Source: Candidatus Saccharimonadota bacterium
GTDB taxonomy: Bacteria > Patescibacteriota > Saccharimonadia > Saccharimonadales > Saccharimonadaceae
DNA length: 33,718 bases
Direction of reading: 5' to 3'
Assembly (NCBI GenBank): GCA_017404795.1
Contig: JAFRBR010000019.1
Span: forward strand, 1 to 33,718
Within the stretch, counting starts at the first letter, position 1; each line of letters opens with the position of its first letter. Of the stretch, positions 1 to 33,718 are shown piece by piece. The position numbers were made by a program, and so were the translations under genes. The notes below the pieces were generated by a model. That model had not been told where the DNA came from, searched no databases, and worked only from the letters and a program-made list of their open reading frames with translations.

Positions 1-67
1 CGTCACTGTAGCGGATTATGATAGCTAGTTTTTCTTGTTCTTTCATTGATAATGTTACTTCCTTCAT
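1..67 (-). CDS. Transposase N-terminus, partial at left edge
   Basis: Reading leftward from an ATG at 67, an open frame of 22 codons runs off the window edge. It begins MKEVTLSMKEQEKLAIIIRY, which resembles the start of the N-terminal helix-turn-helix of IS1202/ISNCY-type transposases with a DDE integrase core ('MKEVTM..KEQ.K...' followed by a recognition helix). Only the first helix is visible, so the family call is inference from this short match. The adjoining non-coding DNA at 92-139 carries repeated, partly palindromic units as expected of an insertion-sequence end. The rest of the gene lies outside the window. Confidence 0.5.
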   Translation of the reverse strand, partial: MKEVTLSMKEQEKLAIIIRYSD

Positions 68-91
68 GTATTAAATTATGAACGATGATTG

Positions 92-139
92 CGACATTTT
101 CACATAACAATCTACTACGACATTATCACGTGATAACAA
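92..139. repeat. Repeated units at probable IS end
   Basis: Two related units sit 26 nt apart: CGACATTTTCACATAACAA at 92-110 and CGACATTATCACGTGATAAC from 118. The second contains a perfect 14-bp palindrome, TTATCACGTGATAA, at 123-136. A fainter third copy may begin near 142. They lie between the partial transposase and the next promoter, where the terminal transposase-binding repeats of an IS would be. The exact end of the element cannot be set without the other terminus. Confidence 0.5.
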
Positions 140-158
140 CAGTACATTATACCATGAC

Positions 159-187
159 TTGCTTTATGAGGGCAGCGGTGCTATAAT
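159..187 (+). promoter_or_regulatory. Promoter of the 225 gene
   Basis: TTGCTT at 159-164, a 17-nt spacer, and TATAAT at 182-187 form a near-consensus housekeeping promoter. It lies just outside the repeated IS-end sequence, so it probably belongs to the host side of the junction. Confidence 0.7.
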
Positions 188-224
188 ATAAGGTCTACTC
201 AATAAATGAAAGGAAGTGGTAAAA

Positions 225-743
225 TTGAGTACGCTCTTTAGTATTTCTGGGGATTTTACGAACGACGGCGGATGGATTGAGATCGGGCCAATGTTTAATG
301 GTAAAATTCTGGTGGATGAAGTAGGCAAATTTTGTGGATATTGCGAACAGCACTATACCGAAGGAGACGGTGGACGCTGTGATGAAGACGCCTGCGAGGC
401 CGTAAAGATGCGCGGTATTGTTGGGGCAGTTGCCAAAGAAGGAGATGGATATAGTTTGCTGTTTTACAAATTATCTAATGCTCCTTGGCAGGCACCACTT
501 TTGTATGAAATCCATGATGCTTCACCGACAAATTGTATTTGGTCGGCGAAAGACCCTGGCGGAGGCTTTATTCCGCGAGGAAACGCCCGAGTTTCACTAG
601 AAGAGCTGCCCTATTCTAAAGAGATTGAAGACGGCATTAAAGCAAAGTTTGGCGAAGTTGACCTAGAGAACGACTGCAATAAAGCGTTAGTTCAAGAGGT
701 TGGCTCTTGGCGTAAAGAGCCGTTGGTGTTGTGGATGAAATAA
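225..743 (+). CDS. Hypothetical cytosolic protein, 172 aa
   Basis: I do not recognise this protein. TTG at 225 is chosen as start because AGGAAG at 211-216 lies 8 nt upstream; the in-frame GTG at 216 overlaps that site and would have no ribosome-binding site of its own. The product is acidic, has no signal peptide and no membrane segment. A cysteine cluster near residues 35-55 (CGYC, then two more Cys in CDEDAC) could bind a metal or form disulfides. It is a single-gene unit, with a promoter at 159-187 and a hairpin terminator at 761-790. Confidence 0.7.
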   Translation: MSTLFSISGDFTNDGGWIEIGPMFNGKILVDEVGKFCGYCEQHYTEGDGGRCDEDACEAVKMRGIVGAVAKEGDGYSLLFYKLSNAPWQAPLLYEIHDASPTNCIWSAKDPGGGFIPRGNARVSLEELPYSKEIEDGIKAKFGEVDLENDCNKALVQEVGSWRKEPLVLWMK

Positions 744-760
744 AACCCAGAAATAATGAA

Positions 761-797
761 AATCCCCGGACGAAAAATTGTTCGGGGATTTGTTTTA
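761..797 (+). terminator. Rho-independent terminator
   Basis: AATCCCCG (761-768) pairs with CGGGGATT (783-790), and a T-rich tail (TGTTTTA) follows. It ends the transcript of the 225 gene, 18 nt after its stop codon. Confidence 0.75.
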
Positions 798-832
798 TAT
801 TATGCTCACTGACTGTGTAATTATTACGGTTG

Positions 833-841
833 TGTTATAAT
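833..841 (+). promoter_or_regulatory. Extended -10 promoter, leaderless
   Basis: TGT-TATAAT ends 7 nt before the ATG at 849, so transcription should start at about the A of the start codon. There is no Shine-Dalgarno sequence. Confidence 0.7.
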
Positions 842-848
842 AAAGCTA

Positions 849-1505
849 ATGGTTAAGAAAAGTAAAAAGAAGCTGGGCTTTAAGGAGAATTACCAAGATT
901 ATATCGGGGGAAAATTGAGACTAAAGACTTATCAGAAGGTGGGGATAGTGTTTTTGGTGGTGGTGATTGCGGGGTTAGTGGGGTGGCTATATGAGTTTGT
1001 GTTTACTTTTGTGAATGAGGGGACTGGGCAGTGGTATATGAAGGGCGGGAATCTGCTGCCCTGGATGAATATTTACGCAATTGGGGCGCTACTGGTGGTG
1101 CCTTTGACTTATAAATTTCGGCGGTATACGTGGGCGGTGTTTGTGATTTCGTTTTTTGTGACTGGGACGGTGGAACTGATTGCTGGGTGGCTGGTATACA
1201 CGATTGGCGATGGAACAAGGTATTGGGATTATAACGGGGAGCCGTGGAATTTTGGCAATATTGGCGGGTTCGTGTGCTTCCTTAGTGCGACGGTTTTTGC
1301 GCTTGGGTGCTTGGCGTTGGTGTATGTGGTGGTGCCGTTTTGCGTATATCTGGCGAGGCGGATGAACCGGCGGGGGTTTTTGACGCTGGCGATTGTGCTA
1401 TTTGGCCTAGTGATGATAGATGAGGTGGCCAATCTGACCTTGAAGAATTTGGACCTGCCTACGGCGATGGATTTTTATGAAGCGCAGGGGTGGGAGTATC
1501 GGTAA
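849..1505 (+). CDS. CmpB-like multi-pass membrane protein
   Basis: The 218-aa protein has a basic N-terminus (KKSKKKLGFK) and about five hydrophobic segments, near residues 28-50, 70-90, 95-120, 140-170 and 175-195. The conserved pattern of an N-terminal GWLYE, an ELIAGWL segment (120s), a WDYNGEPWN motif and a following FVCFLSA segment matches the 'putative ABC-transporter type IV' family (ABC_trans_CmpB, PF06541), common in Firmicutes and of unknown substrate. No ATPase partner is nearby, so a transport role is only nominal. The ATG at 849 is supported by a -10 box 7 nt upstream. It faces the next gene tail to tail. Confidence 0.75.
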   Translation: MVKKSKKKLGFKENYQDYIGGKLRLKTYQKVGIVFLVVVIAGLVGWLYEFVFTFVNEGTGQWYMKGGNLLPWMNIYAIGALLVVPLTYKFRRYTWAVFVISFFVTGTVELIAGWLVYTIGDGTRYWDYNGEPWNFGNIGGFVCFLSATVFALGCLALVYVVVPFCVYLARRMNRRGFLTLAIVLFGLVMIDEVANLTLKNLDLPTAMDFYEAQGWEYR

Positions 1506-1561
1506 ATTAGCTTTATGATGTCGTGACGACAGTAAGCCTCAGTGGCGGGGATTAAGGTGCT

Positions 1562-2245
1562 TCACCATTTTATCTGTAGTTGCGCTGCATTGTTTTTCTC
1601 TGCATCTTTTCTTTGTTGTCTTTCTTTATAATTGTCAATTATCACACGCATTTCGTCATCACAAGTTTCACTGTTCTGGTATTCAGTTAAATATGAATGT
1701 AGTTTATTTGGATTATAACGAAAAATCTTGTCATAATACCAGTCTGCTGATTTATCATTTCGTACCATTAATAGAGTCATTAGTCCGTGGAGAGCAAGGT
1801 CAAAAATTTCGGGATCTGCAAAATCTATGCCAATTAAACTTTGATAGTCCTTAAATCGTTTAGTCTCAAAAATTGACTCTGGGGTGTACTGTATCTTACC
1901 ATTCCCTTCTCTCTTGCTATAGCCACGCCGCAGACGATCTTTTAGCCCTTCACGAATGGCTGAAACATAATCAGCACCGTCAGCTGAGTTCTGAGGCCAA
2001 GCAAGATAAGTGTTAAAGTTAAAGTTTCTCTCAGCTTTTTCCTCTTCTCTCTTACCTTCTTTGCTTGGCTCCCAAGAAGCAACTTCTTCCCGAACCATAC
2101 GCTCGCGTTCTTTTTTTTCTATTTCCTCCCTAGCTAGTTCTGGATTAAATGATGATGCCTGATCGGATGAATTGTCACTAGATACATCCTCGTCTGGATA
2201 AATATCATCAGGATTCTCTGGGTTAAAGATTCGAAGTTGTTCCAT
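1562..2245 (-). CDS. Hypothetical charged protein, 227 aa
   Basis: Not recognised. The first ~75 residues are low-complexity, acidic and then Lys/Glu-rich (EEIEKKERERM..., KREEEKAERN), probably a disordered or helical extension. Residues ~76-210 look like an alpha-helical globular domain (YLAWPQNSADGADYVSAIREG, LALHGLMTLLMVRN, WYYDKIFRYNP). No signal peptide or membrane segment is seen. The ATG at 2245 fits an extended -10 (TGC-TATGAT) 6 nt upstream, which predicts a leaderless mRNA. The gene is flanked by unrelated single genes. Confidence 0.65.
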   Translation of the reverse strand: MEQLRIFNPENPDDIYPDEDVSSDNSSDQASSFNPELAREEIEKKERERMVREEVASWEPSKEGKREEEKAERNFNFNTYLAWPQNSADGADYVSAIREGLKDRLRRGYSKREGNGKIQYTPESIFETKRFKDYQSLIGIDFADPEIFDLALHGLMTLLMVRNDKSADWYYDKIFRYNPNKLHSYLTEYQNSETCDDEMRVIIDNYKERQQRKDAEKNNAAQLQIKW

Positions 2246-2251
2246 AGCTTA

Positions 2252-2260
2252 ATCATAGCA
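2252..2260 (-). promoter_or_regulatory. Extended -10 promoter, leaderless
   Basis: On the minus strand TGC-TATGAT is followed by 6 nt and then the ATG at 2245. Confidence 0.6.
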
Positions 2261-2326
2261 TATTTTAGGGGGTAGGTTTCTTATCTAGGCCGCCAGCATA
2301 GTCAGTGGGGGAGTCGCCTGAGCCGT

Positions 2327-2695
2327 TTATTCCAATTTATTTACACCGAACAACATGCAAACATCACCAGTGCTGGCTTGGGTTTTTAGATGGTCGTCAT
2401 CAATATAATTAATTGCTGCCTTCGGGGCATTGTTTATATACGAAAACCTCCGCACCGCATCAAATGTAACTTTTCTATCGGGATAGTAATTAAAAGTGAA
2501 CTCGTGCGGTAAATCGAATTCTTCATAACCACCTAGATAATCTGCTACCAGCAAAACATATTTCGCGTTTTTGTCATCGTGAAAGATGTACACTGCTGTA
2601 TCGGGCTCAACTTGTATAAACTTCTCAAAATATAGGTTCTCAAAACCATAGGACGCAATAATTTCCTTTAACTCTGTTTGACTGATTTCTTTCAT
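2327..2695 (-). CDS. Hypothetical small cytosolic protein, 122 aa
   Basis: Not recognised. The protein is soluble with mixed alpha/beta character, including a central beta-rich part (TAVYIFHDDKNAKYVLLVADYL, FTFNYYP). A longer frame opens at 2725, but a clear extended -10 (TGA-TATAAT, 2703-2711) lies inside it. That box is exactly 7 nt before the ATG at 2695 (MKEISQTELKEII), so the short form is the likely one, read from a leaderless mRNA. The gene stands alone between a terminator at 2729-2752 and the upstream region of the 2245 gene. Confidence 0.65.
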   Translation of the reverse strand: MKEISQTELKEIIASYGFENLYFEKFIQVEPDTAVYIFHDDKNAKYVLLVADYLGGYEEFDLPHEFTFNYYPDRKVTFDAVRRFSYINNAPKAAINYIDDDHLKTQASTGDVCMLFGVNKLE

Positions 2696-2702
2696 CATAT
2701 AT

Positions 2703-2711
2703 ATTATATCA
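2703..2711 (-). promoter_or_regulatory. Extended -10 promoter, decides start at 2695
   Basis: Minus-strand TGA-TATAAT, then 7 nt, then ATG. The box lies within the longer open frame and therefore argues against a start at 2725. Confidence 0.65.
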
Positions 2712-2724
2712 TTTTTATCTATCA

Positions 2725-2752
2725 TTAAAAAGGCCGGTAATTGCCGGCCTTT
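2725..2752 (-). terminator. Rho-independent terminator of the 2764-3705 gene
   Basis: AAAGGCCGG (2729-2737) pairs perfectly with CCGGCCTTT (2744-2752) around a 6-nt loop. On the minus strand the stem is followed by a TTTTTAATG tail, 11 nt after the stop codon. Confidence 0.85.
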
Positions 2753-2763
2753 AGTTTGGTTGG

Positions 2764-3705
2764 TTAAATCCTTGTGTGATCCTCCTTTGTATCATCGATC
2801 AAATACTCTGTATGCTTATCCTGCCACTCGTCACGTGCGTAACGAATACTACCATTTTGGTCAACTACAACATGCCCGTGACCAAAATCGTCCCCATGTT
2901 CACCACTGCTAAAGAATATATCAGTTCTCCCGTCTTGGCGCTTTCTCACCTTAGCGGCCTTTCCTGCGAAACGCCCTGTTGCTGATGTTATAATTCTTGA
3001 CGCTTCATCTTGACGTGCTTGTTTTTCTGAACGAACTTCATCGCGCTTACGTTGGAAAGCTTCCTTGGCTTGCAGGAATTCCTGCTGCAAACGTTCGAAC
3101 TCGGCTTTGGCGCGGTTACGCTCAGCCTTTTCGCGCTTAAAATCTGCGTCTTTTGCCTGATGTTTGGCTTTAGCTGCCTCAAATCTGGACTTGGCCGCGT
3201 AGAAAGCTGACGAGTCTACTTTTGGCGCTGCTGACTCGGCATACGCTTTGGCGTCACGAATTTCTTGGACCAAGGTGCTTACTTCGTCATTTAAGGAATT
3301 GCGTCGGTCCTTATGATCATGCCCTTCGCTCGAATAAAGCGCTGCACTAGCTCTATCGCCGTTCTCATAGGCTGCGTTTGCCTCCTCAAAACAACTAATC
3401 ATGGCTTGGTGTTCGGTATCCGCATCGCGGCGGAGATACTCAAGCTGATAATTGTTGCGGTCTCGGATGCGCTTATACTCATCCCAAATAACATCATTCC
3501 TTTCAAAAGCTGCTTGCCTGGCCTCATATTCACGGTTCATTTCGGTCTTGGCATCTTGACGTTCTTGCCAAGCCTCTTGCATAGCGTCATACACCTCTTG
3601 AGTGCGCTTGCGCGCTTCGTCATATGCTTGCCAGGCGGCTTGTTTCCTTTCGTACGCTGCTTGCTGCGCTGTTTTTAGTCTGTCTAGTTCTTGGTTCCAT
3701 GCCAC
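2764..3705 (-). CDS. Long coiled-coil protein with small C-terminal domain
   Basis: Residues ~1-225 of this ~313-aa protein are almost uninterrupted amphipathic helix rich in Glu, Lys, Arg, Ala and Gln, with repeating YE-RQAA, AFERN and AEF-RLQQEF blocks. It should form an extended coiled coil. The last ~80 residues change character: a basic stretch (GRFAGKAAKVRKRQDGR), then a beta-like segment with GEHGDDFGHGHVVVDQNG, rich in His, Gly and Asp. I do not recognise this C-terminal domain. No signal peptide is seen. The GTG at 3705 is preferred over the in-frame TTG at 3717 because GGTGAT lies about 6 nt upstream, but this start is uncertain. It is monocistronic. Confidence 0.7.
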   Translation of the reverse strand: MAWNQELDRLKTAQQAAYERKQAAWQAYDEARKRTQEVYDAMQEAWQERQDAKTEMNREYEARQAAFERNDVIWDEYKRIRDRNNYQLEYLRRDADTEHQAMISCFEEANAAYENGDRASAALYSSEGHDHKDRRNSLNDEVSTLVQEIRDAKAYAESAAPKVDSSAFYAAKSRFEAAKAKHQAKDADFKREKAERNRAKAEFERLQQEFLQAKEAFQRKRDEVRSEKQARQDEASRIITSATGRFAGKAAKVRKRQDGRTDIFFSSGEHGDDFGHGHVVVDQNGSIRYARDEWQDKHTEYLIDDTKEDHTRI

Positions 3706-3760
3706 TTTAATCACCAACCTTTTTCTTAAAGTTCTTGCTCCTTGATAAGCCTACTTTTAT

Positions 3761-3788
3761 ATTATACTATATTTTGTGGTTTTTGCAA
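3761..3788 (-). promoter_or_regulatory. Promoter of the coiled-coil gene
   Basis: On the minus strand TTGCAA (3788-3783), a 16-nt spacer and TATAAT (3766-3761). The predicted leader is about 50 nt. Confidence 0.65.
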
Positions 3789-3855
3789 GTGTTACCGGTG
3801 GGGAGTAACGAATAGTGTAGGTTGCGGAATTATTATGATAAGTTTTTGTTTAATA

Positions 3856-3864
3856 TGATAAAAT
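3856..3864 (+). promoter_or_regulatory. Extended -10 promoter of pnuC-like gene
   Basis: TGA-TAAAAT lies 19 nt before the ATG at 3884, leaving a leader of only about 12 nt without a Shine-Dalgarno sequence. Confidence 0.5.
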
Positions 3865-3883
3865 ATAAATATAACAATTTACT

Positions 3884-4597
3884 ATGTCGCAAAAACGTAA
3901 AAATAAAAACCTGGCTAAACAATCGCTTTCTTTCAGCATTGTTGATTGGTTTTTTGTTATCGTGGCTGTAATCGCCGCGGTGTTTGTCTTGGCTACAGAT
4001 CACGTTCACCCACTATTTTATGTCCTAGCGGATGCTTTTGCTTTGGTCACTGGTGCTTTTTATATGGTGCTCAGCGCTAAAGGCTATCGTAGTAATTTTA
4101 TCTTTTCAATCCTTAGTACTGCTGCTTTTGCTTATATCGCTTGGTATAACCAATTCTATGGGAATATGGCTCTTAGTATATTTTATTATATTCCTTGTGC
4201 TTTGATTGGTTTCTATTTATGGGGTAAACATAGTAATAAAAACCACGAAGTGGAGGCTCGCAAACTTACCCCTACTCAAATTATTCTCGTGGTTATTACA
4301 ATAATTATTTCGACTATCGTCCTGAAGTTGTGCCTTGATGTAGTTGGTGGAGCCTCTACGATTTTGGATAGCGCGACTGTTACTATATCTCTCGTGGCAA
4401 ATTTCTTGGTGATTCTCCGTTATCGCGAACAATGGTTAGTCTGGCTACTGGCCGATGCCATCCAACTTGTTATGTGGACAGCCACCAATGATCCGGCGAT
4501 GCTAACAATGCGCATCCTTTATCCATTAAGCGCTATTTATGGCTATATTTATTGGCGCAAATTGATTAAACATCCTCATAATAGTCGAAGGCATTAG
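3884..4597 (+). CDS. pnuC: PnuC-family nicotinamide riboside/NMN transporter
   Basis: This 237-aa integral membrane protein has a basic N-terminus (SQKRKNKNLAKQ) and about seven hydrophobic segments. The middle shows the PnuC pattern: QFYGNMALSIFYYIPCALIG followed by YLWGKH. The C-terminal half has VANFLVILRYREQWLVWLLA and then a Trp in the next helix (LVMW), where PnuC carriers bind the ligand. Members bring in nicotinamide riboside or a related vitamin precursor by facilitated diffusion, trapped by phosphorylation inside. Uptake suits a reduced genome that cannot make NAD, but substrate is not provable here, since the family also includes thiamine and riboflavin carriers. It is a single gene. 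Confidence 0.8.
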   Translation: MSQKRKNKNLAKQSLSFSIVDWFFVIVAVIAAVFVLATDHVHPLFYVLADAFALVTGAFYMVLSAKGYRSNFIFSILSTAAFAYIAWYNQFYGNMALSIFYYIPCALIGFYLWGKHSNKNHEVEARKLTPTQIILVVITIIISTIVLKLCLDVVGGASTILDSATVTISLVANFLVILRYREQWLVWLLADAIQLVMWTATNDPAMLTMRILYPLSAIYGYIYWRKLIKHPHNSRRH

Positions 4598-4636
4598 TTG
4601 TGGGGATGGTGTAATGTAGTTATGGAAAACCTTATT

Positions 4637-4665
4637 TTGCCCATATATCTATTCTGTGATATAAT
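4637..4665 (+). promoter_or_regulatory. Promoter of the MATE-kinase fusion gene
   Basis: TTGCCC (4637-4642), a 17-nt spacer and TATAAT (4660-4665), with an extended -10 TGA (4657-4659). The leader is about 88 nt, which is unusually long for this window. Confidence 0.65.
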
Positions 4666-4759
4666 GTTAATAGCTAGAAACAGTCTTTTGTAGAAATAAA
4701 AATGACGTAAACATACGGCAGGAATATTAATTTTTAAGCAAAGAAAGAAGGTTATTTTT

Positions 4760-6733
4760 GTGGAAAATAATAAAATATTAGGTACAGAAAAAATTACTAA
4801 GCTAATCCGAAAATTTGCAGTTCCGTGTATTATATCACTTTTGATTAGCGCGCTATATAATATCGTAGATCAGATTTTTATCGGTAATTCACGGCTTGGC
4901 TTCCTCGGCAATGCAGCAACTTCAATCGTATTCCCAATTACGATTATCTCTTTTGCTTTTGCTTGGTGCTTTGGCGATGGGGCCGTAGCCCTAATGAGCA
5001 TTCGTCAAGGACAAAAAGATGACAGGGGCGTTGCTAAAATCATCGGGAATGCGCTAACCATCAATGTAATAGCTAGCTTAGTATTTATCGTGTTCTGTTT
5101 TGCGCTAATGAACCCACTCCTAAATCTATTTGGTGCTTCCGAAGCCTCGCTCCCACTGGCCCAGGATTATTTCCGTATCCTCCTCTACGCTTCCACGGCT
5201 TCAATGATGGGTGGTGTACTTTCGAATATTATTCGTGCGGACGGCTCACCGGCTTTCTCGATGGTCGTAACAGTACTCGGTGCAGTTATTAATATTATTC
5301 TCGATCCGATCTTTATTTTCGCTTTTGACTGGGGCATTGAGGGCGCTGCTTTCGCTACTATTATTGGTCAAATTGCTTCGTTTGCGCTTGGCCTTTATTA
5401 TATTTTCTTCCGCTCGCGTACATTTAAACTTAGACTCACGAATTTCAAACCAGAATTTCGAACCATAATGCAATTTACGAAGCTAGGTATTTCTACATTT
5501 ATTACCCAGATGTCGATTGTTGCGACATCACTAGTCGGAAATATGATGCTGGCGAAGTGGGGTACGCAATCTATCTATGGAGCAGATATTCCAATCGCCG
5601 TGATGGGCATCGCTATGAAAGTCTTTACGATCGTAATTAATATTGTAGTTGGCTTACTAGTTGGCGCGCAGCCAATCCTCGGGTTTAACTATGGTGCCGA
5701 GAAATATGACCGCGTCAAAGAAACTTTCCGTATTGCTATGATTGGTACAATTGCGATCGGAATTATCTCGACAATTATCTTCGAGTTTTTCCCAGACCTT
5801 GTGATTGGTATTTTCGGCACCCAGAATGAGCTTTACATGGAATTCGCGCGCAAGATGTTCCGGATTTTCTTGTTGCTCGTCACGTTTACATTATCTATTA
5901 AGGCTATCTCTATATTCTTCCAAGCGGTTGGTGAGCCCAAGAGAGCAACAGCGGCGTCACTCATGCGCGATATCGTGTGTTTTATACCTCTTTGTTTAAT
6001 TCTGCCAAATTTCTTCGGAATTGACGGAATTCTTTATGCTGCTCCAGTTGCCGATGTAATCGGCATGATAATAGCCGGGACCCTCGCGATCAATTTTTAC
6101 CGTCATCTTAGTAAAGAGAAACTGGCGACTACCATGGAGAAAGGAGCTATTCAAAAATCACATTCTGGCGTTATTATTACAATTGCTCGCCAGCATGGTT
6201 CAGCCGGTAAAGAAATCGGTAAACTAGTGGCTGAGCGGCTAAAAATTCCTTATTACTACAAGGAACTTTTGGCTATAAGCGCAAAAGAGTCGGGCTTATC
6301 CGAAAGTTACCTCAACGAAATGAATGCGCGCAATGAAGAAGGTGTTATGCGTGATCTCTATCTTAGTTCTGCTCCGGCGGAATATGCTATCAAGGCTCAA
6401 CGCCAAGCGATTCAAGAAATCGCTAAGCATGGTTCTTGCGTAATTGTCGGGCGCGCTGCCGATTATGTTTTGAGGAATAATAAAAATGTCTTGCGCGTGT
6501 TTATTTCCGCGCCAACTGAATACAGGATCAAAAAACTCAAAGAGATGTATGGGGATAAGCCGAATGAGGCTAGGAAGTCCATTAAGAAATCTGACGCGAA
6601 TCGCGCTTCGTATTATAATACTATTTCTGGCCTAAAATGGGGTAAGCGCGAAAATTACGATCTTTGCCTAGATAGCTCAATCGGTAATGAGGCTACGGCA
6701 AAAACCATTGCCGAATATGCTAAAAATGTCTAA
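4760..6733 (+). CDS. MATE transporter fused to cytidylate-kinase-like domain
   Basis: This is a 657-aa two-domain protein. Residues ~1-455 form a MATE (NorM/DinF-type) multidrug/sodium antiporter with 12 predicted membrane helices; markers are IRKFAVPCIISLLISALYN and VDQIFIGN near the start and NYGAEKYDRVKETFRIA in the middle. Residues ~470-657 match the cytidylate kinase-like family (Cytidylate_kin2, PF13189): IITIARQHGSAGKEIGKLVA at ~472-491 carries a P-loop-like GSAGKE, and VIVGRAADYVL and lid-type Arg/Lys residues follow. No stop or frameshift lies between the domains. GTG at 4760 is preceded by AGAAGG with 8-nt spacing. The kinase domain should be cytosolic; its substrate is unknown. Confidence 0.85.
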   Translation: MENNKILGTEKITKLIRKFAVPCIISLLISALYNIVDQIFIGNSRLGFLGNAATSIVFPITIISFAFAWCFGDGAVALMSIRQGQKDDRGVAKIIGNALTINVIASLVFIVFCFALMNPLLNLFGASEASLPLAQDYFRILLYASTASMMGGVLSNIIRADGSPAFSMVVTVLGAVINIILDPIFIFAFDWGIEGAAFATIIGQIASFALGLYYIFFRSRTFKLRLTNFKPEFRTIMQFTKLGISTFITQMSIVATSLVGNMMLAKWGTQSIYGADIPIAVMGIAMKVFTIVINIVVGLLVGAQPILGFNYGAEKYDRVKETFRIAMIGTIAIGIISTIIFEFFPDLVIGIFGTQNELYMEFARKMFRIFLLLVTFTLSIKAISIFFQAVGEPKRATAASLMRDIVCFIPLCLILPNFFGIDGILYAAPVADVIGMIIAGTLAINFYRHLSKEKLATTMEKGAIQKSHSGVIITIARQHGSAGKEIGKLVAERLKIPYYYKELLAISAKESGLSESYLNEMNARNEEGVMRDLYLSSAPAEYAIKAQRQAIQEIAKHGSCVIVGRAADYVLRNNKNVLRVFISAPTEYRIKKLKEMYGDKPNEARKSIKKSDANRASYYNTISGLKWGKRENYDLCLDSSIGNEATAKTIAEYAKNV

Positions 6734-6763
6734 GGTAAGGTGTTAACGAGATTTCGCCACTAA

Positions 6764-6788
6764 AAAACGGCCAAAATGCCGAGTTTTA
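6764..6788 (+). terminator. Possible weak terminator after MATE fusion gene
   Basis: CGGC (6768-6771) pairs with GCCG (6778-6781), flanked by an A-run and by TTTT. The stem is short. Confidence 0.35.
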
Positions 6789-6795
6789 CAAAATC

Positions 6796-6872
6796 TGGTG
6801 GGTCTTAGAGGGCTCGAACCTCTGACCTCAGCAATGTGAATGCTGCGCTCTAGCCAACTGAGCTAAAGACCC
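6796..6872 (-). tRNA. tRNA-Val (CAC)
   Basis: The minus strand gives a full cloverleaf: acceptor GGGTCTT with AAGACCC, D stem GCTC/GAGC, anticodon stem CAGCA/TGCTG around loop TTCACAT (anticodon CAC, reading GUG), and T arm AGAGG-TTCGAGC-CCTCT. Discriminator A and an encoded CCA follow (6798-6796). The prfA-side flank is a structured repeat that touches the tRNA 5' end. Confidence 0.95.
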
Positions 6873-6877
6873 ATCTC

Positions 6878-6963
6878 TGAGCGGGTCCTGCCGGACTTTC
6901 CCCTCCCGCAGCTCCACCCTTCGGGTGCTCTGCGGGATCCCTTCCAAGTCCGTCACCCGCTCA
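6878..6963. repeat. Structured palindromic element, type C
   Basis: The outer arms TGAGCGGGT (6878-6886) and ACCCGCTCA (6955-6963) pair perfectly, and ATGG/CCAT continues the match at 6871-6874 and 6967-6970 after three mismatches. Inside the 68-nt core are GGACTT/AAGTCC (6893-6898, 6946-6951), CCCGCAG/CTGCGGG (6905-6911, 6930-6936) and CACCC/GGGTG (6915-6919, 6923-6927). The result is one long imperfect cruciform between tRNA-Val and prfA. The outer arm reaches into the prfA promoter. No second copy of the core lies in the window. Confidence 0.7.
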
Positions 6964-6967
6964 TGTA

Positions 6968-6976
6968 TGGTATAAT
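6968..6976 (+). promoter_or_regulatory. Extended -10 promoter of prfA, leaderless
   Basis: TGG-TATAAT ends 6 nt before the prfA ATG at 6983, with no room for a Shine-Dalgarno sequence. Confidence 0.75.
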
Positions 6977-6982
6977 TGTATC

Positions 6983-8029
6983 ATGGATCTAGAAAAATTT
7001 AAAGAGGAACTAGCTAAGCTAGAAGAATTCTTGGCGCGGCCGGATGCGTATGCAGACCCGGAGTTTGCGAGTAAATCAAAACGCGCAACAGTTTTACGAG
7101 AAATTTTGGAATTGAACAATAAAATTGTTCAATTTGAGACGAATTTAACAGAGGCAGAAGAGCTTTTAAGCGACCCAGAGCTGGGTGAAATGGCAAAAGA
7201 GGACTCAGAGAATTTAAAAAATGAGATCAAGCTAGCGCGCGAAAAATTGGAGGAGCTGCTAATCCCACGCGATCCTTCTGACGATAAACCGGCGATTATA
7301 GAAATCCGGGCGGGAGCGGGGGGCGACGAAGCTTCCCTGTTTGCTGGCGAGCTATACCGGATGTATTTGAAATATGCCGAGGCGCATGGGTTGAAGTTTG
7401 AGCCGATTTCAGAAAATTTGAATGATAGTGGCGGGACGAAAGAGGTGATTTTTAAGATTTCGGGTGATAACGCGTATGGGCAGTTGAAGTTTGAAGGGGG
7501 CGTGCACCGAGTGCAGCGGGTGCCGGTAACAGAATCACAGGGGCGGATTCATACTTCGACGGTGACGGTAGCGGTGTTACCGGAGGCGTCAGAGACTGAG
7601 CTTGAGATTAGGCCGGAGGATCTGAGGATCGATATCTATCGTTCTGGTGGGCACGGGGGACAGGGAGTAAACACGACAGATTCGGCGGTGCGAATCACGC
7701 ATTTGCCGACGGGGATTGTGGTGGCAATGCAGGATGAGCGAAGCCAGCAACAGAACCGAGTGAAGGCGATGAATATTTTGCGATCTAGACTGCTTGAAAA
7801 ACAGCGCGAAGAAGAAATCAAAAATGCCTCCGAAGCGCGAAAGTCGCTGATTGGTACCGGTGATAGGAGTGAGAAGATTCGGACCTATAACTTCCCACAA
7901 GACCGGGTGACCGACCACCGCATCCACTATTCTAGATCTAATATTCCAGCGGTGATGGATGGGGATATTGAGGATATAATTCAAGAGCTAGTAAAACATG
8001 AAAGAGGACTCTCTGACCCCGGTGCATAA
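6983..8029 (+). CDS. prfA: Peptide chain release factor 1
   Basis: RF1 ends translation at UAA and UAG and triggers peptidyl-tRNA hydrolysis in the ribosome. This 348-aa protein has the expected order: helical domain 1, then domain 2 with [14 protein letters not shown], where PVT (181-183) is the codon-reading PxT motif that sets RF1 apart from RF2 (SPF), then the GGQ catalytic loop at 225-227 inside [17 protein letters not shown]. Length is near the usual 355-360. The mRNA looks leaderless. The last 32 nt overlap the proposed prmC start, and the stop codon lies inside the left arm of repeat A1. PrmC, encoded next, would methylate the GGQ glutamine. Confidence 0.97.
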
Positions 8030-8813
8030 TTTGCACATTTCGGGAACTCCGCAATGTGATAAATCGGAGATTTTATCACATTGCTCCGCCTCTTCAGCGG
8101 CAAAATCTAAGATTTTGCCTTTACGTCCCTCAATGTCCGCAAATTATGCATCAGGTTCAGCCACCCGCCTGGTGGATTTTTATGGACGTGATTTCGTGAT
8201 TACGTCGGATGTACTGATTCCCCGTCCGGAGACGGAGATGGTGGTGGATGCGGTATTGAGTTTATGCGGAAAATCGTATTTGCCAGGAGTTAAGCCGAGC
8301 GTGCCTAAATTACCCCAAGATTGTTCGATTCTAGATGTGGGTACAGGTTCGGGCTGTATTGCGATTACGTTGAAGCTTGAATTGCCAGAATCAGCAATAA
8401 CAGCTTGCGATATTTCCAAAAAAGCCCTAGCGATAGCACGGAAAAATGCCCATCGCTTAAAGGCCAAGATGGAATTCGTCGAATCGGATTTGATAGGTTC
8501 TGTGGATGGCGATTATGATATTATCGTGGCAAATTTACCGTATGTGGATGAGAATTGGGATTGGATTGATAAAGAGGCTTTGTCCGTTGAGCCTTCTTTG
8601 GCACTCTATGCTGAGGACGGTGGTCTAGCGCTGATTAAAAGGCTAATAGGTCAGGTATCTGAGTGTAAAATTCCTTATTTAATTCTAGAAGCCGATCCAT
8701 GTCAGCATGAGAGGGTGATCGAATATACTGGCACCCATAATTACCAATTACTAGAAACACGCGGATTTTGTCTGGTATTTGAAAATCGAGAATATTATAA
8801 TCTTGTAGCGTAA
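7998..8813 (+). CDS. prmC: Release factor glutamine methyltransferase, N-terminal domain missing
   Basis: The catalytic part of PrmC/HemK is complete: [20 protein letters not shown] (61-80), the SAM-binding loop DVGTGSG (113-119), and NLPY (179-182), a variant of the NPPY motif that holds the target glutamine. The ~80-residue N-terminal helical domain of normal PrmC, which helps bind release factors, is absent. Residues ~13-47 are instead encoded by structured repeat A1. ATG at 7998 overlaps prfA by 32 nt and has no good ribosome site; an alternative ATG at 8131 within the repeat would give ~227 aa. Translation is probably coupled to prfA. The end overlaps the convergent 8795 gene by 19 nt. 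Confidence 0.85.
8023..8150. repeat. Structured mobile-type repeat A1 at prfA/prmC junction
   Basis: Arms TGCATAATTTGC (8023-8034) and GCAAATTATGCA (8139-8150) are perfect inverted copies and extend outward with mismatches to about 22 nt. Between them is a 104-nt core also found at 20594-20697 with about 10 differences. Core hairpins: GCAATGTGATAAA (8051-8063) with TTTATCACATTGC (8072-8084); a short CCGC/GCGG stem; and GGCAAAATC (8099-8107) with GATTTTGCC (8111-8119). GGGA/TCCC and CATT/AATG close the whole. The left arm contains the prfA stop codon and the core is open in the prmC frame. Confidence 0.85.
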
Positions 8814-9625
8814 GTAGACAAAATTTCTCTCGTTTTCGTTTCGTCCTCCAAATCACCCCACGCGTCATCTTCGTCTAGCCGTGAAGCGATATCCTCAGCG
8901 CTAGCTCCACTATCCAGGAACAAATCTATTGCTGCATCAAGGTTTTCTGGAGTTCCAGCATATGATTCGGCTATTAGCTGCTTTGCATCAGCTCCATTTT
9001 CGAGAACTACTTTAGCGAACTTTCGCAGAGACTTCTTATAATCATCCAAAGAATTGTAGCAATTATCCGCGCCGAGATCGTAGAGTTTGGTGAAAAAATC
9101 TTCATCTTTTTCTTCTAGACCATGGCCATTAAGCCGGTGCGCTTTTGCGAAAGACTCAAAACTTATACCGTGGCCGACATGATCGACGATAATATCAAAA
9201 TTATCAAGAAAGTCTTCATCATCATAAGCGATAGTTCCGTCACTGAGCATTTTATTAAATTCGCCCGCCTTGACGCCACAAGCGATCAAGTCATCCATAT
9301 GTTTGAGCATAAAATCACAACTCAAATCCCAGAAGAAATCATTGGCATTGTCGCCTTGATAATTTTCATAGTCAAAGTCCTCATCTAAATCATCTGGGGT
9401 TATTTCTTGTAAAATGGATTTGATCTTGGCTTTGCGTTCCTCAGGGTTTTCGATGAATTTTTGGCGTTCCTCGATGGATGGCTCAGTATCGAGTTTTGCT
9501 TGTTTTTCTTTTTGTATTTCGGCCATATGCTCCTCAAAGGTGGGAATATCTGAGCTGGCGAGCGGATGCTCGGGAGCGGGGGATTCACTGTTTGAATTTG
9601 TTGATAACTCAATCGGGTCTGGCAT
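8795..9625 (-). CDS. Acidic helical-repeat protein, 276 aa
   Basis: Not recognised by name. After a low-complexity N-terminus (MPDPIELSTNSNSESPAPE) comes DIPTFEEHMAEIQKEKQ, a motif shared with the next gene upstream. Residues ~90-276 hold about five related units with the pattern 'helix, then G-A/V-d/s plus a second helix': DLIACGVKAGEFNKML, DHVGHGISFESFAKAH, LYDLGADNCYNSL, VLENGADAKQLIAE and FLDSGASAEDIASRL, spaced roughly 35 residues. This suggests an ankyrin-like solenoid for protein binding. No signal peptide or membrane segment is present. AGGAGG precedes the ATG. It follows its paralogous-looking neighbour by 9 nt and is surely in the same transcript. Confidence 0.75.
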   Translation of the reverse strand: MPDPIELSTNSNSESPAPEHPLASSDIPTFEEHMAEIQKEKQAKLDTEPSIEERQKFIENPEERKAKIKSILQEITPDDLDEDFDYENYQGDNANDFFWDLSCDFMLKHMDDLIACGVKAGEFNKMLSDGTIAYDDEDFLDNFDIIVDHVGHGISFESFAKAHRLNGHGLEEKDEDFFTKLYDLGADNCYNSLDDYKKSLRKFAKVVLENGADAKQLIAESYAGTPENLDAAIDLFLDSGASAEDIASRLDEDDAWGDLEDETKTREILSTYATRL

Positions 9626-9634
9626 AATACCTCC

Positions 9635-11086
9635 TTAATTGCCTAATAATTGTTTAATAACTTCTTCTTTAATGCCAAGCTTTTGGCGTGCAGATATTGC
9701 GGATGAATCGTCGTCAAACTTATTGTCGAAAAGTATTTGTAGTTCTCCTATCCCTAAACTGCCACCATTATCTAGAATACTGATGGCCTCGGCAAGTTGT
9801 TGCCGCTCTTTTGCTTCTTGTTTCTGCTGTGCAGCGGCTTCTTCAGCCTTATTTAACTCGTTTATCCTCTGTTCCAATATCTCGCGTCTGATTTCTGATG
9901 GCCCTTCTTCAATGTACTCCATTGACATCATACCTTTAGGAGACATGCGCGCCCCTCCTAATTCCGCTAGGGCGTTAGCCGCTTCCTCATGACTATACTG
10001 ACCAACTTCTTGCCTGATTTGCCTGATTTGCTCGGTCGTAGATTGACCGTGACTGGCATCAGTAAAATTAGGCAATTCGGAGTGGCCAAAATCCCACCAT
10101 CCGTAGTCTCTGCCTCTAGTATGTTGACGTAGTTCAAAGTTCGAATCATAATCGTCTAGTGAGTGACGCTCGCACCTTGGCTCGCCGTCGCTATCTAAAT
10201 ATAGCTCCGTAATATGCCGGCGCGGTATAGACGGTATTCCGTGTTCTGCAACCCAGTCCCGCGATACGCCATCTATCTTTACGGTTTTGGCTGCTGCCAT
10301 AGCGTCAAGTAGCTCGTCAAGTTGTTTAGACTGTTCTTCTCCATAAATTGCAATTTCAAGATCTTTTGCTGCGCGTCTCCATTCGCTACGTTTGGTCTCA
10401 TGATGGCCATCCGAATCTCTGAGGGGTTGAATTAATCTGATCATTTTGAAGCGCGAGTCGGCAATTGAGCGCTGGCTCAATTTCAAAATCGCTTCGCTAT
10501 CAACTTTTTCGGGATGGTGAAATCGATCTTGGTTGAGGCCGAACTGCAAACCAATTCGATCGTTACGATCTGGGTTGAGGCCATCCAATAAAAAACCAGC
10601 CAGCTTGCGCTCGTGCTCCACATCTTTCGGGGTTTTAGCTTCACCGTCGAACATTATATCTGAGTGATCAATCCGATCGAGGACCTCCTGCGCTTTTTGT
10701 TTTGAATCAATTGCTTTTTCACCAGTCCGTTTCAGGAAAGCACCAATCCCTTCGTCATCAATTAGATTAAGGCGCACTTGGAGCGCAAAGGATTTTGCCT
10801 TATCTTTGGCGCTGTCGCTAACTGAATATTCGCCGTTATGGGGGCCCGATTTCGTTATATGCCCGTCTGCCCGCACAAATTCATTTACAACTGGCGAGGA
10901 TTCTATTAACGACTTAAGGGCTTGCTCTCCTTGTTTTTCTTTGCCCTGCATTTCGGCTACGTGATCTTCAAAATTGGGCATGTCTGCTAAATCTTGATAT
11001 GGATTTGATGCCGTTGTACCGCCACCTAAAGCCTGGCCACTCGTGCTGCCCGCTGTATTACTGTTTGATTGTTCTGGATTTGGCAT
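9635..11086 (-). CDS. Hypothetical large helical protein, 483 aa
   Basis: Not recognised. ATG at 11086 is chosen (MPNPEQSNSNTAGS) because AGGAGG sits immediately upstream at 11096-11091; an open frame 8 codons longer lacks such a site. The N-terminus is Ser/Thr/Gly-rich, then DMPNFEDHVAEMQGKEKQ repeats the motif seen in the downstream gene. The middle (~60-370) is mixed and charged, with GRDYGWWDFGHSELPNF a distinctive patch. Residues ~400-450 form a Glu/Gln/Ala coiled coil, and the last ~35 look like a compact helical end (SARQKLGIKEEVIKQLL). No membrane segment is seen. The transcript begins with a long structured leader. Confidence 0.7.
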   Translation of the reverse strand: MPNPEQSNSNTAGSTSGQALGGGTTASNPYQDLADMPNFEDHVAEMQGKEKQGEQALKSLIESSPVVNEFVRADGHITKSGPHNGEYSVSDSAKDKAKSFALQVRLNLIDDEGIGAFLKRTGEKAIDSKQKAQEVLDRIDHSDIMFDGEAKTPKDVEHERKLAGFLLDGLNPDRNDRIGLQFGLNQDRFHHPEKVDSEAILKLSQRSIADSRFKMIRLIQPLRDSDGHHETKRSEWRRAAKDLEIAIYGEEQSKQLDELLDAMAAAKTVKIDGVSRDWVAEHGIPSIPRRHITELYLDSDGEPRCERHSLDDYDSNFELRQHTRGRDYGWWDFGHSELPNFTDASHGQSTTEQIRQIRQEVGQYSHEEAANALAELGGARMSPKGMMSMEYIEEGPSEIRREILEQRINELNKAEEAAAQQKQEAKERQQLAEAISILDNGGSLGIGELQILFDNKFDDDSSAISARQKLGIKEEVIKQLLGN

Positions 11087-11109
11087 GATACCTCCTAAAT
11101 TATCTCGCA

Positions 11110-11228
11110 CTACTAAAAAATGCGACTATTTACTTAGTCGCGAAACTTCACATCTACTCAAACAAGCAATGTGCGTAAATAGCCGCATTTTTCACTTGTT
11201 TGAATATTTTGTAAATGTGAGTTTCGCT
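11110..11228 (-). other. Structured 5' leader with interleaved inverted repeats
   Basis: Three inverted pairs lie between the promoter and the AGGAGG site of the 11086 gene: AAAAATGCGACTATTTAC (11116-11133) with 11175-11192 (17/18 paired), GCGAAACTTCACAT (11140-11153) with 11215-11227 (one bulge), and TCAAACAAG (11158-11166) with CTTGTTTGA (11195-11203). The second and third nest, but the first crosses both, so the RNA must form a pseudoknot or switch between two folds. It matches no riboswitch class I know. Confidence 0.6.
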
Positions 11229-11234
11229 GTTTTT

Positions 11235-11243
11235 ATTATACCA
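11235..11243 (-). promoter_or_regulatory. Extended -10 promoter of the 11086-8795 operon
   Basis: Minus-strand TGG-TATAAT (11243-11235). The predicted start near 11228 places all the inverted repeats in the transcribed leader, about 140 nt before the ATG. Confidence 0.6.
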
Positions 11244-11320
11244 TAGTCGGTAAGAATTTAGCAGGAATCGCTGATATGGCTTGACAGTTAATGTCTTTTG
11301 CTTTAAGGGTATCTTATAAA

Positions 11321-12541
11321 TTAGTCGGAGTAACCTTCTAGAGTAACGTTAATAGCAGTCTCGTTGCCGTCGCGGATGACGGTGAGTTGGACGGTGTCGC
11401 CAGGTTTGTATTCACCGATGAGGTTAGCGAGGGAGCCAGAGGCACCAACTTTGACGCCATTGATGGCGGTGACGATGTCTTTATCCTTGAGGCCAGCTTT
11501 GGCGGCGGGGCTATTCTTGACGATGGCGGAATAGCTAGATGGACTATAAAGGTAAACGCCTTCGCTAACTGGCAAGTTGTAAGCTTTGGCGACTTCGGGG
11601 GTGATTTCTACACTGTAGACACCGAGATAAGTACGCTTGGCGGAACCAGTTTCAATTAGCTGACTTAACATGCCTTTGGCGCTAGAAATAGGAATGGCAA
11701 AACCCATATTCTCAGCAGAAGTAGAAGTGGCGGTATTGATGCCAATTACTTCCCCGGCGGCGTTGACCAGTGGACCACCAGAATTACCAGAGTTAATGGC
11801 GGCATCGGTCTGAATCATGTCGGTTAAAGTCTCGGTGTTATAACCAGTATCATCGGAAGCAGTCACAGAGCGACCAATACCCGAAATAATACCCGAAGTG
11901 ACGGTATTTTGATACTGGCCGAGAGCGTTGCCGATAGCGATAACTTGTTGGCCAACGGAAATGGTCTTGGAATCGCCCAATTTGGCGGCGGTGAGGCCAG
12001 AAACATCGTCAATCTTGAGATAGGCTACGTCATTTAAGGGGTCGGTGGCGACTACTTTGACATTTTCATAGGTGGTGCCGTCATCTAGCACTACGGTGAC
12101 TTTGTTGGCGCCATTGATGACGTGCTTGTTGGTAAGAATGTAACCATCTTCGGTGACAATGATGCCGGTGCCGGCGGCGGCAGAATCGTAACTCTGGCCG
12201 AAGAAATCGGTGGTCTTGGTAGAGGTGACGATAGAGACTACGGATTTGGAAACTTTGTCGGCGACTTCGGCGATAGAGCCTTCGACGAAATTGGCTGAGT
12301 TGCCATCGGTGCCGCTACTCAAAAAAGTTAGTGGCGTGGACGATTTTTGAAAGCCCATCCAGCCGAGAGCTAGGCCAGCACAGCCAAATACTAACGCAAA
12401 AATTGATAGCACGATGGCGGCGGTGTTTTTGTTGGATTTAGATGCCGTATTGTTGGTAGTTGGCGTAATAGTCGGCTCAGTAGCGACGACCTCCTCGGTT
12501 TTTGCTGCCTCAACATCTTTACCCATTTTTGATTCTTCCAT
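11321..12541 (-). CDS. HtrA/DegP-type membrane-anchored serine protease
   Basis: This is a 406-aa trypsin-fold protease for envelope protein quality control. Residues 1-40 are cytosolic and Thr/Asn-rich, and 41-63 are a membrane anchor (AAIVLSIFALVFGCAGLALG). The extracellular protease domain has the full triad: His140 in LTNKHVING, Asp171 in DPLNDVAYLKI and Ser254 in GNSGGPLVN. One PDZ domain fills ~305-400 (AAKAGLKDKDIVTAINGVKV). Length fits single-PDZ HtrA proteins. AGGAGG lies 4 nt before the ATG and overlaps the end of the preceding membrane-protein gene's stop region (TAAGGAGG), so the two genes form a tight operon. Confidence 0.92.
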   Translation of the reverse strand: MEESKMGKDVEAAKTEEVVATEPTITPTTNNTASKSNKNTAAIVLSIFALVFGCAGLALGWMGFQKSSTPLTFLSSGTDGNSANFVEGSIAEVADKVSKSVVSIVTSTKTTDFFGQSYDSAAAGTGIIVTEDGYILTNKHVINGANKVTVVLDDGTTYENVKVVATDPLNDVAYLKIDDVSGLTAAKLGDSKTISVGQQVIAIGNALGQYQNTVTSGIISGIGRSVTASDDTGYNTETLTDMIQTDAAINSGNSGGPLVNAAGEVIGINTATSTSAENMGFAIPISSAKGMLSQLIETGSAKRTYLGVYSVEITPEVAKAYNLPVSEGVYLYSPSSYSAIVKNSPAAKAGLKDKDIVTAINGVKVGASGSLANLIGEYKPGDTVQLTVIRDGNETAINVTLEGYSD

Positions 12542-12550
12542 TTTACCTCC

Positions 12551-13333
12551 TTAGATATTAAATATTGGGTTACTAAAACAAATCACGATAATAGCGATCA
12601 GGGCGGCGCCAAAAATGACTGGCCCGACGATGTGCTTAAAACGAAAATCGGCTTGATACTTGATGATGGCGCGACGAGTATAATTGTAGACAAAAGCAAA
12701 AATCGTCAAAATAATAGCCAGCTGAGGGATACGAATGCCGGTATCGCCAAAAGTATAAATGATAGACCAAGAATAACAGAGCCAGGCGATCTCGGCGAAA
12801 ACTAGGCCACAAACTAGAGTGGTAAGGGTAAAATCTTTGTCTTCACTCTGAGACAAGACGTGACGACTAGCGGCATAACCAATCAGAAAAGTAACTAGAA
12901 TTAATACTGTAGGATCTAGGGTAGCGGTGATAATAGTAGCAGCAGAGACGCCAAAAAAGACGGCAATTAGCGATTGGGCCAGAGTAGCATTTTCAGAAGA
13001 AAGAGGCTTGATAATAATAAGCCAGACAGAATAGAAAGCCATGAGAAGGAAGTCGACAGGAAGAAAGGCATTGCCGGCACAGTAAGCTAGCAAGACCACG
13101 CTGACGCCAACGATTAAATCTACGAGGTTTGACTTGATATTGAGCCAGAGATAGCGGCTACGAACAGCAAAAATCCGCCATTTGGAGGCTAGAACCAGAA
13201 TAAGACCTAGCAAGGGGCTGCCAGAGAGAACGGTCACTAATACTGAGCCGACGCCCAGAAGTAAATTAAGAAAAATGTGTACCATGTTGCTGGCAACATT
13301 ACGGGATTTGCGTGCTAGAATATAGTCTGCCAT
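12551..13333 (-). CDS. Multi-pass membrane protein, unknown function
   Basis: This 260-aa protein has about eight hydrophobic helices separated by short, often basic loops (KWRIFAVRSRYLWLNIKSN, YTRRAIIKYQADFRFKH). I recognise no family or catalytic motif. It begins MADYILARKSRNVASNMV, without a cleavable signal. Its gene is first in an operon with the HtrA protease 9 nt downstream, so a role in the same envelope process is plausible but unproven. The ATG at 13333 is 9 nt from an extended -10 box, leaving almost no leader. The gene diverges from lepB, with about 100 nt between the starts. Confidence 0.75.
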   Translation of the reverse strand: MADYILARKSRNVASNMVHIFLNLLLGVGSVLVTVLSGSPLLGLILVLASKWRIFAVRSRYLWLNIKSNLVDLIVGVSVVLLAYCAGNAFLPVDFLLMAFYSVWLIIIKPLSSENATLAQSLIAVFFGVSAATIITATLDPTVLILVTFLIGYAASRHVLSQSEDKDFTLTTLVCGLVFAEIAWLCYSWSIIYTFGDTGIRIPQLAIILTIFAFVYNYTRRAIIKYQADFRFKHIVGPVIFGAALIAIIVICFSNPIFNI

Positions 13334-13342
13334 ACTTTATAT

Positions 13343-13351
13343 ATTATACCA
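13343..13351 (-). promoter_or_regulatory. Extended -10 promoter, near-leaderless
   Basis: Minus-strand TGG-TATAAT, ending 9 nt before the ATG at 13333. Confidence 0.6.
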
Positions 13352-13417
13352 GAAAAATTAAACAAACCTTAAAAAGTGTGATGACGAGTTTGTTTTGCTA
13401 ATTTGCCGTCGTAAGTA

Positions 13418-13426
13418 TGCTATAAT
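13418..13426 (+). promoter_or_regulatory. Extended -10 promoter of lepB, leaderless
   Basis: TGC-TATAAT ends 7 nt before the ATG at 13434. It lies inside the longer TTG frame from 13395, so that upstream start is not used. Confidence 0.7.
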
Positions 13427-13433
13427 ATGGGAT

Positions 13434-14111
13434 ATGGAACAAATAGAGCCAAAGTTTTTTCAGAAGCATCCGTTACTTAAGGATTTACTGAGTCTAGGGG
13501 GATTTATTGCGGTGATTATCCTGGGGACGTTGTTTCTGAATACTTATATTTACCGGTCTTATAATGTGGTGGGGGGGTCAATGGAAAACACTTTGCACGA
13601 AAATGACAGAGTAATAGTGAATCGGGCAGCGGTAAGTTGGGCACATTTTACGGGCTCTGAATATGTGCCAGAGAGAGGGCAGATTATTGTGTTTTTGAAT
13701 GAAGACGAGGAGAAGGTGGCGGAGTATAAGGCGGCTGGAATAGAAAACCCGATGACCTGTGACGTGCCATCTAATGTGAGTGATCAATACATTATTAAAC
13801 GAGTGATTGCCTTTCCTGGTGAACGGGTAGTAGTGAAGGACGGGGTGATGACGATTTATAATGATGAACATCCAGATGGATTTGTGTATGATGAAGATTG
13901 GCGAGTGTCAGAAACGGATGGACCAAAAGAATATACTTCGGGCGAAGTAGACACAACGGTGCCAGAAGGTGAATTGTTTGTATCCGGTGATAATAGAGAG
14001 GGTTCGCACTCCTGGGATTCTAGAAATGGCCTCGGAACTATTCCCTACTGCCGAGTGGTAGGGCCAGTGATGATGCGCCTGTTCCCGCTTGATAAAATAA
14101 GAACTTTTTAG
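13434..14111 (+). CDS. lepB: Signal peptidase I
   Basis: Type I signal peptidase cleaves signal peptides from exported proteins at the outer face of the membrane. This 225-aa protein has one N-terminal membrane helix (~20-38) and then box B with the nucleophile Ser49 in VVGGSMENTLHENDRV. The general base is Lys122 in YIIKRVIAFPGERV, and box E is SGDNREGSHSWDSRNGLG near the C-terminus. Ser-Lys geometry and length are those of Gram-positive-type SipS. The start is set by the -10 box 7 nt upstream. The stop overlaps the parB stop by 4 nt tail to tail. Likely substrate in the window: the surface protein at 16283. Confidence 0.95.
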   Translation: MEQIEPKFFQKHPLLKDLLSLGGFIAVIILGTLFLNTYIYRSYNVVGGSMENTLHENDRVIVNRAAVSWAHFTGSEYVPERGQIIVFLNEDEEKVAEYKAAGIENPMTCDVPSNVSDQYIIKRVIAFPGERVVVKDGVMTIYNDEHPDGFVYDEDWRVSETDGPKEYTSGEVDTTVPEGELFVSGDNREGSHSWDSRNGLGTIPYCRVVGPVMMRLFPLDKIRTF

Positions 14112-14956
14112 GTTAGTTTTAACTCTTTAATAAGCTTTTTTAATTCGGTTTCGGTTTTGCATTTGAAAGTAAGGGTGTTGTTGGTGATTTTGACAGGGAT
14201 GCTAAATTTAGTAGTGAGGGCGTCTTCTTCTTTGGCGTATTGATAGCGTTTGATGGCGGCGGCGCTGGATTGCTTCTTGGTGGTGGCAAAATAACGCTCT
14301 ACCTTGCGGGCAGTCCAGCCTTCTTTGACGATTTTGGGGAGGACTTTCTTGATGGTGGCTTCATCGCGAGAAGTAAGTGGACGCATGACACCCTCAGAGA
14401 GTTTTTCCTTGATCATGATTTGCTTGGCAAAATCTGGGAGGTTGAGAAGGCGCATGTAGCTCTGGATGGAGACTTCAGATTTGCCGACTTTGGTGGCAAT
14501 ATCCTCGGTAGTGAGGTTAAATTGATTGGCTAGCTTGGCATAGGCGGTAGCGAGTTCGAGAGGGTTTAAATCTTCCCGCTGGGCGTTCTCGATGATGGAA
14601 AGCTCTAGGCGGTTTTGGGAGTCAAGAGTGCGGACGATGGCGGGGATTTTGTCAAGACCAGCAAGTTTGGCGGCCCGCCAACGGCGTTCGCCGGCGACAA
14701 TTTTGTATTTGCCATCTTCCCTAGTGACTACAATGGGCTGCAAGATGCCGTGTTCTTTAATAGAGTTAGCGAGGGCCTGAATGGACTCTTCGCTAAATTC
14801 TCGGCGGGGTTGCTCTTCGTCGCGAACTATGTCGGAGAGTTTGAGCTCTTTTAACTGGCTTTCTTTTTTGTCTTCTTTGGCGGTGAGGTCGAACTCCTCA
14901 TCGATTAAATCGGTGGGGATGAGAGATTCAAATCCTCTGCCTAAACCTTTAACCAT
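14108..14956 (-). CDS. parB: Chromosome partitioning protein ParB
   Basis: ParB binds parS centromere sites, spreads as a CTP-dependent clamp and works with ParA to segregate the chromosome. The 282-aa protein shows the usual layout: linker, then the N-terminal CTP-binding domain with QPRREF (49-54), ILQPIVVTRE and the arginine-rich motif GERRWRAA (89-96). The helix-turn-helix domain follows (~130-200: EDIATKVGKSEVSIQSYMRL), and the C-terminal dimerisation region is last. ATG at 14956 shares one base with the parA stop (TAATG), so translation is coupled. I found no canonical parS in the window. Confidence 0.95.
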   Translation of the reverse strand: MVKGLGRGFESLIPTDLIDEEFDLTAKEDKKESQLKELKLSDIVRDEEQPRREFSEESIQALANSIKEHGILQPIVVTREDGKYKIVAGERRWRAAKLAGLDKIPAIVRTLDSQNRLELSIIENAQREDLNPLELATAYAKLANQFNLTTEDIATKVGKSEVSIQSYMRLLNLPDFAKQIMIKEKLSEGVMRPLTSRDEATIKKVLPKIVKEGWTARKVERYFATTKKQSSAAAIKRYQYAKEEDALTTKFSIPVKITNNTLTFKCKTETELKKLIKELKLT

Positions 14957-15729
14957 TATTTAGTCCTTTCTTCTACTTCTCTGGTGAAGTCTTTATAGGC
15001 TTTGGCGCCTTTGCTGAATTTATCATATGCTCCGACGGGGACGCCGTGAGATGGGGCCTCGGCGACGCGGACATTGCGGGGGATTTTGGTCTTGAAAGTA
15101 AGAGTCTTAAAGTATTTTTCGATTTCGGCGTAAACTTGGCTAGATAGGCTGGTGCGCTTGTCATACATAGTAGCAAGGACACCCAGAAGCCTGAGATTGG
15201 GATTGGCCTGTTTCATTACTAATTTCATTGATTCTAAGAGTTGAGCTACGCCCTCTAGAGCATAAAACTCGGTCTGAACAGGGAGAAGGAGATAGTTTGA
15301 CGCGATCATGCCGTTGACGGTTAGGAGGCTGAGAGAAGGGGGTGAATCAATGATGACGTAATCGTAATCTGCCTCTGCGGTGCAAATCGCGTCACGGAGG
15401 CGAGTAAATTTCTTGCTCTGACTGGTAATTTCGACCTCGGCGTTGGCGAGCTCAGGGGTAGCGGGGGCGAGATCAAAATTCTTAAACTTGGTGGGGCGAA
15501 TGGCCTGGGCTAGTGGTGTGGTGCCGAGGATGACTTCGGTCATAGTATGGCCTAAACTATCGGTATCGGTCTTGTCAAAACCGAGACCAGATGTGGCGTT
15601 GCCCTGAGGGTCGAAATCGATTAAAAGTGTGCGTTTTTTGTCTTTGGCGAGGTAGTAGCTGAGGTTAACAGCGGTAGTGGTCTTCCCTACTCCGCCCTTT
15701 TGATTAGTAACACAGATTACCTTCGCCAT
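14956..15729 (-). CDS. parA: Chromosome partitioning ATPase ParA/Soj
   Basis: ParA is a deviant Walker-A ATPase that binds DNA non-specifically and drives segregation with ParB. The ATG at 15729 gives 257 aa starting MAKVICVTNQKGGVGKTT with the P-loop KGGVGKTT at 11-18; an open frame 31 codons longer has no support. Walker A' DFDPQGNAT and the DSPPSLSLLTVN segment follow, all in the usual positions. An extended -10 box lies 10 nt upstream, so the leader is only about 3 nt. It is the first gene of the parAB operon and follows the D palindrome and terminator downstream of rplU. Confidence 0.95.
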   Translation of the reverse strand: MAKVICVTNQKGGVGKTTTAVNLSYYLAKDKKRTLLIDFDPQGNATSGLGFDKTDTDSLGHTMTEVILGTTPLAQAIRPTKFKNFDLAPATPELANAEVEITSQSKKFTRLRDAICTAEADYDYVIIDSPPSLSLLTVNGMIASNYLLLPVQTEFYALEGVAQLLESMKLVMKQANPNLRLLGVLATMYDKRTSLSSQVYAEIEKYFKTLTFKTKIPRNVRVAEAPSHGVPVGAYDKFSKGAKAYKDFTREVEERTK

Positions 15730-15739
15730 AATACTTACG

Positions 15740-15748
15740 ATTATAGCA
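15740..15748 (-). promoter_or_regulatory. Extended -10 promoter of parAB
   Basis: Minus-strand TGC-TATAAT ends 10 nt before the parA ATG. Confidence 0.65.
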
Positions 15749-15755
15749 TAAAATA

Positions 15756-15957
15756 ATTGGATTATAAAGTGAAAAGTATTTTTAGTGGCTTGGACTTCTA
15801 AATTGTAAGACCTACAACGCAAGTCAAGAAAAAATCTCCTTATTCGCCCTCCGGGCTAGGGGAGATTTTTTCATTGTTGAGTTGTAGAACTTACAATTTA
15901 GAAATCTGGTCTAAATCTCATTATGCCACTAAAAATACTTTTCGCTTTTTATCCAAT
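15756..15957. repeat. Long palindrome between rplU and parA, type D
   Basis: The left arm 15756-15789 and right arm 15925-15957 are inverted copies about 33 nt long with few mismatches and one gap. The right arm runs through the rplU stop codon into its last codons, so the left arm is an inverted copy of the rplU 3' end. Inside are TTCTAAATTGTAAG (15796-15809) with 15890-15903, CTACAAC/GTTGTAG, and the central terminator hairpin. The whole 200 nt can fold into one nested stem. Confidence 0.8.
15829..15871. terminator. Bidirectional terminator after rplU
   Basis: AAAAAATCTCC (15829-15839) pairs with GGAGATTTTTT (15861-15871), with GCCC/GGGC inside the loop. T-runs follow on both strands. It separates rplU from parAB and forms the tip of the D palindrome. 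Confidence 0.85.
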
Positions 15958-16257
15958 CTTGGTGACTAGAATTTCGGAGTATTTCTGGCGGTGGCCAGTT
16001 TCTTTGTGAACGCGTTTCTTGGCCTTGTAGCGGATAACGCGAATCTTGTCGCCTTTGACCTCGGGCGTAACGACCTTGGCTGAAACTTTTACGCCCTTTA
16101 CCGTAGGTGTGCCGACGGTAGTCTTGTCGCCGTCGATTACGAGTAAAGCGTCAAGTTCGAGCTCTTTGGTGCCTGCCGGGAGGAGGTCCACCCGTAGGGT
16201 CTCTTTTTCAGCGACAAGATATTGCTTGCCACCGACTAAAATGACTGCTTTTTTCAT
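15949..16257 (-). CDS. rplU: 50S ribosomal protein L21
   Basis: L21 binds 23S rRNA in the large subunit. The 102-aa protein has the family layout: AVILVGGKQYLVAEKETLRV at the start, a beta-barrel core, and the basic signature KAKKRVHKETGHRQKYSEIL near the end. ATG at 16257 has AAAGGA about 6 nt upstream. The usual partner rpmA (L27) does not follow. Its 3' end forms one arm of palindrome D, and its promoter overlaps the end of the surface-protein gene upstream. Confidence 0.95.
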   Translation of the reverse strand: MKKAVILVGGKQYLVAEKETLRVDLLPAGTKELELDALLVIDGDKTTVGTPTVKGVKVSAKVVTPEVKGDKIRVIRYKAKKRVHKETGHRQKYSEILVTKIG

Positions 16258-16281
16258 ATTAATCCTTTATTAACTCTAATT

Positions 16282-16290
16282 ATTATACCA
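16282..16290 (-). promoter_or_regulatory. Extended -10 promoter of rplU
   Basis: Minus-strand TGG-TATAAT (16290-16282), overlapping the stop codon of the upstream surface-protein gene. The leader is about 18-20 nt and contains AAAGGA. Confidence 0.6.
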
Positions 16291-17716
16291 CATCATCTGG
16301 TTTTTGGGAAGAGTCTTTGGATTCGGGAACTTCTGTTTTGGATTCGGTAATGGCTTCTGGCTTGGTAGTGTCTTCGCCCTTAATGTCGCCTTCAACGGTC
16401 TTGAGGGTCTTGCGGGTGCGATAGAAGTAGTAGCCGCCACCAGCGATACCGGCAATGATGATGATAGCCATTACGATTTCAAGTGGCCCGGTGTTGGGAA
16501 GCTCACCACAGCCTTCCATTTCGGGGTTGGTGGCGCAGTTTTTATTTTGACATTCTGGTAAGGCAGGGTTGGTAGTACAATCATCTAGTGGTGGAACTGG
16601 CTCGTCACAGTCGGCTTTTTTGACAATAACTGTAGCGGAATCTTGTTTACTATCGCCGGAAGCTTGTTCACTATCATAGGTGAGGACCGCATTATTCAAC
16701 AGTTCGGTGCCAGTGCAATCAAAATCGCTGCCAGCAACGGCTTTGTAAGTAATATAAACAATATTGCCGGTACCGATAGTGCCAAGATTATAACCAGTAC
16801 CAAGGATATTGTCAGAAAGCGGATCTACAGTGGTAGAATCATTAGCCCGAAGACCAACACTACCAGGAACTAGAGTTAAGCCGGCGGGTAGGGTGTCTTT
16901 GATAGTAGCATTGGTTAGAGCGACATCGCCGGTGTTGGCGATGGTGAGTTGAAAAGTAACTTCTTCGCCAGGAGTGATGTTGGCGCTTTCGTTGAAATTG
17001 GTGCCGTCTTTGGAGACGGTTTTATCGATATTGCCACCAAGTTCTTCGGCTTGCAAGACATAGCTGACTACACCGTGATATTCTTCGCAGCCTGGGATAA
17101 CGCCGTTTAGGGCATTAAGGCCGATTAAAGTTCCCTGCTCGGTGAAGAGGCTAGATGGCATAACGGAACCGTTAGCCTGCCAATCGTTGTAAATCTTAGC
17201 CGAGCCGGCGACATAGTGCATTAAGACTTTGTCGGTAGTTGTAGTCATATGGGCTTCATCCCAAACCGATGTAGGATTGGTATTTTCTGCAGTGATGGTA
17301 GCAGTAATGGTGCCTTGCTTGGCTGGAGTTAAAACAGTTGAGAAAGAGCTAGCTAAGCGGCTTTTGACTGCCACTCCAGAATGATTATGGGCAGAATCGT
17401 TAAAGGTGGCGGAAGCATTATTATGGAAATAAATGTAAACTAAGTATTGTCTGCCGGGGATAACTTCTACGGAATCTTTGAGGTCAGTAACGTCGGCGTT
17501 GATTTCGCCAACACGGACAAAATCGCGTTCGTCACCAATAGTGGGATTATTAGTGATAGAGTTAAAGGTGGGATAGGTGGCTGGTTTTTCCATGGTAAAA
17601 GTAGCTCGTTCTGGACCCCAAGCCGAGACTGCGGCCACGCTAAGTAGGCTAGCACAGACAGTAGCAACGGTACCAAAGATACCAATTTTCTTTTTAGAGT
17701 TGATAGTGTTTTTCAT
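16283..17716 (-). CDS. Secreted DUF11-type surface protein with LPNTG motif
   Basis: This 477-aa exported protein has a basic then hydrophobic signal peptide (~9-32, ending VAAVSA). Residues ~33-225 are a beta-rich extracellular region I do not recognise. Residues ~228-365 resemble a DUF11 Ig-like domain (TPGEEVTFQLTIANTGDVAL, then IKDTLPAGLTLVPGSV). A Cys/Pro/Asn linker with paired CTTNPALPEC and CATNPEMEGC follows. LPNTG (406-410) and a membrane helix (412-431) form a sortase-type signal, but instead of a few basic residues a ~45-residue charged tail (KGEDTTKPEAITESK...) follows. It is third in an operon, 21 nt after the previous stop, with AAGGAAA before the ATG. Confidence 0.8.
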   Translation of the reverse strand: MKNTINSKKKIGIFGTVATVCASLLSVAAVSAWGPERATFTMEKPATYPTFNSITNNPTIGDERDFVRVGEINADVTDLKDSVEVIPGRQYLVYIYFHNNASATFNDSAHNHSGVAVKSRLASSFSTVLTPAKQGTITATITAENTNPTSVWDEAHMTTTTDKVLMHYVAGSAKIYNDWQANGSVMPSSLFTEQGTLIGLNALNGVIPGCEEYHGVVSYVLQAEELGGNIDKTVSKDGTNFNESANITPGEEVTFQLTIANTGDVALTNATIKDTLPAGLTLVPGSVGLRANDSTTVDPLSDNILGTGYNLGTIGTGNIVYITYKAVAGSDFDCTGTELLNNAVLTYDSEQASGDSKQDSATVIVKKADCDEPVPPLDDCTTNPALPECQNKNCATNPEMEGCGELPNTGPLEIVMAIIIIAGIAGGGYYFYRTRKTLKTVEGDIKGEDTTKPEAITESKTEVPESKDSSQKPDDVV

Positions 17717-17737
17717 TGGTTTCCTTTCTGCTCACCC

Positions 17738-19528
17738 TTAATTAATTCCTAAATCATTTAAAACATTGTCTAGTTCTTGGCCGCCGGTTGGGGCTTGATT
17801 AATCGGAGTTTCGTTAGCGTTGGCGGTGACTTGGGCAGCCTCGTTCGCTTGGACCGGAGCATATTCGCTGGTGTTGGCGCCACCAAGATTTTCACTGTAG
17901 TTGTTTTCTGGGCTAATTTGATCTTGAACGGGTTCGGCTTGTCTAGAAGGCTCATTTTGAACAATGTTAGCTTCAGTACCTTCGTAAGCGTCGGTGGATG
18001 GTTTTTCAGTAAGATCATCTTGGCTGACACCTGGGTTAGGCGTGACACGGACCTCACCGGTGCCAATATCTTCGGCAATATCGTCTAAAATGTTTTGATC
18101 AGTACGTTCTAGGTTTGCGGCGTCTTTAGGCTTGATTTGTTCAGATGGAGTAGGAGTAGGGGTGGGTGGATTTACTGGGGTATCAGGAGAAGGTGGCGGA
18201 ACGATGACAACCACAGAACCATCTGAATGGGTTACAACAGTATATAGCCAGTTGGCGCAATCGTCTTTTTCATAATCTACGACGGTCGTGCCGTCCTCTT
18301 GGACGGTCGTCCTGACTAGAATTTTGACTCCTGTTAAATCGGTTTCCGAATACGTACTGTGTCGACCGTCAGCGCCTTCTATTACTCCGTGGTTCACCAT
18401 GACCCCCTTGCCCTCCTCTATGTGATATGTCGAATGATCAAATTCATTCTGCAACCAATCTTGATATCCTTGTTTTTCTTGGTCGGTCGCGTGAGCTATT
18501 TTGTTTTCAGCTTCAGTCTGTGATAATCCGGCGAAATCAGGGTGTCCGTGATTAATTAAGGTAGCTGCGGCAGGATATTTCATCGATTTATTGACATATT
18601 CGCTGATTGCCCCACGCTCTTCTGGCGTCGCATTGTCGAAGTCTATTCCGAGATAGTCAGCAACAGCCCGAGGATTACCAACTGATGCTTGATTAACTTT
18701 GTTATTATCCTCATAACAACCGATGTTGCTATCCTGTTCAAATGATCCATTGATAAGTTGGTTTAAGCTTTCGATGCCGCGGTGGGCTTCTTGGTTTTCG
18801 GCGATCTTGTCGGATTTTTCGGTTTCGGTGACTTTGGAGTCTTGGTCTGATGATGGCTCAACGGAGTTAAAATTACTGACAATGGCGACGATACCACCAA
18901 TGAGGAGAGAGGCAGAAAGTACGACCGGAAGGACTTTTTTGGTTAGGAAATCTTTGATTGAGCCCTTTTGTTTGGCTTTTTCTTTGGTTTGAGCGAGTTT
19001 TTCTGGACTAACGACTTGGCGAGAGCTCTCGGCGCTAGCGGGAATATCTTCTGGGGTGATGACTGGAATAACTCGGGTGTTGGAGGTTTGAGTTTCTGCC
19101 TGGGTCTCTGTCTGAGCTTCTGTTTGAGTTTCATCGGTGTTAGCGACTGATTCTTGATCGGCTACTACGACATCAATACCGGAAAGGTCGGGGGAGGTTG
19201 ATCCCGATGAGGTGGACTCAGTTTCGGTGGTAGCCTTGGCCTCAACTTCGGTGGCTAGGGCGGCTTCTTTTTCTTTGGCCTCGGCGATTATTTTTTCGTA
19301 TTTGGCAATCCAAGCTTTATGGGCAGCGATAAAATCTGGTATTTCGCTAGGAAGTAAATTAGCTGGATCGATTCGCATAAGTTCTTCACGACTAATGTGG
19401 AGGAACCTGTCGCCTTCTTGTTTTACGGCGGTATTTGGTTTTTGGCCGGTCTCTTGATTTTGGATACGACTTCTCTCCAGAATGGCTTCTGACTCTGAAG
19501 TGCTAGGAAATTGATTAGGGTTAGGCAT
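17738..19528 (-). CDS. Single-pass membrane protein with Pro-rich outer region
   Basis: Not recognised. The ~596-aa protein starts at ATG 19528 (MPNPNQFPSTSESE), with AGGAGGTG upstream inside the preceding gene. A cytosolic part of ~198 residues contains EIPDFIAAHKAWIAKYEKII, similar to the N-terminal motif of the 8795 and 9635 genes, followed by a Thr/Gln/Glu repeat (TQTEAQTETQAETQT). One membrane helix lies at ~199-219. The outer part has a compact domain (~250-430, with a GADGRHSTYSETDLTG patch), a PPPSPDTPVNPPTPTPTPS spacer and an Asn/Gln-rich disordered tail. The orientation and surface operon suggest an envelope role. Confidence 0.7.
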   Translation of the reverse strand: MPNPNQFPSTSESEAILERSRIQNQETGQKPNTAVKQEGDRFLHISREELMRIDPANLLPSEIPDFIAAHKAWIAKYEKIIAEAKEKEAALATEVEAKATTETESTSSGSTSPDLSGIDVVVADQESVANTDETQTEAQTETQAETQTSNTRVIPVITPEDIPASAESSRQVVSPEKLAQTKEKAKQKGSIKDFLTKKVLPVVLSASLLIGGIVAIVSNFNSVEPSSDQDSKVTETEKSDKIAENQEAHRGIESLNQLINGSFEQDSNIGCYEDNNKVNQASVGNPRAVADYLGIDFDNATPEERGAISEYVNKSMKYPAAATLINHGHPDFAGLSQTEAENKIAHATDQEKQGYQDWLQNEFDHSTYHIEEGKGVMVNHGVIEGADGRHSTYSETDLTGVKILVRTTVQEDGTTVVDYEKDDCANWLYTVVTHSDGSVVVIVPPPSPDTPVNPPTPTPTPSEQIKPKDAANLERTDQNILDDIAEDIGTGEVRVTPNPGVSQDDLTEKPSTDAYEGTEANIVQNEPSRQAEPVQDQISPENNYSENLGGANTSEYAPVQANEAAQVTANANETPINQAPTGGQELDNVLNDLGIN

Positions 19529-19853
19529 TTTCACCTCCTTTTAGAAATTCTGTTGCGAATTGTTTCATAGCATCTGAAATGGTTTCGTCGAGGTCAAAAT
19601 CGACGCTGGCAAAGAATTTTTCGTAATCAGCCTCGGAAGTGTTATCGTCATCTAGGAGGCGATTAAATTCAGTGTCTTGCTCTTCGGTGAATTTGCCAAA
19701 AACGGCATCGGCGATTTGGTCGTCGAGGTCTTGGATGGCCTTTTCACGTAAATCGTTTAAGCCCTCAGCTGTAGCTACAGGTAAGGCTTTGTTTTTAATG
19801 AGTTCGTCGACAAACTTACCCAAGGTTTCCCGATCGATAAGATAATTATCCAT
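19521..19853 (-). CDS. Small acidic helical protein, 110 aa
   Basis: The protein starting at ATG 19853 (MDNYLIDRETLGKFVDELI) is acidic and helical, with regularly spaced Leu/Ile and Asp/Glu (IQDLDDQIADAVFGKFTEEQ, EADYEKFFASVDFDLDETI). Its make-up resembles the small DUF5663-like proteins common in Patescibacteria; this match is from memory and weak. A longer frame from 19934 is unlikely because the promoter lies inside it. The last 8 nt overlap the next gene, whose AGGAGG lies within this coding sequence, so translation is coupled. It heads the three-gene surface-protein operon. Confidence 0.65.
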   Translation of the reverse strand: MDNYLIDRETLGKFVDELIKNKALPVATAEGLNDLREKAIQDLDDQIADAVFGKFTEEQDTEFNRLLDDDNTSEADYEKFFASVDFDLDETISDAMKQFATEFLKGGENA

Positions 19854-19899
19854 AGCAGAATTTTTATTTAGTATAGTATTGTTTGACCTTTCTGGTTTT

Positions 19900-19928
19900 A
19901 GTTTAGCATAAGCTTTGAAGCGGGTCAA
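19900..19928 (-). promoter_or_regulatory. Promoter of the surface-protein operon
   Basis: Minus-strand TTGACC (19928-19923), a 17-nt spacer and TAAACT (19905-19900) with an extended TGC. The predicted start near 19893 gives a 40-nt leader. Confidence 0.6.
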
Positions 19929-19951
19929 GAACATTTTTAAAAACTTGAAAA

Positions 19952-19980
19952 AGAAAACCGAACATGGTGTTCGGTTTTCT
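19952..19980 (-). terminator. Rho-independent terminator
   Basis: AGAAAACCGAAC (19952-19963) pairs perfectly with GTTCGGTTTTCT (19969-19980) around a 5-nt loop. On the minus strand TTTTTC follows. It isolates the surface operon from the 20404 transcript. Confidence 0.8.
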
Positions 19981-20029
19981 ACTTGCGGTGCCTCGTAAGA
20001 GGTTGTAAAGCGTCATTAAAATGGCATCG

Positions 20030-20146
20030 TTAGGTGATAATGTCTACAAGGAAAATAGTTAGCTCGTAGAACAATTGAAAGTTTGTTAGTTGGATTTGTC
20101 TTACATTGGCTATCCTTTCGGTTAAAGTTGATATTAAGGTACTCAT
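20030..20146 (-). CDS. Possible 38-aa small protein
   Basis: A short frame starts at ATG 20146, with AGGAT about 11 nt upstream. It lies 42 nt after the stop of the 20189 gene in the same transcript, before the terminator. The product begins MSTLISTLTERIANVRQIQ and ends in a hydrophobic stretch (ELTIFLVDIIT). No family is recognised. It may be chance; the ~210 nt between the 20189 stop and the terminator hold nothing else I can name. Confidence 0.3.
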   Translation of the reverse strand: MSTLISTLTERIANVRQIQLTNFQLFYELTIFLVDIIT

Positions 20147-20188
20147 CTTATGATTTATCCTTTCTTGGAAAACTGTCTTGGTTTGTGT

Positions 20189-20404
20189 TTAGGCTGCAAG
20201 TTTATCTTGTTTCAAGATACTCAAGATGTTGTGCCCAATTCTTTCGTTTCTAGCTTTGATTTTTTCAATACTTACCTTGTTGACTTTGTCTGGGGAGACG
20301 TATTCCATTTCTTGTTTGTCGTTTTTACCGTAAGTTTCGAAGTCGATATCGTCTTGCCAATCAGACTCGACTACTTGGCTAGGTATTTTTAAAGCTTCTG
20401 TCAT
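20189..20404 (-). CDS. Small charged protein, 71 aa
   Basis: Not recognised. The product begins MTEALKIPSQVVESDWQDDI and ends in a basic amphipathic helix (KVNKVSIEKIKARNERIGHN). It has no membrane segment or cysteine. The ATG at 20404 is preceded by AAAGGA with about 8 nt spacing, and a near-consensus promoter lies about 100 nt upstream, so the gene is likely real and well expressed. The leader is very A-rich. Confidence 0.6.
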   Translation of the reverse strand: MTEALKIPSQVVESDWQDDIDFETYGKNDKQEMEYVSPDKVNKVSIEKIKARNERIGHNILSILKQDKLAA

Positions 20405-20500
20405 TTTTGTTTTCCTTTTTTATATTAATTGTTTTTGTTTTTGTCTCTGGATTTTGTCTCTAGTTGTTAGAATGTTTGTTTTATTTTCTAACTTGCTTTC

Positions 20501-20529
20501 ATTGTAGCACACTTTGGCGAAAAAGTCAA
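20501..20529 (-). promoter_or_regulatory. Strong promoter of the 71-aa gene
   Basis: Minus-strand TTGACT (20529-20524), a 17-nt spacer and TACAAT (20506-20501) with an extended TGC. Its ~95-nt leader is A/C-rich and appears unstructured. It lies in the 308-nt gap between ileS and the 71-aa gene, which otherwise holds repeat A2. Confidence 0.75.
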
Positions 20530-20579
20530 TAGTGTTTATGCTAAAAAATCGCAATTCTGTCAAATTAATAGGTTTAGAA

Positions 20580-20711
20580 AACGTAAAAATCACGCATCTC
20601 GGGAGCTTCGCAATGTGATAAATCGGAGATTTTATCACATTGCTCCGCCCCTTCGGCGGCAAAATCTGAGATTTTGCCTTTACGTCCCTCAATGCTAGTG
20701 ATTTTTACGTT
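20580..20711. repeat. Structured mobile-type repeat A2 after ileS
   Basis: Arms AACGTAAAAATCAC (20580-20593) and GTGATTTTTACGTT (20698-20711) are perfect inverted copies, unrelated in sequence to the arms of A1. The core 20594-20697 is again exactly 104 nt and about 90% identical to A1, with the same three hairpins (GCAATGTGATAAA pair, CCGCC/GGCGG, GGCAAAATC/GATTTTGCC). The right arm begins one base after the ileS stop codon. The structure may serve as the ileS terminator. Confidence 0.85.
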
Positions 20712-20712
20712 A

Positions 20713-23700
20713 TTATAGCTTTTCTAATGAAATAGTAATATTGTCGCCGTTTAGTTTAGCGATTTCGTCGTGGGAGTAGTTCTGATTCTTGGTGAGTTCA
20801 TTGGTGTTAGTTTCGGATTTGATGAGGTCTGTATAGCCCTCTGGGGGGTCGATAGAGAGGGAGAGTTTAATCTGGTCGTCTTGGCGGAGGCCGGCGTGCT
20901 TGCGGGCGGATTGGATGGCGCGAATGAGTTCGCGAGCCTGTCCTTCCCTCTTTAACTCAGCGGTGAGAGTCTTGTCGAGAGTGAACTTGTTGGCGTTTTC
21001 TACTTGTTTGACGTTGACCTCATCAGCGATAATTTGTTCGTAGAAACTGTCGAGTTTGTCGCCGTCGTAAGTGAGTTTGGATAGAGGCTGGCGAATTTTG
21101 ATCTGGTCTTCGGTGTCGGACTTCTGCATGCGGAGAGCGAGGGCGTCGGTGATAATCTGGCGGGTTCTTTGCATGTTGTCCAAGATTTCGGTGTTAATTT
21201 CGCCGGCTGCAGGCCAATCTAAGAGGTGGACCGATTCTGTCTGGCCGGTCATTTTTTGATACAACTCTTCTGATAAGAAGGGGGTGAAGGGGGCGAGGAG
21301 TTTGGACAAATAAATTAATACATAGTGCAGAGTAGCGAAGGCCTGGAGTTTGTCCTGCTCGTCGTCGTTTTTGGAGAAGCGGCGGCGAGAGCGACGAACG
21401 AACCAGTTGGAGAGGTCCTCGATAAAGGGGATGACGCTGCTCAGAGCTTTAGGTAAATTATACTCATTCATGCCCTCAGTGATGTTGTTTCGGAGTTGAT
21501 AGATGCGAGAGATGATCCAAATATCCAGAGGGTTTAGATGAGAGCTCAAAACACTTCTTCCTCGGGACGGGTCGCTCGCGCCCGTCGTTACGGGGCTCGC
21601 GCCCTCATTCTCGGTCGTAACCTCCGAAAGCCCTCGGAATGAAGTGTTTTGGAGCTCTTCCGAATCTATGTTCTCTACCTCGGCGTAGGTGGTGAAGAAG
21701 TCGTAGACGTTCCAGATCATGGCGAGTTTGCGATGAGTGTCAGAGACGTCTTTGTCGAGGAGGGCGAAATCCTCGCCGGCACAGACTGGAGAGGATAATA
21801 GGAGTAAACGCAGGGCATCGGCGGAAAACTGGTCCATTAAGATATTGGGGTCGGTAAAGTTGCCGATGGATTTGGACATTTTGCGACCATCGTTGCCGGC
21901 GATGGTGCCGGTGGTGATGACGTTTTTGAAGGCGTTTTTGTGGCCCTTTTTAGCTTTGTCGCCAAAAGCGCCAATTTCGGCGAGAGCGGTATTGATGGCG
22001 TGGACATAATAGAACCAAGCGCGGACCTGTCCGACATATTCAACGATGAAATCAGCGGGGTAGCCCATTTCGAATTTTTGCTTATTTTCAAAGGGGTAGT
22101 GAAGCTGGGCAAAGGGCATGGAGCCGGATTCAAACCAACAGTCGAGAACCTTTTCGATGCGGGTGAAGTGCTCACCGTCAATATCAAATTCGACTTCGTC
22201 GATCCAGGGACGATGATAATCGTCTAATTCTATACCGGAGAGGTCTTTGAGTTCTTTGTAGCTGCCGACAACTTTGACGGTGCCTTTGTCGCCCTTCCAG
22301 ACCGGCATAGCGGTGGCCCAGAAGCGGTCACGAGAGAGGTTCCAATCGGGGGCGACTTCAATGTTATTGGCAAAACGACCGTGCTTGAGATAGCCCGGGA
22401 ACCAATTGATGTGCTCGTTTTGCTCGAGCATGAGGGGTTTTTGACCCTGAATATTAAAGAACCAAGATGGGAAGGCGCGATACATAACACGCTCGTTGCT
22501 ACGGGGATTAAAGGGATACTCGTGTTGGATGTATTCGATCTTGTAAATAATTCCCTGTTCTTCGAGGCATTTGGCGATGAATTTGTTGGCGGCCCAAATT
22601 TGGATGCCGGCGTCGTCAGTGTCACGCATACCTAAAGCATAGAGTTTTTTGGCGTATTCTTCTGTATAGTAGCCATTTTCATCTAGAGTGTCGACAAAAC
22701 TAATCTCGTCCTGATGGTCTAAATAAAGCTGATAATCATCTTCTCCGTAGGCGGGAGCGATATGAACAATGCCGGTGCCTTCTTCCTCGCCGACAAAGTC
22801 GGCAGTGAATACTTGACATTCGGTGCCGTCTAAAGATTCGTATTTGAGGCCGGCTAGTTCGTGACCTTTGAAGGTTTGTTCTGGTTTTTGGTCTGGGAAA
22901 AGGGTTTCAGCGCGTTTGACAGCCAGGATGAATTTTTCGCCATCGACATCGTAAATACCGTAGTCCATATCTGAGTTAACAGCTAAAGCCCTGTTAGCCA
23001 TCAGAGTCCATGGGGTCGTAGTCCAGGCCAATAAACACACAGAGGAATCGAAAATGTTTCTTCCTCGGGACGGGTCGCTCGCGCCCGTCGTCACGGGGCT
23101 CGCGTCCTCATTCTCGGTCGTAACCTCCGAAAGCCCTCGGATAGAAACATTTTCCGATTCTTCTATCTGTAACCAGAACTTGACGTAGACCGATGGGTCG
23201 GTGACGGTCTGGTAGGCGTCGTTGTCCATGGTGACTTCGGCTTTGGAAACAGGGGTGGCGAATTTGGTGTCGTACATTAAGACCTTGCGGCCTTCGTAGA
23301 TAAGGCCGGCGTCGTAGAGCTTTTTGAAGGCCCACCAGACAGATTCCATGAAATTTTTGTCCATGGTGCGATAAGCGCCCTTGAATTCGACCCACCGGCC
23401 GATGCGAGTGATGGTGTGCTCCCATTCGTCGCTGATTTCTTCCATGGATTTCTTGGCGGTCAAAATATAATCTTCGAGCGACCATTTGGTGCCGATATCT
23501 CTGCGGTCGGTGATGCCGAGCTGTTTTTCGACGTAATTCTCTGCTGGTAGACCGTGGCAATCCCAGCCCCAGACACGCTCCACGCGTTTGCCGTTCATGG
23601 TCTGATAGCGACCGACAACATCTTTAATGGTAGAGCCGAGCAGATGACCGTGGTGAGGTAAACCGGTCAAAAAAGGAGGGCCATCGTAAAAAACGTAAGA

Positions 23701-23817
23701 ATTATCAATGGGGCGATTTTCAACGGATTGTTCAAAAATTTTATTCTTTTTCCACCACTCAGCGATGGCCTTTTCGTATTCAACGGCTTTGCGCCGCTCT
23801 CCAGCTCTATATTTCAT
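20713..23817 (-). CDS. ileS: Isoleucyl-tRNA synthetase with two in-frame inserts
   Basis: IleRS charges tRNA-Ile and edits misactivated valine. The 1034-aa protein is of the eukaryote-like type 2: PPFLTGLPHHGHLLG holds the HIGH-type motif HHGH (55-58) and KMSKS is at 646-650. The editing domain (~200-420) and anticodon-binding domain (~750-900) are present. Two nearly identical 27-residue inserts, each starting RGLSEVTTENE and ending DPSRGR, interrupt it at ~220-258 (before LLAWTTTPWTL of the editing domain) and ~721-759 (before LDIWIISRI). They come from B repeats. The ATG lies 7 nt after an extended -10, so the mRNA is leaderless. Loss of motifs is not seen, so the enzyme is probably active. 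Confidence 0.96.
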   Translation of the reverse strand: MKYRAGERRKAVEYEKAIAEWWKKNKIFEQSVENRPIDNSYVFYDGPPFLTGLPHHGHLLGSTIKDVVGRYQTMNGKRVERVWGWDCHGLPAENYVEKQLGITDRRDIGTKWSLEDYILTAKKSMEEISDEWEHTITRIGRWVEFKGAYRTMDKNFMESVWWAFKKLYDAGLIYEGRKVLMYDTKFATPVSKAEVTMDNDAYQTVTDPSVYVKFWLQIEESENVSIRGLSEVTTENEDASPVTTGASDPSRGRNIFDSSVCLLAWTTTPWTLMANRALAVNSDMDYGIYDVDGEKFILAVKRAETLFPDQKPEQTFKGHELAGLKYESLDGTECQVFTADFVGEEEGTGIVHIAPAYGEDDYQLYLDHQDEISFVDTLDENGYYTEEYAKKLYALGMRDTDDAGIQIWAANKFIAKCLEEQGIIYKIEYIQHEYPFNPRSNERVMYRAFPSWFFNIQGQKPLMLEQNEHINWFPGYLKHGRFANNIEVAPDWNLSRDRFWATAMPVWKGDKGTVKVVGSYKELKDLSGIELDDYHRPWIDEVEFDIDGEHFTRIEKVLDCWFESGSMPFAQLHYPFENKQKFEMGYPADFIVEYVGQVRAWFYYVHAINTALAEIGAFGDKAKKGHKNAFKNVITTGTIAGNDGRKMSKSIGNFTDPNILMDQFSADALRLLLLSSPVCAGEDFALLDKDVSDTHRKLAMIWNVYDFFTTYAEVENIDSEELQNTSFRGLSEVTTENEGASPVTTGASDPSRGRSVLSSHLNPLDIWIISRIYQLRNNITEGMNEYNLPKALSSVIPFIEDLSNWFVRRSRRRFSKNDDEQDKLQAFATLHYVLIYLSKLLAPFTPFLSEELYQKMTGQTESVHLLDWPAAGEINTEILDNMQRTRQIITDALALRMQKSDTEDQIKIRQPLSKLTYDGDKLDSFYEQIIADEVNVKQVENANKFTLDKTLTAELKREGQARELIRAIQSARKHAGLRQDDQIKLSLSIDPPEGYTDLIKSETNTNELTKNQNYSHDEIAKLNGDNITISLEKL
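21542..21657. repeat. In-frame palindromic element B1 in ileS
   Basis: The left arm GAGCTCAAAACACTTC (21542-21557, 16 nt) and right arm GAAGTGTTTTGGAGCTC (21641-21657, 17 nt) are inverted copies apart from one extra G in the right arm. The 83-nt core (21558-21640) matches the B2 core except for about 4 bases. Core plus left arm is 99 nt, 33 codons, so the ileS frame is kept. Read on the ileS strand, the core gives RGLSEVTTENEGASPVTTG and the following SDPSRGR. Confidence 0.9.
23045..23160. repeat. In-frame palindromic element B2 in ileS
   Basis: The left arm GAATCGAAAATGTTTC (23045-23060, 16 nt) and right arm GAAACATTTTCCGATTC (23144-23160, 17 nt) are inverted copies with one extra C in the right arm, at the same place as the bulge in B1. 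The arms share no sequence with B1 arms, yet total length (116 nt) and core length (83 nt) are identical. The core encodes the same peptide as B1 with one D/G change. Confidence 0.9.
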
Positions 23818-23824
23818 GTTTTCT

Positions 23825-23833
23825 ATTATATCA
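23825..23833 (-). promoter_or_regulatory. Extended -10 promoter of ileS, leaderless
   Basis: Minus-strand TGA-TATAAT ends 7 nt before the ATG at 23817. No T-box leader is possible. Confidence 0.75.
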
Positions 23834-23847
23834 TAGATGATGAATAA

Positions 23848-24456
23848 TTATCTTCTAATAGGGGCGAGTCTTTGTTTCATGGTGGTAGTGAGGTAGACGA
23901 TGTCTTTAAGGATGCGGTTAATTTCGTGTTCGGAGAAATCATTATCGTTCCAGTCTTCTACAATGCCGGCGACTTCTTTGGCGTAGATCTTGAAAAGACG
24001 GTCTGAGTTTTTGGGTAAGTGACAATTGATGGCAATTAGATCCTTGACTGCTAATACCATGTTTTCTACTACTCGGTCGCCGCTGTATTTGAAAAGGATT
24101 TTGAAAACTCGTTTGTAACGAAGGACAAAAAAGAGAATTTTGAGGTAAATACTTTCTATGGTAGCATCTCGACGTCGTTTGAGAGTGCTACTTACTTCTT
24201 GTTTGAACACGATTGTAATGTCATGCTCATAATCTGGGATGATTCCTGGTATGGCTCGATGATGGCGATATAAAGTAGAGCGCGAGATTCGCGCTCTTTT
24301 GGTTAATTCGGTAGTGCTAGGCATTTTTTTGGCTTTGAGTAATACTTCTAGGATTGCTTCCTCGGTCTTGCGGTAGCGTTTGTCTCGCATGCCCCTGTAT
24401 GATGGTTGTTTGCGATAATACGATTTTGTTTTTGGTTTTGTTTTTGTTTTGGCCAT
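23848..24456 (-). CDS. TetR-like transcriptional regulator
   Basis: This 202-aa protein has a very basic N-terminal extension (AKTKTKPKTKSYYRKQPSYR) and then a TetR-type helix-turn-helix at ~28-75: a helix IEEAILEVLL-like, TTELTKRARISRSTLYRHHR as turn and recognition helix. The remainder is helical (ESIYLKILFFVLRYKRVFKI, LFKIYAKEVAGIVEDW), as in TetR ligand/dimer domains, though no ligand can be inferred. AAGGAAAG lies about 6 nt before ATG 24456. It diverges from the ygjV-like gene by 139 nt, so it could regulate that gene or itself; no clear operator palindrome was seen. Confidence 0.75.
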   Translation of the reverse strand: MAKTKTKPKTKSYYRKQPSYRGMRDKRYRKTEEAILEVLLKAKKMPSTTELTKRARISRSTLYRHHRAIPGIIPDYEHDITIVFKQEVSSTLKRRRDATIESIYLKILFFVLRYKRVFKILFKYSGDRVVENMVLAVKDLIAINCHLPKNSDRLFKIYAKEVAGIVEDWNDNDFSEHEINRILKDIVYLTTTMKQRLAPIRR

Positions 24457-24492
24457 GAATCTTTCCTTTTTTAAGGTTAATACGCTACATTA

Positions 24493-24522
24493 ATTGTATC
24501 ACGGGGGTAAATTGCTTGGCAA
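24493..24522 (-). promoter_or_regulatory. Promoter of the TetR-like gene
   Basis: Minus-strand TTGCCA (24522-24517), an 18-nt spacer and TACAAT (24498-24493) with an extended TGA. Confidence 0.6.
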
Positions 24523-24580
24523 ATTTTGCGTGGAAACTAGGACTTTTGACGCTTCTGGCGTTTTTGGAAAAATCCTCTTG

Positions 24581-24589
24581 TGCTAAAAT
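24581..24589 (+). promoter_or_regulatory. Extended -10 promoter, leaderless
   Basis: TGC-TAAAAT ends 6 nt before the ATG at 24596. Confidence 0.6.
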
Positions 24590-24595
24590 ATAGAT

Positions 24596-25150
24596 ATGAC
24601 ATTTGAATTGTTTGGACAAGAATTTGGCGTTTTCTATTTAATCTCACAGATTTTTGCTTTGGCGGCGTTGATATTAAGCCTTTGTGCTTATCAGAAAAAG
24701 AAAAAAGTGCAAATCCTCAATTATACTGTGGTTTCCGCAATTTGTAGTGTGTTGCATTATCTGTTTTTGGAGGCTTGGTCTGGGGTAGCTACTAAGGGCG
24801 TGGGAGTAATTCGGAATATTTTTGCGGCATACGAAACGCATAATCACAAGGTTTCCAAATTGGCTCCGTTTATTTTTGTGCTGTTTTATATAGTGATGGG
24901 GTTTTTAACTTACCAGTCGCCAGCCTCGTTATTACCGGTTTTGGCTGCCAGTATTTATACTCTAGGTATTTACTTTTTAGATGCTAGGCGACTACGCTAT
25001 ATTGCGGTGCTGACTTCTGGGCTATGGCTAGTGTATGGGATCATAGTATTTTCTATCATGGGGGCGGTGGCGGAGACGATTTTTATCGTTAATGACTTGG
25101 TGGCAATTTACCGCTACCGCAGAAAGCCTCGGTACAGAAACGGTAAGTAA
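24596..25150 (+). CDS. YgjV-family inner membrane protein
   Basis: This 184-aa protein has about six membrane helices. The pattern matches the YgjV family (Imp-YgjV, PF10688): an N-terminal ISQIFALAALILSLCAYQ, then KKKKVQILNYTVVSAICSVL, an RNIFAAY motif and the paired 'SxLxxLxxxxYxLGIY...RLRYIAVLTSGLWLVYGI' layout of the C-terminal half. Function of the family is unknown; the fold resembles SWEET/PQ-loop-type small carriers. The gene is monocistronic, read from a predicted leaderless mRNA, and ends 5 nt before the convergent mscS stop. Confidence 0.8.
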   Translation: MTFELFGQEFGVFYLISQIFALAALILSLCAYQKKKKVQILNYTVVSAICSVLHYLFLEAWSGVATKGVGVIRNIFAAYETHNHKVSKLAPFIFVLFYIVMGFLTYQSPASLLPVLAASIYTLGIYFLDARRLRYIAVLTSGLWLVYGIIVFSIMGAVAETIFIVNDLVAIYRYRRKPRYRNGK

Positions 25151-25155
25151 TAAGG

Positions 25156-25956
25156 TTATTTCTTGGTGTGGAGGTCGAGTTGATTGTAGGGGATGGAGAG
25201 CTTGTGGTCTTCGAGGGTAGTGATGATGATATGGAGACAGTCGCGGCGCATCTGAGGCTTGTTGGCGGGGTCGCAAGTGATGACGATTTGGTAGTCGAGA
25301 GAAGAAGGGCTGATTTGGTTAATTCCCTGATAGTCGGCGCTAGTAATGCCGGAGTGGCGGCGGAGTTTTTTGATGATATCGTCCATGGCTTCCTCGGCCT
25401 TGGCGACTTTGAGCTCGTAGGGTAAAGGTATGGGGATATAGACATAGCCGGGGTCGATTTCGACTTTGTCGATGTTGCGGTTGGCAATGGAGACAATGTT
25501 GTTGGTGTTGATATCTTGAATCTTGGTAGTGAGTAGGCTGACAGAGGTGACAGGGCCAATGTTGTCACCAAATTTGATGACGTCGCCGATTTCGTAGTAA
25601 CCGTCAGAGATAATGACAAAACCGCGAATAATGTCTTTCAAAGAATCTTGCAAAGCAAAACCGATAACAATGCTGGCAATACCGACGCCGGCCAGCATGG
25701 AGGTAACGTTGACTCCGTATATTTGTAGAACCATGAGGACAGTAATAACACCGAGAGTGCCAGCGACGATACTCTTGAACATGCGAATAATGGTTTTGTT
25801 TTTCTTGCTGCTAAGAATCTTGGAAGCTTTCTTTTCTTTGTTGGTGAGAATCTTGGTAGTAATACGGTAAATCAGAAGGCTTAGAGCGACAACAATAATA
25901 GACCAGAACAGGCGTTGGATCCAGACGTTTTTGACTAAGCTTTCGATAAAATCCAT
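25156..25956 (-). CDS. mscS: Small-conductance mechanosensitive channel (MscS family)
   Basis: MscS channels open under membrane tension and release solutes during osmotic downshock. The 266-aa protein has N-terminal helices (~15-33, 64-85) and the pore helix TM3 in SMLAGVGIASIVIGFALQDS, followed by the LKDIIRGFVIISDGYYEIGD signature (beta domain). The cytoplasmic alpha/beta domain follows. Length is close to E. coli MscS (286). ATG at 25956 lies 6 nt after an extended -10, which itself sits in the 3' end of the upstream gene. Confidence 0.93.
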   Translation of the reverse strand: MDFIESLVKNVWIQRLFWSIIVVALSLLIYRITTKILTNKEKKASKILSSKKNKTIIRMFKSIVAGTLGVITVLMVLQIYGVNVTSMLAGVGIASIVIGFALQDSLKDIIRGFVIISDGYYEIGDVIKFGDNIGPVTSVSLLTTKIQDINTNNIVSIANRNIDKVEIDPGYVYIPIPLPYELKVAKAEEAMDDIIKKLRRHSGITSADYQGINQISPSSLDYQIVITCDPANKPQMRRDCLHIIITTLEDHKLSIPYNQLDLHTKK

Positions 25957-25962
25957 GTGCTT

Positions 25963-25971
25963 ATTATATCA
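25963..25971 (-). promoter_or_regulatory. Extended -10 promoter of mscS, leaderless
   Basis: Minus-strand TGA-TATAAT ends 6 nt before ATG 25956 and overlaps the stop codon of the upstream gene. Confidence 0.7.
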
Positions 25972-26218
25972 CATAATATAAAACTTCGTTGATGAGCGGG
26001 AGGCTTTTGCCGCGCCAGAGAGCGCGAACGTCTCCCTGCTCGCCGATGGCCAGGATGGTAGGGTACTCGACAATATCATAAGCTTCGCAGAAACTCGGGT
26101 TTTCGTCGGGGTTCATGGTTTCTATTTCTCGACCAGTCTGGCGACGGAAGTTTTCGAGCCACTCGTCTACAGAACGAGTGTAATCTTGGTTGTCACGGTA
26201 GACGCAAATTACTCTCAT
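25964..26218 (-). CDS. Thioredoxin-fold protein without CxxC
   Basis: This 84-aa protein matches thioredoxin in its strand order and in the cis-proline loop (CEAYDIVEYPTILAIGEQG). The active-site CxxC is absent: the matching place reads RDNQDYTRSVDEW and the only cysteines are at ~5 and ~44. It should not act as a classic dithiol reductase; a binding or single-Cys role is possible. The start ATG overlaps the nrdR stop (ATGA), so the two are translationally coupled and share the ftsZ-nrdR transcript. It could be linked to ribonucleotide reductase redox, but this is inference. Confidence 0.7.
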   Translation of the reverse strand: MRVICVYRDNQDYTRSVDEWLENFRRQTGREIETMNPDENPSFCEAYDIVEYPTILAIGEQGDVRALWRGKSLPLINEVLYYVI

Positions 26219-26664
26219 TTTTTACGTTTTTGCTCTTTTAAAATGTTTTCGAAATCTTCCAGGGTCTTGAATTCGCGGAAAACAGAGGCGAAACGGACAT
26301 AAGCGACTTCGTTGACCTCAGCTAGGACATCTAGAACGGCTTCGCCAATTTGGCGGCTAGTGATTTCGTCGGTATTATAACTATAGAGAATATCTGAGGC
26401 ACGGTTGACTACTTCTTCGACCTCGAGCTCGGAATTAAAGAATTTGCCGACGCTACGACGGACGGCGAGAAGGAGTTTGTCGCGATCGAAAATCTCTTTG
26501 TTGCCACTGCGCTTAGTGACGGTGAGTGGTGGCATTTCAATCCGTTCATAAGTGGTAAAACGGTGGCCATCAGATGATTCACGACGCCGACGAATCATGG
26601 TGCCGTCGACAGTTTCGCGGCTTTCTAGAACTTTGCTGTCTCCGATTCTAAATTGGCGTTCCAC
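26215..26664 (-). CDS. nrdR: NrdR-type repressor lacking zinc-ribbon cysteines
   Basis: NrdR represses ribonucleotide reductase genes when bound to (d)ATP. In this 149-aa protein the N-terminal frame is clearly NrdR (DSKVLESRETVDGTMIRRRR, then HRFTTYERIEMPPLTVTKR) and the ATP-cone (~45-135, RSGNKEIFDRDKLLLAVRRS, ending EVAYVRFASVFREFKTLEDF) is complete. But the four zinc-binding cysteines are gone: the CPxC position reads RQFR and the second pair reads SSDG. GTG at 26664 has AGGAG 8 nt upstream, and no frame upstream restores a CPxC. It follows ftsZ by 15 nt in one operon. Confidence 0.92.
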   Translation of the reverse strand: MERQFRIGDSKVLESRETVDGTMIRRRRESSDGHRFTTYERIEMPPLTVTKRSGNKEIFDRDKLLLAVRRSVGKFFNSELEVEEVVNRASDILYSYNTDEITSRQIGEAVLDVLAEVNEVAYVRFASVFREFKTLEDFENILKEQKRKK

Positions 26665-26679
26665 CCGCGTATCTCCTGA

Positions 26680-27837
26680 TTATTTCTTCTTTTTCTTAAG
26701 ACGCTCGCGAAGAGAGGGGGGGATGTCCATGTCGTCGTCGTTTTCGTGGGCTGGCTCCTCTGGAGTGGGCTCACTCTTGATGGAATCCCACATGTTGGAC
26801 TTATTATCAAGAGCGAAATCTTTGGGCTCGGAAGAGGGCTTTTCGTCTTTAATTGGCTCGGGCTCTGACTGAGCGTAATTGTCGTTGTAATAATCGGAGT
26901 CGAAACCGGTAGCGACGACGGTAACGACAATTTCGTCTTCTAATTCTGGACGGATAGAAGCACCGAAGATGATGTTGGCGTCTGGTGAAACGGCACCGGT
27001 GATGACCTCGGCGGCTTCTTGGACTTCGCTCATGGACATGTCGTAACCACCAGCTACAGAGAAGAGCACGCCACGGGCGCCTTCGATTTTGACCTCAATT
27101 AATGGTGACTCTACGGCTTGCTGAGCAGCAATAACGGCGCGATTCTCACCAGAGGCGCGGCCAATACCCATGAGGGCGGAGCCGGCGTTTTTCATGATGG
27201 ATTTGACATCGGCGAAGTCTAGGTTGATTAAAGAATGCTCGGTGATAAGCTCGGAAATGCCCTGAACGCCTTGGCGTAAGACATCGTCGGCGATTTTGAA
27301 AGTCTCTAAGAGCGGGGTGCGGGGGTCGATGGTCTGGAGTAAGCGGTCGTTCGGAATGGTGATAAGGGCATCAACTTGACGGGCGAGTTTGTCGATGGCG
27401 ACATCGGCGTTGGCTCGGCGGCGAGCGCCTTCAAAAGTGAAGGGCTTAGTGGCTACACCTACGGTTAGAATATCTTTGTTTCGAGCCTCTTCAGCAACGA
27501 TGGGGCCGGCACCCGAACCGGTACCACCACCAGCACCGAGGGTGATGAAGGCCATGTCGGCACCCTCTAGAGCCTTGGCGATTGCTTCCCTGCCTTCTTC
27601 GGCGGCTTCGCGGCCTTTTTCTGGATCGCCACCGGCACCGAGACCTTTACCAATATGAACCTTGGTGTCGGCTGGTGAATGGTGCAAGGCCTGTGCATCA
27701 GTGTTGATAGCCACAAATTCAACGCCAGAAAGACCCACTTCTTTCATACGTTCAACTGCGGAACCACCTGCGCCACCTACACCCACAACTTTAATACTAG
27801 CTTTACTTTCCACCTCTGTTGGTTTGACTTCTGGCAT
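26680..27837 (-). CDS. ftsZ: Cell division GTPase FtsZ
   Basis: FtsZ polymerises into the division ring. From ATG 27837 (MPEVKPTEVESKASIKVVGV) the protein is 385 aa with the nucleotide-binding VGGAGGSAV (~20-28) and the tubulin signature GAGGGTGSGAGP at 101-112. NTDAQAL and the T7-loop region with NLDFADVK follow. A linker rich in Glu, Pro and Asp (~315-370) leads to the C-terminal peptide DIPPSLRERLKKKKK, the variant of the FtsA/SepF/ZipA-binding tail. GAGG lies 9 nt before the ATG; a 21-codon longer frame covers the promoter and is not used. It is the first gene of ftsZ-nrdR-thioredoxin-like. Confidence 0.97.
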   Translation of the reverse strand: MPEVKPTEVESKASIKVVGVGGAGGSAVERMKEVGLSGVEFVAINTDAQALHHSPADTKVHIGKGLGAGGDPEKGREAAEEGREAIAKALEGADMAFITLGAGGGTGSGAGPIVAEEARNKDILTVGVATKPFTFEGARRRANADVAIDKLARQVDALITIPNDRLLQTIDPRTPLLETFKIADDVLRQGVQGISELITEHSLINLDFADVKSIMKNAGSALMGIGRASGENRAVIAAQQAVESPLIEVKIEGARGVLFSVAGGYDMSMSEVQEAAEVITGAVSPDANIIFGASIRPELEDEIVVTVVATGFDSDYYNDNYAQSEPEPIKDEKPSSEPKDFALDNKSNMWDSIKSEPTPEEPAHENDDDMDIPPSLRERLKKKKK

Positions 27838-27871
27838 AATTTTACCTCGCTTTAAATGTATAATTAATGAT

Positions 27872-27900
27872 AGTATACACCTTTTACTCTCTAAAATCAA
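27872..27900 (-). promoter_or_regulatory. Promoter of the ftsZ operon
   Basis: Minus-strand TTGATT (27900-27895), a 17-nt spacer and TATACT (27877-27872), giving a leader of about 28 nt. Confidence 0.65.
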
Positions 27901-27906
27901 GGGGCT

Positions 27907-28608
27907 TTATTCGGCGTTGGCGTAGACATTGGTGACATCGTCTAAATCGTCGATGGCTGAAAGGAGTTTTTCGAGCTTTTCGGCACTTTCGCCTTCTACT
28001 GGGATATAGTTGGTTGGGACATATTGGAGCTCGGCAGAAGTGATGGTAAGGCCGGCTTCCTTGAGACTGTTTCTGACTTTCATCAAATCAGAAGCTGGAG
28101 TGATGATTTCGATGCCGTCGTCTTCCTCGCTGGCGTCTTCGGCGCCAGCCTCTAAGGCAGCCATTAAGGCATCCTCGCCTTTTTCGCTGATGACGATGAC
28201 GCCTTTACGCTCAAACTGGAACATGACGGAGCCGGGGTCGGCCATGCGACCACCGTTTTTATCGAGAGTATGGCGAACTTCGGGCATGGTGCGGTTTTTA
28301 TTATCGGTAGCTACTTCAATCACAATGCCTACGCCACCAGGACCGTAAGCCTCGTAGGTTTCTTCAATTAGCGCAGCTGAAGATTTATCGGCAGCGCGAG
28401 CGATAGCGCGCTCGATGTTGGCCTTGGGCATGTTGGCATGGCGAGCTTTGTCGAGTACCATGGCGAGGCTAGGATTCATAGAAGGGTCTGTTCCCTGGCG
28501 TGCGGCAATAGCGATTTGATTACCGATTTTAGTAAAAAGTGCACCACGTTTGGCGTCTACGACGGCTTTTTGGCGCTTGGTGGTGGCCCATTTGCTGTGT
28601 CCTGACAT
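27907..28608 (-). CDS. yebC: YebC/PmpR-family translation or transcription factor
   Basis: This 233-aa protein has the family start MSGHSKWATTKRQKAVVDAK and the conserved NPSLAMVLDKARHANMPKAN and YEAYGPGGVGIVIEVATDNK motifs, followed by the acidic C-terminal domains. YebC proteins are DNA-binding regulators in some bacteria, and members of the family relieve ribosome stalling at proline stretches; which applies here is unknown. GGGAG lies about 8 nt before the ATG. The first 52 nt overlap the end of comEC in another frame, and a promoter lies inside comEC. Confidence 0.93.
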   Translation of the reverse strand: MSGHSKWATTKRQKAVVDAKRGALFTKIGNQIAIAARQGTDPSMNPSLAMVLDKARHANMPKANIERAIARAADKSSAALIEETYEAYGPGGVGIVIEVATDNKNRTMPEVRHTLDKNGGRMADPGSVMFQFERKGVIVISEKGEDALMAALEAGAEDASEEDDGIEIITPASDLMKVRNSLKEAGLTITSAELQYVPTNYIPVEGESAEKLEKLLSAIDDLDDVTNVYANAE

Positions 28609-30095
28609 ATTTTCTCCCTATTTATTTGATGTTCTATTTGCTTTGATTTTAGCATTTTTTGGCGAATAAGTCCAACTAACAGAGGTATGAAAATGATTAT
28701 GTAAATGAGAAAAACTTGAGGTTGATAGGGGTCGATGGCGACAAGGAAGAATTTAGCTGCGGCGAAAAAATTGACGGTGGCGATGTGGAAATCGAGAAGT
28801 TTGGTGGTGAGAAAAGAGATGGCGGTGTTGATTAGGGGAATGTTGGCAAAGGCGCCAGTGAGAAAAGTGAGTCCCATGGCGATGGGGAGAGTGGGAAGAA
28901 TCAAGAGGTTGGCGATGACGGAAATGAGGGATACGGCACCAAAATAATAGAGTATGATAGGGAGAGTCATAAGAGTGGCAGAGATAGTGGTGAGGATGAT
29001 GCTGGCGATGAATTTGGGTTGGCGATCGCCGTAGAAGAATTGAGCTAGCTTGGGGCCGAGAATCATGATACCAGTAAAGCTAGCGAAAGAAAGGAGCCAA
29101 CCAAGATTGATAATATAGGTAGGGTTGGCAACTAAAGTGATGGCGGCAACAATTAGAATGAGACGCCAAGGGGTAAACTTGCGACCAACGTACCAAGCCA
29201 AAAGAGCAAGAATAGACATGATGCCGGCTCGCATGATTGAGGGAGTAAAGCCGACCATGGCCATAAAGAGTAGAATAAAAAGGCATGAGAAGAGGAGGCC
29301 AGAAAATCTGGAAAGTTTACCGAATATTTTGCGAGCGACTTCAACCAGAATAGAGAGATGGGCGCCAGAGGCAACAACGATGTGGACTAAGCCGACAGTT
29401 CTGAGGTTGTCGTTTAAATCGTCGGGGAGGCCCGTCTTCATGCCCAGAAGATAAGAAAGGCCAAGGCTGTTCTCAGGCTCGTTTAGTTGACTGGCGATGC
29501 GGTCAGCAAACCAGTTGCGGAGGTTTAAGACCCAGTCACCAGGGTCGGGGTGGGCGATTTTTTGAATGGTTGGCTTATAGAGATAACCAGAATAGGTGCC
29601 GAAGCCACTTAAGAGCTTGCCTCTTAAGGTGACCTGGTCGGAGCGGTGAATTTGATCGGTAAAGTTTATGGAGACATAGAGGTTGCCGGAGGTTTCGTGA
29701 GCTGGTTCCCCGCCCTCACGACCGAAATTGAGATTTGTGAGTTTAAATTTAGTGATGACTTCGTCGGAATTAGGGTCGCCGTCTATGGTGCCAGTAACGG
29801 TGATAGTTTGGTCGTAAAATTGACGGATGTAGTCTTCGCCCTGTAATTCTATGGTGGAACGGAAAAAAGATATTAGCATGCCGGCGATGAGAGCGATAAT
29901 GAAGAGGGCGCTTTTGGGCTTAAGATAAGCGATGATGAGAAGAATGGTAGTGACTGCTAACCAGAGAGGTGAGGCGAAAAAATTGATGCGAAAAACCAGG
30001 GCAATGATAGTGCCGACGATAATGCCAATGGCAAGTGCCACCACAAAATAGGATTGATGGATAGGGCGGGTGAGAAATCTGGTCATTTTGAGCAT
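28557..30095 (-). CDS. comEC: ComEC/Rec2 DNA-uptake channel, no metallo-beta-lactamase domain
   Basis: ComEC carries single-stranded DNA across the membrane during natural transformation. This 512-aa protein has N-terminal membrane helices, a soluble OB-like part (~95-190) and the Competence domain with GLVHIVVASGAHLSILVEVA (~235-254) and SIMRAGIMSILALLAWYVGR. Further helices reach ~485. The C-terminal metallo-beta-lactamase domain of long ComEC proteins, thought to degrade the non-transported strand, is missing. The charged tail overlaps yebC by 52 nt. ATG at 30095 has no Shine-Dalgarno sequence; an in-frame ATG three codons on is an alternative. Confidence 0.9.
   Translation of the reverse strand: MLKMTRFLTRPIHQSYFVVALAIGIIVGTIIALVFRINFFASPLWLAVTTILLIIAYLKPKSALFIIALIAGMLISFFRSTIELQGEDYIRQFYDQTITVTGTIDGDPNSDEVITKFKLTNLNFGREGGEPAHETSGNLYVSINFTDQIHRSDQVTLRGKLLSGFGTYSGYLYKPTIQKIAHPDPGDWVLNLRNWFADRIASQLNEPENSLGLSYLLGMKTGLPDDLNDNLRTVGLVHIVVASGAHLSILVEVARKIFGKLSRFSGLLFSCLFILLFMAMVGFTPSIMRAGIMSILALLAWYVGRKFTPWRLILIVAAITLVANPTYIINLGWLLSFASFTGIMILGPKLAQFFYGDRQPKFIASIILTTISATLMTLPIILYYFGAVSLISVIANLLILPTLPIAMGLTFLTGAFANIPLINTAISFLTTKLLDFHIATVNFFAAAKFFLVAIDPYQPQVFLIYIIIFIPLLVGLIRQKMLKSKQIEHQINREKICQDTANGPPPSAKKPS
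28646..28675 (-). promoter_or_regulatory. Internal promoter for yebC
   Basis: Minus-strand TTGGAC (28675-28670), an 18-nt spacer and TAAAAT (28651-28646) with an extended TGC, all inside the comEC coding sequence. The leader of about 31 nt contains GGGAG. Confidence 0.55.
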
Positions 30096-30147
30096 GCGAC
30101 AGATGTAGCACAGAGGTGGAGAAAATTCAACCCCCTACCTGTTTTTA

Positions 30148-30156
30148 TGGTATAAT
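30148..30156 (+). promoter_or_regulatory. Extended -10 promoter of tRNA-Arg(CCG)
   Basis: TGG-TATAAT (30148-30156) ends 14 nt before the tRNA 5' end. Confidence 0.65.
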
Positions 30157-30170
30157 ATAGAGAAGGTTGT

Positions 30171-30245
30171 GCGCCCGTAGTTCAACGGATAGAACACTGG
30201 TTTCCGGAACCAGCAATGTCAGTTCGATTCTGGCCGGGCGTACCA
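30171..30245 (+). tRNA. tRNA-Arg (CCG)
   Basis: Acceptor GCGCCCG pairs with CGGGCGT (first pair G-U). The anticodon stem CTGGT/ACCAG encloses TTCCGGA, giving anticodon CCG for CGG. The T arm is GTCAG-TTCGATT-CTGGC, and discriminator A and an encoded CCA follow at 30242-30245. It faces the helicase gene tail to tail. Confidence 0.93.
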
Positions 30246-30254
30246 TTTTTTATT

Positions 30255-32234
30255 CTAGATTTCGGTGTGGCGGCAGCCGCCGGTGTAGTTGGAGCAGCTG
30301 TAGTAAATCTTGCCGTCTTTGCGACGGCGTTTTTGCATGATACCGCGGTGGCATTTGGGGCAGACCCGGACATTGGCGCCAGTTAATTTGGGGCTGATTT
30401 CAAAAACAAAGGGCGAAATACGGGTGGCATCGGAGATGATAAAAGTCTGTTCTTTGGCGCGAGTGATGGCGACGTACCAGAGACGACGTTCTTCGGCGTG
30501 AGGGTAGTCGTCTAATTTAGTGAGCAAGACCTCGGCTACGGGGTCATTGCCTCTGGTGGCCGGAATACCGTGACTGCCAGAATTGGCGTTGACGACAATA
30601 ATGATGTCACGAGTGATACCCTTGGCTTTGTGCATACTGCAGAAGGGGATGGTGAGCTTTTGGTGCGCTCCGGGGATTTGCCACTTAAATTCGAGGGCGG
30701 ATTCGGAAAATTTGGCGAGTTTGGCGTTTTGATAATTCCCTGTTTCTTCGCGAACAAGGCGATAAATGTCGCGATTGTAGCGAGAGATGATTTGGATTTT
30801 TTTGGTAAATAGGTCGTTGCCGTATTGATGGTAGAGGTCCTCGATTATTTGATTGACGGTTGCGTAATCTTGGGGGATTTGCCGAGGCTGTTTATGAAGA
30901 TTTAGTTTGATCTGAATAGGGGTCTTGCGGCTAACGTGGGGTTTGACTTTCTTGCGGGATTGGTGGGGATTTTTTTGGATAAATTTATTGCTAATTCTCG
31001 CAGTGGGTTGGCCGAAACGGTAGGTCAGCTCTATCAAGCCCCGGTAAGTGGGGCGATGAAAAATTTGTTCAAAATCGTCGAGAACGCGGAGATTGCTGCC
31101 GGCAAAACGGTAGATGGACTGCCAATCGTCGCCGACGGCGAAAAGTTTAACCTTCCGACAGTTATCTAAAATAGCTTTGAGGAGCAGGTATTTGGCGGTG
31201 GAGAGGTCTTGAGCTTCGTCGACCAGTATATATTGGTATTGGAAAGTTCCTTGGGGTGATTGTTGGACGAAGTCAGTGGCGAGGTTTAACATGTCGGCAA
31301 AGTCATAGAGGTGATTTTGCTCTAGGTAGTCGGCATATTTAGTAGCGGCGGGAGCGTAAAGGTGGTAAAAATCTAGGGATTTGGTGCGGCTGGGGAGGTT
31401 TTGAATCTGGCTAAGGCGGTTTTGAAATTCTGAGAGGGAGACGCGTTCGGCTTTTTGGAGACCTTGGACAGAGATGAAAAGTTGCTCTAGGGCTTCGGCG
31501 TCGGCATGAGGGTTGTGATGAGAATGAGTGATGAGGTTCAGAAAACTGGCGGCTTCGTCGTTAATGTCGTGACTGTTAAGATAGTGGTCGTAGAGCTTGG
31601 CATATTCGGGGTCGGTACGGTAGAGAGTCTTAATAGTGCGGTGAAAAAACCGGTTGGTTTCTAGGTCGGTGATGAGGTGGTGGTTCTTCAGTTTGGCTTT
31701 GACGATTTTGTTGCCGAGAGAGTGGAAAGTGCGGATTTCGACAGTGGTCTCTTTGACGCGATCTTTAAGCTCGGCGACAACTTTGTTGGTAAAAGCAATG
31801 ACGAGAATCTGGTCGGGCGGGATTTCGAGGGTGTCGGTGAGGTAATTTAGTTTAGCGAGAAGACTGGCGGTCTTGCCGGAACCGGCGGGAGCAAGAATAA
31901 GCTCGGCGTCCTCACAAGCAACTACGGCAGAGATTTGCTGAGGGTCTAGGGGGTGGCCTTCGATAGTGTAGGACTTTTGTTGTTCCCTTTTGATGAATTT
32001 GCGATTGAGTTCATCACGGTGATTCAGGTATTTGTAAAGTTCGGCGGTGGTGTGATTGAAATTTTGAAATTTTGAAAATTGGAAGGTAAGGAGATATTTG
32101 AGGCGGTGTTTGATAATTTGAGATTTGGTGGGAGTAGCGAGGTGATATTTAGCGACAAAATCTTGCAAATCAGAATGTGAGACATATTGATTGTTATAGA
32201 ATTTTTGGAGTTCTGACAGGGGTAAATCTTCCAT
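30255..32234 (-). CDS. UvrD/Rep-like superfamily 1 helicase with zinc ribbon
   Basis: This 659-aa protein is an ATP-driven 3'-5' DNA helicase of the UvrD/Rep/helicase IV group. A ~95-residue helical N-terminus is followed by the Q-motif region (LDPQQISAV), Walker A APAGSGKT (115-122), motif Ia AFTNKVVAEL, Walker B LVDEAQDLS with DEAQD at 339-343, motif III GDDWQSIYRFAG, motif V HKAKGITRDIIIVVNA and motif VI YVAITRAKEQ. The last ~35 residues form a CPKC...CSNYTGGC zinc ribbon like those of topoisomerase I and helicase IV relatives. The ATG at 32234 is 9 nt from an extended -10. It is a single gene in repair or restart. Confidence 0.92.
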   Translation of the reverse strand: MEDLPLSELQKFYNNQYVSHSDLQDFVAKYHLATPTKSQIIKHRLKYLLTFQFSKFQNFNHTTAELYKYLNHRDELNRKFIKREQQKSYTIEGHPLDPQQISAVVACEDAELILAPAGSGKTASLLAKLNYLTDTLEIPPDQILVIAFTNKVVAELKDRVKETTVEIRTFHSLGNKIVKAKLKNHHLITDLETNRFFHRTIKTLYRTDPEYAKLYDHYLNSHDINDEAASFLNLITHSHHNPHADAEALEQLFISVQGLQKAERVSLSEFQNRLSQIQNLPSRTKSLDFYHLYAPAATKYADYLEQNHLYDFADMLNLATDFVQQSPQGTFQYQYILVDEAQDLSTAKYLLLKAILDNCRKVKLFAVGDDWQSIYRFAGSNLRVLDDFEQIFHRPTYRGLIELTYRFGQPTARISNKFIQKNPHQSRKKVKPHVSRKTPIQIKLNLHKQPRQIPQDYATVNQIIEDLYHQYGNDLFTKKIQIISRYNRDIYRLVREETGNYQNAKLAKFSESALEFKWQIPGAHQKLTIPFCSMHKAKGITRDIIIVVNANSGSHGIPATRGNDPVAEVLLTKLDDYPHAEERRLWYVAITRAKEQTFIISDATRISPFVFEISPKLTGANVRVCPKCHRGIMQKRRRKDGKIYYSCSNYTGGCRHTEI

Positions 32235-32243
32235 AGTGCGTGC

Positions 32244-32252
32244 ATTATAACA
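32244..32252 (-). promoter_or_regulatory. Extended -10 promoter of helicase gene
   Basis: Minus-strand TGT-TATAAT ends 9 nt before the ATG at 32234. With the opposing box at 32260-32268 it forms a near-symmetric pair. Confidence 0.6.
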
Positions 32253-32259
32253 TGAAATG

Positions 32260-32268
32260 TGATATAAT
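32260..32268 (+). promoter_or_regulatory. Extended -10 promoter of tRNA-Arg(UCG)
   Basis: TGA-TATAAT ends 28 nt before the tRNA 5' end. It lies only 8 nt from the divergent helicase -10, so the two promoters must compete for polymerase. Confidence 0.6.
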
Positions 32269-32296
32269 TAAACCACCTACCTATTTGGTGGAGTGT

Positions 32297-32373
32297 GCAC
32301 CCATAGCTCAGTGGATTAGAGCACTGGTCTTCGGAACCAGGTGTCGCAGGTTCGAATCCTGCTGGGTGTACCA
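32297..32373 (+). tRNA. tRNA-Arg (UCG), integration site
   Basis: Acceptor GCACCCA pairs with TGGGTGT, D stem GCTC/GAGC, and anticodon stem CTGGT/ACCAG encloses CTTCGGA, giving anticodon TCG for CGA. The T arm is GCAGG-TTCGAAT-CCTGC, and discriminator A and encoded CCA end at 32373. The recombinase gene at its 3' side reads into it on the other strand, as at many tRNA-linked integration sites. Confidence 0.95.
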
Positions 32374-33718
32374 AAGTTTAAAATTAGAACTTTTGTCCTT
32401 ACTTGACCTCTTTAAATCGCAGGTTCTACCTACCGTCAATTCTTCATTTAGTTTGGCGGTGGTTTTTTGTATCGGAATCAGGTACTTATTAGGGGTGAAC
32501 TGAATGGTTCTACCCGAAAGTTTAAGATTCACGCCCAAAGTTCGCATAACATACTGTTTGTCCTCCAAAGTGCCATTATCAAATAAGTCTTTGGCTTTTC
32601 TGGCGAATAAGAATACGTCATTAGCAATTCTTCGCCAATCTTTAGCGACATTCTGGACGTTATTTAATTGCTGGTTTATTTCTGCTATTTGTGCCTCCAG
32701 CTCCTCTGCATCCTTATCAAAGGTTTCATCGTCAATTCTGTCCATATATCGCATTTTTCGCAAATTATCATAGTACTTATTGTATTTATCTAATGCTTTG
32801 TTCAATTCTAACGTCCTAGAATCACGTTTTGAAATCTCGTAGTCTTCTTCTTCGTTTAATGCCTCAATGGCAAGATTATAAAAATCCTCGTCAATTGTAT
32901 ATTTAGCAAGTTCGTCCTGCACTTGTTTTACTAGTTCGTCTTCTCTAACATAAATGTTCCGTTGAGGGCATTTAAATTTCTTGCACTTGCCGCTACAATG
33001 ACAATAAGTAAATACTCCCTCACCACCGTTTTTGTACTTCTTTGTTTTTCTTTCCGTCACCACGGCAAAACCACATTCGGAGCAAGTCAATATGCCTCTA
33101 AATATAAACGGGTATAACTCAGACTTTGGTCTGGTAACTCGTTCTTTTTTGCATAACAACTCCTGGGCGCGGTTAAACTCTTCTCTTGAGACCATCTTTG
33201 GGTGTTTACCATCGTGCAACTCGCCTTTCCAACGGAACTTACCATAGTAATATGGATTCTGGAGCATACTCTGAATGCCGGTATAGCTCAATGCTTTTCC
33301 GCCAGATTTAGCTCTTTGGTGTGTTTTAAGATGTAAAGTCTTGTCGGCATATCTCGTTAGCTCCGCAACTGTAGTATTGCCATCCAAGAATTTATCCCAG
33401 ACCATTCTTACTTTTTCCCAGGTTTCGGGGTCCTTTACGACAACTTTATCAAACCTATCGTTCAAATAACCTATGGGTGCTGGCATAGGTTGCCAACCAC
33501 GCTCTGCCTTTCCACCTAGTCCACGCCTAACGTTCTTCATCAAATCTTTTCTAAACTTTGCGTTCATACTGGATTCCACACCAAATATAACGTCATCATC
33601 TTCGAAATAGTCCCTAGAATTAGTGAGTACACACTTTAATTTTCCATCTAACATCATTTGATGCAAGTATCCACTATCTTGCGGATTTCTGCTCAGTCTG
33701 TCTAACCCCCACGTAATA
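32308..33718 (-). CDS. Large serine recombinase, N-terminus beyond right edge
   Basis: The frame stays open to the right edge, giving at least 469 aa. Near the edge it shows the end of the resolvase catalytic domain (GLDRLSRNPQDSGYLHQMML, with the DRLSR motif); the catalytic Ser lies outside the window. The 'Recombinase' domain follows (GGKAERGWQPMPAPIGYL), then a zinc-ribbon domain with CSECGF and CHCSGKCKKFKC, and a coiled coil (~300-360). Such enzymes integrate phages and conjugative elements. The last ~20 residues (YTQQDSNLRHLVPKTSALIH) are encoded by the antisense strand of tRNA-Arg, so the true end changes on integration or excision. Its element continues to the right. Confidence 0.9.
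   Translation of the reverse strand, partial: ITWGLDRLSRNPQDSGYLHQMMLDGKLKCVLTNSRDYFEDDDVIFGVESSMNAKFRKDLMKNVRRGLGGKAERGWQPMPAPIGYLNDRFDKVVVKDPETWEKVRMVWDKFLDGNTTVAELTRYADKTLHLKTHQRAKSGGKALSYTGIQSMLQNPYYYGKFRWKGELHDGKHPKMVSREEFNRAQELLCKKERVTRPKSELYPFIFRGILTCSECGFAVVTERKTKKYKNGGEGVFTYCHCSGKCKKFKCPQRNIYVREDELVKQVQDELAKYTIDEDFYNLAIEALNEEEDYEISKRDSRTLELNKALDKYNKYYDNLRKMRYMDRIDDETFDKDAEELEAQIAEINQQLNNVQNVAKDWRRIANDVFLFARKAKDLFDNGTLEDKQYVMRTLGVNLKLSGRTIQFTPNKYLIPIQKTTAKLNEELTVGRTCDLKRSSKDKSSNFKLWYTQQDSNLRHLVPKTSALIH
32340..32373. other. Probable attachment site core at tRNA 3' half
   Basis: The recombinase gene crosses this tRNA end, so the crossover core most likely lies in or close to the T arm and CCA end. 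The matching copy should lie at the far end of the element, outside the window. Its exact limits cannot be seen here. Confidence 0.45.

Follow-up and report, generated by a model that had tools for sequence, protein, structure and literature searches.

The nrdR locus and its product

The window, that is, the whole stretch of 33,718 nucleotides that was analysed, carries on its minus strand an nrdR reading frame of 149 amino acids with a GTG start at 26664 and a stop codon at 26215-26217. The features of the locus are:

26680-27843, minus strand: ftsZ, directly upstream of nrdR (profile matches, gene order in relatives)
26673-26677, minus strand: Shine-Dalgarno sequence AGGAG of nrdR, inside the 15-bp gap between ftsZ and nrdR and 8 nt before the start (read from the sequence)
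26215-26664, minus strand: nrdR, cysteine-less (ORF list, Pfam and TIGR00244 matches, alignment)
26536-26664, minus strand: ribbon (DNA-binding) domain, residues 1-43, predicted to be metal-free (AF2 model of cysteine-less sequences; best PDB matches are NrdR ribbons)
26644-26661, minus strand: lost first CxxC site, residues 2-7, ERQFRI (alignment)
26581-26592, minus strand: RRRR motif, residues 25-28 (alignment; phosphate contacts in the Streptomyces coelicolor complex)
26566-26577, minus strand: lost second CxxC site, residues 30-33, SSDG, with a conserved DG turn (alignment)
26263-26523, minus strand: ATP-cone, residues 48-134, with the nucleotide residues K51, R52, E57 and K63 kept (Pfam match, alignment)
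25964-26218, minus strand: thioredoxin-like ORF of 84 amino acids, the downstream partner of nrdR, its start overlapping the nrdR stop (ATGA; conserved neighbour)

The product matches the Pfam families ATP-cone (PF03477; 1.8e-15, 57.7 bits, gathering score 25.8) and Zn_ribbon_NrdR (PF22811; 5.5e-10, 39.5 bits, gathering score 27.2), in both cases above the gathering score. The match to the latter begins at model position 10, and thus the first CxxC is missing. The match to TIGR00244 (NrdR) is 1.1e-33 with 116.4 bits, slightly below the curated cut-off of 124.65; other cysteine-less NrdRs score about 114-145 bits, and several of them exceed the cut-off. Both to this model and to solved NrdRs the protein matches almost over its full length, as expected for descent within the NrdR family. 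A missed start cannot restore the CxxC, because the stop-to-stop frame adds only about 5 residues upstream, directly after ftsZ. No second NrdR was found by profile search in the source genome (692 kb, 94% complete), and the number in the source genus is one per genome. The closest named relative of the protein, 93% identical, comes from a Candidatus Saccharibacteria genome from yak reticulum. The ORF is most probably the true NrdR of the source organism. Among the papers searched, none treats NrdR and Saccharibacteria together.

In the ATP-cone the nucleotide residues K50, E56 and K62 (S. coelicolor numbering), whose roles come from the S. coelicolor protein (PMC9110341), are invariant in 61/61 cysteine-less NrdRs. 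Phe takes the place of Tyr128, which switches with the ATP/dATP state in the S. coelicolor protein, in 46 of the 61, among them the present protein (residue 129, nt 26278-26280). The thioredoxin-like ORF has an EYPTI motif and no CxxC, and the CxxC was found in none of 69 thioredoxin-like relatives adjoining nrdR. Elsewhere on the contig the IleRS gene (minus strand) contains two near-identical copies of a peptide, GLSEVTTENE(D/G)ASPVTTGASDPSRGR, at about 21560-21672 and 23063-23175. This duplication looks like an inserted repeat, and the peptide was absent from every locus retrieved.

Extent and origin of the cysteine loss

The original prediction described the protein as an NrdR without the cysteines of its zinc ribbon, named close relatives with all four cysteines together with a sequencing error as what would speak against this, and proposed an alignment with NrdRs from other Patescibacteria and a search for NrdR boxes upstream of nrd genes. 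The N-terminal 43 residues indeed contain no cysteine. Among 148 NrdRs, their cysteines counted as read from the DNA, the ribbon domain has none in 61, at least four in 87, and one to three in no case, which excludes a sequencing error, as does the same state across relatives. All 61 clade members lack all four cysteines of the two CxxC pairs, and thereby the four zinc ligands that define a zinc ribbon. In the 38 genus members matched by the Zn_ribbon_NrdR model the match starts at position 9-10 every time. The cysteine-less state is also found in 6 further named contigs besides these 61 loci. The close relatives are thus themselves cysteine-less, and within the family the cysteines are confined to more distant genera.

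The nrdR gene was found in 57 of 60 genomes of the source genus and in 146 of 151 genomes sampled from the family. Cysteines are kept in the NrdRs examined from other Saccharimonadales families and from other Patescibacteria, and among 80 loci from a species-level genome collection every readable NrdR outside the clade has them. In a maximum-likelihood tree of the ATP-cone, from which the ribbon columns were left out, 31 sampled cysteine-less proteins lie on one side of one branch with moderate support (85/91), corresponding to one change, and this clade nests inside the Saccharimonadales NrdRs. The sequences are most simply accounted for by a single, clade-wide loss of all four cysteines, and several independent losses are unnecessary given the tree. 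A general loss of zinc proteins was considered as the sole cause and rejected: in the source genome the cysteine clusters of Fpg, of NrdD and of the helicase encoded in the window are retained.

The common arrangement among cysteine-bearing members of the order is ftsZ, a gap usually of 100-300 bp, nrdR and nrdJ. All 61 cysteine-less loci have ftsZ, nrdR and the thioredoxin-like gene in this order on the same strand with tight spacing. Several cysteine-bearing members of the family already have the latter order without nrdJ, which makes it probable that nrdR moved close to ftsZ first and that the cysteines were lost later.

Ribonucleotide reductase genes and NrdR boxes

NrdA/NrdJ was found in 0 of 10 genomes of the source genus, and no NrdB was found in the genus. 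An NrdR without any ribonucleotide reductase (RNR) to control, as these first scans could be read, was discarded when class III NrdD was found in 20/20 genomes tested; it is the only RNR found in the genus. With a strict two-box pattern, each of the 20 cysteine-less genomes tested, none of which has NrdAB, shows a box pair upstream of nrdD. A separate glycyl-radical ORF is likewise preceded by a pair in 13/13, and a reversed control pattern had no match in the same 20 genomes. The positions left free by the pattern still read A-G-(T/C)-G-T (A at 9, G at 12, T at 13). The spacer is mostly 16-17 bp; NrdR box pairs at RNR promoters typically have 14-17 bp. In the nrdD promoters examined box 1 lies between the -35 and -10 sequences (TTGACA-17-TATAAT or close; TTGCAT-17-TATACT in the source genome) and box 2 downstream. 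At the glycyl-radical gene the promoters examined have the -35 between the two boxes, with box 2 placed between -35 and -10.

In many genomes of the cysteine-less clade NrdD ends just before the glycyl-radical segment (...CPHCGRLEGDLPFERIKNA); this segment, FERLRRITGYLVG, is carried by a protein of its own, about 145-152 amino acids long. In the source genome, G000, the two genes are:

G000:C6, L319:683-2866, plus strand: NrdD without the glycyl-radical segment
G000:C19, L303:1133-1570, minus strand: separate glycyl-radical protein of 145 amino acids, with its own NrdR box pair

Three genomes (G027, G034 and G069) encode the separate protein in addition to a full-length NrdD. GrcA is a spare part for pyruvate formate-lyase, and the separate glycyl-radical protein beside NrdD resembles this relation.

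One genome, G114 (98% complete), encodes NrdD but lacks NrdR, and the region upstream of its readable nrdD is free of boxes; it is the only clear case of this kind. Three incomplete genomes of the genus (59-90%) have boxes and no nrdR match, most simply explained as assembly gaps. In three cysteine-bearing relatives (G085, G106 and G107) nrdR is itself preceded by a box pair, at a distance of 70-120 bp. No box pair was found on the source contig, hence autoregulation of nrdR seems to have been lost. The cysteine-less genome G139 (L309-L314) has eight box-pair matches, some of them near mechanosensitive-channel-like and ABC-transporter-like genes, and its regulon is possibly enlarged.

The box pairs could be bound by some other protein. 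A second, cysteine-bearing NrdR was considered: a divergent paralogue is common in the order, and none was found above the cut-off in the source genus. This NrdR-like protein, seen in L149-L152, L154, L155 and most of the Saccharimonadales genomes searched, has about 135-160 amino acids, a WRRRR-like motif and a weak ATP-cone; the copy in L151 has lost most of its ribbon cysteines.

Function of the ribbon domain

In the S. coelicolor NrdR-DNA complex Arg12, Arg26-29 and Arg37 touch phosphates, and Asp15 and Arg17 read bases (PMC9110341). At these positions all 61 cysteine-less proteins have K/R (12), E (15), R (17), RRRR (26-29) and R (37); E at position 15 is also usual among cysteine-bearing relatives. 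RRRR is invariant and RFTTYER strongly conserved over many genera. The pN/pS ratio from 561 pairs, uncorrected and with synonymous sites saturated, is 0.074 for the N-terminal domain against 0.105 for the ATP-cone. The ribbon domain is under strong purifying selection, somewhat tighter than the cone.

These observations bear on the suggestion in the original prediction that the protein may be an ATP-sensing partner instead of a repressor. DNA binding would have been lost with the zinc, and the well conserved ATP-cone would act on another protein, for example NrdD. In favour of this, none of the four ligands is left, and a zinc ribbon usually does not fold without the metal. However, the DNA-contact residues are invariant although the cysteine positions have changed, selection on the N-terminal domain is at least as strong as on the cone, and box pairs are kept in 20/20 genomes in a genus whose only NrdR is the cysteine-less one. 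We consider this suggestion very unlikely to be right.

The residues at the cysteine positions follow a pattern. Cys3, Cys6, Cys31 and Cys34 of the S. coelicolor protein align to Glu2, Phe5, Ser30 and Gly33. Across the clade the first position is E, M, S, D and others; the second is F, Y, L or I in 60/61; the third is S, T or A in 60/61; and the fourth is G in 59/61, preceded by Asp. This is patterned substitution and no drift. A metal might have been kept with Asp, Glu, His or Ser as ligands instead of the four cysteines, and Asp32 in the DG turn and Glu2 could in principle bind one; at the four cysteine positions the clade shares neither a conserved His nor a conserved acidic residue, which makes this very improbable. 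It is also hard to believe in a decaying NrdR whose ribbon degenerates after loss of the ancestral nrdRJ operon. The cysteines were lost in a lineage without nrdJ beside nrdR and with nrdR tight behind ftsZ, but some cysteine-bearing members already have this order, so that the change of order alone is no cause of decay, and the low pN/pS, the conserved arginines and RFTTYER, the patterned replacements and the conserved operators all speak against it. An artefact, where a wrong start, a frameshift or an assembly error hides the cysteines, can be dismissed: single-base changes could make some of the codons Cys, but no support for such an error was found, the state recurs in the 61 loci and the 6 further contigs, and there is no room upstream.

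The fold was predicted with AF2 from seven cysteine-less sequences only. The model has strands at residues 11-17, 23-29 and 35-41 followed by the ATP-cone, with a mean pLDDT of 81.9; when the first 45 residues were modelled alone, the block-mean pLDDT was 91-95 across residues 11-40. A Foldseek search with the isolated domain gave NrdRs, solved or modelled, as all 13 best matches (TM to 0.73, E from 4.9e-3), and VIA-align gave Z 4.4-4.8, which is too low to argue from alone. Such modest absolute scores (E about 5e-3, Z below 5) are expected for a domain of 45 residues. The same three-stranded sheet is thus predicted to form without metal ligands; it should be noted that AlphaFold leaves zinc out of its models and that NrdR structures in the training set may underlie the prediction. 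The clade-wide, patterned loss, the confident model and the purifying selection support the idea, also in the original prediction, that the fold may be held another way.

The kept contacts and the operators suggest that the DNA-binding domain now works without metal. We give a probability of roughly 0.8 to the reading that the protein is a functional repressor which binds NrdR boxes through a ribbon without metal; that it binds DNA, holds no zinc and represses is inferred. The protein is an NrdR by descent and operators, and by its missing ligands it is not a zinc ribbon. It is likely that this whole clade of Saccharibacteria uses a metal-free zinc-ribbon transcription factor as its NrdR, with a sequence-specific domain re-stabilised by a hydrophobic plug and the DG turn, and that this factor controls a class III RNR; in many species the glycyl-radical segment of that enzyme is encoded separately under a like operator.

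The mechanism which we propose starts from one loss event, by which the cysteine-less NrdR would descend from zinc-ribbon NrdRs. The residue patterns suggest that ordinary protein packing would replace the zinc site, by a bulky hydrophobic residue at the second cysteine position together with Ile7-Gly8, and that a tight DG beta-turn would stand in for the second knuckle. On the model of the S. coelicolor and E. coli proteins the three-stranded sheet bearing Lys11, Glu14, Arg16, Arg25-28 and Arg35 would still dimerise and bind box pairs, and would do so when the ATP-cone holds ATP plus dATP. At high dATP the protein would then cover the -35 and -10 sequences and repress nrdD and the separate glycyl-radical gene.

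A naturally occurring form without zinc, spread over a clade and with its operators intact, would set DNA recognition apart from the structural contribution of zinc, and the part played by the metal could be tested on cysteine-bearing and cysteine-less NrdRs, which lie ready for comparison. Control of RNR would also have outlived a change of RNR class in the reduced Saccharibacteria genomes.

Cysteine-bearing NrdRs of other Saccharimonadales (e.g. L117, L143 and L106) are roughly 40-54% identical to the present protein and have the same type of box; they differ in having four cysteines and usually adjoin a gene for an RNR of about 940 amino acids without NrdB (class II-like, NrdJ). S. coelicolor NrdR (PDB 7P37, 7P3F and 7P3Q; PMC9110341) shares the domain order, the nucleotide residues of the ATP-cone and the DNA-contact residues, and likewise has its boxes in pairs over the promoter, spaced by about three turns of the helix. 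It has two zinc-binding CxxC pairs and an nrdRJ operon with its own boxes, whereas the cysteine-less protein has no zinc ligands and its gene lies tight behind ftsZ with no box of its own found. Escherichia coli NrdR (PDB 9FVR, 9FXK and 9GEX; PMC12176259) is homologous almost over the full length and the isolated ribbon has a similar fold (TM about 0.72), but it has four cysteines and bound zinc (PMC12176259). Precedents for a zinc domain which keeps its role after cysteine loss are the zinc and non-zinc forms of ribosomal proteins S4 and L31 (PMC3087516, PMC7363858) and the cysteine-less C-terminal repeats of topoisomerase (PMC9369019). Unlike NrdR none of these is a sequence-specific transcription factor, and the ribosomal non-zinc forms are often paralogues alongside the zinc forms, whereas the cysteine-less NrdR has replaced the zinc form.
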